Source: Halorubrum laminariae
GTDB taxonomy: Archaea; Halobacteriota; Halobacteria; Halobacteriales; Haloferacaceae
Assembly: GCF_024494655.1 (NCBI RefSeq)
Contig: NZ_JANHDL010000001.1
Span: 434,001-498,000 of the forward strand
Length of the DNA: 64,000 nt
Reading direction: 5' to 3'
The position numbers and the translations under genes were made by a program. Under the pieces are notes generated by a model. That model did no database searches. It saw only the letters and a list, made by a program, of their open reading frames with translations, and was not told the DNA's origin. Positions within the stretch are counted from its first letter, which is position 1, and each line of letters starts with the position of its first letter. This document shows positions 1 through 64,000 of this stretch, piece by piece.

Positions 1-464
1 TACGCCGCGATCTCCTGAAAGCGGTCGGCGTCGCCCGGCCCCGACAGCGACACCTCGACCGCGCGCTCCGTGGTCTCGATCCGATCGAGTTGGACGGTGC
101 CGTCGGCCATCCACTCGTCGGGATACATCACGAGGGTGTCGTCGTCCCCCCGAAGGCGCGGGACGTAGTCGTGGTCCGTGACGAGTTCGTCGCGACGGTC
201 GCGGTAGAACTCCGCCGCCGCGTCGTCGTCCGTCTCGCGCGCCAGCCGAGTGAGACGTTCCGCCTCGTCGACGACATCGGCCGGGAGGTCGGGGACGCGG
301 TCCTCCGTCGCGTCCCGCTCGTCGTCGGCGTTGGCCGCGGTTTCCTGATCGCCGTCGTCATCGCCGGCCTCGGCCGCCGCGTCAGTGTCATCAGCGTCGG
401 CCGCCATCAGTTCTCGTGCCCGTTCTCGCGCCCACTCCGGGGGCTCGTCGTCAGTTCCGGTCAT
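1..464 (-). CDS. rnhA-operon acidic protein (C-terminal part cut off by window edge)
   Basis: The frame opens with ATG at 464 and runs off the left edge after about 154 codons. Its first 14 bases overlap the end of rnhA, whose stop is at 451-453, so the two are translationally coupled. The visible protein is very acidic: an Asp/Ala/Glu-rich low-complexity stretch around residues 20-50, then a more ordered part. I recognise no catalytic motif. Haloarchaeal genomes carry a family in this position that is named only after its neighbour rnhA. Function unknown. Confidence 0.75.
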   Translation of the reverse strand, partial: MTGTDDEPPEWARERARELMAADADDTDAAAEAGDDDGDQETAANADDERDATEDRVPDLPADVVDEAERLTRLARETDDDAAAEFYRDRRDELVTDHDYVPRLRGDDDTLVMYPDEWMADGTVQLDRIETTERAVEVSLSGPGDADRFQEIAA

Positions 465-1047
465 CGAGTGCCTCGTTGGCCAGATCGTCGGCGCGCGCGT
501 TTATCTCCCGCGGAACGTGGCCGATCGACCACCGGCCGAACCGGTCCAACAGCTCCCGGACCCGAACCCGCTTCTCGCGGAGTTCAGGGTCGTTGGCGTT
601 CCACTCGCCGCGGACCTGTTTGACGATCAGTTCCGAGTCGCCCCTCACGTCGGTCTCGTCGAACCCGTACTCCTCGGCGGCTTCGAGCGCCCGGATAAGC
701 GCAGCATACTCCGCCTGGTTGTTGGTGACCCTGCCGATCCGCTCGCCTCCCTCGGCGACGATCCCGTCCGACGTGACGAGACACCAGCCGACCGCGCCCG
801 GTCCGGGGTTCCCGCGCGAGGCACCGTCGAAGTAGACGTGTGCGCGGCCGCCGCCGTCCGCAAGCAGATTCGTGAGCCGCGTCGGGTCGCCCCCCTGAAC
901 CACGACCTTGTCGTCGTACGCGACCGCGACCGCCCCGTCCCGTTCGGCGCGCCACCGCTCATGAGCGGTGTTTCCCTCGTCGATCCGGACGCCCGCGTCG
1001 GACAGGCGGTCCCGAGCCGTCGCCGGGTCGCAGTCGATTGTCGGCAT
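451..1047 (-). CDS. rnhA: Ribonuclease HI (archaeal type, 198 aa)
   Basis: Endoribonuclease that cleaves the RNA strand of RNA:DNA hybrids, for example R-loops and primers. The RNase H fold starts near residue 69 with YFDGASRGNPGPG (catalytic D74). It continues with NQAEYAAL (E113) and RGDSELIVKQ (D137) and ends with GHVPREINARADDLA (H177, D187), so all four acidic residues are present. The first ~65 residues are an extension beyond the bacterial RNase HI core; haloarchaeal RNase HI enzymes are known to carry one. It lies 72 bases downstream of polC on the same strand and overlaps the next gene, so it belongs to a replication/repair transcription unit. Confidence 0.95.
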   Translation of the reverse strand: MPTIDCDPATARDRLSDAGVRIDEGNTAHERWRAERDGAVAVAYDDKVVVQGGDPTRLTNLLADGGGRAHVYFDGASRGNPGPGAVGWCLVTSDGIVAEGGERIGRVTNNQAEYAALIRALEAAEEYGFDETDVRGDSELIVKQVRGEWNANDPELREKRVRVRELLDRFGRWSIGHVPREINARADDLANEALDDRN

Positions 1048-1119
1048 ATGTCTGCGTTCCGTGTCTGCGGGACAAATGGCTGTCCGTCCGGCTCTGGCGT
1101 GAGGCGCGGAGCCGATCCG

Positions 1120-4100
1120 TCACATGAAGTCCGCGATACCCGACTGCTTGTTGGTGTCGTCCTCGAAGATCGACTCCAGCGAGTCGTCTAACACCTGCAG
1201 CCGCTGTTTGGTGTAGGGACGGCAGCCGAACCGGTCGGCCACCTCGATGGCCGTGTCTACGTACTTGCTCACCGAGCCCTCGTGGACGGTGAGGTTCACC
1301 CGGCCGCCGCACTCCCGACAGTCCCCGCTCAGGGGCATCCGGCGGTACTTCTCCCCGCAGTCGAGACACCGCGTCTCCTGTCGCGAGAAGGCGCGAAGGT
1401 TTCCGATGATGTCCGGCAGGAAGTGGTACTCGATGACCCGCTCGGCCACGTCGGTCTCGTCGACGGCGCGGAGCTTCCGCGCGAGTTCCAACTGCGCGTC
1501 CATCTTCTCCATCATGTCGCCGAGCGTCTTGTACGCCGAGAGATCCGGTCCCATCGCGATGTCCGTCGTGTCGTGCGTGTGGTCGAACCCGTGATACTCG
1601 TCGTCGGTCCCGAGCGTGTCCTCACCGATCTGTATCAGCTCCTCGACCGACTCCGGATCGGCCATCTCAAGCGTCGCCTCGTACAGCTCTACGGGGTACT
1701 CCCGAACGATGTCGACGTTGTGCGCCTCGTCGTCGATCTCGGCGGGATCGATCCGCGATGACATCACGAGGGGCGCGTCCATTCTTCCACCTCTTTGATC
1801 TGGCAAAAAGGTCTTAGAGAAATTGAGAAGTCCGTCCATAAGAAGCATAACGCAATCCTCGTCACCGTCGCAGTTGCGGCGCTTTGCGGCGTGGAAGTAC
1901 GGATGCGCGTATCCCACCGCCGCCGACGTGAAACCCACCACTCTTCCGACAGTTGCCGCGCTCGTGTGCGGGGCCATCCCGAAGACCAGCTCGCCGACGA
2001 GGTCGTCGCGCTCGTTTACCTCGTAGAAGCGGTCGAGCCCGTAGAACTGCGCTAAGAGGTCGTCGACGAAGTCCGCGGTCTTCAGCATGTGCTCTGCCGC
2101 GCCGTCGGAGAGCACGATGTCTTGCACCTTCAGCTCGACCAGCTGGTCGTCGTGGCGCAGCGGCTCGCCGTCGATATCCGTCTCGTAGCCGAGTTCTCGG
2201 AAGTGGTCGGCGGTGACGTCGAGCTCCTCCGGGCGGACCGCCGTGACCGGGAGATCGGTCATGTCGTACCTGACCGTTCCGTCTTTGAACGACGTGACGC
2301 CGTTTTTCGCCCGGAGGACGCCCTTCTCTATCGGCTCCGGCGTCTTGTTCCGCGAGGTGAGCCCCTGAACCCCCTTGAGGATCTCGAACGCCGACTCGCG
2401 TTCGCCGACCGCCTCCATCGCCGAGTGGTAGGCGTCGTGCACGTCGATCTCGCGGCGATTCGCGGCGGTCACCTCCCACTCGCAGCGCGGGCAGACGACG
2501 CGTCCCGCCTCGTCTGGCTCGCAGACGGTCCCGCACTGGCCGCACTCGTAGTGGAGGTCGGTGTGCGTCTCGCAGTCGGGACACAGCGCCCGATAGGTGT
2601 GTTCACCGCAGTCGGGACAGACGCGGTCTGCGACCTCTACCTCCAGCCGGCCGCGACGGCCCGTGTCGTCCATCACGTTCGCGGCCTCCGCGACGTCGCG
2701 CTGGGGACCGCCAGCCTCGGTTATCGGGAACAGCGTGTGGACCGCCGGGGAGAGGTCGCGGCTCTCCGACTTCTCCGGGCGGCCCATTCGGTTTCCGATC
2801 CGGGTCGGCGCGCGTTCGCGGATTTCGAACGGAGCGACCTCGGCGACCGCCCGCACCGCGTTGTCGCCGCCGTCCCACTCACGGGCGTCCGCCGAGAGGT
2901 CATCCGCGGCCCACGTCTTCCGGAGGCCGTCGTCGACGCCGAGCGACCGCGCCAGCGGCCGCCAGGTGGGGATCCGCAGCGCGTCCGGCGTGGCGGCGTG
3001 CTCGACCAACAGCGCCTCCAACGCCTCTCGGGTCGTCTCCGTGCGCTCGATCGCGAGGACGCCCTCGACCACGTCGCCGTCGGCGACCGCGTCGGCGAGC
3101 GTCTCGAACGCTTGGACAGAGATGTCGTGCCAGAGGTAGGTGTACTCGGGGTGAAGCGGGCAGTCGTACGCCTCGGCCCACTCCAGCGCCGCCTCGACGC
3201 TCGGATGTTCGAGGTCGACGCCGGGGTCGTCCGAGAGCGCTTGAACGTCCGCACCGGCCGCCTCGAACTCCTGCACCCACCACTCGTACACGTACGACGC
3301 GGGGGCGAGCGCGTGATTGTTCTCGATGAACTCCCCGTAGTTGACCAGATACTCGCCCAGATCGAGCACCTTCTCGATCCCGTTGCGAATCGCCTTCGCC
3401 TCCTCGGGATCGTCGATTTGACGGACCTCACCGTTCGCGAGGCGGACGGTCGGCCCGTCGATGGAATCGACGGGGACGACGCCGTGGGCCTTTCCCGGGC
3501 GTTCGGTCTTGATCTGGGTGCCGGCCGCGAGGAAGTCGTCGACGATGTGCATCGTCGCGGGGTGGACGCCGCCGGTTGCGAACCCGTGGTTCCGCGCACG
3601 GCCGTACCGGAGCCGGAAGCCGCCCGCTTCGCTCGGGTGGGTGAACACCGGGCGGCCGGCGATGAGGTCGCGCAGGAACTTCTGAGCGGACTCCGCTCTG
3701 GGAGGCCCGGCAGGCTCGGTGTGCTGCTCGTCGACCGCGGAGACATCCGGGTCCGCGGCCTCGGCTGGATCACCGTCGTCGCCAGCGGCGGCGGCGTCGT
3801 CGTCCGCGTCGCTAGCGTCGTCGCCGTCGCCCACGCCGTCCCTCCCGATCGTCCCGTCGATCAGGTCTTGGAGCCACGGCCAGTCGACCTCGTCGAGGTT
3901 GCGGGTGTACCGCTGAATCTTGGGGGCCTTGAGCGCGATTCCCTCCGCGGCAACGAGACACATCCCGCCGCGGGCGGAGTTGGTGTCGACGCGCTCCAAG
4001 TCGCGAAATCCCGAGACCTCCTCGTCGCTCGTCGCCTCCCCGTCCAGCATGATGGGTATGTGCTTGGCGATGAACTTCGACTCCTTGTCCTTCGGCGTGT

Positions 4101-4683
4101 ACTGGAGCCCGGTCTCCGTGTCGTACAGCGCGATCTCCTCGGCGTATCGCTCGACCTCCACGTCGCGCGGTTTGTACTCGTCGATACCCAGAAGCGCCCG
4201 GGCGTAGTCCGCGACGAGCACCGACAGCGCCTGCGCCGTACCGCCGGCGGAGCGTATCGGGCCGGCGTAGTAGACGTTGATGAACTCCGTACCGTCGTCG
4301 TTCTCCAACAGCTCGACGCGGTCGATCCCCTCGATCGGCGCGGCGACGACGCCCTCGGTGAGCAGTGCAACCGCGGTTCGGACCGCCCCCTCGACTTTCC
4401 CCTCGCGGGAGTCGTAGTCGCCGACGCTGCCGTCGACGAAGTCTTTTACAAGCTCCAGAGCCGCCTCTTCGCGAGACATCTGCCCTTCCAGCTCGCGGAC
4501 CCGCACTGCGACGCCGTCGATGCCCAAGATGTTCTCGACGCGGTCGGCCATGTCGCGGGCGACCGGAATCTCGATTTCGGGCTCCGGATCACGTCCCTGC
4601 TCTTTCGCGGCCTCCGCGACCGCCCACGCCTCATCGAGTCGGTCTTCAATCCGGGCGAAGTAGCGCTTGTCGTCGGGCCTCAT
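1120..4683 (-). CDS. polC: DNA polymerase D large (catalytic) subunit DP2, 1187 aa
   Basis: Large subunit of the archaeal replicative polymerase PolD. ATG at 4683 is chosen because the open frame upstream of it overlaps the next gene. The catalytic region holds KRRNCDGDEDCVMLLMDG, with the metal-binding DxD at D939/D941. Zinc-binding cysteine pairs occur at about 689-734 and at C1106/C1109/C1122/C1125. An acidic low-complexity linker (about 286-316) interrupts the N-terminal part. There is no intein at the NCDGDED site, where some archaea carry one. The last eight residues, QSGIADFM, fit a PCNA-interacting (PIP) box. The gene starts 28 bases after the PPC-domain gene, suggesting cotranscription. 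Confidence 0.97.
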   Translation of the reverse strand: MRPDDKRYFARIEDRLDEAWAVAEAAKEQGRDPEPEIEIPVARDMADRVENILGIDGVAVRVRELEGQMSREEAALELVKDFVDGSVGDYDSREGKVEGAVRTAVALLTEGVVAAPIEGIDRVELLENDDGTEFINVYYAGPIRSAGGTAQALSVLVADYARALLGIDEYKPRDVEVERYAEEIALYDTETGLQYTPKDKESKFIAKHIPIMLDGEATSDEEVSGFRDLERVDTNSARGGMCLVAAEGIALKAPKIQRYTRNLDEVDWPWLQDLIDGTIGRDGVGDGDDASDADDDAAAAGDDGDPAEAADPDVSAVDEQHTEPAGPPRAESAQKFLRDLIAGRPVFTHPSEAGGFRLRYGRARNHGFATGGVHPATMHIVDDFLAAGTQIKTERPGKAHGVVPVDSIDGPTVRLANGEVRQIDDPEEAKAIRNGIEKVLDLGEYLVNYGEFIENNHALAPASYVYEWWVQEFEAAGADVQALSDDPGVDLEHPSVEAALEWAEAYDCPLHPEYTYLWHDISVQAFETLADAVADGDVVEGVLAIERTETTREALEALLVEHAATPDALRIPTWRPLARSLGVDDGLRKTWAADDLSADAREWDGGDNAVRAVAEVAPFEIRERAPTRIGNRMGRPEKSESRDLSPAVHTLFPITEAGGPQRDVAEAANVMDDTGRRGRLEVEVADRVCPDCGEHTYRALCPDCETHTDLHYECGQCGTVCEPDEAGRVVCPRCEWEVTAANRREIDVHDAYHSAMEAVGERESAFEILKGVQGLTSRNKTPEPIEKGVLRAKNGVTSFKDGTVRYDMTDLPVTAVRPEELDVTADHFRELGYETDIDGEPLRHDDQLVELKVQDIVLSDGAAEHMLKTADFVDDLLAQFYGLDRFYEVNERDDLVGELVFGMAPHTSAATVGRVVGFTSAAVGYAHPYFHAAKRRNCDGDEDCVMLLMDGLLNFSKTFLPDQRGGRMDAPLVMSSRIDPAEIDDEAHNVDIVREYPVELYEATLEMADPESVEELIQIGEDTLGTDDEYHGFDHTHDTTDIAMGPDLSAYKTLGDMMEKMDAQLELARKLRAVDETDVAERVIEYHFLPDIIGNLRAFSRQETRCLDCGEKYRRMPLSGDCRECGGRVNLTVHEGSVSKYVDTAIEVADRFGCRPYTKQRLQVLDDSLESIFEDDTNKQSGIADFM

Positions 4684-4711
4684 CGCGGTAGCTCGGGTCG
4701 TCCTCGCCGCC

Positions 4712-5131
4712 TCACAGCCACAGGTCGAGGTCGGTGGTCGGGTCGTGTTCGCGCTCCAACGGCTCGTCGAACGCGCGGAGGTGACACTCGCCCGCCCAGA
4801 CGGTCGCCGAGTCGAGATGGCCGGCCAGCGCCTGTCCGCTCGGCCGCGAGAGCACGGCGTGGGTGTGCGCGAACACGTCGCCCTCAAGCAGCGAGACATT
4901 GCCGACGCAGGCCGCGACCTCCAGCGGTTCGTCGAACGTCACCGACTGGTACTCCGTGTCCTCTTGGTCGTAGAACCAGACGTCGGCGTCTTGGACGGCC
5001 CCGAGCGCCGTGAACCAGCCAGCCTCGACATCTTCGGCGCGGGCGAGGTCTTCGATCTCCTCGCGCCAGTCGGCACCGGTCTCGAACCGCGCGACGTACT
5101 CCGCAGTCGTCTCGACTTCTCGGTGATGCAT
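4712..5131 (-). CDS. PPC/DUF296-domain DNA-binding-type protein (139 aa)
   Basis: Single PPC (plants and prokaryotes conserved, DUF296) domain. Family members form trimers with a metal site made of histidines; in plants the domain is joined to AT-hooks. Seen here: VFAHTHAVLS (H89, H91) and AGHLDSATVWAGECHL (H105), the expected metal-ligand pattern. No AT-hook is present. ATG at 5131 starts the conserved domain directly (MHHREVETTAEY). It lies immediately upstream of polC with a 28-base gap, so cotranscription is likely. A role in nucleoid or replication control would be speculation; the biochemical function of archaeal members is not established. Confidence 0.85.
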   Translation of the reverse strand: MHHREVETTAEYVARFETGADWREEIEDLARAEDVEAGWFTALGAVQDADVWFYDQEDTEYQSVTFDEPLEVAACVGNVSLLEGDVFAHTHAVLSRPSGQALAGHLDSATVWAGECHLRAFDEPLEREHDPTTDLDLWL

Positions 5132-5330
5132 GCACGCGCCAACGACCGCCGGGGGCAAAAACCCTGTCGACGACCAGCCGGCGACGAAACGCGCCTGCAC
5201 CCCGCCAGATGAGAATTGATATAGCAGTTTGTGGTTTACTTCAACAGTTCGGCGTCAGTGGAGATGTCGAACGCAGATGGAACTCCAAGCGTTGAAAACC
5301 CGCAAATCGAGAACGTCGGAACGTGTCCGC

Positions 5331-5705
5331 TTAGAACGGGGCCTGCGGCCCTTCGTCGTCGCCGCCGTCGTCGGTCGTCTCACCGGGGAAGGAGGGAGAT
5401 GTACCGCCACCGGTGCCGCCGAGGTCACCGTCCGCGCCGGCATCCATGCCGGTGTCGGCGTGGACCGTCTCGATCTCGGGAATCTCTTTGACCATCCGGG
5501 ACTTGATGGCTTGGATCGTCATGGGCGAGATGCCGCAGCCGGAACACGCGCCGCCGAGCTGGACCGTCACCTCGCCGTTCTCACGGTCGAGGTGGCTTAT
5601 TGCGGCGCTTCCGCCGTGCATCTGAATCTGCGGGAAGTTGCGCCGCAGGAAGTTCGTGATCCGCTCGCGGAGGTCGTTGTCCGCGTCAGTCGTTTCCGTG
5701 CTCAT
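5331..5705 (-). CDS. NifU C-terminal-domain Fe-S cluster scaffold protein (124 aa)
   Basis: Fe-S cluster assembly/carrier protein of the NifU-C (Nfu) type. The domain runs from about residue 10 to 85 and contains GGACSGCGISPMT with the paired cysteines C54/C57 that bind a bridging cluster at a dimer interface. ATG at 5705 (MSTETTDADNDLRERI) gives the normal family N-terminus. The C-terminal 40 residues are a Gly/Asp-rich haloarchaeal tail. Monocistronic as far as can be seen. Confidence 0.92.
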   Translation of the reverse strand: MSTETTDADNDLRERITNFLRRNFPQIQMHGGSAAISHLDRENGEVTVQLGGACSGCGISPMTIQAIKSRMVKEIPEIETVHADTGMDAGADGDLGGTGGGTSPSFPGETTDDGGDDEGPQAPF

Positions 5706-5801
5706 GCCAACGAGTTGGCGGTCGGCGGGCTTATGCCTTTGGTTCGAACGAACGCGAAGCACGAAAATCGACGCGTCGAGCGGTGAACCGAGGGAACGCG
5801 C

Positions 5802-6131
5802 TTATTTGGGGCGGTCGACGCCGAGCGTCCGATACAGTTCCGTCTCGATCCGGCCGACGTACTCCTCAAGCGTCTCCTCGAATTTCTCGTCGTCGACGGC
5901 GACGGCACCGCTGATGCGTTTGCGGGGATTTTCGGGGAGTTCGACTCGGAACTCGCCGTTCTCGTAGAACGGTTCGGACTCGTTGAGTACCGTCTGGTCG
6001 ATCCCGTGGATCAGCTCCGAGTCGTGCCGGTCGTTCATCTGCTCGAACGCATTCTTGTACGCCCGCTGGAGTTCGTTGAAGTAGTGAGCGTACTTGTCCT
6101 CGAACTTCTCGGGGTCGAACTCGTCGGCCAT
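5802..6131 (-). CDS. Conserved haloarchaeal protein, DUF5783-like (109 aa)
   Basis: Small acidic protein opening with MADEFDPEKFEDKYAHYF and predicted to be mainly helical. It matches a haloarchaea-restricted family that I remember as DUF5783. No enzymatic motif, signal peptide or membrane segment is visible. It precedes the NifU-like gene on the same strand by about 100 bases. Function unknown. Confidence 0.85.
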   Translation of the reverse strand: MADEFDPEKFEDKYAHYFNELQRAYKNAFEQMNDRHDSELIHGIDQTVLNESEPFYENGEFRVELPENPRKRISGAVAVDDEKFEETLEEYVGRIETELYRTLGVDRPK

Positions 6132-6280
6132 ACCCGATCCGACGCGCGGGCGATGAAAAAGTCAGGCGATCGGTGACGACCGCACGGATCCGCGGCGTAT
6201 CAACGTCTCTGGGAAAGAACTCCGAATCGCGTGTGTATGTAATATATCTCATACTGCTATACAAAATTTCTAGGAGTCCG

Positions 6281-9001
6281 TCACCGCAGCCGACCGAGCA
6301 GCCGGTAGTCGCGGTCCGGTTCGTACCGACGGAAGAGGAGGCTGTTGGTGAGCACGCTCACGCTGGAGAAGGCCATCGCGGCGGCGGCGAGCGCGGGTTG
6401 GAGCAGTCCGAGTGACGCCAGCGGAATCATCGCCGTGTTGTAGCCGAGCGCCCACACGAGGTTCTGTTTGATCTTCTGAAGCGTCGCGTCCGAGATCCGG
6501 ATCGCCCGAACCACGTCGAGCGGGTCGTCGCGCATCAGCGTCACGTCCGCGGCCTCGATCGCCACGTCGGTGCCGCTCCCGATGGCGGTGCCGACGGCCG
6601 CGACCGCGAGAGCCGGCGCGTCGTTGACGCCGTCACCGACCATCATCGCCTGTCGGCCGTCGGACTGGATCGACTCCACCGCGTCGGATTTGTCCTCGGG
6701 AAGGACCTCGGCGCGGACGTTGCCGGAATCGATCCCGACCCGTTCGGCGACGGCGCGAGCGGTGCGCTTGTTGTCGCCCGTGATCATCATCACGTCGAGG
6801 CCGCGGTCGCGGAGAGCGGTGACGGCGTCGGCAGCGCTGTCTTTCACCGTGTCCGCGTCGGCGACGACACCGACGAGTACTCCTTGGTACGCGACGAGCA
6901 TCGCCGTCTTGCCCTCGCTTTCGAGCCGTTCCATCGTCTCCGCGGCGGGATTGGGATCGACTCCGTTGTCTCGGAGCAGCTTCCGGTTGCCGACGAGCAC
7001 CTCTCCCCCACCGTCGGACGAATCCGACGCGACCGTCGCGCGGACGCCCTGGCCGGGGACGTTCTCGAAGGAGTCCGGGTCCGCGACATCGAGACCGCGC
7101 GCCTCGGCTCCCTCGACAATGGCGCGCGCGAGAGGGTGCTCGCTGCCGCGTTCGGCGATCGCGGCGATCCGAAGCACCTCGTCGGCGGTGAGTGCGTTGG
7201 AGTCTCGATCGGACGGGGATCCCCCGTCCTCGTCTTCGGCCGATCCGACCGCCGAGGCGGTTCCGCCGTCGGGACGTGGCTCGCCGTCGGGTCCGAACGC
7301 GACCACGTCTGTCAGTTCCATCTCGCCTTCGGTGAGCGTCCCCGTCTTGTCGAAGACGATCGTGTCGACATCGCGGGCGCGTTCGAGCACGTCGCCGCCC
7401 TTGAACAGGACGCCGTTGCGCGCGCCGATCGAGGTCCCGACCATCGTGGCCGCGGGCGTCGCCAGACCGAGCGCACAGGGACACGCGATGAGCACCGCGG
7501 AGGCGAACACGACGACCGCAAACTCGAAGACCGAGACGCCGCCGCCCGCGACTGCGGGGCCTCCGGCGACGAGTCCCCACAGCGGGAGCGCGTCGACGAA
7601 TCCGGCGAGCACCTCGGGGAACAGGAACCAGACGGTCCCCCAGATCAGGGCGTTGACGATGACCGCCGGGACGAAGTACGCGGAGATGCGGTCGGCGAGG
7701 TTCTGGATGTCGGGCTGGCGCGACTGCGCTCGTTTCACCGTCTGGACGATCTGCTGAAGTGCGGTGTCCGCACCCACCTTCGTCGCCTCGACGACGAGCA
7801 CGCCGTTCTCGTTGATCGTGGAGCCGACTACCTCGTCGCCCTCGCGTTTCTCGACCGGGACCGACTCGCCGGTCACCATCGATTCGTCGACGGCGCTCTG
7901 TCCGTCGACGACGATGCCGTCGGTCGGGATCTTCTCGCCGGGGCGGACCTTCATGCGGTCGCCGGGTTCGACCGCGTCGAGGGGGACTTCCTCCTCGGTC
8001 CCGTCCTCGTCGACGAGCGTCGCCGTCTCGGCTTCCATCTCCAGCAGCTTCCGGAGGGCTTCGCCGGCCCGGCCCTTCGAGCGGGCTTCGAGGTAGTTGC
8101 CGAGCGTGATGAACACGAGGATGAGCGCGGCCGTGTCGAAGTAGAGGCTCCCCGCGATCACCTCGGCGAGGACCGCGACCGAGTAGAGGTACGCGGTGCT
8201 GGAGCCGAGCGCGATCAGCACGTCCATGTTGGCGCGGCGGTTCCTGACGAGCGCCGTGTAGGAGTTCTCGTAGAAGGGACGACCGAGCGCGATCTGCACC
8301 GGCGTCGCGAGCAGGAACTGCACCCAGCCGACGCCGACCCCGAACACCGTCGCCGGGAGGAGCGCACCGTCGAACGCGAGGTGGTCGACCATGAATGCGA
8401 GAAGCGGTGTCGCGAGCGCGGCCCCGAACAGCGTCAGGCGGAGCTGTCTGCGGATCTCGTCCTCGCGCGCGGCGTCGCGCGCGCTCTGGTCTGCGTCCCC
8501 GTCGGCGGTGCTTGAATCCCCGGAACCGGCGGCCGCGTCGTCGCCGTCGGCGGCGCTATCGCCGCGGCCTCCGCTCCCGTCCTCGCGAACCGGCGAGTAG
8601 CCGGCCGACTCGATCGCGTCGTAGAGATCGGCGAGGGAGGCGTCCGCGGGGTTGTAGGTGACCTGCGCCTCGTCGGTGGCGTAGTTCACGTCGGCGTCGA
8701 CGACGCCCGGCGTGTCTTCTAACGCCTCCGCGTTCGTCTCGGCGCAGTTCGCACACGACATGTCCGTGATCGCGATCGTTACCGTCTCCGAGACCGCGCC
8801 GTAGCCCGCCGACTCGACCGCGTCGTGTATCTCGCGGAGCGATACCGCCTCGGGATCGTACTCGACCGTCGCCTCGTCGGTGGCGTAGTTCGCCGTCGCC
8901 GACGCCACGCCGTCGAGGGCTTCTAGGGCGTCCTGTATCGTCGCCGAGCAGTTGGCACAGGACATCCCCGTGATGTCGAGGTGAGCGGTTCTGTCTGGCA
9001 T
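6281..9001 (-). CDS. copA: Copper-transporting P1B-type ATPase, CopA-like (906 aa)
   Basis: Cu(I) export pump of the cytoplasmic membrane. Two N-terminal heavy-metal-associated domains carry GMSCANC (C15/C18) and DMSCANC (C83/C86). An acidic low-complexity spacer follows at about 140-180. Then come the transmembrane metal site [12 protein letters not shown] (CPC at 507-509), TGES at 378-381, the phosphorylated DKTGT (D551), SEHPLA in the nucleotide-binding domain and [11 protein letters not shown]. The last two helices contain GYNTAMIP and AFSSVSVL, the YN and SS signature of copper rather than zinc pumps. ATG at 9001 is chosen because the first HMA domain begins at once. Residues about 568-612 are an acidic haloarchaeal insertion. 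Confidence 0.95.
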
Positions 9002-9202
9002 GTCTACTACTAGGGGCTCCTCTCTTAGCTGGTTTACTGCTTGGATAGTCGGTGTGAGATCGGGTGAAAACCTTCGATTCCAAAGCGTTCTGTCATCCCC
9101 GGCCTGACAGGCGGACAACGGACCCGTCCTCGCCGAGGGCGACCGGCCGTCGATGCGGCCGTCGTCAGTCTCGGCGTGGTCGGTCAGTCCCAGCGTGCTC
9201 GG

Positions 9203-10531
9203 TCAGTCGCGTTCGGCCCGAGCGACGAGATCGTGTGCGGCGTCGGCCGCGCGCGCTTGTATCTCGTCGGCGTCGAGCGTCAGCACGTCGCGGTCGCGCA
9301 TGAGGACCGTGCCGTCGCAGACGGTGTGTCGCACGTCGCTCCCGCGCGCCGCGTACGCGAGGTGCGACACCGGATCGTGCACCGGCGTCAGGTGCGGCAC
9401 GTCGAGGTCGACGATAGCGAGGTCGGCGGCCGCGCCGGGCTCGATCCGACCGCCCGGGAGCCCGAGCGCGGCCGCGCCGGCCGCGGTCGCCATCTCGACG
9501 ACGGCCTCCGCGGGGACCGCGCTCGCGTCGTCCGCGGCGAGTTTTCCGAGCATGGCCGCGTCGCGCATCTCGTCGAAGAGGTCGAGGTCGTTGTTCGAGG
9601 CCGCGCCGTCGGTGCCGAGCGCGACCGTGACGCCCGCGTCGCGCAGCCGCTGGACCGGAGCCATCCCGCTGGCGAGCTTCATGTTCGAGGCCGGACAGTG
9701 AACGATCGCGGTCCCCGTCTGGGCGAGCCGGTCGATCTCCCCGCCGTCGAGGTGGACGCCGTGTGCGAAGAAGTTGTCCGGGCCGAGCGCGTCGGCGTCT
9801 GCGGCGTAGTCGATCGGCCGCTCGCCGCGCTCCTCGACGATCGGGTCGACCTCGTCGATCGTCTCGTTCGCGTGGAGGTGGATCGGGACGCCCGCCTCGC
9901 GGGCCTCGGCCACGCCTTCGCGGAGGAGGACCTCGTCGACCGTCGTCAGCGAGTGGGGCATGAAGGCGGTCCGGATCCGACCGTCCGCGGCCCCGTCGAG
10001 GTCGCGGGCAACCGCGAGTCCCTCCTCGACGTCCTCGCGCGCGTCGGCCTCGTCTTTCCCGACCGTCACGACGCCGTGGCCGAGGCGCGCGCGAAGCCCC
10101 GCGCGGTCGACCACGTCCGCGACCCGGTCCATCGCGAAGTACATGTCGGCGAAGGCGGTCGTGCCCGACCGGATCAGTTCGAGGACGCCGAGTTCGGCAC
10201 CGGCCTCGATGTCGTCGGGCGTGAGCTCCGCCTCGACCGGCCAGATGTCCTCGCGCAGCCACGGGTCGAGCGGCTTGTCGTCGGCGTACCCGCGCAGCAG
10301 CGTCATCGAGACGTGGGTGTGCGCGTTGACGAGCCCCGGAATGACGAGCGATCCGGACGCGTCGAGGGTCTCGGCGGCTTCGCCGTTCGCTTCCGTTTCG
10401 TCGCTCTCCCCCACGGTCTCCTCGCCCACGGCGACGATCGTCCCCGCGTCGCGGTCGATCGTCACGTCGGACTCGGTCACGCGGCCGTCCGGGCGGAGCA
10501 CCCGTCCACCGGTCACGCGAAGCGCGTTCAT
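9203..10531 (-). CDS. Amidohydrolase: methylthioadenosine/S-adenosylhomocysteine/5'-deoxyadenosine deaminase family (442 aa)
   Basis: Metal-dependent cytoplasmic deaminase of the MtaD/DadD group. VNAHTHVSMTLLRGYADD holds the first metal histidines and the family's MTLLRG signature. HANETIDEV, VHCPASNMKLASG and ALGTDGAASNNDLDLF supply the substrate and metal residues. The N-terminal composite beta-sandwich (about 1-55) carries a short acidic insertion. Substrate could be 5'-methylthioadenosine, S-adenosylhomocysteine or 5'-deoxyadenosine; the sequence alone does not decide. Start ATG at 10531 is preferred to GTG at 10537. Confidence 0.9.
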   Translation of the reverse strand: MNALRVTGGRVLRPDGRVTESDVTIDRDAGTIVAVGEETVGESDETEANGEAAETLDASGSLVIPGLVNAHTHVSMTLLRGYADDKPLDPWLREDIWPVEAELTPDDIEAGAELGVLELIRSGTTAFADMYFAMDRVADVVDRAGLRARLGHGVVTVGKDEADAREDVEEGLAVARDLDGAADGRIRTAFMPHSLTTVDEVLLREGVAEAREAGVPIHLHANETIDEVDPIVEERGERPIDYAADADALGPDNFFAHGVHLDGGEIDRLAQTGTAIVHCPASNMKLASGMAPVQRLRDAGVTVALGTDGAASNNDLDLFDEMRDAAMLGKLAADDASAVPAEAVVEMATAAGAAALGLPGGRIEPGAAADLAIVDLDVPHLTPVHDPVSHLAYAARGSDVRHTVCDGTVLMRDRDVLTLDADEIQARAADAAHDLVARAERD

Positions 10532-10666
10532 ACCCACGGGTTCCGGCCGCCGGACCTAACTCCTTCCGTTCGATGTCGGCGTACCACCGCCGACGTGGGA
10601 GCACGCTTCGCCGACGGCAACGCGCGCCCTCCGAACGCCTTTCCCTGCCGCCGCCGGAGGACCGCC

Positions 10667-11011
10667 ATGGCAACCGACGCCCAGCAGGCGTGTTTCGAGG
10701 CGGGGATCAAGTTCGGCTCGCTGTACCACCAGTTCGCGGGGACGCCCGTCAGCCCGTCGAGCATCCGGAGCTTGGAGACCGCGATGGCAGAAGCGATCGA
10801 GAAACAGCCGTTCTGTGAGTCCGTCACCGTCGAAATCCACGGCGACCGCGTCGCCGACGCGATCGACCACGAGAACGACTACACGGAACTCACGGGGTCG
10901 CTGATGGACGTGGAAATGCGGATCGACTACGAGGGGGTCCGCGTCCGCACCCGGATGACGATGACCGATGGCTACCCGCTGATGGAACTCGTCGGAGTCG
11001 ACGAGCCCTGA
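10667..11011 (+). CDS. mptD: Archaeal dihydroneopterin aldolase-like protein (MptD family, 114 aa)
   Basis: Small single-domain protein matching the archaeal MptD family, which cleaves 7,8-dihydroneopterin to 6-hydroxymethyl-dihydropterin in pterin/folate-type cofactor biosynthesis. The opening ACFEAGIKFGSLYHQF and the terminal DGYPLMELVGVDEP are family-like. ATG at 10667 is supported by a good ribosome-binding sequence (GGAGG seven bases upstream). It is divergent from the amidohydrolase gene, leaving a promoter region of about 135 bases. Family assignment is from memory of the methanogen and haloarchaeal proteins. Confidence 0.8.
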   Translation: MATDAQQACFEAGIKFGSLYHQFAGTPVSPSSIRSLETAMAEAIEKQPFCESVTVEIHGDRVADAIDHENDYTELTGSLMDVEMRIDYEGVRVRTRMTMTDGYPLMELVGVDEP

Positions 11012-11026
11012 TACTTCTCACCCGGC

Positions 11027-12655
11027 TCAGTCCGGATTCACCGCGCGGATCGTCCCGACCCCCTTGCTCGACCCCTCGCGGAAGACGAACCGCTGCCCCT
11101 CTTCGACGAGATACGGTCGGAACTTGAACCGAACGCGCGTCTTCCCGGTGTCTCCGGGGAGCAGCTGGCCGCCCTCGGGCGAGAAGACGGCCGCCTCCGA
11201 GACGGTCTCGACGTGGACAACGGGCTCGTAGCCCTCTTGGATCCGCGTCGGGTGGTTGAGTACCATCGCCTCGGCCTCGAACTCTCGGACCGGTTCCGGG
11301 TCGCTGTCACGGGGGACCAAGGCCATTCCGCGTTCGATCTCCGCCTCGTCGACGCCTTTGAGCGCGATTCCCACGATCCGGCCGGCGGTCGCCTTGTCGA
11401 CGCGGTGGTAGTGCATCTCGATGGAGCGGACCTCGACCTCGCGGAAGGACCCGTCGGCCATCGGCCCCAAGAGGAGTTCGTCGCCGGCCTCGACGGTCCC
11501 GGAGTTGACCGTGCCGGACGCGACCGCGCCGACGCCGGTCACCTTGTAGCTCCGGTCGACGTACAGGCGGAACTCCTCGCGCTCGGGGGTCGCGCGCTTC
11601 GGGAGCGACTCGAAGAGCCGGTCGAGCGTCTCGACGCCCGCCTTCGTCACCGCGCTCGTCGACAGCAGGGGAACGACGCCGTCGCCGACCTCCGTGACCG
11701 CCGCGTCGATCCCGTGACGGTCGACGAGGAGGGGCGTCTGATCCGCGTCCCGCAGCATCGACTCGACCTCGCGTTCGACCGCGGCGAGCCGTTCGTCACT
11801 CACGGCGTCCGCCTTCGTGATCGCAACGATGGTGGGCAACTCCGTCGCCAGCAGGATGCCGAGGTGCTCGCGGGTGGTCTTCGTCGGCCCGTCGTCGGCG
11901 GCGACGACGAGGAGTCCGTAGTCGAGCTTCTGGCCGACGAGCCCGCGGATCGTCGTCCGGAGCCACGGCTCGTGGCCCACGGTGTCGACGAACGAGACGA
12001 GCCGGTCGGCCTCCTCGACGATCCGCGCGCGGTCGGACTTCCGATGGGGGTTGTCCATCCGGATCGGCTCGCCGTTGCCGTCGGCGAAGCCGTACACAGC
12101 GTACGACAGGTCCGCCGACAGCCCGCGCTCGACCTCGTGCGGCTGCACGTCGAGGAAGCCGCGCGTGCCGCCCTGACCGTCGTCCGCGCGGCCCGTGACG
12201 AGCGTGCCGACGAGCGTCGACTTCCCGTGGTCGACGTGGCCCGCCGTCCCGATCACGAGGTGGTCGTCGTCGGTCTCGAACATCCCGCCGTCGCGGAGGG
12301 TCGCGAGCCCGACGAGCCCGTCGGTGTTCCCGCTCCCGGACGACCCGGCGCTCCACGTCTCGACGTCGGCGATGTGCGCGTCCGCCTCGCTCACGAGCAG
12401 CGAGAGCACGTCCATCGTCTCGGAGAAGGTCTCGGGGTCGACGCCTGCGAGCCCGCCGTCGTCGGTGACGCCGAGCACGTAGGTGGCCTCGCCGTCGCCG
12501 GAGAGCACGCGGTGACGGAGCTGAGCCACGAGCGATTCCATCCGGCCGTCGGCCAGGTGGATCTCGCGGGAGAGCCGCTCTTTGAACTCGATAGCGCCGC
12601 CGTCCCGTTCGCCGCGCTCGATGGCCCGCAACAGGGCGGACCGGTCAGCGCTCAT
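11027..12655 (-). CDS. GTPBP1-family translational GTPase (542 aa)
   Basis: EF-Tu-like GTPase of the archaeal/eukaryotic GTPBP1 group. The G1 motif is VIGTAGHVDHGKSTLVGTL and G3-type DTVGHEPW follows; later come ITKADAVSD (G4-like) and domains 2 and 3 with VTGVGAVASGTVNSG. The N-terminal ~150 residues precede the G domain, as in GTPBP1, and have a helical EFKERL/QLRHRV region. GTPBP1 in eukaryotes acts in translation and mRNA turnover; the archaeal role is not known. The gene converges with mptD, only 15 bases apart. ATG at 12655 is chosen (MSADRSALLRAIERGERDGG). Confidence 0.9.
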   Translation of the reverse strand: MSADRSALLRAIERGERDGGAIEFKERLSREIHLADGRMESLVAQLRHRVLSGDGEATYVLGVTDDGGLAGVDPETFSETMDVLSLLVSEADAHIADVETWSAGSSGSGNTDGLVGLATLRDGGMFETDDDHLVIGTAGHVDHGKSTLVGTLVTGRADDGQGGTRGFLDVQPHEVERGLSADLSYAVYGFADGNGEPIRMDNPHRKSDRARIVEEADRLVSFVDTVGHEPWLRTTIRGLVGQKLDYGLLVVAADDGPTKTTREHLGILLATELPTIVAITKADAVSDERLAAVEREVESMLRDADQTPLLVDRHGIDAAVTEVGDGVVPLLSTSAVTKAGVETLDRLFESLPKRATPEREEFRLYVDRSYKVTGVGAVASGTVNSGTVEAGDELLLGPMADGSFREVEVRSIEMHYHRVDKATAGRIVGIALKGVDEAEIERGMALVPRDSDPEPVREFEAEAMVLNHPTRIQEGYEPVVHVETVSEAAVFSPEGGQLLPGDTGKTRVRFKFRPYLVEEGQRFVFREGSSKGVGTIRAVNPD

Positions 12656-12806
12656 GACCCTCCGTACGCGACAGCCGGGCTTAACGGTTTTCGTGCTATC
12701 CGTCCCCACGTGTCGTGATCGGTCCCGAGGGCTCACAATCTCTCACGACCGCTCGGGACCGCTCCGGAGCGACGCACCTTTTTCGACCGATGCGAAGGAT
12801 CGACGC

Positions 12807-13655
12807 ATGGACACGACGGTCCCCCGCGTGACCGAACGGCGCGTCCACGTCGCGCCGCTCGGCCACGAGCACGACCGCATCGTCGAGCCCCTCCGCCGCC
12901 ACGGCGCGGACGTGGTCTACCTGCTCGCGGACGCTCCCGATCGCGAGGGCGACCGCGGAGCCGTCGACTTCGCGGCAGCAGACGCGGACGACCCCGCCGA
13001 CACCCGCGTCGACCTCGACGGGCTCACCGACTACCAGCACGACGCGTGGGCGGACGCGGCCGCGTTCGCCGACGTCCGCGCGCTCCCGGTCGCGCTCGCG
13101 GACGTGTACGACGTGCTCGGCGTCACCACGACCGTCGCCGCCCGCCACGGCGCGAGTACCGCGGACGGGGATCGCCTGTTCGCGAACGTCTCGACTGGGC
13201 CGCGGATCGCCGCCGTCGGCGTCGCGATCGCCTGCATGATCGTCGGCGCGCGACCGTACAGCGTCGAGCCCGAGACACACTACCACGACGTGGACGAGGG
13301 ACCGCTCACGGCCGGGGTCGCGGAGACGGTCGACCTCCCGATATATCCGATGGACGCGCCCACACGCGATCAGGTCGCCGTGCTCGGTCGGCTCCACGAC
13401 CGGACCGACGAGAACCTGACCACCGACAAGTGGAACCTGATCGAGTGGGCTCGCCAGCGCGACTTGGCGTTCCTGCGCGAGGCTGGCGAGAGCCGGACGG
13501 CGAAGTACCGCGCGCTGGAGACGCACGTGCTCTCGCCGCTTCGCGACCGCGGGTACGTCGAACTGGAGGACGTGGGGCGCTCGGACACCGTCCGGCTCAC
13601 GGAGACCGGCCGGCGCGTCTACTTCGCGTTCCAGCACAAACTCGACGAGACGTGA
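12807..13655 (+). CDS. HFX_2341-type (DUF6293-like) transcriptional regulator with CARF-like N-terminal domain (282 aa)
   Basis: Two-part protein. The N-terminal Rossmann-like domain (about 10-165) starts with RVHVAPLGHEHDRIVEPL and includes FANVSTGPRIAAVGVAIA (N127 to R133). That string resembles the ligand-binding motif of CARF domains, usually N-x-(T/S)-G-G/T-K/R. The C-terminal part (about 210-282) is a winged helix: NLIEWARQRDLAFLREAGE, then VLSPLRDRGYVELEDV and DTVRLTETGRRVYFAF. It matches a haloarchaeal family that I remember as the HFX_2341/DUF6293 regulators. The inferred role is a ligand-responsive transcription factor. There is no CRISPR array or cas gene in the window. Confidence 0.85.
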   Translation: MDTTVPRVTERRVHVAPLGHEHDRIVEPLRRHGADVVYLLADAPDREGDRGAVDFAAADADDPADTRVDLDGLTDYQHDAWADAAAFADVRALPVALADVYDVLGVTTTVAARHGASTADGDRLFANVSTGPRIAAVGVAIACMIVGARPYSVEPETHYHDVDEGPLTAGVAETVDLPIYPMDAPTRDQVAVLGRLHDRTDENLTTDKWNLIEWARQRDLAFLREAGESRTAKYRALETHVLSPLRDRGYVELEDVGRSDTVRLTETGRRVYFAFQHKLDET

Positions 13656-14019
13656 AAGCGGTGCAAACGGTGCGAACGACTGTGATCCGTTCGACATGAA
13701 CCGATTGTACGGTTCATCCGGATTGTCGACTGCCAACGTAGAATACGTGACCGGGCTTCGATTCAAACGCGTGACGCCGCGAGCGGTTGCGGGTTCGTCC
13801 CCCTCCCTCGCCGCCCTCCCCACCGCTTCGGCTCATTGGTTCCCTGCGGTCTCCCGCGGTCCCCGCTGACGCGGCCGCGACCGTCCGGGGCGTCACGGAC
13901 GGCGGTGTCCACCGCCGTTTCTCTTGCGCGAAGGCGTTTCGTGCACCGGTTCGGCGCATCGACCGGTTCGCAGAAGCGACCCGTCGCAGGCGGTCGGTTC
14001 GTCTCTCCGAAGTCGCCGC
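13656..14019. other. Gene-free stretch between the HFX_2341-type gene and tfb
   Basis: 364 bases with no supportable gene. It contains a perfect 8-bp inverted repeat (listed separately). Beyond it lies a stretch around 13755-13815 that looks superficially like the 3' half of a class II tRNA (GGGTTCG followed by a C-rich tract), but its T-stem does not pair. It could be a degenerate tRNA or old attachment-site remnant; nothing else is recognisable. Confidence 0.5.
13696..13717. repeat. Perfect inverted repeat, 8-bp arms, 6-bp loop
   Basis: ATGAACCG and CGGTTCAT flank ATTGTA, 40 bases after the stop of the HFX_2341-type gene. There is no T-tract behind it, so it could be a weak transcription terminator or an operator-like palindrome. 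Confidence 0.6.
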
Positions 14020-14952
14020 TCACTCGGCGGTCAGTTCGACGTACGTCCGCCGGACGGTCACGGGCGTGACGCCGGCGGCGTCGGCGGCGTCCTGCTGCGT
14101 GCAGTCGGCGTCGGCCTCGCGGGCCGCGGTGTAGAGGCAGGCGGCGGCGACGCCGACCGGGTTGCGGCCGTTCGCGATCCCCTCTGTGACGGCGCGCTCG
14201 ACCAACTCACCGGCGCGGCGCTCGACGCCGGCCCCGATATCGAGGTCGCTCGCGAACCGCGGCAGGTACTCCGCGGGGCCGGCCGGGCCGATCGGGAGCC
14301 CGAGTTCGCGGTTCATCGCGTCGAAGGCGGCGCGGTGTTCGGCCTCCGTCGCCTTCGCCTCGGCGCAGACCTCGTCGACGGTCCGGGCGACGTTCGCGGT
14401 GCGGCAGGCGACGTAGACGCACGCGGCCGCGAAGCCTTCGAGCGAGCGGCCGCGGAGCAGGCTCTCGTCCTGTGCGGAGTCGAACAGGGTGCAGGCGGTG
14501 TCGCGGATGGTCGTCGGCAGCTCCAGCGCACCGGTCAGCCGCCGGATCTCGGTGTAGGCGTACACCTTGTTGCGGTCGCGCTTCGTCGAGATCCGCGCGC
14601 GGTTGTGCTGGGTCCGCATCCGGGCGAGCCGCCGGCGCTTGCGACCCTTCACGCGGGTCGACCGGCCGATCTCGGTCGAGAGCCCGCGGTCGTGTCGGGA
14701 GCGGGTCAGCGGCGCACCCGTGCGCTTCGGGTTCGTCTCGTCATCGGCGAAGGAGCGCCACTCGGGGCCGTGGTCGATCCGGTCCGCCTCGACCACGAGC
14801 CCGCAGTCGCCGCAGACGCACTCGGCCGCGTCGACCTGCGTCCGACCGCCGCACTCGGGGCACTCGTCGGCCGAGACTCGGGCCGGTTCCTCGACGCCGT
14901 CGGTGGTTTCGGTGCGGTGCGAACGGACGCGGGTCGGACGTGCCTGACTCAT
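14020..14952 (-). CDS. tfb: Transcription initiation factor TFB (310 aa)
   Basis: Archaeal TFIIB homologue that bridges TBP-TATA-BRE DNA and RNA polymerase. Zinc ribbon: CPECGG (C31/C34) and CGDCG (C47/C50). B-reader/linker: GPEWRSFADDETNPKRTG and GAPLTRSRHDRGLSTEIG. The two cyclin repeats include RLTGALELPTTIRDTACTLF and the helix-turn-helix CTQQDAADAAGVTPVTVRRTY. Haloarchaea encode many TFB paralogues; the sequence does not say which this is. ATG at 14952 is preferred over GTG at 14955, and a TATA-like TTTAAGTA lies about 33 bases upstream. Confidence 0.95.
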   Translation of the reverse strand: MSQARPTRVRSHRTETTDGVEEPARVSADECPECGGRTQVDAAECVCGDCGLVVEADRIDHGPEWRSFADDETNPKRTGAPLTRSRHDRGLSTEIGRSTRVKGRKRRRLARMRTQHNRARISTKRDRNKVYAYTEIRRLTGALELPTTIRDTACTLFDSAQDESLLRGRSLEGFAAACVYVACRTANVARTVDEVCAEAKATEAEHRAAFDAMNRELGLPIGPAGPAEYLPRFASDLDIGAGVERRAGELVERAVTEGIANGRNPVGVAAACLYTAAREADADCTQQDAADAAGVTPVTVRRTYVELTAE

Positions 14953-14980
14953 CACATATCGAACTCCGGCCCGATCCCTT

Positions 14981-14988
14981 ACTTAAAC
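14981..14988 (-). promoter_or_regulatory. Putative TATA box of tfb
   Basis: GTTTAAGT on the minus strand, centred about 33 bases before the tfb ATG, in the shared upstream region of tfb and the divergent gene at 15115. Confidence 0.45.
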
Positions 14989-15079
14989 CCGGGTGGATCG
15001 GAGGGTGATCAGCCCGATCCGAGGGTTCGAACCGACCGGTAACCGGTCGGTGGGTCACGTCTCGTCCCGCCGCAGTACG

Positions 15080-15095
15080 GGGGTTTTAAAACCCC
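15080..15095 (+). promoter_or_regulatory. Palindromic BRE/TATA-like element GGGGTTTTAAAACCCC
   Basis: A perfect 16-base palindrome whose AT core is centred about 27 bases before the ATG at 15115. That is the expected spacing for a leaderless haloarchaeal transcript. Because it is symmetrical it could also be a dimeric regulator's operator over the promoter, or fire in both directions. Confidence 0.6.
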
Positions 15096-15114
15096 ATCCG
15101 GCACATCAATTGCC

Positions 15115-15606
15115 ATGACGCTCTCGGAGATCGCGGCCGATCTCGAAGTGACGGCGCGCCAACGCGACCGCGGGGTCGCCGTCGCGGACGACACCGAGAC
15201 GCCGCTCGTCGACCGGCTCGCGGCCCACGTGGACACCCTCCCGTGTACGCCGGCCGCGACCGCGACGCTCGTCGATACCTACTCGGCCGGACGAAGCGTG
15301 GGCGACGCCGCAGGCGAGGCCGGCGTGACGCCGATGATCGCCGCGAAGACGCTCCACCGCTGCGGGGTCTCGGGCGTCTGTCCGCTCGCGCCGACCCGCC
15401 GCGGCGTCGTTCGCGACTGGCTCGACGGGCGGATCGCCCGCAGCGACGCCGTCGCGCTCACCGGCGGCGACGAGGCGGACTTCGCGCTCGCGACCTACGT
15501 CGAGACGCACGGCCCGGTGTCCGCGGTCGCCGACGCCGTCGACGCCCACCTCGCCGGATCGGCTCCGCTCGGCGGCGCGCTCGGTGACCCCGACGGGCTC
15601 CGCTGA
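15115..15606 (+). CDS. Conserved haloarchaeal protein, DUF7858-like (163 aa)
   Basis: Opens MTLSEIAADLEVTARQRDRG and contains HTH-like helical segments: TPAATATLVDTYSAGRSVGD, then AAGEAGVTPMIAAKTLHRCG. The latter resembles a resolvase/sigma-type recognition helix. No enzyme motif. It looks like a member of a haloarchaea-only family (number from memory). A DNA-binding role is inferred only from the helix pattern. The palindromic promoter immediately upstream is notable. Confidence 0.75.
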   Translation: MTLSEIAADLEVTARQRDRGVAVADDTETPLVDRLAAHVDTLPCTPAATATLVDTYSAGRSVGDAAGEAGVTPMIAAKTLHRCGVSGVCPLAPTRRGVVRDWLDGRIARSDAVALTGGDEADFALATYVETHGPVSAVADAVDAHLAGSAPLGGALGDPDGLR

Positions 15607-15635
15607 GCGGACCGGAGCGCAGCGAGAAGGGCGGA

Positions 15636-16451
15636 TTATCTCGACGACCGCAGCCGACCGATCAGGCCGGGCTCGGCGACGCTGAGGTCGGGTGACGTGT
15701 CGAACGTCCGCTCGTACACCTCAGCGAGAGCCCGCGCGTACGCACCGTCTCCGCTCGCTGCGGTCGGAGCGACCGCGACCGCCGAATCGATCGCCGGAAG
15801 AACGGTGTCGGTGTCGGCCGCCGCGTCGGCGTGCGTGCCGAGCCCGTCTCGCATCTCCACCGCGATCGAGCCGTCGACGGTCGCGCCCACGTCGGCTATC
15901 CGCCCGCGGAGGCGCTGGAGCGCGTCGCGCCCGTGAGCCGACGCCGGGTGAACCGTCTCGACGCGGTCGGCGGCGGCGACCGCGGCGACGGCCTCGTTCG
16001 AGCCGACAGGAGCGACGTCGACGACCACCGCGTCGTACGCCGACGCCGCCTCCCCGATCCGGCGCTCTAGCTTCCGCGCGGCCGCTGCCGTCTTCGCCCG
16101 CGCCAGTCGCTCGAACGGCGCTCGTGCGGGGAGTATGTCGACGTGACCCGGGGCGTCCGTGCCGTCCGTGCCGTCCGAGTTCGGCACCGGTCCGGGGCTG
16201 TGTTCGTCGCCGCCGACGAGCGGGTACGCGGCCGCCGACAGCGACGCCTCCGTCTCGTCGGTGACGAGCGCCGTGAGATCGGTTCCGATCCGCCCCGCGA
16301 CGTACTCCGAGAGTCCCTGCGTCGTGAACGCGGCGTCGACGACGGCGACGTCGCGGCCGCCTCGCGCCCCGACCGCCGCCAGTTCGACGGCAGTTCGCGT
16401 CGTTCCCGCGCCGCCGGTCGCCCCGACCAGCGCGAGCGTCGTGGTATGCAT
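15636..16451 (-). CDS. ParA/MinD-like P-loop family protein with degenerate Walker A (271 aa)
   Basis: SIMIBI-class fold resembling ParA/MinD ATPases. The N-terminus LALVGATGGAGTTRTAVELA occupies the deviant Walker A position, followed by DVAVVDAAFTTQGLSEY and the Walker B-like YDAVVVDVAPVGSNEAV. The motif should read KGGxGKT(T/S); here it is TGGAGTT (residues 12-18), so both the signature lysine and the P-loop lysine are threonine. The middle (about 85-105) is a low-complexity Asp/Gly insert. Family members partition DNA or position proteins by ATP-driven dimerisation; this one may bind nucleotide poorly or not at all. It stands alone, with no ParB-like partner in the window. Confidence 0.75.
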   Translation of the reverse strand: MHTTTLALVGATGGAGTTRTAVELAAVGARGGRDVAVVDAAFTTQGLSEYVAGRIGTDLTALVTDETEASLSAAAYPLVGGDEHSPGPVPNSDGTDGTDAPGHVDILPARAPFERLARAKTAAAARKLERRIGEAASAYDAVVVDVAPVGSNEAVAAVAAADRVETVHPASAHGRDALQRLRGRIADVGATVDGSIAVEMRDGLGTHADAAADTDTVLPAIDSAVAVAPTAASGDGAYARALAEVYERTFDTSPDLSVAEPGLIGRLRSSR

Positions 16452-16527
16452 GACTCCGGTCTCGGGGGTCGGAGGTTAAGCGTCGCGAATCGTGCGCGTC
16501 ACAGTGGATGGTTCCCCCGGTCGGCGC

Positions 16528-16959
16528 TCACCCGTCAATCGCGGCCGCCACGTCGTCGGCTATCGCGTCCAGTTCGCCGTCGGAGAGGTCGGGACGCTCG
16601 CCGCCGACCGCGTGGATCGGCGCGCCGCCGTCGCCGTCGAACCGCGGGACTGCGTGGATGTGGACGTGCGGTACTTCCTGACCGGCCGCCTCGCCGTCGT
16701 TGAGTCCGACGTTCGCGCCGTCGGCGTCGACCGCGGCCTCGATTTCCGGGGTGATCGCCGCGACCGTGTCGAAGACGGCGCTCGCGAGGTCGGCGTCGAG
16801 GTCGCCGACGCGCGCGGCGTGGGCTTTGGGGATCACGAGCGTGTGTCCCGGCGCGAGCGGGTTCGCGTCGAGGAACGCCAGCACGTCGTCGGTCTCGTGG
16901 ACGGTCCGCGCCGGGATCTCGCCGTCGACGATCGAACAGAAGATGCAGTCGTCGGACAT
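16528..16959 (-). CDS. HIT-family nucleotide hydrolase (143 aa)
   Basis: Histidine-triad protein. The active-site string EVPHVHIHAVPRF has the H-x-H-x-H pattern. The N-terminus DCIFCSIVDGEIPARTVHE carries the CxxC typical of prokaryotic HIT proteins, and LAPGHTLVIPKAH is the conserved core strand. HIT proteins of this type hydrolyse AMP-lysine, AMP-NH2 or similar nucleotide conjugates. ATG at 16959 is the start that places CxxC at residues 5-8. Confidence 0.93.
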   Translation of the reverse strand: MSDDCIFCSIVDGEIPARTVHETDDVLAFLDANPLAPGHTLVIPKAHAARVGDLDADLASAVFDTVAAITPEIEAAVDADGANVGLNDGEAAGQEVPHVHIHAVPRFDGDGGAPIHAVGGERPDLSDGELDAIADDVAAAIDG

Positions 16960-17071
16960 ACGCGAGGGGTTGTGACCGCGGCCCATCAAGGTTTCCCGGC
17001 GGTCCGATCCGGCGTCAAGATGGACAGACTCTCGGCATCAAGACGGACAGACTCTCGGCGTCCCGACAGTC

Positions 17072-18004
17072 CTACTCCCCGGCGTCCGGGAACGGCACCT
17101 CTATCAGCGTCCCGTCGTCGGGCAGGATGCACTCTCCGTCGAACTCGTCGCGAGCGTCCCGCCGGATGGGCGAGGCGTCCGCGGCGTACCGTGAGGAGAT
17201 GTGGACGAGCGCTAGCCGCGCCGCGTTCGCGCGGGCCGCGATCGACCCGGCCTCGCGGCCGGTCGAGTGGGCGGTGTCGCGGGCGCGGTCGGCCATGTCG
17301 TCGGCGAAGGTGGCGTCGTGGACCAACAGGTCGGCGTCCCGAGCGACCTCGACGGACCGCTCGCGCGGCCGGGTATCCGCGGTGTACACCAACTTACGGC
17401 CGGGTCGCGGCGGACCGACCACCTGATCGGGTTCCACGACGGTCCCGTCCTCGGCCTCGACGGACTCGCCCGCGTGGAGTCGTCCGAATTTCGGTCCGAC
17501 CGGCACGCCGAGTTCCTCCGCCTTCGGGCGGTCGAACCGGCCGGGGCGGTCATCTTCTTGGAGGACGTACCCCTGCGATTTCGTGCGGTGTTCCGTCTCG
17601 AAGGCGCGGACCGCGTAGCCGTCGGCGTCGAGCGCGACCTCGTCGGGCGCGACGGGCTCGATCCGGACCGGGAACGCGGGGTCGTGGCCGACTGCGTGGA
17701 CGAGATCTCGGAGGTCGCCGTCCGTCTTCGGAGGACAGTGGATCGTCAGCGGCTCGGTTCGGTCGTTGAACCCGAGCGTCTGGACCAGCCCGGGGATGCC
17801 GAGCACGTGGTCGCCGTGGAGGTGCGAGACGAACAGGTGGTCGATCCCGAAGCCGGTGCCGAACCGCATCATGCCGCGCTGGGTTCCCTCGCCGCAGTCG
17901 AAAAGCAGGCGGTCGCCCTCGCGGTTGACGAACAGGGCGCTCGGCGCGCGCTCGGTGGTCGGGACGGCACCGCCCGTCCCGAGGAAGGTGACGCGAAGGG
18001 ACAT
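17072..18004 (-). CDS. rnz: Ribonuclease Z, tRNA 3'-processing endonuclease (310 aa)
   Basis: Metallo-beta-lactamase-fold nuclease that removes the 3' trailer of pre-tRNAs. N-terminal MSLRVTFLGTGGAVPTTERA is characteristic. The zinc-binding motif is SHLHGDH (H61, H63, D65, H66). Further ligands are in VYTADTRP and the late H of LVHISSRYA. The length matches the short (tRNase Z-S) form. It transcribes away from the gene at 18143. Confidence 0.95.
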   Translation of the reverse strand: MSLRVTFLGTGGAVPTTERAPSALFVNREGDRLLFDCGEGTQRGMMRFGTGFGIDHLFVSHLHGDHVLGIPGLVQTLGFNDRTEPLTIHCPPKTDGDLRDLVHAVGHDPAFPVRIEPVAPDEVALDADGYAVRAFETEHRTKSQGYVLQEDDRPGRFDRPKAEELGVPVGPKFGRLHAGESVEAEDGTVVEPDQVVGPPRPGRKLVYTADTRPRERSVEVARDADLLVHDATFADDMADRARDTAHSTGREAGSIAARANAARLALVHISSRYAADASPIRRDARDEFDGECILPDDGTLIEVPFPDAGE

Positions 18005-18142
18005 ACCCGCCCTGCGGCCGGCGGGGGTAAACTCCTTTCGAGGCGCGGACGGCGGGCGATCGCGCCGGCGGCACGGTCGGCTGCGCCCCGCGACATCGAC
18101 CGCGGTCGAAGCCGACATGAGGCTCCCGCTCCGATCGTGGCC

Positions 18143-18481
18143 ATGCACGAGGATATCGCCGCTCTCGTCATGCAGGAGGGGTGGCGCGCCGAGGGAGCCG
18201 CCGCCCGCGTCCACTACGACGGCGGCGGCGACCGGGTCGCGATCGAGTTCTACGCCGACGCCGAGCGCGTCCTCTACTGGACCATTCCCGCGGGAGCGAG
18301 AGGCGAGGCCGCGACGGGCGACGACCGCGCCGACGGAGGCGTCACAGCCGACCGCGATGTCGACGCCGGCACCGCCGCGCCGATCCCCCGCGACGTGGTT
18401 CCCGACCCGCTCCGGCGGCGGATCCGTGACGACCTCGACGCCGCCGGAGTCGATCCGGCGGTCGAGCGACGGAGCGTCTGA
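18143..18481 (+). CDS. Small conserved haloarchaeal-type protein (112 aa), function unknown
   Basis: Starts MHEDIAALVMQEGWRAEGAA and continues with alternating strands (ARVHYDGGGDRVAIEFYADA, RVLYWTIPAG), suggesting a small alpha/beta fold. The middle (about 52-78) is an acidic low-complexity loop. Amino-acid and codon use are those of a real haloarchaeal gene: acidic, with GC-rich third positions. I do not recognise a named domain. It is divergent from rnz with about 138 bases between the starts. Confidence 0.7.
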   Translation: MHEDIAALVMQEGWRAEGAAARVHYDGGGDRVAIEFYADAERVLYWTIPAGARGEAATGDDRADGGVTADRDVDAGTAAPIPRDVVPDPLRRRIRDDLDAAGVDPAVERRSV

Positions 18482-18687
18482 TCGGTTCACGAACGCTGCA
18501 CTGCTCCGCGAGCGGGTGATAGCGAGCGCGACGGTGGAAACGCGGACGGTCGGAGCTTGTCTCCCGCTGGGACGTGGTCTCCGAAACGGCGGCTTTCGAT
18601 CCGGATAGCGGCCGACTCTTCCGGTTCGTACCGGCTCGTATCGATCCGAAGGAAACGCACTTGCCTCGTGGCCCGATAGTCTCGGTG

Positions 18688-20634
18688 ATGAGTAGCGCCG
18701 AGTGGGAGGAAGACGATCCGTTCGAAGAGCAGCGCGAGGAAGTCGAGAACCCGATGAAGCGTCTGTTCGCCGTCTACGGCCGCGACTACCTGCCGCAGGT
18801 CTCCGTCGGGGTCCTCGCCAGCGTCTTCGCGCGTCTGCTGGATCTTCTCCCCCCGCTCATGCTCGGGATCGCCATCGACGCGGTCTTTTACGAAGACGCG
18901 CTGTTCAGCGATCAGATTCCGCTCGTCCTCCTCCCCGACGCGTGGCTCCCGACCGAACAGGCGGCGCAGTTCTGGTTCACAGTCGGCGTCATCGCCGGGG
19001 CGTTCGTACTCGGGGCCGGGTTCCACTGGGTCCGCAATTGGGGGTTCAACGCGTTCGCCCAGCACATCCAGCACGACGTTCGCACGGACACCTACGACAA
19101 GATGCAGCGGCTGAACATGGAGTTCTTCTCGGACAAGCAGACCGGCGAGATGATGTCGATCCTCTCGAACGACGTAAACCGGCTCGAACGGTTCTTGAAC
19201 GACGGGATGAACTCGCTGTTCCGGCTCTCCGTGATGGTGGTCGGCATCGGCGTCCTGCTCGTGTGGATCAACTGGCAGCTCGCCCTCGTGGCGCTGTTGC
19301 CGGTGCCGATCATCGCCGGGTTCACCTACCTGTTCATCAAGACGATCCAGCCGAAGTACGCCGCGGTGCGCTCGTCGGTCGGGACGATGAACTCCCGGCT
19401 TGAGAACAACCTCGGCGGCATCCAAGTGATCAAGTCCTCGAACACGGAGCCGTACGAGTCCGACCGCGTCGACGACGTGTCGATGGACTACTTCGACGCC
19501 AATTGGGACGCCATCACGACTCGGATCACCTTCTTCCCGGCGCTGCGCGTGTTCGCCGGCATCGGTTTCGTGATAACCTTCGTCATCGGCGGCCTCTGGG
19601 TGTTCCAAGAGACGCCGCCGGGCCCGTTCACCGGGACGCTCACTATCGGAAACTTCGTCGTCTTCATCCTCTACACCCAGCGGTTCATCTGGCCCATGGC
19701 GCAGTTCGGACAGATAATCAACATGTACCAGCGCGCCCGTGCCTCCTCGGCGCGGATCTTCGGGCTGATGGACGAGCCCTCGCGGCTCGCCGAAGATCCG
19801 GACGCCGAGGACCTCGTCGTCGACGAGGGCGCAGTCGAGTACGATCACGTCTCGTTCGGCTACGACGACGAGACGATCGTCTCGGATGTCAACTTCGCGG
19901 TCGAGGGCGGAGAGACGCTCGCGCTGGTCGGACCCACCGGAGCCGGCAAGTCGACGGTGCTTAAGCTGCTGCTCAGGATGTACGATGTCGACGACGGGGC
20001 CATCCGGATCGACGGGCAGGACGTGCGCGACGTGACCCTCAAATCGCTTCGCCGCTCGATCGGTTACGTCGGCCAGTCTTCGTACCTCTTCTACGGGAGC
20101 GTTCGCGAGAACATCACGTACGGCACCTTCGACGCGACCGACGAGGAGGTCCGCGAGGCCGCCAAGGCCGCGGAGGCCCACGAGTTCATCGAGAACCTCC
20201 CCGACGGCTACGACACGATGGTTGGCGAGCGGGGCGTGAAACTCTCCGGCGGCCAGCGCCAGCGGGTCACCATCGCGCGGGCGGTGCTCAAGGATCCGGA
20301 TGTGCTCGTCTTAGACGAGGCGACCTCCGATGTCGACACCGAGACGGAGATGCTGATCCAGCGCTCGCTCGACCGGCTCACCGCCGATCGGACGACGTTC
20401 GCGATCGCGCATCGGCTGTCGACGATCAGAGACGCCGATACGATATTGGTGTTGGAGGGCGGCGAGGTCGTCGAGCGAGGGAGCCACGAGGAGCTGCTCG
20501 ACGAGGACGGACTGTACGCGCACCTCTGGGGCGTGCAGGCGGGCGAGATCGACGAGCTGCCACAGGAGTTCATCGACCGCGCGCAAGAACGGACCGCACA
20601 GCTGATCGAGGACGCCGAGGGCGACGACGACTGA
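18688..20634 (+). CDS. ABC exporter half-transporter, fused membrane and ATPase domains (648 aa)
   Basis: ABCB/MsbA-like exporter. The acidic N-terminus is followed by six predicted membrane helices (about 35-360), then the nucleotide-binding domain: Walker A GPTGAGKST near residue 415, Q-loop YVGQSSYLF, signature LSGGQRQR near 518 and Walker B VLVLDEATSDVD near 540. The switch histidine is in AIAHRLSTI. A homodimer would make a full transporter. Substrate (lipid, drug or peptide) cannot be told. ATG at 18688 is chosen; the same frame is open upstream but the extension is not family-like. Confidence 0.93.
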   Translation: MSSAEWEEDDPFEEQREEVENPMKRLFAVYGRDYLPQVSVGVLASVFARLLDLLPPLMLGIAIDAVFYEDALFSDQIPLVLLPDAWLPTEQAAQFWFTVGVIAGAFVLGAGFHWVRNWGFNAFAQHIQHDVRTDTYDKMQRLNMEFFSDKQTGEMMSILSNDVNRLERFLNDGMNSLFRLSVMVVGIGVLLVWINWQLALVALLPVPIIAGFTYLFIKTIQPKYAAVRSSVGTMNSRLENNLGGIQVIKSSNTEPYESDRVDDVSMDYFDANWDAITTRITFFPALRVFAGIGFVITFVIGGLWVFQETPPGPFTGTLTIGNFVVFILYTQRFIWPMAQFGQIINMYQRARASSARIFGLMDEPSRLAEDPDAEDLVVDEGAVEYDHVSFGYDDETIVSDVNFAVEGGETLALVGPTGAGKSTVLKLLLRMYDVDDGAIRIDGQDVRDVTLKSLRRSIGYVGQSSYLFYGSVRENITYGTFDATDEEVREAAKAAEAHEFIENLPDGYDTMVGERGVKLSGGQRQRVTIARAVLKDPDVLVLDEATSDVDTETEMLIQRSLDRLTADRTTFAIAHRLSTIRDADTILVLEGGEVVERGSHEELLDEDGLYAHLWGVQAGEIDELPQEFIDRAQERTAQLIEDAEGDDD

Positions 20635-20641
20635 ACGGCCG

Positions 20642-21025
20642 TCACTCCTCGCTCTGCAGCCGGCTCCAGTCACTCGACGCGTCGATTTCCGTCGAGGCAT
20701 CTCTGTCGCCGGTCGCGGACGCGTCGTCGACGGTCGCGTCGTTCTCGCCGGCTGCCGAGTCGCCGGCTCGTCGCACGGCCTCGTCGGCGAGCCCGGCCAA
20801 AATTGCATCGCGGACCTCCCACGGCGCGCCGAATTGCACCGAGTCGGCCCGCTCTAACGCGGTTTCGAGTCGCGTGCTCCCCGCCGCGGTCTCCAGCTCG
20901 AACCCTCCGTACTGCTCGATCAGCTCCGCGGCGGACACCGGATACCGGTGCTCTCGGAGCGCGCGCTTCAGCGGACCGAATGCGACCCCGTCCACCCGTG
21001 CGTGGTTCTCGTGATCGTCCACCAT
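20642..21025 (-). CDS. DUF5789-like haloarchaeal protein (127 aa)
   Basis: The core VDGVAFGPLKRALREHRYPV followed by AAELIEQYGGFELE fits a short haloarchaeal family that I remember as DUF5789. The C-terminal 40 residues are acidic and low-complexity. No catalytic motif. It converges with the ABC exporter, with 7 bases between the stop codons. Function unknown. Confidence 0.75.
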   Translation of the reverse strand: MVDDHENHARVDGVAFGPLKRALREHRYPVSAAELIEQYGGFELETAAGSTRLETALERADSVQFGAPWEVRDAILAGLADEAVRRAGDSAAGENDATVDDASATGDRDASTEIDASSDWSRLQSEE

Positions 21026-21073
21026 GGGTCGCGGTTCATCGGCCGATCCGATAATTCCCCCGCTCGGACCGCT

Positions 21074-21080
21074 GGCTATA
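21074..21080 (+). promoter_or_regulatory. Putative TATA box of the creatininase-family gene
   Basis: GGCTATA centred about 28 bases before ATG 21106, consistent with a leaderless transcript. Confidence 0.4.
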
Positions 21081-21105
21081 CGGTTCGTCGCGGCGACGAT
21101 CAGAT

Positions 21106-21858
21106 ATGCGACTCGCGGACGCCACTTGGACCGATGTGCGCGACGCCGATGTCGACATCGCGTTCATCCCCGTCGGGAGCACCGAACAACACGGCCCGCA
21201 CGCGCCGCTCGGCACGGACACGCTCGACGCGATCGCGGTTGCGGAGGAGGGCGCGGCCGCCTACGAGTCGGCCGAGGCCGGCACGAGCGAGGTTGCGGTC
21301 ACCCCGCCGATCCCCGTCGGCGTCGCCGAGGAGCACCGCGCGTTCGAGGGGACAATGTGGGTCTCGCCGGACGCGTTCCGGGCGTACGTCCGCGAGGCGG
21401 CCGAGTCGCTGCCGGAGCACGGGATCGACCGGGTCGTGCTCGTCAACGGACACGGCGGCAACGTGGAGGCGCTCGCGGAGGTCGCGCGGCAGTTCTCGCG
21501 AGACGACGCTCACGACGGCTACGCGGTCTCGTTCACGTGGTTCGAGGCCGTCGGCGAGCACGCGAGCGACATGGGCCACGCGGGGCCGCTTGAGACGGCG
21601 CTGTTGCGCGCGACGAACCCCGATCTCGTCCGCGAGGAGCGCGTCGCGGCCGCGAGCGAGGGGGCCGCCGATCGGTGGGGCGAGTGGGTTTCCGGAGTAA
21701 ACCTCGCGCACGACTCCGCGGAGTTCACCGCGAACGGCGTGGTCGGGGATCCGACCGCAGGCGACGCCGCCCGCGGCGAGGAGCTGCTCGACCGCGCGAG
21801 CGGCGCGCTGGCGACGCTCGCGGCGGCGGTCGTCGAGCGAGAGTCGATCTCGGAGTGA
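21106..21858 (+). CDS. arfB: Creatininase-family amidohydrolase, ArfB-like (250 aa)
   Basis: Metal-dependent hydrolase. PVGSTEQHGPHAPLGTDT carries the Glu/His/Asp metal ligands and VLVNGHGGNVEAL the second conserved block; HASDMGHAGPLETALL follows with another Glu. In archaea the characterised member ArfB deformylates the GTP-derived pyrimidine in riboflavin/F420 biosynthesis; others are creatininases or MftE-type peptidases. ArfB is the likeliest role in a haloarchaeon but is inferred from family and organism, not from specific residues. Confidence 0.85.
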   Translation: MRLADATWTDVRDADVDIAFIPVGSTEQHGPHAPLGTDTLDAIAVAEEGAAAYESAEAGTSEVAVTPPIPVGVAEEHRAFEGTMWVSPDAFRAYVREAAESLPEHGIDRVVLVNGHGGNVEALAEVARQFSRDDAHDGYAVSFTWFEAVGEHASDMGHAGPLETALLRATNPDLVREERVAAASEGAADRWGEWVSGVNLAHDSAEFTANGVVGDPTAGDAARGEELLDRASGALATLAAAVVERESISE

Positions 21859-21867
21859 TCGGAGGCG

Positions 21868-22287
21868 CTACTCTTCGCTCTCCTCGTCGTCTTCCTCGGC
21901 CGTCGCGTCCTGTAGCGCGCCGCGGATCGCGGGGACGGTGCCGGTGAGTTCGCCGACCGTCTCGGCGGCGGCCTCGATGTCGCCCACCAGTTCCTCCAGT
22001 TCCTCGATTTCCGCCTGCAGATCGTCGGCGTCCTCGAAGGCGTCGGCGCGCTCGCCGAGCACGTACGCCTTCTTCGCCGAGCGCACGCTGTCAACCGCGT
22101 CGCCGATGTCGAGCGCGGACTTCAGCCCGTTGAGTACGCCGAGCACGTTGTCCGCGTCCGTCTCCCAGACTGCGTCGGGATCGGGGAGTTCCCCACGGGC
22201 GGCCGCGAGGTGCTCTTCGACCTCCGCGCGGGTCTCCGCGGCCGCCTCGCCGAACAGGTCGTCGTCGTCGAACGTGGACTGGCTCAT
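21868..22287 (-). CDS. DUF5790-like haloarchaeal protein (139 aa)
   Basis: Acidic, helical protein starting MSQSTFDDDDLFGEAAAETR. The C-terminal half (about 70-115) is heptad-like, LQAEIEELEELVGDIEAAAE, and suggests a coiled coil. It matches a haloarchaeal family I remember as DUF5790. No enzymatic residues. Convergent with the creatininase-family gene. ATG 22287 is the start that gives the family N-terminus. Confidence 0.8.
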   Translation of the reverse strand: MSQSTFDDDDLFGEAAAETRAEVEEHLAAARGELPDPDAVWETDADNVLGVLNGLKSALDIGDAVDSVRSAKKAYVLGERADAFEDADDLQAEIEELEELVGDIEAAAETVGELTGTVPAIRGALQDATAEEDDEESEE

Positions 22288-22493
22288 ACGGAGAGCCTCG
22301 CCCCGCCGCGGGTTAAAAACGACCCCGAAAGTGAAAGTGAAACCGGCGCGGACGAGCGTGTTGCCGACCGACACGAGACGGATCGACGGTATTGATTCAG
22401 GGTGGCGACCGAGACCGCTCGGACGGGACCGGCGTGCGATCACCGGTGACACCGCGGACGAGATCTCTCTGCGACCGAGAATTCCCCGTTATG

Positions 22494-22504
22494 TTTATAT
22501 AAAT
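22494..22504 (+). promoter_or_regulatory. Strong TATA box of the DoxX gene
   Basis: TTTATATAAAT, the clearest TATA box in the window, centred about 25 bases before ATG 22523. It predicts a leaderless transcript. Confidence 0.65.
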
Positions 22505-22522
22505 ATTCGTATACTCTCGTGT

Positions 22523-23077
22523 ATGTCAACAAAAGAAGTGTCGTTACAGAGCACTGTTGCCGGGATCTCGGCGGAAGGGAAGATTCACACGCTCAGCGTC
22601 TGGTTCATCCTTGCCTTGCGGCTGATGATGGGGGTGGCGTTCTTCCAAGCCGGGCTGGGGAAGCTCCTCGGCGAGCCGTTCAGCGCGGCGGGCTACTTGG
22701 CTAACACGCCGGCGTCGAGCGGGAGCCCGCTCGCGGGGCTGTTCGTCGCGATGACCGAAACGGCGTGGTTCATGGCGTTCGTCGACGTAGCGGTGCCGTG
22801 GGGTCAAGTGTTCATCGGCCTCGGCCTGCTCGTCGGCCTTCTCACGCGTCTGGCCGCATTCTGGGGGGCGTTCATGATGGTCCTGTTCTACTTCGGGAAC
22901 TGGGACATCGCCCACGGCTACGTCAACGGCGACCTCGCGTACATGCTCGTGTTCCTCTCCGTCGCCGCCTTCGGTGCCGGTCGGATCCTCGGCCTCGACG
23001 CGTACGTCGAGGAGTACACCGTCGGCGGCCAGCGGCTCGTCGAGCGGTATCCGTGGAGCCGATACCTCCTCGGGTAG
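22523..23077 (+). CDS. DoxX-family membrane protein (184 aa)
   Basis: Four predicted membrane helices (about 25-45, 85-105, 108-128, 135-155). The first contains FILALRLMMGVAFFQAGLGKLLGEPF, the DoxX signature area. DoxX relatives are subunits of thiosulfate:quinone oxidoreductase or redox-linked membrane proteins. No DoxD/DoxA partner lies adjacent, so the role is open. ATG at 22523 fits the leaderless spacing from the TATA box. The gene ends directly at a 13-bp tandem repeat. Confidence 0.88.
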   Translation: MSTKEVSLQSTVAGISAEGKIHTLSVWFILALRLMMGVAFFQAGLGKLLGEPFSAAGYLANTPASSGSPLAGLFVAMTETAWFMAFVDVAVPWGQVFIGLGLLVGLLTRLAAFWGAFMMVLFYFGNWDIAHGYVNGDLAYMLVFLSVAAFGAGRILGLDAYVEEYTVGGQRLVERYPWSRYLLG

Positions 23078-23079
23078 TC

Positions 23080-23176
23080 GGTTCGTTTGCCCGGTTCGTT
23101 TGCCCGGTTCGTTTGCCCGGTTCGTTTACCCGGTTCGTTTGCCCGGTTCGTTTGCCCGGTTCGTTTGCCCGGTTCG
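23080..23176. repeat. Tandem 13-bp repeat, seven full copies plus a partial
   Basis: GGTTCGTTTGCCC starts at 23080, 23093, 23106, 23119, 23132, 23145 and 23158, followed by GGTTCG at 23171. Only the fourth copy differs, with TTTACCC instead of TTTGCCC. The array starts two bases after the DoxX stop and ends about 135 bases before htrII. Thirteen is not a multiple of three, so it is not a coding repeat. Confidence 0.95.
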
Positions 23177-23274
23177 GACTCTCGTCGTGAGCCTCGCCTG
23201 TCGTCGTGTGAGTCCGTCGGAACGCCGCTCGCAGCGCCGCAGAGGCGTTATCAGCCATAATATTCGGGTGGCAG

Positions 23275-23283
23275 TTATTATAC
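23275..23283 (+). promoter_or_regulatory. Putative TATA box of htrII-sopII
   Basis: TTATTATAC centred about 32 bases upstream of ATG 23311, in an AT-richer stretch downstream of the 13-bp repeats. Confidence 0.5.
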
Positions 23284-23310
23284 GAACTCGGTCGCTGGTA
23301 CTGGATACAC

Positions 23311-24996
23311 ATGCAATGGGGACCGTTCACCCGTGTCCGATCCAGCTACGGCGCGAAGCTCGCGCTGTCGCTCGTCGGCGTCATGGGAATTTCGGTGTCG
23401 TACGGGGTACTCGTCTACCTCAGGGCGGACGGGCTCGGTGCGGCGGGCGCAGAGATCCGATCCGGACTCATCGGGATGACGCTTCTGACCGTCATCGGGC
23501 TCGCGCTCATCGGCGTGACCGTCGGATCGAACACCGTCATCTCGCTGCGACAGCTCACGGCGAAGGCGGAACGGATGGCCGACGGCGACCTCGACGTGCC
23601 GCTTGAGACCGGGCGAACGGATGAACTCGGGCGGCTGTTCCGGGCGTTCGACGCCATGCGGTCGTCGCTCCGAACGGAGATCGACGACGCGGAGACCGCC
23701 CGCGAGGAGGCCGAACGCGCGCGACGTGAGGCGACCGAGCGCGCAGAGACGGTCGAGCGCAAGGCAACGGAGTACGAGTCCGCGATGCGCGCGCTCGCCG
23801 ACGGCGACCTCACCCAGCGGGTCGACCCCGACAGCGACAACGACTCGATGGAGCGCGTCGGTGCGGCGTTCAACGAGATGGCCGCGGAGCTAGAGGAGAC
23901 GGTCACCTCGGTCGCGACGGTGGCCGAGGACACCGCCGAGGTCGCGGGGACCGTCGACGACCGCACCGAGAGCCTGCGGACGACGACCGGAACCGTGAGC
24001 GACGCGGTCGAGGAGATCGCCGATGGGGCGCGCACCCAGCGCGACGACCTCCGGGCGGCGACCGACGAGGCCGAGAACCTCGCGTCGTCGGCCGAGGAAG
24101 TCGCCTCGACGGTCACCGACGTGGCCGAGACGGCGGAACACGCCGCGTCGGTCGGAGAGGAGGGCCGCGAGGCGGCCGAGGAGGCGCTCTCGGAGATGGA
24201 CGCCGTCGAGGAGACGACCGCGGAGACGACCGCGGAAGTCGAGGCGCTCGCGGCGGAGGTCGAAGAGATCGGCGAGGTGGTCGACACCATCTCCGACATC
24301 GCCGAACAGACCAACCTGCTCGCGTTGAACGCCTCCATCGAGGCGGCGCGTTCGGGGGCCGAAGGGGCCGGCTTCGCGGTCGTCGCCGAGGAGGTGAAGT
24401 CGCTCGCCGAGGAGACGCAGGCGTCCGCGAGCGAGATCGAAGCCCGCATCCACGCGGTCCAAGAGCGCGCGGAGACCGGCGCGGACGCGATGGAGCGGAC
24501 CGAACAGCGGATCTCGGCCGGCGTCGAGACCGTCGAGACGTCGATCGACGCGCTCGAACGCCTCGCAGAGGCCTCAGAGCGGACCGACACGAGCATGACC
24601 GAGATCACGCGCGCGACGGAGACACAGGCGGACTCCGTCGACGCCGTCGTCGGCCACGTCGAGGACGTGTCGGCGATCAGCGCACAGACCGCGAGCGCCG
24701 CCGGCGACGTGACCGGCGCGGTCGACGAACAGGAGCAGACCCTCGGCGCGGTCGAGACGGCCGCCGAATCGCTGTCCGACCGCGCGCGCGACCTACGAAG
24801 CGCCGTCGGCGGCTTCGAGTTCGCCGCCGACGCGGACCTCGACGCCTCTCCGGCCGCGAGCGACGCGACCGCACAGGTCGTCTCCGACGGCGGAACTGAC
24901 GCGTCCGACGACGACGAGACCGACGCGGACGCCGCCTTCGACTACTCGCACGCGGACGAGTCTGCCGCCGGCGGCGCGGGAGGTGACCGGCAATGA
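23311..24996 (+). CDS. htrII: Sensory rhodopsin II transducer HtrII (561 aa)
   Basis: Methyl-accepting phototaxis transducer. Two membrane helices (about 14-37 and 51-74) are joined by a very short extracellular loop, so there is no ligand-binding domain. This is the short-loop transducer layout, as in Natronomonas HtrII. A HAMP region follows ([19 protein letters not shown]), then a long coiled coil rich in Glu/Ala methylation-type heptads. The signalling hairpin [20 protein letters not shown] sits at about 325-350 and then [20 protein letters not shown]. It is paired with sopII by an ATGA overlap, and the protein is expected to bind SRII 2:2 in the membrane and control CheA. Confidence 0.93.
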
Positions 24997-25772
24997 TCGC
25001 CGACGCCGCCGTCTGGGCGTGGCTCGGGTTCGTCGCGATGGTTGCCGGCACGGCCGCGCCGCTCTGGGCGTGGGCCACAGAGGAGTCGGCCACCGGGGAG
25101 TCGCACGCCAAGTACTACCTCACGCTCGCGGGCGTCACCGGCGTCGCGGCGCTGGCGTACCTCGCGATGGCGCTCGGCGTCGGCGTGGTGTCGTCGCCCG
25201 CCGGCGACGTGGAGATCGTTCGCTACGTCGACTGGCTCGTGACGACGCCGCTCCTACTCTTGTACCTCGGCCTGCTGGCACGGCCGTCGCGCGGCGTCCT
25301 CGCCGGGCTGATCGGCGTCGACGTAGTGATCATCGCGGCCGGTATCGGCGCGAGCGCGACCGCGGGAACGCTCTCGTGGGCGCTGTTCGGCGTCGGCGGC
25401 GTCGCGTACCTCGCGTTGGTCTACGGGCTCCTCGTCTCGCTCCCGCGGTCGGCGGCGGCCGCGGGCGACCGCGTCCGGGCCGTCTTCGGGACGCTCCGAA
25501 ACATCACCGTCGTCCTCTGGACGCTCTACCCCGTCGTGTGGGCGCTCGCGCCGACCGGCCTCGGGCTGGTGACGCCCGCCACCGAGATGCTCGTGTTCGT
25601 CTACCTCGACGTGGTCTCGAAGATCGGCTTCGTCGTCGTCGCGGTCGCGGGAGCCGACGCGCTCACCCACCTCACCGCGGGAGGTGCGGCTGGTGAGGGC
25701 AGCGAACCGATCGCGGTCGGTGACGCCGACGGGGCGGAGACGGAGCAGCCGACCGTGCTGGCCGACGACTGA
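24993..25772 (+). CDS. sopII: Sensory rhodopsin II, phoborhodopsin (259 aa)
   Basis: Seven-helix retinal protein. [20 protein letters not shown] and [20 protein letters not shown] match SRII better than SRI or bacteriorhodopsin. Counterion D80; retinal Schiff-base lysine K210 in [12 protein letters not shown]179 in LWTLYPVVW and the LVTP motif are in the SRII positions. Two differences from the Natronomonas protein as I remember it: the residue before the Schiff-base Lys is Ser209 (Thr204 there), and Asp110 replaces Asn105. Its ATG lies inside the htrII stop (ATGA), ensuring coupled synthesis of receptor and transducer. Confidence 0.95.
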
Positions 25773-25787
25773 CCGAACGTTTCGTTT

Positions 25788-26846
25788 TCACTTCTCGCTC
25801 GCGACGAGATTCTCGTAGCGCGCGCCGGTCTGTTTCAGCGTCGCCGTCGAGTAGAGCCGCTCGTGGTCGTACGGCAGGTGTGCGGCCGCCAGCTCGTCGA
25901 TCTTCGCGTCGACGGCGTCGGCCTCGCGGCCGTGGATCATCGTGAACAGGTTGTACTCCCACTCCTGGTCCGGGCGGCGCGGCCGGTGGTAACAGAGGGT
26001 GACGTACGGGAGGCTCCCGACGGCCTCGCCGCGCTCGTCGAGGTCGTCGTCGGGCACGTCCCACACCACCATGCAGTTGTTCGTGAACCCGGTGACGACG
26101 TGGTTGACGATACAGCCGATCCGCTTGATGCAGCCGTCGGCGAGCAGGCGATCGACGGCCGCGAGCACGTCGTCGAGGTCGGCGTCGATCTCGCGGGCCA
26201 CGTCGGCGTAGGGGGTCGCAGACAGCGGGAAGCCGTCTTGGATCGCCAAGAGGAGGTCGGCTTCGAGCGTCGAGAGGTCGCCGCGGGCGTCCTCGGAGAT
26301 GCGGGTGGCGGAAACGGCCGTCTCTTCGAAAGATTCGCGCGCGAACCGGTCGCCGTTCACGACCGGGAACTCCAAGTCGATGTAGTAGTCCGTGAGCATC
26401 GGGAGGTTCAGGACCTCGCAGCCGGTCTGTGCTTCGATCGCCGTGAGGATCGCGTCGCGTTTGTCGCGTGAGCCCGCAGTGACGACGAACCACTGGTTCC
26501 ACCCGTGGTCGCGGCGGTAGTTGTGATTCACCTGCGGGTGAGTGTTGATCGTCTCGGCGACCTCGTCGAACCGGTCTTCGGGCGCGCGCACCGCCGCGAG
26601 CGTCGAGGAGCCGATGACCGGCGGGTTCAACACCGCGCCGAATCGGCGGAATACGCCGCGCTCGCGCAGGTCGCGAACGCGGTCGAGGACGGCGTCGGCG
26701 TCGAGATCGACGCCCGTCTCGGCGGCGATCTCGCTGGCGACGCGCTCGAACGGGCGCGACTCGACCGGGAAGTCGCTCTGGTACTCGTCGATGAGGGCGG
26801 CGTCGACCGCGTCAATGCCGGCCCGCCAGTCGGCGTCCAGACTCAT
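25788..26846 (-). CDS. ahb: Siroheme decarboxylase, AhbA-AhbB type fused in one chain (352 aa)
   Basis: Two AsnC/Lrp-like modules in tandem. The first (about 1-165) has the winged helix and RFGAVLNPPVIGSSTLAAVR, then NTHPQVNHNYRRDHGWNQWF. The second (about 190-350) repeats the layout: IKRIGCIVNHVVTGFTNNCM, SLPYVTLCYHRPRRPDQEWE and YNLFTMIHGR. Paired halves of this kind are the NirDLGH/AhbAB proteins that decarboxylate siroheme to didecarboxysiroheme in the archaeal alternative heme pathway (and heme d1 synthesis). They are often annotated wrongly as Lrp regulators. The conserved His and Arg clusters in both halves favour the enzyme. Convergent with sopII. Confidence 0.85.
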   Translation of the reverse strand: MSLDADWRAGIDAVDAALIDEYQSDFPVESRPFERVASEIAAETGVDLDADAVLDRVRDLRERGVFRRFGAVLNPPVIGSSTLAAVRAPEDRFDEVAETINTHPQVNHNYRRDHGWNQWFVVTAGSRDKRDAILTAIEAQTGCEVLNLPMLTDYYIDLEFPVVNGDRFARESFEETAVSATRISEDARGDLSTLEADLLLAIQDGFPLSATPYADVAREIDADLDDVLAAVDRLLADGCIKRIGCIVNHVVTGFTNNCMVVWDVPDDDLDERGEAVGSLPYVTLCYHRPRRPDQEWEYNLFTMIHGREADAVDAKIDELAAAHLPYDHERLYSTATLKQTGARYENLVASEK

Positions 26847-26931
26847 TGCCGGGATCAGGTGCCGCGCGTACCTACCGGTTTCGGAGGCAGGCGGCCGGCG
26901 ACGGGAGATCTGAGGTAGCCAGTCCGGGAGC

Positions 26932-26971
26932 GGTCAGTCGTCAGCGGGAGCGATCAGTCGTCAGCGGGAGT
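26932..26971. repeat. 20-bp direct duplication at the end of the 52-aa gene
   Basis: Two adjacent copies of a unit containing CAGTCGTCAGCGGGAG, one base apart in composition. One copy encodes the last codons and stop of the minus-strand gene ending at 26954; the other lies beyond the stop. Confidence 0.75.
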
Positions 26972-27112
26972 GGTACCGGTCGACGGCGCGAACGCGCGGG
27001 CGCTCTTCTCGAGTTGTGCCGTCGAGCAGCCGCCGATCGTCGCGGCCTGTTCGAGCGTCAGTGTGCGGGAGCGATACAGCGTGAGTGCGGTGGACACGGA
27101 TTTGGACGTCAT
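26954..27112 (-). CDS. 52-aa conserved haloarchaeal microprotein (DUF7317-like)
   Basis: ATG at 27112 opens MTSKSVSTALTLYRSRTLTL, continuing EQAATIGGCSTAQLEKSAR, a helix-turn-helix-like pattern, then a short Pro/Thr/Asp tail. A TATA-like box about 33 bases upstream supports expression. I believe it belongs to a family of ~50-aa haloarchaeal proteins with an HTH-like motif (family number from memory). It would probably act as a small DNA-binding or interaction protein, but no function is known. Confidence 0.7.
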   Translation of the reverse strand: MTSKSVSTALTLYRSRTLTLEQAATIGGCSTAQLEKSARAFAPSTGTTPADD

Positions 27113-27428
27113 CGGGTACAATCATCAACTTGATGGACGAATATATAACTCTGACGCTTTTTAGGACGTGTTACAGAATCTATAGTCCGTAAAAGTGATT
27201 GCATATACTATAAATTATTCTGAAACTCTACGAACGACACATTATATTATGTGATCGGGTTCCACGGAACCGGTGTGAACCGGCCGGCTCACCGTGCTCG
27301 TCGCTCGCGCGCGCCGCAAGCGAGCGGGCAACGAATCGGTCTCAATCTCCCTGACACGGCGAGTTTTCGCTTCCCAGCGGTCGAGAGGCGAGCGAGGGAC
27401 TTTTCGTTCGGAGCCCCGAACGGACGGT
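27113..27428. other. AT-rich gene-free stretch between the microprotein and the TrpD-like gene
   Basis: About 316 bases. Positions 27120-27260 are much more AT-rich than the surroundings and hold at least one TATA-like box for the minus strand; the remainder returns to high GC before the plus-strand gene. No RNA fold or ORF that I can support. Confidence 0.6.
27141..27150 (-). promoter_or_regulatory. Putative TATA box of the 52-aa microprotein
   Basis: AGTTATATAT on the minus strand, about 33 bases before ATG 27112. Confidence 0.5.
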
Positions 27429-28553
27429 ATGGATCAGGCGACGCAGGAGTTCGGCGAATGGCCGCTCAAGCGACTGATGACCGAGGTCTGCGGGTCCGGG
27501 CACAAGTCGGCCGACGACCTGACGCGCGCGCAGGCGACGGAGGCGTTCGAGCGCATCCTCGCGGACGAGCCCGATCCGACGACGCTCGGGGCGTTCTGGC
27601 TCGCGAACCGCTGGAAGCGCAACACGGCCGAGGAACTCGGCGCGTACGTCGACGTTATGTGCGAGCGCGTCGAGTACGCGGAGCCCAAGGTCGACCCCGT
27701 CGACTGCGGCGCGAACTACGACGGGAAGGGCCGGACCGCCGTCCTCGGCGTGGCCGCGGGCGCGGTCGCGGCCGCCGCCGGCACGCCCGTCGTCGTCCAC
27801 TCCGGTGACCGCGTCCCCACGCAGAAGCAGGACGCGTACAAACACGTCCTCGACGAGTTGGGCGTCCACACCGAGCTGACGCCCTCGGACTCCGCTGACA
27901 TGGTCGACGAGACGGGTTTCGGCTTCTACTACCAGCCCGCGTTCAATCCCGCGATCGTCGACCTGTTCGAGCGCCGCGACATGATGGGCGTCCGCACGTT
28001 CGTCAACACGATCGAGACGCTGGCGAACCCCGCAGGTGCGTCGGTCCACCTCGGCTCCTTTTACCACCTCGCGTTCGCGAAGAAAGTCGTCGACACGTTC
28101 GTCGAAAGCGAGTTCCACGACCTCGACCGCGTCCTGATGTTCCAGGGCATGGAGGGGTACGACGACGTTCGACCCGGCTACACCAAGGTCGCGGAGTGGA
28201 CCGCGGCCGGCGGGGCGGGCGACGCGGCCGACGAGAACTCGGGCGACGGCGAGACCGGCAGCGAGAGCGCGTCCTTCGAGGACTTCGATATCGAGACCGC
28301 CGAGTACGGGATGGATCTCGAAGAGGACGACCTCGCGGTCGACGACATTGCCGCCGACTCCGCGCACATTACGGAGGAGGTGTTAGCGGGCGACCGCGAC
28401 GACGCCTTCGCCGACGCGGTCGCGGTCAACGCCGCGCTCCGGATCTACGCCCGCGAGGACGCCGACTCGATCGACGAGGGACTGGAGATGGCCCGCGACG
28501 CCATCGACGACGGCTCCGCGATGGACGTGCTCGACGACCTCCGCGACTTCTGA
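27429..28553 (+). CDS. TrpD/glycosyltransferase family 3-like protein (374 aa), divergent
   Basis: Anthranilate phosphoribosyltransferase fold. The N-terminal helical domain (about 1-75) has AFERILADEPDPTTLGAFWL. RTFVNTIETLANPAGAS corresponds to the family's RT-N-GPL-NP block and TGFGFYYQPAFNPA to the F-P-HPA block. The PRPP-binding GTGGD motif is replaced by DCGANYDGKGRT, and the KHGNR motif by VHSGDRVP, so the substrate is probably not anthranilate. An acidic insert lies near 262-290. No trp genes are nearby, supporting a paralogue with a separate function. ATG 27429. Confidence 0.8.
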   Translation: MDQATQEFGEWPLKRLMTEVCGSGHKSADDLTRAQATEAFERILADEPDPTTLGAFWLANRWKRNTAEELGAYVDVMCERVEYAEPKVDPVDCGANYDGKGRTAVLGVAAGAVAAAAGTPVVVHSGDRVPTQKQDAYKHVLDELGVHTELTPSDSADMVDETGFGFYYQPAFNPAIVDLFERRDMMGVRTFVNTIETLANPAGASVHLGSFYHLAFAKKVVDTFVESEFHDLDRVLMFQGMEGYDDVRPGYTKVAEWTAAGGAGDAADENSGDGETGSESASFEDFDIETAEYGMDLEEDDLAVDDIAADSAHITEEVLAGDRDDAFADAVAVNAALRIYAREDADSIDEGLEMARDAIDDGSAMDVLDDLRDF

Positions 28554-28758
28554 GGCGGATGGATCGGGCGAGAACGGTGAACCGCTGCGGCGGCGGCTGA
28601 CCCTCGCGCGTGCGTCGCGATCGTTCAGGGTTACTCGGCGTTTTCGGACGAATTTTGGACGGAGTTCGGAAAGGCCACTTAGGCGTTCGTGACCAACTCT
28701 CACGTGCGTAGAACTGCCATGATACGAAACGCCAACAGCCGCCCGGAGCCACCCCACT

Positions 28759-28908
28759 ATGCCAACGTGTGAGCACTGCGACGCGCACGTCTCGGACCGC
28801 TTCGCTCGGGTGTTCTCCGACGAGCGGGGACAGATCCACGCGTGCCCGAACTGCTCGGCCAACGCCGGTATCGCGGAGGTCACGAAACAACGGGCGCACG
28901 ACGCCTGA
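28759..28908 (+). CDS. 49-aa zinc-finger microprotein (DUF7563-like)
   Basis: ATG at 28759. The whole protein is one treble-clef-like zinc site: CEHC (C4/C7) and CPNC (C29/C32), with basic/aromatic residues between and a short helical tail. It matches a haloarchaeal family of ~50-aa CxxC..CxxC proteins (number from memory). Such proteins are common in haloarchaea and some affect stress or biofilm behaviour, but this one is uncharacterised. It is convergent with nadE. Confidence 0.8.
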   Translation: MPTCEHCDAHVSDRFARVFSDERGQIHACPNCSANAGIAEVTKQRAHDA

Positions 28909-28956
28909 TCGGGGCGCGCTCGTTCGTCGACCAGTCTCACGCTGCCCTGCCCTGTT

Positions 28957-29790
28957 CTACCGTTCCGGAACCGGCGGCATCGACCGCTTGTGCTCGCTAC
29001 GCTCGGACAGCTCGACGACCCGATCGACGGCCTCGGCCGGCACGTCGAGTTCCCGGATCGTCGCCGCCCGCGAGAGGCCGCCGTCGACGTGGACGGCCAA
29101 GATTGCGTCGACGGTGTCGTAGTCGAGTCCCATCTCGTCGGCGTCCGTCTGTCCCTCCCACATGCCGGCGGTGGGCTCTTGCATCACCAGATCGCGGGGG
29201 ACGCCGACGTGCGCGGCTAACTGCCGCACCTGCTGTTTGTAGAGGTTCCCGATCGGGTTGCAGTCGACGGCCTGGTCGCCGTACTTCGTGAAGTAGCCCG
29301 TCATCGCCTCCGCGCGGTTTCCCGTCCCGAGGACGACCCGGTTCTCCGCGTTGGCGACGAAGTAGTTCAGGACCGCGCGCGTTCGGACGTACACGTTCCC
29401 CGCCGCCGTCCGGTCGTCCACTGCCTCCGAGAACGCCTCGAAGAACTCTTCGGCGATCGGCTGGATCTCGACCACGTCGTATGCAATCCCGAGGTCGTGA
29501 GCGACTCGCTCCGCGTCGGTCATCACGTCGGGGTCGTTCACCGCCGCAGGCATCGTGATCCCGTGCAGCCCGTCCTCGCCGAGCGCCTCGCACGCGAGGT
29601 GGGCAGTCAGCGTCGAGTCGATCCCGCCCGAGAGGCCGAGAACGGCCCCGTCAGCGCCCGCGTCGGCGACGATGTCGGCGATGAACGAAGTGATGCGATC
29701 GCGGGCGGCGTCGAGTTCGGCCGGCGAGAGGCGGAGGTCGAGCGGGGGGTTGTCCGACAGCAACACCGACTCCGCTGAGGTCTGGCTCAT
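28957..29790 (-). CDS. nadE: NAD+ synthase, ammonia-dependent (277 aa)
   Basis: Adenylates and amidates deamido-NAD+ in the last step of NAD biosynthesis. The PP-loop is LGLSGGIDSTLTAHLA; VLGTGNRAEAMTGYFTKYGD and LVMQEPTAGMWEGQTDADEM are the conserved substrate-binding segments. There is no N-terminal glutaminase domain, so free ammonia is the expected nitrogen donor. Single gene, start ATG 29790. Confidence 0.95.
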   Translation of the reverse strand: MSQTSAESVLLSDNPPLDLRLSPAELDAARDRITSFIADIVADAGADGAVLGLSGGIDSTLTAHLACEALGEDGLHGITMPAAVNDPDVMTDAERVAHDLGIAYDVVEIQPIAEEFFEAFSEAVDDRTAAGNVYVRTRAVLNYFVANAENRVVLGTGNRAEAMTGYFTKYGDQAVDCNPIGNLYKQQVRQLAAHVGVPRDLVMQEPTAGMWEGQTDADEMGLDYDTVDAILAVHVDGGLSRAATIRELDVPAEAVDRVVELSERSEHKRSMPPVPER

Positions 29791-29979
29791 ACCCGTGGCG
29801 TGGGTCCGAGACGACTAATACCTCCCCGTCGGCTTCATGAACTGAACGTTCGTCGTGTTTTCCCCGGGACAGCGAACGGTTTCTTCGACTCAATGAGACG
29901 GATCCGCGGCATGTGGGGTGCGAACGGAGTCGATCCCGCCGGCCAACGGACCTATAGTTCGCGGGACGAATCGAGTCGT

Positions 29980-30282
29980 ATGGACGACCGACTCGAACGC
30001 GCCGTCCGCCGACGGCTTCGCGAGGCGGGTCGCCAGTTCGAGGCGGCCAAACGCGCCTACAGGGAGGGACGCGACGATCCGGCGGGCTCCGCCTCGGGCG
30101 CGGCGCGGTACGACCTCCCGGTCGACGACAAGGGAGGTGCGCGGATCGTCTGTCGCCGCCACGCGGAGCACCGGGCGGTCGCCGTCGACGACGCGGGCCG
30201 GCCGACGTGTTTCGACTCTGACCATCCCGACTGCGAAGGCTGTGCGGAGGACGTTCGCGACGGCGTCGTCGAGACGTGGTGA
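29980..30282 (+). CDS. Conserved haloarchaeal protein (DUF7091-like, 100 aa)
   Basis: An N-terminal basic/helical part, MDDRLERAVRRRLREAGRQF, is followed by strands and a Cys/His-rich end: RIVCRRHAEHRAVAVD, then PTCFDSDHPDCEGC. The latter could bind a metal (C65?/H68 region plus the terminal Cys cluster). It resembles a haloarchaeal family that I recall as DUF7091. The start at 29980 is the ATG directly before the conserved part. Function unknown. Confidence 0.75.
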   Translation: MDDRLERAVRRRLREAGRQFEAAKRAYREGRDDPAGSASGAARYDLPVDDKGGARIVCRRHAEHRAVAVDDAGRPTCFDSDHPDCEGCAEDVRDGVVETW

Positions 30283-30398
30283 GCGCGTCGGCAGGATCGA
30301 GACGGCGGACTCCGGCGCGGGCGGACGCGACGCGGCTGCGGTGACGGAGACGCGACGGCACCCGAACCGGTTTTGCCCCCCGCCTCCTCACGGAATCC

Positions 30399-31598
30399 AT
30401 GAGACGGACGACCGCCGTCGCCGCGCTGCTCGTCGTTGTCGGCGTCGGACTGGCCCTCTCGGGGGTCTTCGCCGGGCCGCCGGCAGAGGATCCGGACGCG
30501 ACGATCGCCGCGGACTCGCTGGTCGCGGTCGAGGGAGAGTATCAGTTGTGGCCGTACACCAGCCGGGACACGTCGGTCGCGGGCCGGACGCTCGCGATCA
30601 ACGTCGTGTTCCGCGCAGACGCCGCGACGACCCGTCGAGCGATCGAACACCGGTCCGACGCGGACTGGGAGGAGACGACCGAGGCGGAGACGGCGGCCAC
30701 CGGCAACGCCGATCAGGTCCGGGCGATAGTCGAGCGGGACTGGGCGGACGCGCGGAGTTCGACGCGGTACAGTTACGTGCGCGGATCTGAGGGAGGGATC
30801 TGGATGGCCGAGACGTTCGAACTCCACGACGGTTCGTATCTCGGCGTCCGCGACCACCTCCGCGCCTACGAGTCGCCAGACGGGGCGTACACGGCCGTCC
30901 AAGCCCACGAGGAGTACTACGACTGGTTCCGGCTGCGTCACACGGTCCCCGGAATCGACGAACCCAAAACCCGCCTAGAGAACGAACTCATCCGCGGATC
31001 GGTGGACGCCGAAGTCACCCGCGAGTACCGCGGCATCGACGGCGGCTGGAGCGACGGGTGGCTCACGATCGTCGATCTGGCCTCTGCGGCGGCGCTTGCG
31101 GCCCTCGGCGGAATCCTACTTCGACGACAGACACGGCGGGCCGCCGTCGACCTCGCCCGCCGGGGGCGACGAGACGCTCGCCGACACGCGCGGGCAGCAG
31201 CGCTCGGCGTCTCGCTCGCGCTCATCGTCGTTGGCGTTCGCGCGACGGGCGTGGCCGTCGAGACGCTGGTCCCGACGCTTCCCCCGAAGGCGATCGCCGC
31301 CCCGCTGTACCTCGTCCTCGCCGTCGGCCTGCCCGGGATCGTGGTCGCGCTCGCGCGAAGGTGCGACCCGTCAGCCGCGGCGCTCGCCGTCGCGATCGGC
31401 CTCGGTGTCGGGTTCGTCGCCGACTTCGCCGCACTCGGGGTCGCGATCCCGCCCGCCCTCATCGTCCACCGAGTCGCCCTGATCGCCGCGCTCGGCGTGG
31501 TCTCACTGGGCCGAGCGGCCGACGGCCGTCCGGTTCTGGCCGCCGGAGCGGTCGCGTGGGCGGTCGGGTTGGTACTTCCGCTCGCGGACGTGATCTGA
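30399..31598 (+). CDS. Membrane protein with LssY-C-like extracytoplasmic domain (399 aa)
   Basis: An N-terminal membrane anchor (about 5-25) is followed by an extracytoplasmic domain (about 40-215). GEYQLWPYTSRDTSVAGRTL, AINVVFRADAATTRRAIEHR, DHLRAYESPDG and the end HTVPGIDEPKTRLENELI resemble the C-terminal domain of LssY-type proteins. About five more helices run from 225 to 399. LssY-C domains are often joined to DedA or PAP2 membrane enzymes; a PAP2 gene lies two genes downstream. The similarity is a reading, not an alignment. Followed after 143 bases by the solute-binding lipoprotein. Confidence 0.6.
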   Translation: MRRTTAVAALLVVVGVGLALSGVFAGPPAEDPDATIAADSLVAVEGEYQLWPYTSRDTSVAGRTLAINVVFRADAATTRRAIEHRSDADWEETTEAETAATGNADQVRAIVERDWADARSSTRYSYVRGSEGGIWMAETFELHDGSYLGVRDHLRAYESPDGAYTAVQAHEEYYDWFRLRHTVPGIDEPKTRLENELIRGSVDAEVTREYRGIDGGWSDGWLTIVDLASAAALAALGGILLRRQTRRAAVDLARRGRRDARRHARAAALGVSLALIVVGVRATGVAVETLVPTLPPKAIAAPLYLVLAVGLPGIVVALARRCDPSAAALAVAIGLGVGFVADFAALGVAIPPALIVHRVALIAALGVVSLGRAADGRPVLAAGAVAWAVGLVLPLADVI

Positions 31599-31741
31599 TC
31601 GACTCCTCCGGGTGCCGAACACGCCCGATCCCCGCGGAAACCGGCCGGGCAAAAATCGACCGAGACGGCCAGTCGAGACCGGTGTCCGCGAAGGGTCGAC
31701 CACAGAAGAGATATACCTCGGCGGCGAAAGAGCATCGACGC

Positions 31742-33673
31742 ATGGGTCGACCGATCAGCCGTCGGCAGACGCTCGCTGGACTCGCCGCAGCGACCGCGAG
31801 CGGCGGCTGTCTCGGTCGCACGCGCAATCTCGCGGGACGCGAAATGTCCTCGCAGTTGACTCTCCAGATAGACGCGGTGCCCGCCGATCGGGACCCGAAC
31901 GCGATCCGGATCGCGAGACACCTCGCAGAGAACCTCAAGGCGGTGGGCGTCGACGCTCGGATCAACACGCTCGACCAAACCACGCTCTGGCGAAAGGTAC
32001 TCATCAACCAGAACTTCGATGCGTACGTCGGCCAGTTCCTCGAACCGGAGCCGTTCGACCCGGACGCGCTGTACGCGTTCACGCACTCGCGGTTCGCCGC
32101 GGAAGTGGGCCGACAGAACCCGTTCGGATTCGCCGACCTCAACGGCGTCGACGACGAACTCGAACGCCAGCGCCGCGCGGAAAGCGATCGGAGCGATCCA
32201 GTGGCGGATCTCCAGCGGTCGCTCGGCGAGCTACAGCCGTTCACCGTCGTGGCGGTTCCCGATCCGCTCACCGCGGTCCGCGAAGCGCAATTCGACGGGT
32301 GGAGTCAGGGACAGCCGCTGTCGGTCGCCGGCCTGCTGTCGCTCGATCACACGGAAACGACCGGCGACGCGACCGGCGGTGACGGAAACGCAACCGAGAT
32401 CAGCGAGATTCTCGACGGCGACGACGGAAACGCCACCGCGGCCGGCGCGGCAAGCGACCTCCTCGACGGCGACGACGGGCCAGAAGGGGTGGCCACGCTC
32501 CGACTGGTGACGACCGACAGCGGTATCACGGAAAACTGGAACCCGATCGCGGCGGAGTATCGTCGCCAAGGGACGTTCACGTCGCTGCTGTACGACCGGC
32601 TCGTGCTGGTCGACGACGGCGAGGTCGTCCCGTGGCTCGCGACGGACTGGGAGCGCATCGGTCCCGAGACCGTCGAGGTCTCGTTGCGCGACGCGAGCTG
32701 GCACGACGGCGAACCCCTCACCGCCGCCGACGTGGCGTTCACCTACGAGTTCCTCCGCGACACGTCGATGGGGACGATGGAGACACCGGTTCCGACTCCG
32801 CGGTTCCGTGGCCGGAGCTCGGTCGTCCAGTCGGCTCTCGCGGTCGACGACCGCACCGTGCAGCTCGGCGTTGAGAACGTCAACCGAGCGGTGATCGACC
32901 GCGCGCTCCGCGTGCCGATCCTGCCGGAGCACGTGTGGCGTGACCGTACCGACGCCGCGACGATCGCCGACTTCGAGGTCGACGCGGAGACGACAGAGGC
33001 AGTTGTCGCGACCAACGAGAATCCGGTCGGAAGCGGACCGATTCGGTTCGTGGAGGCGACGGCGGAGGAGTCGGCCGTCTTCGAACGGAACCCGGACCAC
33101 TTCCTCGCGCGAGCCGAGGCGTGGGACGGCGAGGCATCGGCGAACCCCGCGGCCGGCGTCCCCGAGCGGCTCCACGGGAAGCCGGCGTTCGACCGGCTCG
33201 AAGTCGGCGTGCTGCCCTCGGACATCGCGGCGGTACAGGCGGTCGGCGACGGGTTCGCCGACGCCACCGTCTCGAACCTCGGCCCCGATTCGATCCCGCG
33301 GATCGGCCGCGAGGCCGACGCTCGACTCGTGGCCGGCCAGTCGGGCGCGTTCTACCATGTCGGCTACAACGTGCGGCGGCCACCACTGTCGAACCCGCGG
33401 TTCCGCGGTATCCTCGCGTCGCTGATCGACAAGGAAACCCTCGTCGAGGAGGCGTTCGACGGCTACGCGGAACCGGCGTCGTCGCCGCTTTCGGTCTCGC
33501 CCGAGTGGGTTCCCGACGACCTGCGGTGGGACGACCGCTCGTCCGACCCGATCTATCCGTTCGCGGACGATCCGGGAACCGGCTCACTCGACGTCGAGAA
33601 GGCGCGAGACCTGTTCCGAGACGCCGGCTATCGGTTCGATGACCAAGGCCGATTGCTCGCGAAACAGCAATGA
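31742..33673 (+). CDS. Family 5 solute-binding lipoprotein, apparently circularly permuted (643 aa)
   Basis: A Tat lipoprotein signal is visible: SRRQTLAGLAAATASGGC, twin Arg 7-8, lipobox Cys 23. Residues 38-200 look like the C-terminal part of DppA/OppA-like proteins: IARHLAENLKAVGVDARINT, FDAYVGQFLEPEPFDPD and so on. An acidic Asn/Asp/Gly linker (about 203-248) follows. Residues 250-643 are the normal N-terminal part, with WHDGEPLTAADVAFTYEFL and LASLIDKETLVEEAF, ending at DLFRDAGYRFDDQGRLL, exactly where a normal protein would continue with the block found here at the N-terminus. No ABC permease or ATPase is adjacent. The stop overlaps the PAP2 start (ATGA). Ligand unknown. Confidence 0.85.
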   Translation: MGRPISRRQTLAGLAAATASGGCLGRTRNLAGREMSSQLTLQIDAVPADRDPNAIRIARHLAENLKAVGVDARINTLDQTTLWRKVLINQNFDAYVGQFLEPEPFDPDALYAFTHSRFAAEVGRQNPFGFADLNGVDDELERQRRAESDRSDPVADLQRSLGELQPFTVVAVPDPLTAVREAQFDGWSQGQPLSVAGLLSLDHTETTGDATGGDGNATEISEILDGDDGNATAAGAASDLLDGDDGPEGVATLRLVTTDSGITENWNPIAAEYRRQGTFTSLLYDRLVLVDDGEVVPWLATDWERIGPETVEVSLRDASWHDGEPLTAADVAFTYEFLRDTSMGTMETPVPTPRFRGRSSVVQSALAVDDRTVQLGVENVNRAVIDRALRVPILPEHVWRDRTDAATIADFEVDAETTEAVVATNENPVGSGPIRFVEATAEESAVFERNPDHFLARAEAWDGEASANPAAGVPERLHGKPAFDRLEVGVLPSDIAAVQAVGDGFADATVSNLGPDSIPRIGREADARLVAGQSGAFYHVGYNVRRPPLSNPRFRGILASLIDKETLVEEAFDGYAEPASSPLSVSPEWVPDDLRWDDRSSDPIYPFADDPGTGSLDVEKARDLFRDAGYRFDDQGRLLAKQQ

Positions 33674-34470
33674 GTCCGTTCGTCTCCGTCGTCGGATCGG
33701 TCGTGCTGTGGCTCTGCGCGTCGCTGCTCGTCGCCGCGATCGCGATCGTCCGGCCGAACCGTCTGTACGGTCTGTGGGGGAACCTCGTGCCGCGGCTGCG
33801 GGACGCGCAGCGGGAAATCGCCGCGCTCGGTGCGGTGTTGCTGGTCAGCGCCGTCGGCCGGAATTCGCTGCAGACAGTCTCGGAGCTGTTCGGGCTGCGG
33901 CTGACCGGACTCATTTGGGCGTTCGAAGGCAACTTCGTCGAGTGGTTCCAGCAGACGTACGCCACCCCCGAGCTGACGATATACTTCTCGTCGGTGTACG
34001 TGTACGGCTACGCGTTCTTACTCGCGTTTCCGTTCCTCGCGTATCTCGCGCTCCCGAAGACGACGACCCTGAAGCGGCTGCTCGTCGCGTACGCGTTCAA
34101 CTACGCTATCGGGCTCGCGCTCTACACGATCGTGTTCGCACACGGTCCGCGGAACCTGCACGTCGGTACGTCGCTGTTGTACACCCACAACCCAAACGTC
34201 AGCGCGCTGACGAGCGCGATCAACGAGACGACGAACGTCTTCCCCTCGCTGCACACGTCGCTTTCCGTGACCGTCGCGACGTTCGCCGTGCTGACGCGCG
34301 AGGAGTACCCGTTGTGGACGCCGCTCGCCGCGTGGCTCGCCGGGTCCGTGGTGATCGCGACGATGTACCTCGGCATCCACTGGCTCACGGATGTGATCGG
34401 CGGGACCGTCCTCGCGTTCGGCTGCGTGTACCTCTCGTATCGGATCGTCGATCCTGACGAGATTTCGTGA
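33670..34470 (+). CDS. PAP2/Aur1-like membrane phosphatase or phosphotransferase (266 aa)
   Basis: About six membrane helices. The PAP2 active-site blocks are TNVFPSLHTSLSV (PSxH) and GIHWLTDVIGGTV (H-x3-D); the first block is weaker, around FAHGPRNLH. The VFPSLHTSL form is closer to the Aur1/Ipt1 inositolphosphotransferase-like subgroup than to PgpB. It would act on lipid phosphates or transfer polar head groups at the outer face of the membrane. The start ATG 33670 overlaps the stop of the solute-binding lipoprotein by 4 bases, so both are translated together. Confidence 0.88.
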   Translation: MSPFVSVVGSVVLWLCASLLVAAIAIVRPNRLYGLWGNLVPRLRDAQREIAALGAVLLVSAVGRNSLQTVSELFGLRLTGLIWAFEGNFVEWFQQTYATPELTIYFSSVYVYGYAFLLAFPFLAYLALPKTTTLKRLLVAYAFNYAIGLALYTIVFAHGPRNLHVGTSLLYTHNPNVSALTSAINETTNVFPSLHTSLSVTVATFAVLTREEYPLWTPLAAWLAGSVVIATMYLGIHWLTDVIGGTVLAFGCVYLSYRIVDPDEIS

Positions 34471-34496
34471 TCGTCGATCCTGCGTCAGCCGTCGTC

Positions 34497-35210
34497 TCAG
34501 GCGTCGCTCGAACCCGCAACGAGCCGTTCGAGCTGTTCGGGCGGGACCGCGCCGCGGGCGGCGTGGCCGTCGAACGCGAACGTGGGAACCCCGGTGATCC
34601 CACGCCGTCTCGCCGCGTCGAACAGCTCCGTCACGCGCTCGCGGAGATCCTCGTCCGCGAGCGCGTTGTCCACCACGTCGGCGTCGAGCCCGTCGGTGTC
34701 GCTTGCGAGGTCGGCGAGGACCTCGCGGTCGCCGATGTCGCGCCCGTCCTGCCAGAGCGCGTCGAAGACCGCCTCGTCGAACGCGGGCCACGCCTCGGGA
34801 GCGGTCTCTTTCACGCGGAGTGAGACGATCTGCGCCGGGAGCGAGTCGACCTCGGTGGCGATCTCCTGGGCCATCTCGACGCCGTACTGCTCCTGGAGCC
34901 GACGGACGTTCTCTCGGGCCTGCGCGTAGTAGTCATCGCCTTTCCCGTCGTCCACATCGTGGTCGATCGACCCGTCGGGGTTGCGCTTGCCGGCGCGGAG
35001 GTCGAACGGGTGCCAGTCGACCGCGAGCGGTTCGGACCGGCTGTCCCGATACCGCGCGAGCGACTGGCGTCCCAGGTAACAGAACGGACAGACGTAGTCG
35101 GAGTAGACGGTGATCGACTCGGTCGCCTCGTCGGCCGGGTCGGCGGCGATACCGGGCGTCTCGGCGTCGGCGGCCGCGTCGGGTGCGTCGGCGGAATCGG
35201 TGTTCGACAT
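34497..35210 (-). CDS. DsbA-family (FrnE-like) thiol oxidoreductase (237 aa)
   Basis: Thioredoxin-fold protein with the helical DsbA insertion. The active site is VYSDYVCPFCYLGRQSL (CPFC) and the cis-Pro loop is GITGVPTFAFDG. There is no signal peptide; the first ~30 residues are an acidic linker, so it is cytoplasmic. FrnE/YwbO-type members act in redox homeostasis or polyketide chemistry; the substrate here is not known. It converges with the PAP2 gene. Confidence 0.92.
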   Translation of the reverse strand: MSNTDSADAPDAAADAETPGIAADPADEATESITVYSDYVCPFCYLGRQSLARYRDSRSEPLAVDWHPFDLRAGKRNPDGSIDHDVDDGKGDDYYAQARENVRRLQEQYGVEMAQEIATEVDSLPAQIVSLRVKETAPEAWPAFDEAVFDALWQDGRDIGDREVLADLASDTDGLDADVVDNALADEDLRERVTELFDAARRRGITGVPTFAFDGHAARGAVPPEQLERLVAGSSDA

Positions 35211-35265
35211 ACGCGCGGTTCGGCCTCGAACGGCAAAGGGCGTTCGACGGCGGCGATCGCCACGG

Positions 35266-35272
35266 TTTATAA
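35266..35272 (+). promoter_or_regulatory. Putative TATA box of thiD
   Basis: TTTATAA centred about 27 bases before ATG 35295, predicting a leaderless mRNA. Confidence 0.55.
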
Positions 35273-35294
35273 CTACTTAGTGGTACAACCGGAT

Positions 35295-36176
35295 ATGACA
35301 CAGGAGACGGCCGCCGCGTACGAGCCGGTCTCGCCGCCTGTCGCGGTCACGATCGCCGGCAGCGACGCCGGCGGCGGCGCGGGGATACAGGCCGACCTGA
35401 AGACGATGACGGCCCACGGCGTCTTCGGCACCTCCGTCGTGACGGCGACGACAGCACAGAACACCCGGGGCGTGTCAGGTGTGCACACGCTGCCGGTCGA
35501 GCACGTCGAAGCCCAGTACGCCGCCGTCGTCGACGACTTCGTCGTCGGCGCGGCCAAGACGGGAATGCTCGCCACGGCGGAGATCGTCGCCGCGGTGACC
35601 GAGCTGCTCGACTCGTTCGCGGGACCGGTCGTCGTCGACCCGGTGATGGTCGCGGCGACCGGTGATCGGCTGCTCTCGCCCGCCGCCGAGGAAGCGTACG
35701 ACGACCTGGTCGCGGCCGCGACGCTCGTCACGCCGAACGCCGACGAGGCGGAAGTGCTGGTCGGCGGCGACGTCGAGACGCCCGCCGACGCCGCGCGGGC
35801 CGGCCGCGAGATCGTCGCCCGAGGCGCGGACGCGGCCCTCGTCAAGGGCGGACATCTCGACGACGACGACACCGTTGTCGACACGCTGGTTCTCGGCGAG
35901 GACGCGGGAGACGTTACGGAAATCGGAAGCAACGCCGACCGCGACGACGAGACGACCGTCGTTCGGTTCGAGTCGCCGCGGATCGCGACGGACGCGACAC
36001 ACGGGTCCGGCTGCACCCTTTCGAGCGCGATCGCGTCGCGGCTCGCGCGGGGTGAGCCGCTGGCCGCGGCGGTCGAGGCCGCAGTCGGCGAGATGGGGGC
36101 GGCGATCCGGCGCGGCTACGACGTGGGAGAGGGGCCGGGCGCGGTGAATCCGACGGTGCTCGACGGCAGGGAGTGA
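35295..36176 (+). CDS. thiD: Hydroxymethylpyrimidine/phosphomethylpyrimidine kinase ThiD (293 aa)
   Basis: Ribokinase-fold enzyme that phosphorylates HMP and HMP-P in thiamine biosynthesis. N-terminal [20 protein letters not shown] and [13 protein letters not shown] are diagnostic; the catalytic end is [17 protein letters not shown]. An acidic insertion lies at about 205-225. Many archaeal ThiD proteins carry a C-terminal ThiN (ThiE-like) domain; this one ends after the kinase. ATG at 35295 is set by the TATA spacing. No riboswitch-like structure is evident upstream, where the leader has almost no length. Confidence 0.93.
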
Positions 36177-36189
36177 CGGCTGGACACAC

Positions 36190-36987
36190 TCACACGAAGT
36201 TCAGCGGCACCATCAACGCGACGCCGACGGCGATTCCGACCGCGAGCGTCGGCTTGCCGCCCCGAGGGAGGTTCGCGCCGGTGTCGAGCGCCTCGGGGAT
36301 GAACTCGGTGGCGACGAGATAGACCATCGCGCCGGCGGCGAATCCGAAGCCGTACGGAAGAAACTCGCGGGCGTACCTGACGAACGCGAACGCGACGACC
36401 GCCCCGACCGGCTGCGGGAGGCTGGAGAACACCGCCCACCAGACCATCTTCCACTTCGAGACGCCTATCGCCCGCAGCGGGATCGAGATAGCGGTCCCCT
36501 CGGGGACGTTGTGGATCGAGATCGCGACCGTCATGAACACCGCGAGCACCGGCACCGCGAATCCGAACAGCTGCGTCCCGCCCGCCAGCCCGAGATCCGC
36601 GAAGGAGACGCCGACGGCGATCCCCTCGGGAAAGCTGTGGACCGTGAGCACGCCGAGGATCAACACGAGCTTCTTGAAGTCGGCCTCCTCGTACTCGTGC
36701 GGGTCGATTTCAGCGTCCAGAAGCACCTCGTGGGCGAGCACGACGAGGCCGACGCCGGCGAGCACGCCGACGGCGATCTCGATCGGCGTCCCCTCGGCGA
36801 GCCCCTCTTGGACGAGTCCGAACAGCGACGCGGCGACCATGATCCCGGAGGCGAACCCCCACAGCGCGACGTTCCCCCGATCGCTTATCGAATCGAAAAA
36901 GAAGAACGGCAGCGCGCCGATGCCCGTCGCCAGCGCCGTGATCAGCCCCGCGATGAAGACGAACCCGAACGCGGCGAGGTCGACCAT
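36190..36987 (-). CDS. ZIP-family metal transporter (265 aa)
   Basis: Eight-helix divalent-metal importer of the ZupT/GufA type. Metal-site helices IV and V are LTVHSFPEGIAVGVSF and ISIHNVPEGTAISIPL. The loop between helices III and IV is short and acidic (DAEIDPHEYEEADF) instead of His-rich. Likely substrates are Zn2+ or other divalent cations. A TATA-like box lies about 32 bases upstream (37015-37023). Convergent with thiD. Confidence 0.93.
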   Translation of the reverse strand: MVDLAAFGFVFIAGLITALATGIGALPFFFFDSISDRGNVALWGFASGIMVAASLFGLVQEGLAEGTPIEIAVGVLAGVGLVVLAHEVLLDAEIDPHEYEEADFKKLVLILGVLTVHSFPEGIAVGVSFADLGLAGGTQLFGFAVPVLAVFMTVAISIHNVPEGTAISIPLRAIGVSKWKMVWWAVFSSLPQPVGAVVAFAFVRYAREFLPYGFGFAAGAMVYLVATEFIPEALDTGANLPRGGKPTLAVGIAVGVALMVPLNFV

Positions 36988-37014
36988 TACGGACCGGTAG
37001 TTCGCGGTTCCGAC

Positions 37015-37023
37015 TCATAAATA
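37015..37023 (-). promoter_or_regulatory. Putative TATA box of the ZIP transporter gene
   Basis: GTATTTATG-like sequence on the minus strand about 32 bases before ATG 36987. Confidence 0.4.
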
Positions 37024-37160
37024 CGACGAGTGTGGCCAATCGACGAGCGGTGTCTCCCGTCGAGAGACCCCTGCGGGACACGTCTCGGTTGGCACGGATC
37101 GGGCCGGGACGACACGGCGACGACTCTGCAGTCGACGGCGATCCGGCCGCCACCCGTAGG

Positions 37161-37169
37161 GTTTTACCC
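37161..37169 (+). promoter_or_regulatory. Putative TATA box of mutS
   Basis: GTTTTACCC centred about 27 bases before ATG 37192. Confidence 0.4.
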
Positions 37170-37191
37170 GCCGACGGCGGGAGTACGGTGT

Positions 37192-40014
37192 ATGGCTACG
37201 GGGATCGTCGGGGAGTTCCTCGATCTCAAGGCGGAGACGGACGCGGACGTCCTCGCGATGCAGTGCGGCGACTTCTACGAGTTCTTCGCGGACGACGCGG
37301 AACTGGTCGCCGACGAACTCGACTTGACCGTTTCACAGAAATCCTCTCACGGCTCGTCGTACCCCATGGCGGGCGTGCCGCTCTCGGAGCTGACCCCCTA
37401 CGTGAAGGCGCTCGTCGAGCGGGGGTACCGGGTCGCAGTCGCCGACCAGTACGAGACTGACGACGGTCACGCCCGGGAGATCACGCGCGTCGTCACGCCC
37501 GGCACGATGATCGAGACGACGGGCGAGGACGCGCGGTACCTCGCGGCCGTGGTGAGCGGGGGAGATGACGGTGGGCGCGGCGGCAACTCGGGCGGCACCG
37601 CGCCGAGCGAGAACGGACGGTCCGACGCCGACCGCGTCGACGGCGGCCCCTACGGACTCGCGCTCGCCGACGTCACCACCGGGCGGTTCCTCGTCACCGA
37701 GGTCGCGGACGCGGGCGACCTCCGCGCGGAGCTGTACCGGTTCGACCCCGCGGAGGTGCTTCCGGGACCGGCGCTCCGCAACGACGACGACCTGCTCGCC
37801 GCGGTCCGCGACGATCTGTCCGGGTCCGTCTCGCTTTTCGACGCCGAGGCGTTCGCGCCCGGCCGAGCGACCCACGCGGTCCGCGAGCAGTTCGGCCGCG
37901 AGACCGCGGACAGCGTGGGGATCGACTCCGAGTTGGCCCTGCGGGCGGCGGGCGCGGTGTTGGGGTACGTCGAGGAGACCGGGGCGGGCGTGCTGGCGTC
38001 GATGACGCGGCTCACCGCCTACGGCGACGACGACCACGTCGAGCTCGACGCGACCACCCAGCGCAACCTGGAGATCACGGAGACCATGCGCGGCGACGCC
38101 GAGGGAACGCTGTTCGAGACCGTCGATCACACCGTGACCGCCGCAGGCGGGCGGCTGCTCCGCGAGTGGCTCACGCGGCCGCGACGCGACCGCGACGCGC
38201 TGGAGCGGCGGCTCGACGCGGTCGAGGCGCTGGCGTCGGCGGCGCTCGCGCGCGACCGGCTCCGCGAGACGCTCGGCGACGCCAGCGACCTCGAACGGCT
38301 CGCATCGCGGGCGACGAGCGGAAGCGCGGGCGCGAGAGAACTGCTCTCGGTCAGGGACACCCTCGCCGTCGTCCCGGCGCTCGCCGACGCGGTAGGCGAG
38401 AGCGACCTCGCCGACTCGCCGGTCGCCGGTGTTCTGGACGGGATCGACCGCAACCGCGCTGCCGAGTGGCGCGAAGAGCTTGCGGGCGCGCTCGCCGAAG
38501 ACCCGCCGAAAACGAAGACGCAGGGGGGGCTGATACGGAAAGGGTACGACGACGACCTCGACGAGCTGATCGCGAGCCACGAGGAGGCGAAGACGTGGCT
38601 CGACACGCTCGCAGACCGCGAAAAGCGGCAGTACGGGCTCAGTCACGTCACGGTCGACCGCAACAAGACCGACGGCTACTACATCCAGGTCGGCAAGTCG
38701 GTGGCCGATCAGGTGCCCGATCACTACCGAGAGATCAAGACGCTGAAGAACTCGAAGCGGTTCGTCACCGACGAGTTAGCCGAACGCGAGCGCGAGGTGC
38801 TCCGCCTAGAGGAGGCCCGCGGCGAGCTGGAGTACGAACTGTTCGAGGAGCTTCGCGAGCACGTCGCGGGCGACAGCGAACTGCTGCAGGACGTGGGGCG
38901 AGCGATCGCCAAACTCGACGCGCTCGCCTCCCTCGCGACCCACGCCGCCGGCAACGACTGGACGCGTCCCGAGTTGACCGACGACCGGCGGCTCGACGTC
39001 GACGCCGGCCGCCACCCGGTGGTCGAGCGGACCACGGACTTCGTGCCGAACGACCTCGCGCTCGACGACGAGCACGGCTTCCTCATCGTCACCGGCCCGA
39101 ACATGAGCGGGAAGTCGACGTACATGCGGCAGGCCGCGCTGATCCAACTGCTGGCGCAGGCCGGAGCGTTCGTCCCCGCGCGGGCGGCCGAGGTGGGGCT
39201 CGTCGACGGTATCTACACCCGCGTCGGCGCGCTCGACGAGCTGGCACAGGGGCGGTCGACGTTCATGGTCGAGATGCAGGAGCTGTCGAACATTCTCCAT
39301 TCGGCGACCGCCGACTCACTCGTGATCTTAGACGAGGTCGGCCGCGGCACGGCCACCTACGACGGGATCTCGATCGCGTGGGCGGCCACGGAGTACCTCC
39401 ACAACGAGGTCCGCGCGCGGACACTGTTCGCCACACACTACCACGAGCTGACGACGCTCGCCGACCACCTCCCGCGCGTCGCGAACGTCCACGTCGCGGT
39501 CGACGAGCGCGACGGCGACGTGACGTTCCTCCGCACGGTTCGCGAGGGGCCGACGAACCGGTCGTACGGCGTCCACGTCGCGGATCTCGCCGGGGTTCCC
39601 GAGCCTGTCGTCTCCCGCGCCGACAAGGTACTCGACCGGCTCCGCGAGGAGAAGGCGATCGAGGCGAAGGGCGGAACGGGCGGCGACGCCGGGAGTCAGA
39701 CGGGAGCCGACGACACCAGACAGGTCGTCTTCGACCTCTCGTCGGGGTCGTTCGCCGGCGGCACGGAGAACGGAACGTCGACGACGGGGGACGAGCGCGA
39801 GGCGGCCGCGGGCGACGCGGCCTCCGCCGCGGGCGAGTCGAGCGGGACCGCGGAGGGAGAGTCGAGAGGGACCGTGAAACGAGTCGACGGCCTCGACCCG
39901 GAGACCGAGGCCGTGATCGAGGAGCTGGCCGATGTCGATGTCGCGGCGACCGCGCCGGTGGAGTTGCTCTCGCGGGTGCAGGAGTGGCAGGCGCGGCTCG
40001 ACGACTCGGATTGA
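37192..40014 (+). CDS. mutS: DNA mismatch repair protein MutS (940 aa)
   Basis: MutS1-type mismatch-recognition ATPase. The mismatch-reading motif is MQCGDFYEFFADDA (the F-x-E motif), followed by the connector, core/lever and clamp domains. The ATPase has Walker A TGPNMSGKSTYM, Walker B VILDEVGRGT and the H-loop TLFATHYHELTTL. Haloarchaeal acidic insertions occur near residues 122-145 and just before the C-terminus (about 825-895), the latter separating the ATPase from a short helical dimerisation tail. No mutL is in the window. ATG 37192 (MATGIVGEFLDLKAETDADV). Confidence 0.95.
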   Translation: MATGIVGEFLDLKAETDADVLAMQCGDFYEFFADDAELVADELDLTVSQKSSHGSSYPMAGVPLSELTPYVKALVERGYRVAVADQYETDDGHAREITRVVTPGTMIETTGEDARYLAAVVSGGDDGGRGGNSGGTAPSENGRSDADRVDGGPYGLALADVTTGRFLVTEVADAGDLRAELYRFDPAEVLPGPALRNDDDLLAAVRDDLSGSVSLFDAEAFAPGRATHAVREQFGRETADSVGIDSELALRAAGAVLGYVEETGAGVLASMTRLTAYGDDDHVELDATTQRNLEITETMRGDAEGTLFETVDHTVTAAGGRLLREWLTRPRRDRDALERRLDAVEALASAALARDRLRETLGDASDLERLASRATSGSAGARELLSVRDTLAVVPALADAVGESDLADSPVAGVLDGIDRNRAAEWREELAGALAEDPPKTKTQGGLIRKGYDDDLDELIASHEEAKTWLDTLADREKRQYGLSHVTVDRNKTDGYYIQVGKSVADQVPDHYREIKTLKNSKRFVTDELAEREREVLRLEEARGELEYELFEELREHVAGDSELLQDVGRAIAKLDALASLATHAAGNDWTRPELTDDRRLDVDAGRHPVVERTTDFVPNDLALDDEHGFLIVTGPNMSGKSTYMRQAALIQLLAQAGAFVPARAAEVGLVDGIYTRVGALDELAQGRSTFMVEMQELSNILHSATADSLVILDEVGRGTATYDGISIAWAATEYLHNEVRARTLFATHYHELTTLADHLPRVANVHVAVDERDGDVTFLRTVREGPTNRSYGVHVADLAGVPEPVVSRADKVLDRLREEKAIEAKGGTGGDAGSQTGADDTRQVVFDLSSGSFAGGTENGTSTTGDEREAAAGDAASAAGESSGTAEGESRGTVKRVDGLDPETEAVIEELADVDVAATAPVELLSRVQEWQARLDDSD

Positions 40015-40069
40015 CCTCGACACAGCGTCTGACGTAAGAACTAATGTCCGACCTCGTCGTGTGGTGTGT

Positions 40070-40420
40070 ATGGGTATTATGAGCAAGATCCTCGGCGGCA
40101 GCGGAAACCGCTCCGTCGACGACTACGTCGAACTCGACCTCGACGACTTCGCCGAGGCGCACGCGGAAACGGGAATGCAGGTACACATCGCGGAGATCGG
40201 CGACCAGAGCGACATCATCCCGATCAAAGACGCCGTCTACGACGGCGACTTCGTCATCGCGGACATCACCCGCCACTCCACGTCGGACCGGACCATAGAA
40301 CACATCGTCGACGAGCTTCGACAGGTCGCCCAAGAGGTCGACGGTGACATCGTCCAGAAGGGCGACGACCAGATCGTCGTCACCCCGACCGGCGTCAGCG
40401 TCTCCCGAGAGAAGCTCTAG
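40070..40420 (+). CDS. sepF: Cell-division protein SepF (116 aa)
   Basis: Archaeal SepF, the membrane anchor of FtsZ. The N-terminal MGIMSKILGG is a short membrane-targeting peptide; the SepF core runs about 20-116 and contains YDGDFVIADITRHSTSDRTI and GDIVQKGDDQIVVTP. Haloarchaeal homologues bind FtsZ2 and are essential for division. Either ATG 40070 or ATG 40079 could be the start; the first keeps the usual MG(I/L)MSK beginning. Stands alone between mutS and azf. Confidence 0.92.
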   Translation: MGIMSKILGGSGNRSVDDYVELDLDDFAEAHAETGMQVHIAEIGDQSDIIPIKDAVYDGDFVIADITRHSTSDRTIEHIVDELRQVAQEVDGDIVQKGDDQIVVTPTGVSVSREKL

Positions 40421-40462
40421 GGCTCGTCTGCACTCGGGCAACCGGTTACGGTCGAACCGTGC

Positions 40463-40469
40463 ATTATAT
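40463..40469 (+). promoter_or_regulatory. Putative TATA box of azf
   Basis: ATTATAT centred about 31 bases before ATG 40497 and 19 before ATG 40485, so the spacing favours the downstream start. Confidence 0.5.
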
Positions 40470-40496
40470 GCCCGTCTCGCACCCATGGACGACCGA

Positions 40497-41360
40497 ATGG
40501 ACGAGCCGGTCCTGCTGACCGGTGCCGGGGGACGGGTAGGACAAGCCATCCTCAACGGCATCGGCGGCGAGTACGACTGGCGGCTCCTCGACCGGGAGCC
40601 GCTCCCGCGAGCGAAGGTACCGGACGGCGTCACTGATGCCGACCTGTACGTCGCGGACATCACCGACGAGCGCGCGGTTAGGGAGGCGATGGCAGACGTC
40701 AACGCCGTCGTCCACCTCGCCGGCGACCCGCGAAAGACCGCCCCGTGGGACTCGGTGCTCCGGAACAACATCGACGGGACGCAGGTCGTGATGCGCGCCG
40801 CCGTCGACGCCGGCGTCGATCGGTTCGTGTTCGCCTCCTCGAACCACGCGGTCGGCGGATACGAGACCGACGACCGGACGCCCGACCTGTATCGAACGGA
40901 CGACGACTACCGGCTCGACGGCACCGAACTGCCGCGGCCGGGAAACCTCTACGGCGTCTCGAAGGCGACCGGCGAGGCGCTCGGACGGCTCTACCACGAC
41001 AAACACGGACTGAGTGTCGTCTGCGTCCGCATCGGCAACCTCACCAAGGACCACCCTCCCCGGGAGTACGAGCGCGGACAGGCGATGTGGCTCTCACACC
41101 GTGACTGTGCGCATCTATTCGATCGCTGCCTGCAGGCGGAGTACGGCTACGAGATCGTCTACGGAATTTCGAACAACGACCGCCGCTACTACTCTATCGA
41201 GCGCGCCCGCGAAGCGCTCGGCTACGACCCCGCCGACAACTCCGCCGACTACACGTTCGACGGTGAACCGAAAGACGTCGTCGACGTGGACGACGGCGAC
41301 GACGACGCGACCCCCGCAGAACCGAACTTTCCCTCTAACCCGGACACGCGCGGGGCGTAA
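40497..41360 (+). CDS. azf: NAD-dependent glucose-6-phosphate dehydrogenase Azf (287 aa)
   Basis: Extended short-chain dehydrogenase. The NAD-binding LLTGAGGRVGQAI is followed by D32 in LLDREP, which selects NAD+ over NADP+. Catalytic YGVSK has Y152/K156, and FASSNHAVGGYE holds the Ser/Thr block. The protein is nearly the same, as I recall, as Haloferax volcanii Azf, the enzyme of the haloarchaeal oxidative pentose phosphate pathway. Residues about 263-287 are an acidic C-terminal extension. ATG 40497 is preferred over 40485 because homologues begin MDxPVLLTG and the TATA spacing fits. Confidence 0.93.
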   Translation: MDEPVLLTGAGGRVGQAILNGIGGEYDWRLLDREPLPRAKVPDGVTDADLYVADITDERAVREAMADVNAVVHLAGDPRKTAPWDSVLRNNIDGTQVVMRAAVDAGVDRFVFASSNHAVGGYETDDRTPDLYRTDDDYRLDGTELPRPGNLYGVSKATGEALGRLYHDKHGLSVVCVRIGNLTKDHPPREYERGQAMWLSHRDCAHLFDRCLQAEYGYEIVYGISNNDRRYYSIERAREALGYDPADNSADYTFDGEPKDVVDVDDGDDDATPAEPNFPSNPDTRGA

Positions 41361-41399
41361 CTGTCGACCGCCGCGAGCGCGGCATGCTTCTCGACGGCG

Positions 41400-42068
41400 T
41401 CAGAACAGACCGTCGACGTCGCGCTGTTTCCGGCGCTCGCGGTCAACGTGATCCGCGAGCCGCGCGGCCACCTGCGGACGCGACGACGGCTCGCGACAGA
41501 ACGCGACGACCAGCTCGGTGACCGTCGTTCGGCCGGTCCCGCGTTCCGCGCGGGCGAGCCTCGCCGCCTCCTCGACGGTCGCCTCGGTCCCGGCGTCGAC
41601 CGCGCCGGCGAGCGCGGGTGCGGCGAGCAGCGTCGCCGCGAGGTCGAGGTCCGGGAGAGCCAGAGCCGTACCGTCCACCCGGATCGCCGGCGGCGACGTG
41701 CGCTCGATCACCTCCGGGTCCGCGGCGAGTCGCCGACACCAGTCGCGGACAGGTCGGACATGGACACCCCGGCCCGCGTCGGCGTCGTCCCCGATATCCG
41801 TCTCCCCGGCGGCGTCGACTGCGCCGAGATACCGGGCCGCGTTCTCCGCGCAGCCGACCGCACCGGACCAGTTCCACGCGGTCGCGTGGTGTGTCGCCGC
41901 GGCGGCCGCGATCAGCCCGTGAAACAGCCGCTCGGCCGCCCCGGATTCGAGCGGGAGCCACGCCGCCTCCCACGGATCGTGGGCCGCGAGCGCGTAACCC
42001 TCGTTGAACAGCGCAGCGCCCGCGGCGAGGGCGGCGTCGAGGTCGATATCGGTGCGGCGCTCGGTCAC
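41400..42068 (-). CDS. DUF309-domain protein (222 aa)
   Basis: The DUF309 core is clear: ALFNEGYALAAHDPWEAAWL, then AAERLFHGLIAAAAATHHAT and AVGCAENAARYL. The second half is Ala/Asp-rich and likely lineage-specific. DUF309 is a small helical family of unknown function, often near redox or cofactor genes. The start is uncertain: GTG at 42068 begins TERRTDIDLDAALAAG just ahead of the domain, while ATG at 42173 adds a non-conserved stretch. It converges with azf. Confidence 0.8.
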   Translation of the reverse strand: MTERRTDIDLDAALAAGAALFNEGYALAAHDPWEAAWLPLESGAAERLFHGLIAAAAATHHATAWNWSGAVGCAENAARYLGAVDAAGETDIGDDADAGRGVHVRPVRDWCRRLAADPEVIERTSPPAIRVDGTALALPDLDLAATLLAAPALAGAVDAGTEATVEEAARLARAERGTGRTTVTELVVAFCREPSSRPQVAARLADHVDRERRKQRDVDGLF

Positions 42069-42375
42069 AGCGAGTCGTCCGTTCTGCCAACGGATAAGCG
42101 CTGAGTCAGCGGCGAGCGATCCCGATAGCCGACACACCGGTCCCGCAACTCCGGGGAGGTTCCGCAGTCGCACGCCGAAACCCGAACGCAGGCAGCGCGC
42201 TGAACTGAAATTATCGAACGAACGCCGAGTTTTGAAAAGATAGATGACCGAACCGACGACGTGGGCGAAAATATTGCCAGACTAATAGAGAACCAACAGC
42301 TATACGGGAACATAACCGTACAGAACTACACTAAGAGGAAGTATTTTACACGTAATATCCGAACGATGATCTAGT
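42069..42375. other. Gene-free AT-rich stretch upstream of the urease operon
   Basis: Positions about 42190-42375 are strikingly AT-rich relative to the surroundings and hold the urease promoter. No coding frame of typical haloarchaeal composition is present (unless the DUF309 gene starts at 42173). Confidence 0.65.
42342..42350 (+). promoter_or_regulatory. Putative TATA box of the urease operon
   Basis: TATTTTACA, centred about 30 bases before a small ATG ORF at 42376 and 85 before ureB. The geometry predicts a transcript that begins at or next to the small ORF. Confidence 0.45.
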
Positions 42376-42438
42376 ATGGTGGACGAACCAGCAACCGATT
42401 GCGAGCGGTCTCGACGGAGTGATCGGGCCGATGAGTGA
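42376..42438 (+). CDS. Possible 20-codon leader ORF overlapping the ureB start
   Basis: ATG 42376 reads [20 protein letters not shown] and stops at 42436-42438, five codons' worth of bases past the start of the overlap with the ureB ATG (42431). It sits at the distance expected for a leaderless start downstream of the TATA-like sequence. It could couple translation into ureB, act as an attenuating leader, or be chance. Confidence 0.35.
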
Positions 42439-42814
42439 CATCGTTCCGGGCGAACTGCTGCCGGCCGACGAGCCGATCGAGATCAACGCCGGACGGGAGA
42501 CCGCGTCGGTCACCGTCGAGAACACCGGGGACCGACCCTCACAGGTCGGCTCGCATTTCCACTTTTTCGAGTGCAACAAGGCGCTCGAATTCGACCGCGA
42601 GGCCGCCTACGGCATGCGGCTCGACATTCCGGCCGGAACGGCGGTCCGGTTCGAGCCGGGGTGTGAGGAGGACGTCGACCTCGTCGCGTACGGCGGCAAC
42701 CGAATCCTCCACGGCATGGGCGGGCTCGTCGAGGGCGATCTCGACGACGAGGCGGTCAAACAAGCGGCCTTCGAGCGGGCACGCGAGGCGGGCTACATGG
42801 AGGCGGACGGATGA
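42431..42814 (+). CDS. ureB: Urease beta subunit UreB (127 aa)
   Basis: Structural subunit of nickel urease. [20 protein letters not shown] and [20 protein letters not shown], then [14 protein letters not shown], are the canonical beta-subunit strings. First gene of the operon ureB-ureC-ureA-ureG-ureD-ureE-ureF. The enzyme hydrolyses urea to ammonia and carbamate in the cytoplasm. A 17-bp tandem duplication spans its stop codon. Confidence 0.97.
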
Positions 42815-42833
42815 GCGAGGCGGACGGATGAGC
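42800..42833 (+). repeat. Tandem 17-bp duplication across the ureB stop and ureC start
   Basis: GAGGCGGACGGATGAGC occurs at 42800-42816 and again at 42817-42833. Each copy contains ATGAGC, so the ureC start signal is duplicated: the first ATG (42811) leads to a stop after six codons inside the second copy, and the second ATG (42828) is the true ureC start. Confidence 0.95.
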
Positions 42834-44540
42834 CGCGAGCTCTCGCGGAAGGCGTACACCGATCTCTTCGGGGCCACGGAGGGCGACCGGCTGCGGCTCG
42901 CCGACACGAACCTCCTCGCGGAGATCGAGACGGACCACGGCACCTACGGCGACGAGGCGGTGTTCGGCGGCGGCAAAACGATGCGCGACGGGATGGGGAT
43001 GCAGCCCGGCACGACACAGGCCGACGGCGCGCTCGATTACGTCTACACCAACGTCGTCGTCATCGATCCCGTCCTCGGCGTCCAAAAGGGCGACATCGGC
43101 GTTCGCAACGGGAAGATCGCCGGCGTCGGGAAGGCCGGCAACCCGGATACGATGGACGGCGTCGACGACGACCTCGTCATCGGCGCGAGTACCGACACCG
43201 TCCCGGCCGACGGCCTCATCGCGACGCCGGGCGCGTTCGACATCCACGTCCACTTCAACAGCAAGGAGCTGTTCGAACACGCCCTAGCCAGCGGTATCAC
43301 GACGATGTTCGGCGGCGGGTACGGCGGCGGCGCGACGACGTGTACGCCCGGTCCCGAGAATATCAAACGTTTCCTGCAGGCCGCAGAGGAGTGGCCGATG
43401 AATGTCGGCTTCTACGCGAAGGGGAACAGCAGCCAGCCCGAACCTATCCGCGAGCAGATCGAGGCCGGCGCGACGGGGCTCAAACTCCACGAAGACTGGG
43501 GGTCGACGCCCGCCGTCATCGACACCGCCCTCGACGTGGCCGACGAGGAGGACGTGCAGGTGTGTATCCACACCGACACGCTCAACGAGTCCGGCTTCGT
43601 CGAGGACACCTTCGACGCCATCGACGGGCGGACGATTCACACCTTCCACATCGAGGGCGCGGGCGGCGGCCACGCCCCCGACGTGCTCGAACTCATCGGT
43701 CACGAGCACATGCTGCCGTCGTCGACGAACCCGTCGATGCCGTACACCGTCAACACGTTCGACGAGCACCTAGACATGGTGATGGTCTGTCACCACCTCA
43801 ATCCTGACGTGCCCGAGGACGTTGCCTTCGCCGAGTCGCGCATCCGGTCGGAGACCATCGCCGCCGAGGACGTGCTCCACGACATGGGCGCGATCAGCAT
43901 GATGACCTCCGACTCGCAGGCGATGGGTCGCATGGCCGAGGTGATCTGTCGGACGTGGCAGACCGCCCACAGCATGAAGGCCCAGCGCGGCCCCCTCCCG
44001 GCCGACGAGGGGACGGGCGCGGACAACGCCCGGATCGAGCGCTACGTCGCGAAGTACACGCTCAACCCCGCGAAGGTCGCCGGCATCGATCAGTACATCG
44101 GCTCGCTGGAGACGGGCAAGATGGCAGACGTCGTGCTCTGGGAGCCGGAGTTTTTCGGCATCAAGCCGAAGTACGTGATCAAGGGCGGATTCCCGGTCCA
44201 CAGCGAGATGGGCGAGGCCAACGGCTCGCTGATGACCTGCGAGCCCGTGATGCAGCGCTCCCGCGAAGGCGCGGTCGGCAAGGCGAAGAACGCCCTGAGC
44301 ACGACGTTCGTCAGCGAGGCCGCCTACGAGAACGACATCGGGGACGAACTCGGTCTCGACGCGCGGGTGCGTCCGGTTCGCGGGACCCGGGAGGTCGGGA
44401 AGTCCGACATGCTGCACAACGACTACACGCCCGAAGAGATCGACATCGACGCCCAGACGTTCGAGGTCGAAGTCGACGGGGAACACGTGACGTGTGAACC
44501 CGCCGAGGAACTCCCGCTCGCACAGCGGTACACGCTGTAA
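42828..44540 (+). CDS. ureC: Urease alpha (catalytic) subunit UreC (570 aa)
   Basis: Amidohydrolase-fold catalytic subunit. All nickel-site residues are visible: H140/H142 in FDIHVHF, carbamylated K219 in [11 protein letters not shown]248 in [13 protein letters not shown]274 in [15 protein letters not shown] and D362 in [10 protein letters not shown]. The mobile flap is [13 protein letters not shown] (C321/H322). Length is normal. It assembles with UreA and UreB; metal loading needs UreD/F/G/E, all present downstream. Confidence 0.98.
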
Positions 44541-44555
44541 CACGATCTACACTCT

Positions 44556-44927
44556 ATGAAACTCTCACCCAAGGACAACGAACGACTCACGATATTCATG
44601 GCCGCGGAGCTGGCCAGACGGCGGAAAGATCGGGGAACCGCACTCAACCACCCGGAGACGGTCGCATATATCTCCGACTGGGTCTGCGAGCGCGCCCGCG
44701 AGGGGGAAAGCGTCGCGGAGATCCGCGCGGAGGCGACGAGTCTCCTCTCCCGCGAGGACGTGATGGACGGCGTGCCCGAGATGGTGGACATGGTGCAAGT
44801 GGAGCCGACGTTCCCCGACGGAACGAAGCTCGTCACCGTCCACGACCCGATCCGGAGCGACAGCCGGGAGCAGCTGAACGATGACGACGGCGCGGAGGTC
44901 GACAGCGCGGAGGGTGACGGCGCGTGA
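44556..44927 (+). CDS. ureA: Urease gamma subunit UreA (123 aa)
   Basis: Opens [20 protein letters not shown], with [20 protein letters not shown] and the terminal [17 protein letters not shown], all canonical gamma-subunit blocks. The last ~20 residues are an acidic haloarchaeal tail. Gene order is unusual compared with bacterial ureABC: here gamma follows alpha. Its stop overlaps the ureG start (GTGA). Confidence 0.97.
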
Positions 44928-45547
44928 CGGGCCATAGAGACGTGGCCACGGTCGGGCTCGGCGGTCCCGTCGGCTCCGGGAAGACCGCGCTCGTCCAGCG
45001 GCTCGTTCCGCGGCTCGACGACGCCGGCTACGACGTGGGCGTCATCGCCAACGACATCATGACGCAGGAGGACGCCGACCGCCTCCGCGAGTCGTTTGCA
45101 GACCGTCTCCCGCCGGATCTCGTCGCCGGCGTCGAGACGGGGGCCTGTCCGCACACCGGAATCCGGGAAGATCCCTCGATGAACCTCGCGAAGATCGACG
45201 AGTTCGTCGAGCGACATCCCGAGCTCGACGTGGTGTTGATCGAGTCCGGTGGCGACAACCTCGCGGCGACGTTCAACCCGGAACTGGCCGACTACTTCAT
45301 GTTCGTCATCTCGGTCGCCGAGGGCGACGACATCCCGCGAAAGCGCGGGCCGGGCGTCACGCAGGCCGACCTGCTCGTCGTCAACAAGACCGACCTCGCG
45401 CCGCACGTCGACGCCGACCTCGACGTGATCCGCGAGGACGCGGCGACGGTTCGGGGCGATGACCCGACGGCGTTCACCGACTGCAAGGCCGACGACGGGG
45501 TCGACGCCGTCGCCGACGCGATCGAACGGAGCGTCCTGTTCGCGTGA
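44924..45547 (+). CDS. ureG: Urease accessory GTPase UreG (207 aa)
   Basis: SIMIBI GTPase that drives nickel delivery to urease. P-loop [18 protein letters not shown]; the nickel-binding CPH motif is in [30 protein letters not shown] and [13 protein letters not shown] complete the G motifs. GTG start at 44924 and stop overlapping the ureD start give tight translational coupling on both sides. Confidence 0.97.
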
Positions 45548-46683
45548 GAACCGATATCGACGCCGCCGGTGGGAGCGACCGGGACGCCGACAGCGACGGC
45601 AACGTCGACAGCGGCGGGATCGGAGACGGCGACGGCAACGTCGACAGCCGCGGGATCGGAGACGGCGACGGCAACGTCGACAGCCGCGGGATCGGAGACG
45701 GCGACAGCGACCACGATGCCGAGGACTCGGTGAACGGAGGTTCCGCGAACGGCGACGACGACGCGGCCGGAGTCGCCGTCCCGCCGGCGTTCCGCGAGTA
45801 CGGCGAAGAGGAGCTCCAGCAGTCCCCGGCGTTCGGACATGGCAAGGACGGGGTCGCGGACCTCGTGATCGGCCGCGAGGGGGACAACCCCACCCGGCTG
45901 CTGTCGGACTTCGTGAAGGTGCCGTACCACCTGACGGGGACGCTCGACAGCGACCCCGCGCCGGGACTGACGACGATCTGTCTGCAGGACCCGACCGCCG
46001 TCGTCACGCAGGGCGACCGGCGGCGGCTCTCGGTCGAGGCCCGCGCCGGCTCGCGCGCTCACGTGACCACGCAGAGCGCGACGAAGGTCCAGTCGATGAA
46101 CGCAAGCTACGCCCACCTCGACGCGACGCTCACCGCCGAGTCGGGCGCGTACGTCGAGTACCTCCCCGGTCCGACCATCCTCAACGAGAACGCGCGATGC
46201 CTCCAGACGACGACGGTGTCCGCGGCCGAAGACGCGACCGTCGTCGTCGGCGACGTGTTCGTCCCGGACGGGCTCTCTGACCACGAGCCGTTCGGCTTCG
46301 ACCACTACCACAGCCGGTTCGAGGCACGCGTCGGGGGCGACCTCGTCTGCGCGGACGCCGTGGACCTCCGTCCCGACGCGCGCGATCCGCGCGATCCGGC
46401 GACCGTCGGCGATCACGAGGTCGTCGGAACTCTCTACGTCGTCGCTTCCGCGGAACCCGAGGTCGACGCGCTCGGCGACCGGATTCACGACCGACTCGCC
46501 GACGGCGGAGACGACGACCGGGTCGTCGCGGGCGCGTCGGTGCTGCGGGACGACGCCGGCGTCGCGGTGCGCGTCCTCGGCGATCGGAGTGCGGACGTGG
46601 TGACCGCTATCGAGGCGGCGTGGGACGAGACGCGCGAGGCGCTTCTCGGCGTCGGCGCGCCGCTGGAGGGCCGCGGCAGATGA
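45544..46683 (+). CDS. ureD: Urease accessory protein UreD with repetitive acidic N-terminal extension (379 aa)
   Basis: Scaffold of the UreD-UreF-UreG nickel-loading complex. The UreD domain starts near residue 78 with [13 protein letters not shown]; further blocks are [32 protein letters not shown] and [14 protein letters not shown]. The first ~75 residues are an Asp/Gly-rich extension made largely of three perfect or near-perfect 12-residue repeats. GTG at 45544 overlaps the ureG stop; no later start upstream of the domain is better, though an internal one cannot be excluded. Confidence 0.92.
45595..45702 (+). repeat. Three tandem 36-bp repeats inside ureD
   Basis: Units 45595-45630, 45631-45666 and 45667-45702, each encoding DGNVDS(G/R)GIGDG. 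Copies 2 and 3 are identical; copy 1 differs at one base. In-frame, so repeat number can change without disrupting ureD. Confidence 0.95.
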
Positions 46684-47330
46684 GACGCGTCGACGGGGTC
46701 ATCGGCAACGTCGACGCGGACCCGGAGCTGGCCGAGGCGGTCGCGAGCCACGAGCGAGAGGGGACGCTCGAACGAGTCGTCCTCGACGACACCGAGCGGC
46801 GGCGCTCGCGGCTGCGCGTGGCGACCGAGGCGGGCACCGAACTCGGCGTGCTCGTCGACCAACCCGAACTGACCGCGGGCGACGTGCTCCTGATCGACGA
46901 CGACCGCGCAGTCGTCGTCGCCTTCGAGTCGCGCGAGGCGTTCGTCGTCGAGTTCCCGGCCGCCGAAGCCGCGGTATCGACCGCGGTGGAGTTCGGCCAT
47001 CGGATCGGCAACCAACACTGGGACGTGGCCGTCGAGGGCGACACGGTCTACGTCCCGGTCGCGGCCGACCGAGCGATCATCGAGGACGTGCTGGGTCCGT
47101 ACCTGCCGCCCGAGGCCGCGACGCGGTACGAGACCGTCGAGGCCGAGCGCTTCATCGAGGAGGACGAACCGGAGGGCAGCCATGAGCATGAGCACGGTAG
47201 CGGCCACGAGCACGGGTCCGCCGCTGACCACGAGCACGGGTCCGCCGCTGACCACGAGCACGGCGACGGCCACGGTTACGACCATGACCACGGAAACGAC
47301 CACCGGTCGACTCCGGAGGGCGACACGTGA
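46680..47330 (+). CDS. ureE: Urease nickel metallochaperone UreE with His-rich tail (216 aa)
   Basis: Nickel-binding accessory protein. The N-terminal domain (about 1-75) and the ferredoxin-like metal domain (EFGHRIGNQHWDVAVEGDTV) are canonical. The C-terminal ~45 residues hold about a dozen histidines in (D/H)HEHG units, a nickel store. Two 24-bp DNA repeats encode part of it. ATG 46680 overlaps the ureD stop (ATGA). Confidence 0.95.
   Translation: MRRVDGVIGNVDADPELAEAVASHEREGTLERVVLDDTERRRSRLRVATEAGTELGVLVDQPELTAGDVLLIDDDRAVVVAFESREAFVVEFPAAEAAVSTAVEFGHRIGNQHWDVAVEGDTVYVPVAADRAIIEDVLGPYLPPEAATRYETVEAERFIEEDEPEGSHEHEHGSGHEHGSAADHEHGSAADHEHGDGHGYDHDHGNDHRSTPEGDT
47205..47252 (+). repeat. Two tandem 24-bp repeats encoding the UreE His tail
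   Basis: CACGAGCACGGGTCCGCC plus CGCTGAC-type units at 47205-47228 and 47229-47252, encoding HEHGSAAD twice. In-frame. Confidence 0.9.
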
Positions 47331-48112
47331 ACGACCGCGCCCTGTTGACGGCGATGCGCCTCTCCGATTCGATGCTCCCGGTGGGGACCTACACCGCCTC
47401 CTACGGGATCGAGCAGTACCTCAACGAGGACGAGATCGAGACGGCGGACGAGCTAGGTGACCTGATCGAGGGGTACCTGCGCGGGGTGATCGGGCCCGCG
47501 GAGATCGTCGCGCTCGGTCACGCGCACCGGTCGGCCGCCGCCGGTGACCTCGACGAGGTGCTCGCGGCCGACGAGCGGCTCGGCGCGGCGACCCTCCCGG
47601 CGGAGTTCCGCGACAGCTCACGCAAGGCGGGCTCGAAGCTCCTTGAACTGCTCGCCGAGACCGACGACGGGACTGCCGGTTCGGCGGGTCGCGACGCGGC
47701 TGCAGGCGACGGCGTCGCTGGCGTCGCGGCCGTCGGAGGGGGGACTATCGGCGATATCGCAGTCGAGGGCGTGCTGGCCGAGTACGCGGCCGCCTGCGAG
47801 GCGGGACGGGCCGACGGCCACTACCCGGTCGCGCTCGGCGTCGTCTGTCAGCGAGCCGGGCTCGACGCCCGCGACGCGGCGCTCGTGAGCGCGTACGGGT
47901 CGGTGACGGCCCTCCTCGCGGCGGCCCAGCGGCTCGGGCGGTTCGGACACACCGCGATACAGGCGCAGCTATCGAGGCTGTTCCCCGCGATCGAGACGGT
48001 CTGTGATCGCTACCACGACGCTGCGATCGACGCGATGTACTCGTTCGCGCCGCTCGCGGACGCGATGGGTATGCGTCACGAGCGCGCCGACCGCCGGCTC
48101 TTCATGAGCTGA
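47327..48112 (+). CDS. ureF: Urease accessory protein UreF (261 aa)
   Basis: Member of the UreDFG nickel-insertion complex. MRLSDSMLPVGTYTASYGIE is the canonical N-terminal block; YPVALGVVCQRAGLDARDAA, RLGRFGHTAIQAQL and the C-terminal FAPLADAMGMRHERADRRLF complete it. A low-complexity insert (about 112-145) interrupts the middle. GTG start at 47327 overlaps the ureE stop. Last gene of the operon; no urea transporter follows. Confidence 0.96.
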   Translation: MNDRALLTAMRLSDSMLPVGTYTASYGIEQYLNEDEIETADELGDLIEGYLRGVIGPAEIVALGHAHRSAAAGDLDEVLAADERLGAATLPAEFRDSSRKAGSKLLELLAETDDGTAGSAGRDAAAGDGVAGVAAVGGGTIGDIAVEGVLAEYAAACEAGRADGHYPVALGVVCQRAGLDARDAALVSAYGSVTALLAAAQRLGRFGHTAIQAQLSRLFPAIETVCDRYHDAAIDAMYSFAPLADAMGMRHERADRRLFMS

Positions 48113-48172
48113 CGGCGGCGCGGTCGCGGGCTGACGGCGACGCGGTCACGGCTGATGGTGGCGTGGTCGCGG
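48108..48172. repeat. Three imperfect 21-22 bp repeats starting on the ureF stop codon
   Basis: Units begin GCTGACGGC or GCTGATGGT at 48108, 48130 and 48151. The first contains the ureF stop (TGA 48110-48112) and the others repeat it downstream, so the repeat duplicates the stop region beyond the gene. Confidence 0.8.
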
Positions 48173-48196
48173 GGTGACAGCGCTCGGCCACACCGC

Positions 48197-50203
48197 TCAC
48201 AACAGCCCGCCGAGCGTGAACGCCGCGTAACAGAGCGCGACGAGGACGCCGGAGTGCAACAGCGCCGCGTAGCGTCCGCGGGACGCGGTGCCGGCGAACC
48301 AGCCGGAGGCGAGCACCGTCGCCTGCGTGACGACGTACAGCCGGAAGCGTTCGAGGTCCGGGTGGACCGTCTCCGACTCGGTCACGAGGTCGGTGGCGGC
48401 GGCCAGCTCCGCGAGCCGCGCCGCGTCGATCACCTGCGTGTTGACGACGGCGACGACGCCGATCACCAGCGCGGCCGCCGCCCAGCCGACCGCGACGTAC
48501 GGGTGCATCGACGACCGGAGCGCGCGCTGTTCGCTGTACAGTTGGCCGACCTCGATCCGAAGCGTCTCGAAGACGGCGTCGGCGTCGCTGCCGGCGTTCA
48601 ACGCGCCCGTGACGAGTCCGAGCGTCTCCTCGGCGAGCGGCGTGCCGACGCGGTCGACGAACCGGTCGACGGCGGCCGCGCGAACGTCTGTAGTCTCGCC
48701 GGCATCCGCCGCCGACGCCGAGCGAGGTGTCGGGCCGGCCGCGCCGATCGCGCCGGTCGCGGTCGTCGATCGAAGCGCGAATGCGAGGGCAGCAACGTCG
48801 CCGTCTAACACCCCGAGGTCGGCCTCGCGGGCGACGGCCTCGACCGCGTCCGGGAACGGTCGCCCGTGTGCCACGTGCCCGGAGACGGCGTGGATGAAGT
48901 CGGCGAGTTCGCGGTCCTTTGCGTCATCTATCCGCGTCCGCCGCCCCGCGACGACGCCGACGGGCACCGCGAACGTCGCGTACGCGAGCAGCGCCACGTT
49001 GACCAGCGTGTAGCCCGCGACCGCAAGCCACGCCGCGAGACAGACCGCGACCGGCGTGACGACGACCGCGGCGCTCGTCGGGTTTCGGCCGACCGACGCG
49101 AGGACCGCCCGGACTCGCCCCGGGCGATCGTAGCTCGCGCGCTGGTTCGGCGGGCGGAGCGTCCCGACGGCGACCGCGCCCGCGAGTCCAAGCGCGACGA
49201 GGAAGGCGACCGCCCCGTAGAGCACGACCGCCCGGGTCGGAACCACGCCGACCGGCGTGTCCACCGGCGGGAGGAACTCAGGCGTGACCACCGTGAGCGC
49301 CGTCGCCGCGATCACGAGCAGCGCCGGGAGGACGAGCACCGCGACGAAAAGCTCCGTGAGCAGTTCGAGGAACCGTCGGGCCCGCTTGCGGGCGCGGTCC
49401 TGCCTGTGGGCCAACATCCGGCTCTCGGTGCGGAGGTACGATGCGAGCGCCGCGTCGCCCGTAGCGGCGTGCTTGCGGAACTTGAGTAAAAACGGCGCGA
49501 GCAGCTCTCTCGAGGGCGTGTCGCGGGCGACGCGCCGGAGCCCCTCGTCGAGGCTGCCGGCGAGCCGGGCCGCGTTGAGCGCCTTCTGCAGGGAGGTCGC
49601 GGTCCCGCCGTACGCGTCGCTCGCGGCGGTCTTCGCGATCATCGCGCGGGGACCGTCGCTCCCGGAGGCGAGCAGTTCGAGGTACCGGACCGCTCCGGGA
49701 AGTGTCCGTTCGATGTCGGTCCGGCGCGTCGCCGTCAGCCACCGGAGGTGAACCCCGCCGAGTCGCACCGCCGCGCGTTTCGCGAGGAGCCCGGTGACCG
49801 CGGCGATGCCCGCGGCTGTCACCCCGCGCGACCGGGCGGTCGGCGGGAGCGACGCACCGTCTCCGAGCAGTGCGTCGACCGCGGCGAGCAGCGACGGCGT
49901 CACGCTCGTCGCGACGAGAAGCGCCGGACCGGCGACGACGACGCAGGCGACCCACGAGAGTCCGTACACCCGCGACAGATACGTCTCGAATCCCGCATCG
50001 AGGGCGGTTCCGCGGTAGCGTTTTCGGTCCGCATCGTGGCGGCGGTCGCTTGCGTGGCGCGCGAACAGCGCGTACAGCACGCGGTCGACGACCGACGCGC
50101 GCCCGCTCCGCAAGAATCCGTCGTCCGCGGCGGCGGCGACCGCTGTACCCGCGTCCGGCGGGTCGACGGAGTCACTCGGCCTAGATCTCGGCTCCGCGCT
50201 CAC
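48197..50203 (-). CDS. Type II secretion/pilus platform protein, PilC/TadC-like (668 aa)
   Basis: Polytopic membrane protein with two type II secretion F domains, the archaeal pilus platform layout. First F domain at about 155-310 (RTLPGAVRYLELLASGSDGP, then LDEGLRRVARDTPSRELLAP); second at about 430-600 (LADFIHAVSGHVAHGRPFPD). About nine hydrophobic segments. It works with the ATPase encoded just upstream, whose stop it overlaps (GTGA), to assemble a pilus-like filament. No pilin or prepilin peptidase gene is in the window. Confidence 0.9.
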   Translation of the reverse strand: MSAEPRSRPSDSVDPPDAGTAVAAAADDGFLRSGRASVVDRVLYALFARHASDRRHDADRKRYRGTALDAGFETYLSRVYGLSWVACVVVAGPALLVATSVTPSLLAAVDALLGDGASLPPTARSRGVTAAGIAAVTGLLAKRAAVRLGGVHLRWLTATRRTDIERTLPGAVRYLELLASGSDGPRAMIAKTAASDAYGGTATSLQKALNAARLAGSLDEGLRRVARDTPSRELLAPFLLKFRKHAATGDAALASYLRTESRMLAHRQDRARKRARRFLELLTELFVAVLVLPALLVIAATALTVVTPEFLPPVDTPVGVVPTRAVVLYGAVAFLVALGLAGAVAVGTLRPPNQRASYDRPGRVRAVLASVGRNPTSAAVVVTPVAVCLAAWLAVAGYTLVNVALLAYATFAVPVGVVAGRRTRIDDAKDRELADFIHAVSGHVAHGRPFPDAVEAVAREADLGVLDGDVAALAFALRSTTATGAIGAAGPTPRSASAADAGETTDVRAAAVDRFVDRVGTPLAEETLGLVTGALNAGSDADAVFETLRIEVGQLYSEQRALRSSMHPYVAVGWAAAALVIGVVAVVNTQVIDAARLAELAAATDLVTESETVHPDLERFRLYVVTQATVLASGWFAGTASRGRYAALLHSGVLVALCYAAFTLGGLL

Positions 50204-52734
50204 GGCGACCCTCGCTCGTGGTCCGGGTGCGTCCCGGCGTCGGATTGGGTCTCGTGGTCCGGGTGCGTCCCGGCGTCGGGCTGTGTCCGCCGGTCGCGCA
50301 TCGTGCGCGCGGCCCGCTCAACGGTCGCCGCCTCGTCGGTGCGGAGGTCGGCGAGGAACTCGAACAGGTCGTCTGCGTCGTCGACGCCCTCGCGGACGAG
50401 GTACTCGACGTAGCGACGCTTGGCGGCGAACTCAGCGGTCACCTCGTCAACGTCGCGGTCGGTGCGAGCGGCCAGCCGAGCGAACGCGTGGACCGCTCGC
50501 TCTCCCGCTCTTTGTGGTGCGTCCGATCCGACGCCGGAAGAGGTGGGCGGATCCGACGCCGGTGCGCCCGGGAACCGGAACTCGCCGTCGGGGGTGCGCC
50601 ACGCGACCGTGTTGTAGTACACCGTCGCGTCGCCCCTGTCGATGACGCCGGCTCCGCCGTGTTTCGGATTTCCGGTCGGGCTGTGCGCCGCGTCCGGGTC
50701 GAGCGCCTCGTACTCGTCGGCCGAGAGCAGTTCGACCACCCGCGAGAGGTATCGCTCGCCGCCGACCTGCCGCGGGAAGGCGATCACGTCGATCTCGCGC
50801 AGCAGCGAGGGACGGAGCCCCCGCTCGATCACACGGTTGACGAGCGACTCCACGTCCTCGGCGTGGGTTGTGCCTATCACGCCGTGGCCCGTGTTGAGCG
50901 TCTCGGCGAAGGTCTCGAAACTCGCCGGCGTGTTGATCTCGGCGATCACCTCGATGTCGGGGTTGAGGTAGTTCGCCTCCGTCATCAGCTCCGACATGCT
51001 CACCGCCTTGTACGCGTCCTCGTGATCGCGCGTCGTGAGCGACACCCCGGTCTCGTGCGGGATCCGGACCTCTCTGGATCCCTCGTCGATCGAGACGGGG
51101 CGGTCGTCGAACGGAATGAAGGGAGTGTGGGCGTTCAGAAGCGTCGTCTTCCCCACGCCGGTCGGCCCCGCGAAGAGGACGACGCCGCAGTGCTCGTATA
51201 GCAGCCACAACAGCGTGACAAGGTCGACCGACAGCGTCCCGCGGTCGATCAGGTCGACCGGCGTCAGCGCGTCCGGCGACTGCTTGCGGATCGAGACGTG
51301 CGGGCCGCCCTCAGAGATGACCGGGAGCGCCACCGCACACCGGATCGTCTCCTCGACGCCGTCGACGTCGAGGTTCACCTTCGCGGACGGCGTCGAAGCG
51401 TTGAGTTCGGTCCCGTCGCGGGCCGCGAGTCCCGTGACGACGTTGACGAACGCCGTCTCGTTGGTGAACGCGAGGTTGGTCGGGACGCGTGTTCCGGCGG
51501 TGGGATCAGGTCCGCTGTCCACCTCGTCGTCGCCGGTGCGCCGGAGGACCGACGAGCGCGGGACGACCTTCACGCGCTCGCCGACGCGGTTGGCCTCAAT
51601 GTCCTCCAAGTGCGGATCGCGAATTGGAACGGTCAGGATTCCCTCGCCAACGAAGTCGCGGAGCACGTAGTACGCGAGGTCGTCAAGACGGTCGCGGGCG
51701 TACCGCGAGTCGACCGGCGGGACCGCGAGACCGCGCGCCGCAAGCGCCGAGCGCACGCGGTGTGCCGCCGTATCGAGCCACGCGCGAGTGTCTCGCGCGG
51801 TGAGTCGCTGTGTGAGGAACCGCCGGGCGTGGGCGGCAACGAACGACTCGCGGTCGTCGACGACGCCGTTCACCGAGGTCTCCCAGATCCGCTCTTTGCA
51901 TTCGTCGATGAGCGCCGCGTCGCCCGGGAGGAGGTCGGGTTCGAGCGCGGCGTACTTCGTCTCGAACGCATCGGAGCCGAGCAGCCGCTCGCGGTAGATC
52001 ACCACGTCGACGGAGAGTCCCGCGAAGTCGACGGCGTACTGCGCGAGCCGCTCGGCCGCGACCCGTTCGACGTACGGGGCGTCCGCGTCCACCCCCGTTT
52101 CGAGGGGGGCGAACGTCTCCGTGTGGACGACTAGTTCCCGCTCGTCTCCGACGTCTGCGATCTCGATGCGGTCGTCGAGAGCGAGAGGCGTCAGATCGCC
52201 GAGCAGACGGAGGTCGCGGAGAGCGTGGTAGTCAATCCGGCGGCGCGCGGCGGCGCTCGCGTCGAGCAGTCGGTCGAGCGCGCGCTCGTATTTTGGTTCG
52301 AAGCCGGCGGCCGCGCGCTCCACGACGCCGATCCGGGTGAGCGGTCTGCGGTGGCGAACCGCGGAGAAATGGTCGCAGATGCGGTCGAGATCGCGCCCGT
52401 CTGCCGGCGAGAGCGGCGGTTCACGCACGTCGTAGCCGAACCGCCCGCCGTCGCGCTCGCGGACCGTCGCCACGACGCCGGGGGCGGCCTCGTACTGCGC
52501 GCGAACGTCGGGCGCGTACCATGCCTCCGGGTCGTCCGGGGGGACGGGCGCGGGAACCGTTCCCGCGGGCTCGGCGTCGTCGGAGCCGCCGATACGGAGC
52601 GTCGGCCCGTCGCTCACGGTGTCGCCTCGCCGCCCGTGACGGTTCGCGTCTCGATCCGTGTCGTCGCTCGGTTCCCCGCGGCGTCGTCGCCCCTGCTCGT
52701 CGTCATCGTCGGTCCGTTCGCGGGTGACCGTCAC
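50200..52734 (-). CDS. Type II/IV secretion system (pilus assembly) ATPase, PilB-like (844 aa)
   Basis: Secretion ATPase of the archaeal pilus group. Acidic N-terminal ~50 residues, a large N-terminal domain, then Walker A LFAGPTGVGKTTLLNAHTPF, the Asp box PVSIDEGSREVRIPH, Walker B-type IEVIAEINTPASF and the His box VIGTTHAEDVESLVNRVIER. The C-terminal ~40 residues contain DAGTHPDHE twice. GTG at 52734 is the first good start, just downstream of an AT-rich stretch; an internal GTG cannot be excluded. Operon with the PilC-like gene. Confidence 0.9.
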   Translation of the reverse strand: MTVTRERTDDDDEQGRRRRGEPSDDTDRDANRHGRRGDTVSDGPTLRIGGSDDAEPAGTVPAPVPPDDPEAWYAPDVRAQYEAAPGVVATVRERDGGRFGYDVREPPLSPADGRDLDRICDHFSAVRHRRPLTRIGVVERAAAGFEPKYERALDRLLDASAAARRRIDYHALRDLRLLGDLTPLALDDRIEIADVGDERELVVHTETFAPLETGVDADAPYVERVAAERLAQYAVDFAGLSVDVVIYRERLLGSDAFETKYAALEPDLLPGDAALIDECKERIWETSVNGVVDDRESFVAAHARRFLTQRLTARDTRAWLDTAAHRVRSALAARGLAVPPVDSRYARDRLDDLAYYVLRDFVGEGILTVPIRDPHLEDIEANRVGERVKVVPRSSVLRRTGDDEVDSGPDPTAGTRVPTNLAFTNETAFVNVVTGLAARDGTELNASTPSAKVNLDVDGVEETIRCAVALPVISEGGPHVSIRKQSPDALTPVDLIDRGTLSVDLVTLLWLLYEHCGVVLFAGPTGVGKTTLLNAHTPFIPFDDRPVSIDEGSREVRIPHETGVSLTTRDHEDAYKAVSMSELMTEANYLNPDIEVIAEINTPASFETFAETLNTGHGVIGTTHAEDVESLVNRVIERGLRPSLLREIDVIAFPRQVGGERYLSRVVELLSADEYEALDPDAAHSPTGNPKHGGAGVIDRGDATVYYNTVAWRTPDGEFRFPGAPASDPPTSSGVGSDAPQRAGERAVHAFARLAARTDRDVDEVTAEFAAKRRYVEYLVREGVDDADDLFEFLADLRTDEAATVERAARTMRDRRTQPDAGTHPDHETQSDAGTHPDHERGSP
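50215..50286 (-). repeat. Two tandem 36-bp repeats near the 3' end of the pilus ATPase gene
   Basis: Units 50215-50250 and 50251-50286 share CTCGTGGTCCGGGTGCGTCC and beyond (33 of 36 identical), encoding a repeated THPDHE-type peptide close to the C-terminus. Confidence 0.9.
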
Positions 52735-52835
52735 CCAAGTTAAGCGTTTGTTTTGTAACTGATATGTTGTTTCAGAGACTAGAAATATCGGAACGGGCAC
52801 GGCTACGGACCGAATCCACGCCGGCGTCAGGCTTT

Positions 52836-52857
52836 CCCGCGCGTCCAGACGCGCGGG
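52836..52857 (+). other. Strong GC hairpin directly before a start codon
   Basis: CCCGCGCGT and ACGCGCGGG pair perfectly (9 bp) around a CCAG loop; the ATG at 52860 follows two bases later. It would hide the start region of the small ORF in mRNA, or could be part of an upstream terminator. Confidence 0.7.
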
Positions 52858-52859
52858 CG

Positions 52860-53006
52860 ATGACGGATACCGTACAAGTCGCGGTCGTACCGGAGGCGGA
52901 CGGCGAGTTCGAGATGACCGAGCGCGAAGTGTTCGAGCCCGATCTGAACTGGACGGCTCGACACGAAGGTACGCGCTTTCGTCTCGGAGAAAAAAGCCCC
53001 GAGTGA
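52860..53006 (+). CDS. Hypothetical 48-aa protein
   Basis: ATG 52860 reads MTDTVQVAVVPEADGEFEMT, then EREVFEPDLNWTARHEGTRF and a short end. It has haloarchaeal acidic composition and no recognisable motif. The same frame is open back to ATG 52764, but the extra residues look less protein-like. Nothing on the opposite strand is better. Uncertain whether expressed. Confidence 0.45.
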   Translation: MTDTVQVAVVPEADGEFEMTEREVFEPDLNWTARHEGTRFRLGEKSPE

Positions 53007-53012
53007 GGTAGA

Positions 53013-53019
53013 TTTATTT
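53013..53019 (+). promoter_or_regulatory. Putative TATA box of the CitE-like gene
   Basis: TTTATTT centred about 32 bases before ATG 53048. Confidence 0.45.
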
Positions 53020-53047
53020 CCATGCATGTGCGTCGTCTAACCGTCAC

Positions 53048-53959
53048 ATGACGGACGTTACTCTTCGTCGGACGCAGCTTGCAACGCCCGCGAGCGACGA
53101 GAAAATGATGCACTCGGCCGCCGACAGCGACGCTGACGAGGTCTTCCTCGATCTCGAAGACTCAGTCGCGCCGAACGCCAAGCCCGACGCGCGCGAACCG
53201 CTCATCAAGGCCGCCCGCGAGGAGGACTGGAGCGACAAGGTCCTCAGCTTCCGGATGAACGGTATCGACACGCAGTGGTGGTATGACGACCTGATCACCG
53301 TCGTCGGCGAGGCCGGCGAGTATATCGACGACATCATCGTGCCGAAGGTGAAGTCCGCGAGCGACATTCACACCGTCGAGAACCTCCTCGAACAGATCGA
53401 GGAGAACAACGACTTGGAGGTCGGCGGCATCGGCCTCGAACCCCAGATCGAAGACGGCGAGGGAATGCACAACGTCCACGACATCGCGCACGCGTCTGAC
53501 CGCCTCTCCTCTATCATCTTCGGCCCCGGCGACTACTCCGCGGCGATGGGCACCCCCGGACTCGACATCGGTCAGTTCCCAGAGTATCCCGGTCACTACT
53601 GGCACCACGCCCTCTCGGAGTGTAACGCCGCGGCCAAGTCCGCCGGTCTGCCGTGTCTCGACGGTCCCTACGCCGACATCGAGGACCCCGAGGGCTTCCG
53701 CGAGTCCGCCAACAACGCCAACATGATCGGTTGTGACGGCAAGTGGGCGATCCACCCGTCGCAGATCGAGATCGGCAACGAAGTGTTCGCGCCGGACCCG
53801 GAAGTCGCCGAGCGCGCAAAGCGCATCGTCGACGCCTACGCCGAGGCAATGGAGAAGGGCCAAGGCGCAGTGAGCGTCGACGGCCAGATGGTGGACGAGG
53901 CGACGAACAAGATGGCTCAGGACATCGTCGAGACCGCGGAAGCTGCCGGCATCCTATAG
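53048..53959 (+). CDS. HpcH/HpaI-type lyase, CitE/malyl-CoA lyase-like (303 aa)
   Basis: Mg2+-dependent C-C lyase of the CitE superfamily. VFLDLEDSVAPNAKPDAR (metal and CoA region), SFRMNGIDTQWWYDDL, IIVPKVKSASDI, GIGLEPQIEDGEG and GKWAIHPSQIEIGN are the expected blocks. In haloarchaea, members act as malyl-CoA or beta-methylmalyl-CoA lyases or thioesterases in the methylaspartate cycle. No citF or citD genes accompany it, so citrate lyase activity is unlikely. Which acyl-CoA it uses is not decided by the sequence. Confidence 0.88.
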   Translation: MTDVTLRRTQLATPASDEKMMHSAADSDADEVFLDLEDSVAPNAKPDAREPLIKAAREEDWSDKVLSFRMNGIDTQWWYDDLITVVGEAGEYIDDIIVPKVKSASDIHTVENLLEQIEENNDLEVGGIGLEPQIEDGEGMHNVHDIAHASDRLSSIIFGPGDYSAAMGTPGLDIGQFPEYPGHYWHHALSECNAAAKSAGLPCLDGPYADIEDPEGFRESANNANMIGCDGKWAIHPSQIEIGNEVFAPDPEVAERAKRIVDAYAEAMEKGQGAVSVDGQMVDEATNKMAQDIVETAEAAGIL

Positions 53960-53995
53960 TCGGGTCACCGCGCGCTCGACTCGGTTCGACATCGC

Positions 53996-54001
53996 TTTTT
54001 T
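53996..54001 (+). terminator. T6 tract after the CitE-like gene
   Basis: Six T residues about 37 bases after the stop, in otherwise GC-rich DNA; archaeal RNA polymerase terminates at such tracts. Confidence 0.5.
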
Positions 54002-54206
54002 CATGACGCCCGCGACCGCGAGCGACAGCACCCGCAGCGTGGATCGCAGCCGGTTCCGACGAGAGGATGAGACCACGGACTGCCAAGGACGGAATCACCC
54101 TATTAACGCGGTTCCGACACTCTCACCGAACCGAACCTGCTCCGCGTCGCGTCGTCTACAGCGCATTCTAGCGGAGTCAGAGCAGTACCTCCCGCGGTGA
54201 CGCGTC

Positions 54207-54214
54207 AAAAAAAA
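54207..54214 (-). terminator. T8 tract after lctP
   Basis: On the minus strand eight T residues lie about 25 bases beyond the lctP stop (54239), after a GC-rich segment. Confidence 0.6.
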
Positions 54215-54238
54215 TCCGCGACCGTGACCGAATGCAGT

Positions 54239-55987
54239 TCAGAAGACGGTCGGGAACAGCACGTAGCTGAACAGCAGGCACAGGATTCCGACACCCGTCG
54301 CGTAGTACAGGAGTGGAATGAGGTTCAGCCGCATCACGCGACCTTCCTGTCCGAGGAGACCGACCGTCGCCAGCGCGGCGACGAGGTTGTGGATCGCGAC
54401 GAGGTTCCCGATGGCACCACCGACGGCCTGCGCGCCGACGATGATCGTCCGCGGGAGCCCGAGCTGCGTCGCCGCCTCGAACTGGAACGCGCCGAAGGTG
54501 ATGTTCGAGACGGTGTTCGACCCGGCCATCGCCGCGCCGAGCGCGCCGATCAGCGAGGCGAACGCCGGGTAGGCGACGCCGAGCGTGTCGGCAGTCGTCT
54601 GCGCGAGCAAGACGATCATGCTCCCGGCCTCGGGCGCGCCCGGATGTGCGCCCGACTGGAGCATCACCTGCACCATCGCGATGACGAAGATCAGCGCGAT
54701 GAACGGCGAGAGGATCTTCCGACCGGCTTCCTTCCACGCGTCACCGACCTCCTTGCCGGACATGCCGAAGATCGGGATCGCGAGCACGGCACTCACGAGC
54801 AGCCAGAAGCCCGGTACGTTCATCCACGCGACCGCGCCGCTGAGTGTCGTTCCGAGGATCCCGTCCCAGCTGACGATGAAGATGTCTCGGTTGATGAAGT
54901 TCGAGATCGGGTCGACCGCTCGGGTCACGACCAGAAGCAGGACAAGCAGAACGTACGGCGACCACGCCTTGAACAGCGTCATGTCCTCGCCGCCGCTGAG
55001 ATCGGCCGCCTCCGCTTCGATCGAATCGGCGTCACCGCCGTTCGAACCGTTCGACTGCCCCGGCTCGATCGAGCCGACCCAGTGGTCGGCCCACCGCTCT
55101 CGCTCGGGGAAGTCCCACTCGTCATCCGGCAGGAGGTACCCCGCGCGCAGGATGCTCAGGATGATCGTGCCGCCGACCATCGATCCGATGAGCGACGGGA
55201 ACTCGGCCGTGAGGAACCACGCCGAGATCCAGTACGGAACCGCGAACGCGATCCCGGAGAGCAGACACAGCGGCGCGACCTCCCACGCCGGTGCCAGCGA
55301 GCGCTCGTCCGGATCACCGAAGAAGTAGACGACCATGCCGACGGCGAAAAGCGGCATCACGAACCCGACCAAGGCGTGATACGTCGCCGCCCACGCGGCC
55401 ACCTCGACCGAGAACTCTTGGACGGTCATGCCACCCTCCTCGATGGCTGTGCGCGTGAACTCGACACTCTCCATCGGGCTCTGTATCCCGACCACGATCG
55501 GGGTCCCCACCGCCCCGTACGTGACCGCGATGATGTGCCCGATGATGCCCGCGACCACGGCGGCAAGCGCCGGGAAGCCGAGCCCAAGCAGGAGCGGTGC
55601 GACGACGGCGGCCGGCGTTCCGAAGCCGGCAGCGCCCTCGATGAACGTCGCCATGAAGAACGCGATCAACACAATCTGGACGCGTCGGTCGTCGCTGACC
55701 GTCGCGAATCCGCGGTTGATCCGGTCGAACGCACCCGCCTCCATCAGCGTGTATAGGAGTACGAGCGCGCCGAAGACGATCCAGAGGATCTCGATCGCCG
55801 TCATCACCCCCACGGCGGACGCCCCCGCCAACCAGTTCACCGGCATGTTCCACGCGAAGTAGCCGACCGCGATCGCGGTCACCCACGCCAGCGGCATCGC
55901 GCGAGTCGCCGGCCAGAGGAACCCGACCAGCAACACGCCCGCGAGCAGCAGCGGCAGCGCCGCGACGGCGATATCAACGCCAGTCAT
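54239..55987 (-). CDS. lctP: L-lactate permease family transporter (582 aa)
   Basis: Large polytopic membrane protein with about 14 helices. FIEGAAGFGTPAAVVAPLLL, GIIGHIIAVTYGAVGTPIVV, GALGAAMAGSNTVSNITFGA and QAVGGAIGNLVAIHNLVAAL are the signature stretches of the LctP/GlcA family (lactate and glycolate import with H+ or Na+). An acidic cytoplasmic loop lies at about 310-335. No lactate dehydrogenase genes are adjacent; the CitE-like gene faces it across a 280-bp gene-free gap with terminators for both. Confidence 0.94.
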   Translation of the reverse strand: MTGVDIAVAALPLLLAGVLLVGFLWPATRAMPLAWVTAIAVGYFAWNMPVNWLAGASAVGVMTAIEILWIVFGALVLLYTLMEAGAFDRINRGFATVSDDRRVQIVLIAFFMATFIEGAAGFGTPAAVVAPLLLGLGFPALAAVVAGIIGHIIAVTYGAVGTPIVVGIQSPMESVEFTRTAIEEGGMTVQEFSVEVAAWAATYHALVGFVMPLFAVGMVVYFFGDPDERSLAPAWEVAPLCLLSGIAFAVPYWISAWFLTAEFPSLIGSMVGGTIILSILRAGYLLPDDEWDFPERERWADHWVGSIEPGQSNGSNGGDADSIEAEAADLSGGEDMTLFKAWSPYVLLVLLLVVTRAVDPISNFINRDIFIVSWDGILGTTLSGAVAWMNVPGFWLLVSAVLAIPIFGMSGKEVGDAWKEAGRKILSPFIALIFVIAMVQVMLQSGAHPGAPEAGSMIVLLAQTTADTLGVAYPAFASLIGALGAAMAGSNTVSNITFGAFQFEAATQLGLPRTIIVGAQAVGGAIGNLVAIHNLVAALATVGLLGQEGRVMRLNLIPLLYYATGVGILCLLFSYVLFPTVF

Positions 55988-56165
55988 GCGTCTCCCCTTC
56001 GTTGGCTCTGCAGTACCCTTATCCGTCGACGACTCGTGTCATGAGTTGACATCAACATACGACGCGAGTTGCATCACATTCATTAATTATAAATCCCCGA
56101 CTTCTAGCAGGATTAATCGTGTACCCTATCGGGGATCGGGCGAGGAAAATCGTGTTCGTCTGCTG

Positions 56166-56615
56166 TCACTGCGCCTCGTCGGGCTCGGCGTCGAGGGCGG
56201 CCACACGGAGGCGTCGACATCTGTCCCCGCCCGTTTCGAGATCGGGAACGGGGGTTGGTTCGCCGTTCTCGTCGACCGCGACGAACACGAAGTACGACTC
56301 TGTCGTCACCTCGCGCTCCCCGGTTCGCGGGGATTCGCGGAACGCGCGCAGGCGGATGCGGACGCTCGTTCGTCCGGACGCGTACGCGTACGACTCGATG
56401 ACGCAGGTGTCGCCCTGCGGGATCGGTCGTTTGAAGTCGAGCTCGTTGATCTTGGCGGTGACGCAGGTCTCGCCGGCGTGCCGCATCGCGGACATCGCAC
56501 CGACCTCGTCCATCCACTTGACGACGTTTCCCCCGTGTGCCGACGCGTAGTTGTTCGTGTGTGTCGGCTGGACTCGCTGCCGGTTCTCGATGTAGGTGTC
56601 GCTGACGGTCGGCAT
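56166..56615 (-). CDS. Acyl-CoA thioesterase, hotdog fold (149 aa)
   Basis: YciA/BACH-type thioesterase. The core helix segment NNYASAHGGNVVKWMDEVGA carries the catalytic Asp/Asn region (usually N-x-x-G-x-x-x-D/E), and AGETCVTAKINELDFKRPI and GDTCVIESYAYASGRTS follow. Hydrolyses acyl-CoA to free acid; chain length unknown. The last 25 residues are an acidic tail. Start ATG 56615. Confidence 0.9.
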   Translation of the reverse strand: MPTVSDTYIENRQRVQPTHTNNYASAHGGNVVKWMDEVGAMSAMRHAGETCVTAKINELDFKRPIPQGDTCVIESYAYASGRTSVRIRLRAFRESPRTGEREVTTESYFVFVAVDENGEPTPVPDLETGGDRCRRLRVAALDAEPDEAQ

Positions 56616-56723
56616 ACTCCGACATCGTCCGGCCGGGGGAAAGACCCGTCGGCGACTTCCGAGAGCCGTCTCTCGCAGGCAAAGTGTGTCCGAAGCGATC
56701 GTCGCGACCGCGCCGGTCCTACC

Positions 56724-57179
56724 CTACTCGTCGTCGCGGTCGACGACGACGGTTCGTCCCGTGAGGCGATCGGGCGTGAACCGGTAGAGGTCGATGTCGA
56801 GGTCGGACTTCCCGTCGGCCCAGATCTCGAAGAGCGGGCGGCGCGTCTCGCCGTACTGCGCGATCGTCTCGGGAGTCAACTCGTCGAGGTCGACGCGGTG
56901 GAGCGTGCCCACGCCGACGACGCTGCCGTACTCGTCGCCGTCCTCCTCGTACACCACGATCCGGGCCTGTGGGCTCGACCGGAGGAACTCGCGCTTTTCG
57001 CTGTTCGGGGTCGACACCAGCCGGAGAAACACGTCTCGCGAGTCCGAGTCGAAGCCGTAGGAGATGGGAATCGCGTAGGGCGTTTCATCGCGCGCGAGCG
57101 AGAGCACGCCGGTCTCGTGTCGGGACAGAAACGCGTCGACCTCCGCCGGGGACATCTCGGCCTCGCTGTTCGTCGCCAT
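56724..57179 (-). CDS. Pyridoxamine 5'-phosphate oxidase-like flavoprotein (151 aa)
   Basis: Split beta-barrel, FMN-binding family. HETGVLSLARDETPYAIPIS, FDSDSRDVFLRLVSTPNSEK and ARIVVYEEDGDEYGSVVGVG are typical of PPOX-like proteins. It is more like the general flavin/heme-binding subgroup than true PdxH. Role not known. ATG 57179 is preferred over GTG 57185. Confidence 0.87.
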   Translation of the reverse strand: MATNSEAEMSPAEVDAFLSRHETGVLSLARDETPYAIPISYGFDSDSRDVFLRLVSTPNSEKREFLRSSPQARIVVYEEDGDEYGSVVGVGTLHRVDLDELTPETIAQYGETRRPLFEIWADGKSDLDIDLYRFTPDRLTGRTVVVDRDDE

Positions 57180-57310
57180 ACGCACAGTCTCTGCGTACGA
57201 CGGGATAAAGGATACGAGACGCGCGACCGGACGGTGTGGTTACGCGAGGGTGAAGGCAGGAGGCAGGACGTCGAAGCCGGCCGCGTTCCGGGCGATACCG
57301 CACCGATCTC

Positions 57311-57493
57311 TCACGAGAGGCGATCAGCCGCCGGCGTCCTCGCGAAAGGGGGGGAGTCGATGTCGGCTTCGGTGACGACCGCGCCGCAGACGACACAGCC
57401 CGCGTCGAGCAGCGTCGCCCGCATCGCGTCGTCCACCTCGATCGACCGGCGACACTCCGGGCAGACGAAGGTGTGCGTCTGTGCGTCCGTCAT
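57311..57493 (-). CDS. Zinc-ribbon microprotein (DUF7560-like, 60 aa)
   Basis: Two CxxC knuckles: FVCPECRRSIEVDD and AGCVVCGAVVTEAD, separated by about 23 residues, making a complete zinc ribbon with nothing else attached. ATG at 57493 (or 57520, adding nine residues). It resembles a haloarchaeal family of small zinc-ribbon proteins (number from memory). It sits downstream of the bat-like HTH gene on the same strand, so cotranscription is possible. Confidence 0.75.
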   Translation of the reverse strand: MTDAQTHTFVCPECRRSIEVDDAMRATLLDAGCVVCGAVVTEADIDSPPFARTPAADRLS

Positions 57494-57593
57494 GGATGCG
57501 GGTTCGGACGCAACGCTCATGAAGGATGGATCGGATTCCTGTCGGTTCGGAATTCGATCACGCAGCACGGACGCTGCGACCTCGCCTCCGCCG

Positions 57594-58229
57594 TCAGTCG
57601 AGCAGCGTCGAGAGCAGCTTCCGCTGTGCGGCGGCGACATGCTCTGAGAACGTCGAGCGATCGATACCGAGAGACTCTGCGACCTCGCCGGCGTTGGATC
57701 CCTTGGGGTGGTCGAAGTACCCCGCCTCGTAGGCGGCGGTGAGGACCTCGCGCTGTCGCTCGGTCAGGTCGCTCCGATCGACGGTAACGAGATCCGACTC
57801 ATCGGGCGTCGAGGACGACTGGAGCAGCTGTAGCACCCGCATGTCGGCACACGACTCCTGAAAGCCGTCGAGCACGGACCGGAGCGTCGGGAGGTCGGTC
57901 GCGTGAAACGTGACGATCAGCCGTCCGTCTCGAATTGTCGCCTCCGAGACGGGGACGCCGTGGCGGTCCAGCACCGCAAACGGCGAGTCGGCGCGATACG
58001 GTGCCTCGAAGCGATAGGCGACCTTGGTCCCGTAGTCGAACACCACGTCCGCGCCGTCGGCGACCTCGAGGTTGCCGTCCGCGATGAACTCGAAGACGAC
58101 AGGGTCGCCGTCGCCGTTGGGGGCGCTGCGTGCGACGCTGTAGATCGGCGTCGAGCCGTCGACGATCCCCGCGAACGGCGACGGCGACGCCACCGGGAGC
58201 GAGACTTCCGCCCTAATTCCGGACCCCAT
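57594..58229 (-). CDS. Bacterio-opsin activator-type HTH regulator (211 aa)
   Basis: The C-terminal HTH_10 (bat) domain is clear: LTERQREVLTAAYEAGYFDH, KGSNAGEVAESLGIDRSTFS and HVAAAQRKLLSTLLD. The N-terminal ~140 residues form the beta-rich bat-associated sensor-like domain (VVFDYGTKVAYRFEAP) without PAS or GAF. A transcription regulator of unknown target. It diverges from the wHTH gene at 58440 with a repeat-bearing spacer. Confidence 0.9.
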   Translation of the reverse strand: MGSGIRAEVSLPVASPSPFAGIVDGSTPIYSVARSAPNGDGDPVVFEFIADGNLEVADGADVVFDYGTKVAYRFEAPYRADSPFAVLDRHGVPVSEATIRDGRLIVTFHATDLPTLRSVLDGFQESCADMRVLQLLQSSSTPDESDLVTVDRSDLTERQREVLTAAYEAGYFDHPKGSNAGEVAESLGIDRSTFSEHVAAAQRKLLSTLLD

Positions 58230-58313
58230 TCACGTCCGTCCGTGTCCGCCGTCGGTCAAAACGTTGGCGACGCGGGGGAGTGCGTCCGGAAGCGATGCGC
58301 GCGAGGAGGAGAG

Positions 58314-58373
58314 CGGCTACGAGACGGATCGCGAAGAGGGACACGGCTACGAGACGGATCGCGAAGAGGGACT
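58314..58373. repeat. 30-bp tandem direct repeat (two copies)
   Basis: CGGCTACGAGACGGATCGCG plus GAAGAGGGAC-type units begin at 58314 and 58344; the first 28 bases of each are identical. Lies between the divergent bat-like and wHTH genes. Confidence 0.9.
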
Positions 58374-58439
58374 GAGCGACCGCGAGCGGCTGCCGAGGTC
58401 ATAAAACACCCCGCATATACAGGGACGGTGTTGGGGTGT

Positions 58440-58850
58440 ATGGAACCGGTATCTACGTCCATGAAGCGAAACGCTCCGCACGTGGCGGGTTCGATCACGG
58501 CGACCGAGGGCGACGAGACGCTGGACGAGGCGTTCGATCTCTTGGCGGATCCCGACTGCCGCGCGATCCTCCGAGCTGCCGACACGGCCATGACGACGAG
58601 CGAGTTCGCAGAGACGTGTGATATCGCGCTCTCGACCGCCTACCGCAAGGTGGAGCGGTTGAGTGACACGCCGCTTTTGATCGAAGGCGTCCGGTTCGAT
58701 CCGGACGGCGACCACGCGGCAGAGTACACGCGAGGGGCGAGCGACGCCACGATCGAGTTCACTGATGACGGCGTCGCGCTGACCGTGGAGGCCCCCGACA
58801 CGTCCGATCCAGCCGCCGACTTCGAGACGACGGGCGTTTCAGCCGACTGA
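58440..58850 (+). CDS. Winged-helix (ArsR-like) transcriptional regulator (136 aa)
   Basis: LDEAFDLLADPDCRAILRAA, TSEFAETCDIALSTAYRKVE and LSDTPLLIEGVRF form a typical DNA-binding winged helix (about 28-95), followed by an acidic C-terminal tail. ATG 58440; an ATG 21 bases later (58461) is an alternative. Likely a local or global transcription regulator; targets unknown. Confidence 0.85.
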   Translation: MEPVSTSMKRNAPHVAGSITATEGDETLDEAFDLLADPDCRAILRAADTAMTTSEFAETCDIALSTAYRKVERLSDTPLLIEGVRFDPDGDHAAEYTRGASDATIEFTDDGVALTVEAPDTSDPAADFETTGVSAD

Positions 58851-58967
58851 CTCGCCGAGAGGTGGACTGCCGGCCGATCGCGTGGGACGAGTGCGGACGG
58901 TCGCGGCGTACTGCGGGGTCCGCTGGGGTCGGAGTAGAGTTTCGTTTCTGATAATTCGAGAAACAGT

Positions 58968-58976
58968 CTTATCATT
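58968..58976 (+). promoter_or_regulatory. Putative TATA box of the PAS histidine kinase gene
   Basis: CTTATCATT centred about 26 bases before ATG 58998. Confidence 0.5.
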
Positions 58977-58997
58977 GCGCACAGACGCCGTTCCGAT

Positions 58998-60752
58998 ATG
59001 TGTGAGCGGGTAGATCCCGAAACGCTCATCGACCTCGCGCAGGACAAGGTCGTGGTTCTCGACGACGACGGGGTCTACCGGTACTGCAACGCGGCCGTCG
59101 TCGACATCCTCGGATTCGAGCCCGAGGAGCTGATCGGTGCGGACGCGTTCGAACTCGTCTATCCCGAAGACAGGGCGCGGGTTCGCGCCGTCTTCGACGC
59201 GATCGTCGCCGGCGATCGCGAGACTGACGAACCGTTCGAATATCGATACGGAACCGCCGACGGCGACTGGGTCTGGCTCCGGACGATGGTCTACACCCCC
59301 GCGGAGACGGGTATTGATGGCTACGTGTTGACGTCGCGCGATGTCACTGAGGAAGTGGAGTCGCGACGGCGGTTGGAGACGATCGCGTCGGCGTCGGCGG
59401 ACGTGTTCTGGATGTTTTCGGCCGACTGGAGCGAGCTGCTGTTCGTCAACGACGCGGTCGAAAACGTGTACGGCGTATCTGCCGAGACGCTCGAACGGCG
59501 GCCACAGAGCTTCCTCGACGCGGTCCACCCCGACGACCGTCCGTACGTCGAACGCGCGATGAGCCAGCTCTCCAAAGGCGAATCGACCCACGTGGACTAT
59601 CGGCTTGGGACCGAAGAGGGGTCGACAACATGGGTCCGCGTGCCGGGCGAACCGGTGATCGAGAACGGCGACGTGGTCGCAGTCACCGGCTTCGCGCGCG
59701 ACGTGACGGAGGAGTACCGACGAGAGCGACAGCTCGCGGTGATGGACAACCTGCTGCGACACACGATTCGCAACGACATGAACATCGTCGACGGCACCGC
59801 GGCGCAGATCGCAGACCGGGTGGCCGACGCGAGGAGGCGAGACGATGGGGACGCGAGCGGTGGGAACGACGCCGACCGCGACGACGCGACGGGCTCGGGT
59901 CCGGGATCACTCCCTCCCGGATTCGCGGACGCCGTCACAGACCACGTCGAGACGATCCAGCGGGTCGCAGACGATCTGTTGACGACGGCCGAGAAGCAGC
60001 GCGGCGTGATCGAGATGCTCAACCAACGCAGGTCGCCACGCCCGATCGCGCTCGAACCGGCTGTCGAGGCCGCCGTCGAGATGGTCGACGACGACCACGA
60101 CGGCCCGGTCGCCACCGACTGCACGCGGTCGGTCGTCGGGCAGTCAGACAGCGCGCAGGGCGCGGGGACGCCCGACGGCGGGAACGTCGAATCGGACGAC
60201 TGGAACGACGGCGGGAACGTCGGGTTCGACGACGGATCGGGTGACGGCACAGCCCGTGCGAACGTCGCCGACGCGGCCGGCGTCACCGACGCGGACGAGT
60301 CTGTGCCGCGACTAGTCGCCTCGTGTCAACCGGACGTGCGGGCGTTCACGCACCCAGAGATCGACTACGCGATCGCCGAACTCGTCGCAAACGCGGTCGA
60401 CCACGCGACATCGACGCCGGCGGTCCGGATCGACGTGTCAGCCGTGGCCGACACCGTCGACATCTCCGTGTGGGACAACTGCGAGCCGATTCCGCCGGAA
60501 GAGCGGTCCGCCGTCACTGACCGATGGGAGATGGACGACATCAACCACACCAACGGAATGGGGCTGTGGCTCGTGTACTGGGTCGCCGACCGGTCCGGAG
60601 GCGACATCGCATTCGACACCCACGACGACGGGAACGTCGTGACGCTCTCGCTCCCGAACGCCGACTGCGACGAGACCGAAAACACCTCCACTCCGACTGG
60701 GGACGATGACCGACCGGCGATCCGCGATTTGAGCGCGATCTCGAACGATTGA
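58998..60752 (+). CDS. PAS-domain sensor histidine kinase, soluble (584 aa)
   Basis: Two PAS domains (about 8-118 and 125-240; YRYCNAAVVDILGFEPEELI and VNDAVENVYGVSAETLERR) precede the dimerisation/phosphoacceptor helix LLRHTIRNDMNIVDG, whose His is the phosphorylation site. The kinase domain has ELVANAVDHA (N-box), SVWDNCEPIP (G1) and NGMGLWLVYWVAD (G2). Long acidic low-complexity inserts lie at about 275-305 and 385-435. No transmembrane segment, so it senses a cytoplasmic signal. No response regulator is adjacent. Confidence 0.92.
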   Translation: MCERVDPETLIDLAQDKVVVLDDDGVYRYCNAAVVDILGFEPEELIGADAFELVYPEDRARVRAVFDAIVAGDRETDEPFEYRYGTADGDWVWLRTMVYTPAETGIDGYVLTSRDVTEEVESRRRLETIASASADVFWMFSADWSELLFVNDAVENVYGVSAETLERRPQSFLDAVHPDDRPYVERAMSQLSKGESTHVDYRLGTEEGSTTWVRVPGEPVIENGDVVAVTGFARDVTEEYRRERQLAVMDNLLRHTIRNDMNIVDGTAAQIADRVADARRRDDGDASGGNDADRDDATGSGPGSLPPGFADAVTDHVETIQRVADDLLTTAEKQRGVIEMLNQRRSPRPIALEPAVEAAVEMVDDDHDGPVATDCTRSVVGQSDSAQGAGTPDGGNVESDDWNDGGNVGFDDGSGDGTARANVADAAGVTDADESVPRLVASCQPDVRAFTHPEIDYAIAELVANAVDHATSTPAVRIDVSAVADTVDISVWDNCEPIPPEERSAVTDRWEMDDINHTNGMGLWLVYWVADRSGGDIAFDTHDDGNVVTLSLPNADCDETENTSTPTGDDDRPAIRDLSAISND

Positions 60753-60780
60753 TTCGACTTGCGAACCCGCTCCCATCGAC

Positions 60781-60786
60781 CTTAAG
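60781..60786 (+). promoter_or_regulatory. Putative TATA box of acd
   Basis: CTTAAG centred about 29 bases before ATG 60813. Confidence 0.35.
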
Positions 60787-60812
60787 CCGCGGGTTCGCGT
60801 AGTCGATCGTTG

Positions 60813-62927
60813 ATGGGTACGCTCAACGAGTTGTTCGACCCGGACCGGGTCGCCGTCGTCGGCGCGACACCGCGCGAGGGGGCCGTCGGCCGCGCCGTCA
60901 CGTCGAATCTGCTCGACGACTTCGACGGCGACACGGTCCCAGTCAACCCGAACTACGACGAGGTGCTCGGGACGCCGTGCGTCGACGACATCGACGACGC
61001 GGACGCCGACGTGGCGGTGATCGTCGTGCCGCCGTCGATCGTGTTGGACGCGATCGAGGCGTGCGGGGCGGCCGGCGTCCGCAACGTCGTTGTGATTACC
61101 GCCGGGTTCGGCGAGACGGGAGAGGAGGGGGCCGCGAGGGAGCAACGTCTCTCGGAGTTGGCCGACGAGTACGACCTCAATCTCGTCGGCCCGAACAGCT
61201 TGGGGATCATGTCGACCTCGTCGGGCATGAACGCCACGTTCGGCCCGGAGAACGCCCTGCCCGGCGGGCTCTCCTTCATGAGCCAGTCTGGCGCGTTCGT
61301 CACGGCCGTGCTCGACTGGGCCAACGACAACGGGATCGGCTTCAAGGACGTGGTCTCGCTGGGTAACAAGGCGGTGTTAGACGAGACCGACTTCGTCGAG
61401 CACTGGGGATCGGACGAGGACACCGACGTGATCATCGGGTACTTGGAGGGGATCGAGGATGGCCGCGAGTTCATCGACGCCGCCCGCGAAACCTCTCAGG
61501 ACACGCCGATCGTCGCCGTGAAATCGGGCCGAACGAGCGCGGGCGCGCAGGCTGCCTCCTCGCATACCGGTACGCTCGCCGGCTCCGATAAGGCGTACGA
61601 GGCGGGCCTCGATCAGGCGGGCGTCATCCGCGCAGAGTCGGTCGACGAGTTGTTCGACGCCGCCGGAATCTTGGGCAGTCAGCCGCTTCCCGACACCGAC
61701 AGCGTCGCCATCGTCACGAACGCGGGCGGCCCCGGTGTGATGGCGACCGACGCGGTCGGGGACGCCGACCTCGACATGGCCTCGTTCACCCGCGAGACGA
61801 GCGACGCCCTCGCGGAGTCGATGCCCGCGGAGGCGAACATCCATAACCCGGTCGACGTGATCGGCGACGCCGACGTTGAACGGTTCCGCGAGGCCCTCGA
61901 AATCACCGTGAGCGACGACAACGTCGGCGCTGCCCTCGTACTAGCCGCGCCGACCGCAACGATCGACTTCGCGGACCTCGCGGACGCGATCGAGGCGGTG
62001 AGTGAGGAGATGGACGCCCCCGTGGCGGCCTGTCTGATGGGCGGCGACCGGACCCGCAAGCCGAAACAGCAGCTCCAGTCGCAGGGGATCCCCTGCTACT
62101 TCGATCCCGCGCGCGCCATCGACAGCCTCGCGACGCTCGCGACGTACCGCGACATCGAGGCGCGCGAGTACGCGCCGCCGATGACGTTCGACGTGGACCG
62201 CGAGTGCGCCCGCGAAATCCTCGCGACCGTCCGTGATCGCGACGACAACCGCCTCGGCGTCGAGGCGATGGAACTGCTCGACGCGTACGGCATCGAGACG
62301 CCCGCGGGCGAGATTGTCGACTCGCCCGAACGCGCACGCGAGGTCGCGTCGAGGATCGACGGCGACGTGGTGATGAAGATCGTCTCGCCGGACATTCTCC
62401 ACAAATCCGACATCGGTGGCGTCGCCGTCGGCGTAGGGGACGCCGACGTCGTGGACACCTACGAGACGCTGATAACTCGCGCGCGAAACTACCAGCCGGA
62501 CGCGACGCTGCTCGGCGTGCAGGTGCAGGAGATGGTCGACCTAGAGGACGGTGTCGAGACGATCGTCGGCATGAACCGCGACCCGCAGTTCGGCCCCCTG
62601 CTGATGTTCGGACTCGGCGGCATCTTCGTGGAGGTGATGGAAGACACCACGTTCCGCGTCGCGCCCGTCTCCGAGCCGGAGGCCAGAGAGATGACCGAAG
62701 AGATCCAGTCAGCCCCGCTGCTGCGGGGAGCCCGCGGCCGCGACCCGGTCGATGTCGACGCCGTGATCGAGACGATCGGCCGGCTCTCACAGCTCGTCAC
62801 TGACTTCCCGGCGATACTCGAACTCGACATCAATCCGCTGGTCGCACTGCCCGACGACGGCGGCGGGACGAACGCCGCCGCCGTCGACGTGAGACTTACG
62901 GTTGACCCGGAGGAACTCGACCCATGA
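60813..62927 (+). CDS. acd: ADP-forming acetyl-CoA synthetase, fused alpha-beta (704 aa)
   Basis: Converts acetyl-CoA + ADP + Pi to acetate + ATP + CoA, the archaeal route for ATP from acetyl-CoA. The CoA-binding domain opens LFDPDRVAVVGATPREGAVG. The succinyl-CoA-ligase-like part has SFMSQSGAFVTAVLDW and SSHTGTLAGSDKAYEAG, which includes the active-site His. The C-terminal ATP-grasp part includes VVMKIVSPDILHKSDIGGVA and LFGLGGIFVEVMEDTTFRV. Alpha and beta are in one chain, as in other haloarchaea. The stop overlaps the next gene (ATGA). Confidence 0.95.
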   Translation: MGTLNELFDPDRVAVVGATPREGAVGRAVTSNLLDDFDGDTVPVNPNYDEVLGTPCVDDIDDADADVAVIVVPPSIVLDAIEACGAAGVRNVVVITAGFGETGEEGAAREQRLSELADEYDLNLVGPNSLGIMSTSSGMNATFGPENALPGGLSFMSQSGAFVTAVLDWANDNGIGFKDVVSLGNKAVLDETDFVEHWGSDEDTDVIIGYLEGIEDGREFIDAARETSQDTPIVAVKSGRTSAGAQAASSHTGTLAGSDKAYEAGLDQAGVIRAESVDELFDAAGILGSQPLPDTDSVAIVTNAGGPGVMATDAVGDADLDMASFTRETSDALAESMPAEANIHNPVDVIGDADVERFREALEITVSDDNVGAALVLAAPTATIDFADLADAIEAVSEEMDAPVAACLMGGDRTRKPKQQLQSQGIPCYFDPARAIDSLATLATYRDIEAREYAPPMTFDVDRECAREILATVRDRDDNRLGVEAMELLDAYGIETPAGEIVDSPERAREVASRIDGDVVMKIVSPDILHKSDIGGVAVGVGDADVVDTYETLITRARNYQPDATLLGVQVQEMVDLEDGVETIVGMNRDPQFGPLLMFGLGGIFVEVMEDTTFRVAPVSEPEAREMTEEIQSAPLLRGARGRDPVDVDAVIETIGRLSQLVTDFPAILELDINPLVALPDDGGGTNAAAVDVRLTVDPEELDP

Positions 62928-64000
62928 CAGACACACCCACTCCAGACGAATCTGCGACAGACACGCCCGCGACGCTCGTTACCGCGACCAGCGACCACGT
63001 CGGAAAGACCGCGATCGCCGTCGCGCTCGCGCGGCTCGCCGCCGACCGCGGCCGCAGCGTCGGCTACATGAAACCGAAGGGGACCCGGCTCCAGTCGAAC
63101 GTCGGAAAGACGCTCGATCAGGACCCCATGCTCGCGCGCGAGGTGCTCGGGCTCGACGCCGAGATGCACCAGATGGAGCCGGTCGTCTACTCGCCCACCT
63201 TCGTCGAGGGCGCGATCCGCGGCACCGAAGACCCGGACGCCCTGCGCGAGCGGATCCGCGAGGAGTACGAGGCGCTTTCGACTGATCGCGACCACATGTT
63301 CGTCGAGGGCGGGGGCAGTTGGACCACGGGCGGCGTGGTCGACCTGACCGACATCGATATCGCGGAACTGCTCGACGCGCGCGTCGTGCTCGTCGCCGAG
63401 TACGAGTCGCCGAACGACCTCGACGACGTGCTCGCGGCCGCCGACGCCTTCGGCGACCGGCTCGCCGGCGTCGTGTTCAACAAAGTCTCGGAGGACGCCT
63501 TCGACTCGCTCGACCAAGACGGGATCCCCTTCCTCGAATCGAAGGGCGTCACCGTCTTCGGCGCGATCCCCCACGAGAAGGAACTCGCCGGCGTCACCGT
63601 CGGCGAGCTCGCGGACGAGCTGGGCGCGGAACTGCTCACCGACGCGCCGACGGACGCCTTCGTCGAGCGGTTCCTCGTGGGCGCGATGGGTGGCGATGAG
63701 GCGCTCCGATACTTCCGGCGCGCTCGCGACGCCGCGGTGATCACCGGCGGCGACCGCGCCGACGTACAGACCGCGGCGCTCGACGCCTCCGGGGTCGCGT
63801 GTCTCGTCCTCACCGGCGGACACCGGCCATCGGGCGCAGTGCTCGGCAAGGCCGCCGACGCCGGTACGCCCGTGCTCGCCGTCAACACCGACACCGTCAC
63901 CACGATCGACCGGGCCGAGGGAGTCGTCCGCGGCGGTCGCACCCGCGACGCCCGCACCGTCGAGCGAATGGCGACGCTGCTCGACGCGCACGTCGACGTG
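62924..64000 (+). CDS. Phosphotransacetylase-family DRTGG-domain protein, BioD-like N-terminus (cut by right edge)
   Basis: Starts at ATG 62924 inside the acd stop and stays open to the window edge (359 codons). The N-terminal half is a P-loop/BioD-like domain: LVTATSDHVGKTAIAVALAR, then MKPKGTRLQSNVGKTLD and HMFVEGGGSWTTGGVVDL. The second part (about 220-330) is a DRTGG domain: RFLVGAMGGDEALRYFRRAR, ITGGDRADVQTAALDASGV and LVLTGGHRPSGAVLG. These proteins resemble the N-terminal part of bacterial Pta but lack its catalytic domain, at least up to the edge. Coupling to acd suggests a regulatory or accessory role in acetyl-CoA/acetate metabolism. Confidence 0.88.
   Translation, partial: MTDTPTPDESATDTPATLVTATSDHVGKTAIAVALARLAADRGRSVGYMKPKGTRLQSNVGKTLDQDPMLAREVLGLDAEMHQMEPVVYSPTFVEGAIRGTEDPDALRERIREEYEALSTDRDHMFVEGGGSWTTGGVVDLTDIDIAELLDARVVLVAEYESPNDLDDVLAAADAFGDRLAGVVFNKVSEDAFDSLDQDGIPFLESKGVTVFGAIPHEKELAGVTVGELADELGAELLTDAPTDAFVERFLVGAMGGDEALRYFRRARDAAVITGGDRADVQTAALDASGVACLVLTGGHRPSGAVLGKAADAGTPVLAVNTDTVTTIDRAEGVVRGGRTRDARTVERMATLLDAHVDV

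Follow-up and report, generated by a model that had tools for sequence, protein, structure and literature searches.

The question raised by this locus was whether the protein encoded at 31742..33673 of the window (the whole stretch of 64,000 nucleotides from Halorubrum laminariae that was analysed; the genes and protein parts described from it lie on the forward strand) belongs to the family 5 solute-binding proteins but has the parts of its chain in exchanged order and, if so, what such a receptor might serve. Few transport receptors have been studied as much as the family 5 binding proteins; those of the permuted type are publicly annotated merely as ABC transporter substrate-binding proteins. 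The original prediction described a Tat lipoprotein, and its open reading frame, twin-arginine motif and lipobox were all found at these coordinates. The 643-residue sequence displayed a Tat motif SRRQTLAG and a lipobox GGC ending in the lipid cysteine Cys23 (residues 1-23, 31742..31810), which is the succession of twin-arginine motif and lipobox cysteine expected of a Tat-exported archaeal lipoprotein. Gly22 and Cys23 were invariant in an alignment of 27 orthologues, and the lipid cysteine occupied the aligned column in all 87 proteins of the window family.

Against the Pfam profile PF00496, residues 294-634 matched positions 1-282 (E 6e-49) and the N-terminal piece, scored alone, matched positions 294-364 (E 7e-6, 25.8 bits). 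In native order the protein reached 167.5 bits in two stretches, far above the gathering cut-off of 32.4 bits; with the blocks swapped, it gave a single contiguous match to positions 1-364 (of 368) with 180.1 bits, the whole SBP_bac_5 domain being present in the swapped chain. A full-length HMM built from 33 canonical-order proteins divided the sequence similarly: residues 32-182 (approximately) corresponded to profile positions 363-511 (35.1 bits) and residues 231-631 to positions 21-365 (120.8 bits, the best native match). When the protein was cut at every tenth residue and each rotation was scored with this HMM, a peak appeared at residue ~210, where the match covered positions 21-510 with 153.6 bits. 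Seven further proteins of canonical order, scored with this HMM, were each matched in a single uninterrupted stretch.

The predicted arrangement was thereby borne out in both of its parts: the N-terminal block (residues ~38-201, 31853..32344) is equivalent to the canonical C-terminal third and the C-terminal block (residues 250-640, 32489..33661) to the canonical N-terminal two thirds, and the swapped order scores higher and without interruption with either profile. Because the canonical linear order of SBP_bac_5 was not met, the block of positions 363-511 preceding that of positions 21-365, the protein was filed as a permuted variant and not as an ordinary member. Residues ~202-249 (32345..32488) form an acidic linker between the old C- and N-termini. 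Its proposed role in joining these termini could be retained, but not the idea that it is acidic and long in every relative, since its length varied from 7 to 80 residues. Judged from the sequence alone, the old termini are linked and the chain is reopened between a helix 'ARDLFRDAGY' and a strand 'LTLQI'.

A truncated binding protein carrying an unrelated N-terminal domain, or a mere chance resemblance, would need no permutation and is compatible with the score of the N-terminal block by itself, which remained under the Pfam cut-off (25.8 against 32.4 bits). However, the blocks complement each other exactly along the profile, and both were present in each of 22 permuted proteins, in which the N-terminal block started at profile position ~362-390 and the second block ended at 345-370. 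Swapping also merged the match in four relatives besides the window protein, the scores rising from 115 to 165 bits (L039), 106 to 166 (L041), 159 to 233 (Ketogulonicigenium) and 167 to 212 (Maritalea). No longer single match was obtained in the rotation scan for six other relatives (L046, Harcmarina, Halorussus, Hjeot, Hbacmag and Hstag136), probably because the signal peptide and the C-terminal tail sit between their blocks; the two blocks were seen separately in each of them, in permuted order. We therefore consider this alternative very improbable, and chance similarity of the N-terminal block is ruled out by the profile complementarity together with the rotation scan. An assembly or frameshift artefact is hardly conceivable: the gene is a single open frame, no evidence in support of an artefact was found, and the identical order of 86 orthologous reading frames, drawn from many genomes, refutes it. 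The search of haloarchaeal genomes proposed with the original prediction thus returned the permuted order in 86 of 86 family ORFs, 83 by a simple rule and three in which the second block was divided into two parts, and such conservation excludes chance and misassembly alike. That this is a natural circular permutation of a family 5 solute-binding protein is practically certain.

The AlphaFold model of the window protein was weak (pLDDT 56, pTM 0.43), for which reason the Halosimplex orthologue, in which the internal linker is almost absent, was modelled instead (pLDDT 74.2, pTM 0.74). Residues 184-561 of this model superposed with Z ~20 on solved structures of family 5, over residues ~1-345 of the latter, among them 8efz_B (311 residues, 2.1 A, Z 20.4) and 1xoc_A (Z 20.3); the superposition on DppA that had been suggested as a check was also obtained (1dpp_A, Z 19.1). 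Structural aligners follow chain order, which left the N-terminal 183 residues outside the superposition; these would supply the missing third, their packing not having been directly aligned. The chain break is situated in what we take to be domain III (lobe 2), by the published domain limits of OppA and DppA. Sequence and fold searches reported no PDB chain in permuted family 5 order, the existence of which is not excluded.

A scan of named genomes revealed orthologues of the same order in Halorubrum, Halobellus, Halopenitus, Halosimplex and a Haloarculaceae MAG. Among 292 Halobacteria genomes, 223 displayed a match at 1e-10 and roughly 190 harbored the window family (manual count of rows at 1e-40 or better). 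The permutation was wider than this family, since two more groups shared its breakpoint, and nearly all of their members were located inside complete peptide/nickel ABC operons. A second permuted family 5 protein of the same genome (L046:8063-9889, that is C40:126062-127888) was encoded by the final gene of a complete opp/dpp-type permease/ATPase operon. The third group, gathered from plasmid records, was found in Alphaproteobacteria and haloarchaea, again in ABC operons; members from Ketogulonicigenium, Nitratireductor, Roseomonas and Maritalea were read, and Microvirga and Neorhizobium were included by long single matches. The bacterial spread of the permutation rests on these plasmid records only. 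Hydantoinase, M20 or creatininase genes lay near several of the third-group operons, and in Halostagnicola (L136) two permeases accompanied the permuted gene with no ATPase listed. One record of Neorhizobium galegae (CP090555.1:575310-576873) contains a permuted gene that matched in two pieces, annotated as two features, which likely results from a frameshift or decay.

In all three permuted groups the breakpoint fell at PF00496 position 282-286. One ancestral permutation event would be the simplest reading of these sequences and is not proven. At least two independent permutations at the same breakpoint, a matter of origin only and compatible with either function discussed below, could explain why a canonical Cytobacillus protein (L143) appeared among the permuted proteins in the free tree of reordered sequences, where 22 permuted proteins grouped with it (98/99). 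The AU test, in contrast, gave no reason to reject a single clade of permuted proteins (p 0.55), the likelihood being slightly higher when the permuted proteins were held together, and the breakpoint is common to all groups; independent events are accordingly regarded as improbable. The Cytobacillus firmus protein (L143:1417-3213), which is of canonical order, branches next to the permuted group and is preceded by a PIG-L deacetylase gene, may be the nearest unpermuted relative.

The tether of the window family, counted from the lipid cysteine up to the last residue ahead of the first strand (Cys23 to Gln38, 31808..31855), was exactly 16 residues long in each of the 87 proteins (57 distinct sequences), and its conserved pattern approximates C-L-G-R-T-R-N-I-A-G-R-D. 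Canonical haloarchaeal family 5 proteins displayed tethers of about 9-62 residues, mostly rich in Gly, Asp and Ser (approximate lengths, obtained with a simple pattern after exclusion of two evident misreadings), and those of ABC-linked permuted archaeal proteins ranged from 13 to 59 residues. By inference, a constant tether beside a variable internal linker suggests that the placement of the clamshell above the membrane is under selection.

The gene was directly followed by that of a PAP2_3-family membrane protein (33670..34470; PF14378 56 bits, PF01569 47 bits, both above cut-off), the start codon of which overlaps the stop of the binding protein gene by four bases (ATGA). A PAP2-family gene occupied this place in 61 of the 64 window-family loci, with a 4-bp overlap in 30, so that the association with PAP2 foreseen in the original prediction holds. 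Pairs were encountered in Haloferax gibbonsii pHG2, Haloarcula sp. JP-L23 and Natronorubrum bangense, the last of which displayed a tandem of two binding protein-PAP2 pairs. The partner proteins keep the FPSLH and H-x3-D motifs, and the one encoded in the window, with both Pfam cut-offs passed, meets the requirements of the PAP2 superfamily. None of the NCBIfam equivalog cut-offs was even approached (for PgpB, 25.6 bits were obtained where 261 are required), and consequently the substrate cannot be named. A TATA-like 'gatatacc' was noted at 31710-31717, ~25-30 bases 5' of the start codon of the binding protein; its distance fits a leaderless haloarchaeal transcript, and the pair may have its own promoter.

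Upstream, a predicted membrane protein of 399 residues (30399..31598) had counterparts in 39 of 64 loci; it matched no Pfam family above cut-off and its identity was not found, and its Haloferax gibbonsii homologue (L129:4372-5841) is annotated as hypothetical. Aryl-sulfate sulfotransferase genes were observed near the pair in Haloferax gibbonsii (L129:2880-4232) and Haloarcula sp. JP-L23 (L130:843-2198 and 3839-5227), and a link to sulfated surface compounds is possible.

The neighbouring genes included no recognisable permease or ATPase gene, so that the window gene does not qualify as part of a Dpp/Opp-type ABC importer. We infer that the two-lobed clamshell fold is kept and would close on a solute outside the cell; neither a ligand nor binding data are available. 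With the Tat signal and the lipid anchor at the new N-terminus, the protein would be anchored through lobe 2 by its 16-residue tether, the change of anchor face through permutation being itself an inference. Instead of a dedicated ABC importer, its main partner would be the PAP2 enzyme to which it is translationally coupled. The substrate of this enzyme would be a lipid-linked or phosphorylated compound on the outer side of the membrane, and the binding protein, held at a fixed height beside the enzyme, may capture or present the ligand; the function is untested. The partnership with PAP2 is given somewhat better than an even chance. The explanation as a whole (a permuted family 5 protein, anchored through lobe 2, partnered with PAP2 and without a dedicated ABC importer) is favoured by only a small degree. 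Gene pairing is no proof of a complex between the two proteins, and no experiment supports their partnership.

The permuted protein could also be an ordinary import receptor, served by an ABC importer encoded elsewhere, the PAP2 protein only dephosphorylating a nutrient or being a neighbour by operon history. The other permuted groups, with their complete permease/ATPase operons, at least one of them in this very genome, speak for such a role, and their occurrence implies that permutation itself does not exclude import. It is opposed by the tight PAP2 coupling across families, by the short tether of fixed length, which contrasts with the variable ones of ABC-linked relatives, and by the near absence of importer genes: ABC permease-like genes were found near only one of 64 loci (L117), as two matches on opposite strands. 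Ordinary import remains a serious possibility, but not a probable one. Partnership with PAP2, the reading preferred here, can be extended to a class-wide haloarchaeal module, in which a permuted binding protein withdrawn from ABC import would serve an outward-facing PAP2 lipid phosphatase or phosphotransferase as its ligand-binding subunit on a fixed tether, the permutation having moved the anchor such that the clamshell would be set at a defined height and angle over the enzyme. This extension is tentative and falls somewhat short of being probable.

A search of open-access papers found none that describes a natural permutant of family 5; InterPro, CDD, CATH and AlphaFold DB were outside the search, and prior notice of the permutation therefore cannot be excluded. 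The sole co-mention of SBP_bac_5 and circular permutation that was found (PMC2588589) is unrelated. This permutation has been maintained in archaea and in Alphaproteobacteria and occurs in an ABC-linked as well as a PAP2-linked form, which constitutes a natural experiment on the possible role of the anchor point in docking; it also hints at a receptor-enzyme pair, possibly of a new type, on the surface of archaeal cells.

Compared with DppA, OppA, AppA, NikA/NikZ and AccA, the window protein is a clear SBP_bac_5 member by profile score (167.5 against the 32.4-bit cut-off). Its predicted fold resembles that of DppA/OppA-type proteins over two thirds of the chain, and it shares export signal and lipid anchor with other haloarchaeal members. 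It differs from the DppA/OppA type by permutation at profile position ~284, by an anchor on the permuted N-terminus and by the lack of an adjacent ABC permease gene. L046, Ketogulonicigenium WP_273692309.1, Halalkalicoccus WP_238532955.1 and Nitratireductor WP_206544944.1 display identical block order and breakpoint but, unlike the window gene, are located in complete Dpp/Opp-type operons; tether length varies among the archaeal ABC-linked relatives, and the Ketogulonicigenium protein displays, by eye, a Tat-type signal without lipobox. The partner resembles PAP2_3/PAP2 enzymes of the phosphatidylglycerophosphatase B, undecaprenyl-diphosphate phosphatase and inositol phosphorylceramide synthase types in family score and catalytic motifs, and departs from the named equivalogs by its far lower score. 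The same kind of chain rewiring is encountered in the circularly permuted binding proteins engineered for biosensors, which are laboratory designs; in contrast, the permutation of the window family is natural, old and conserved.
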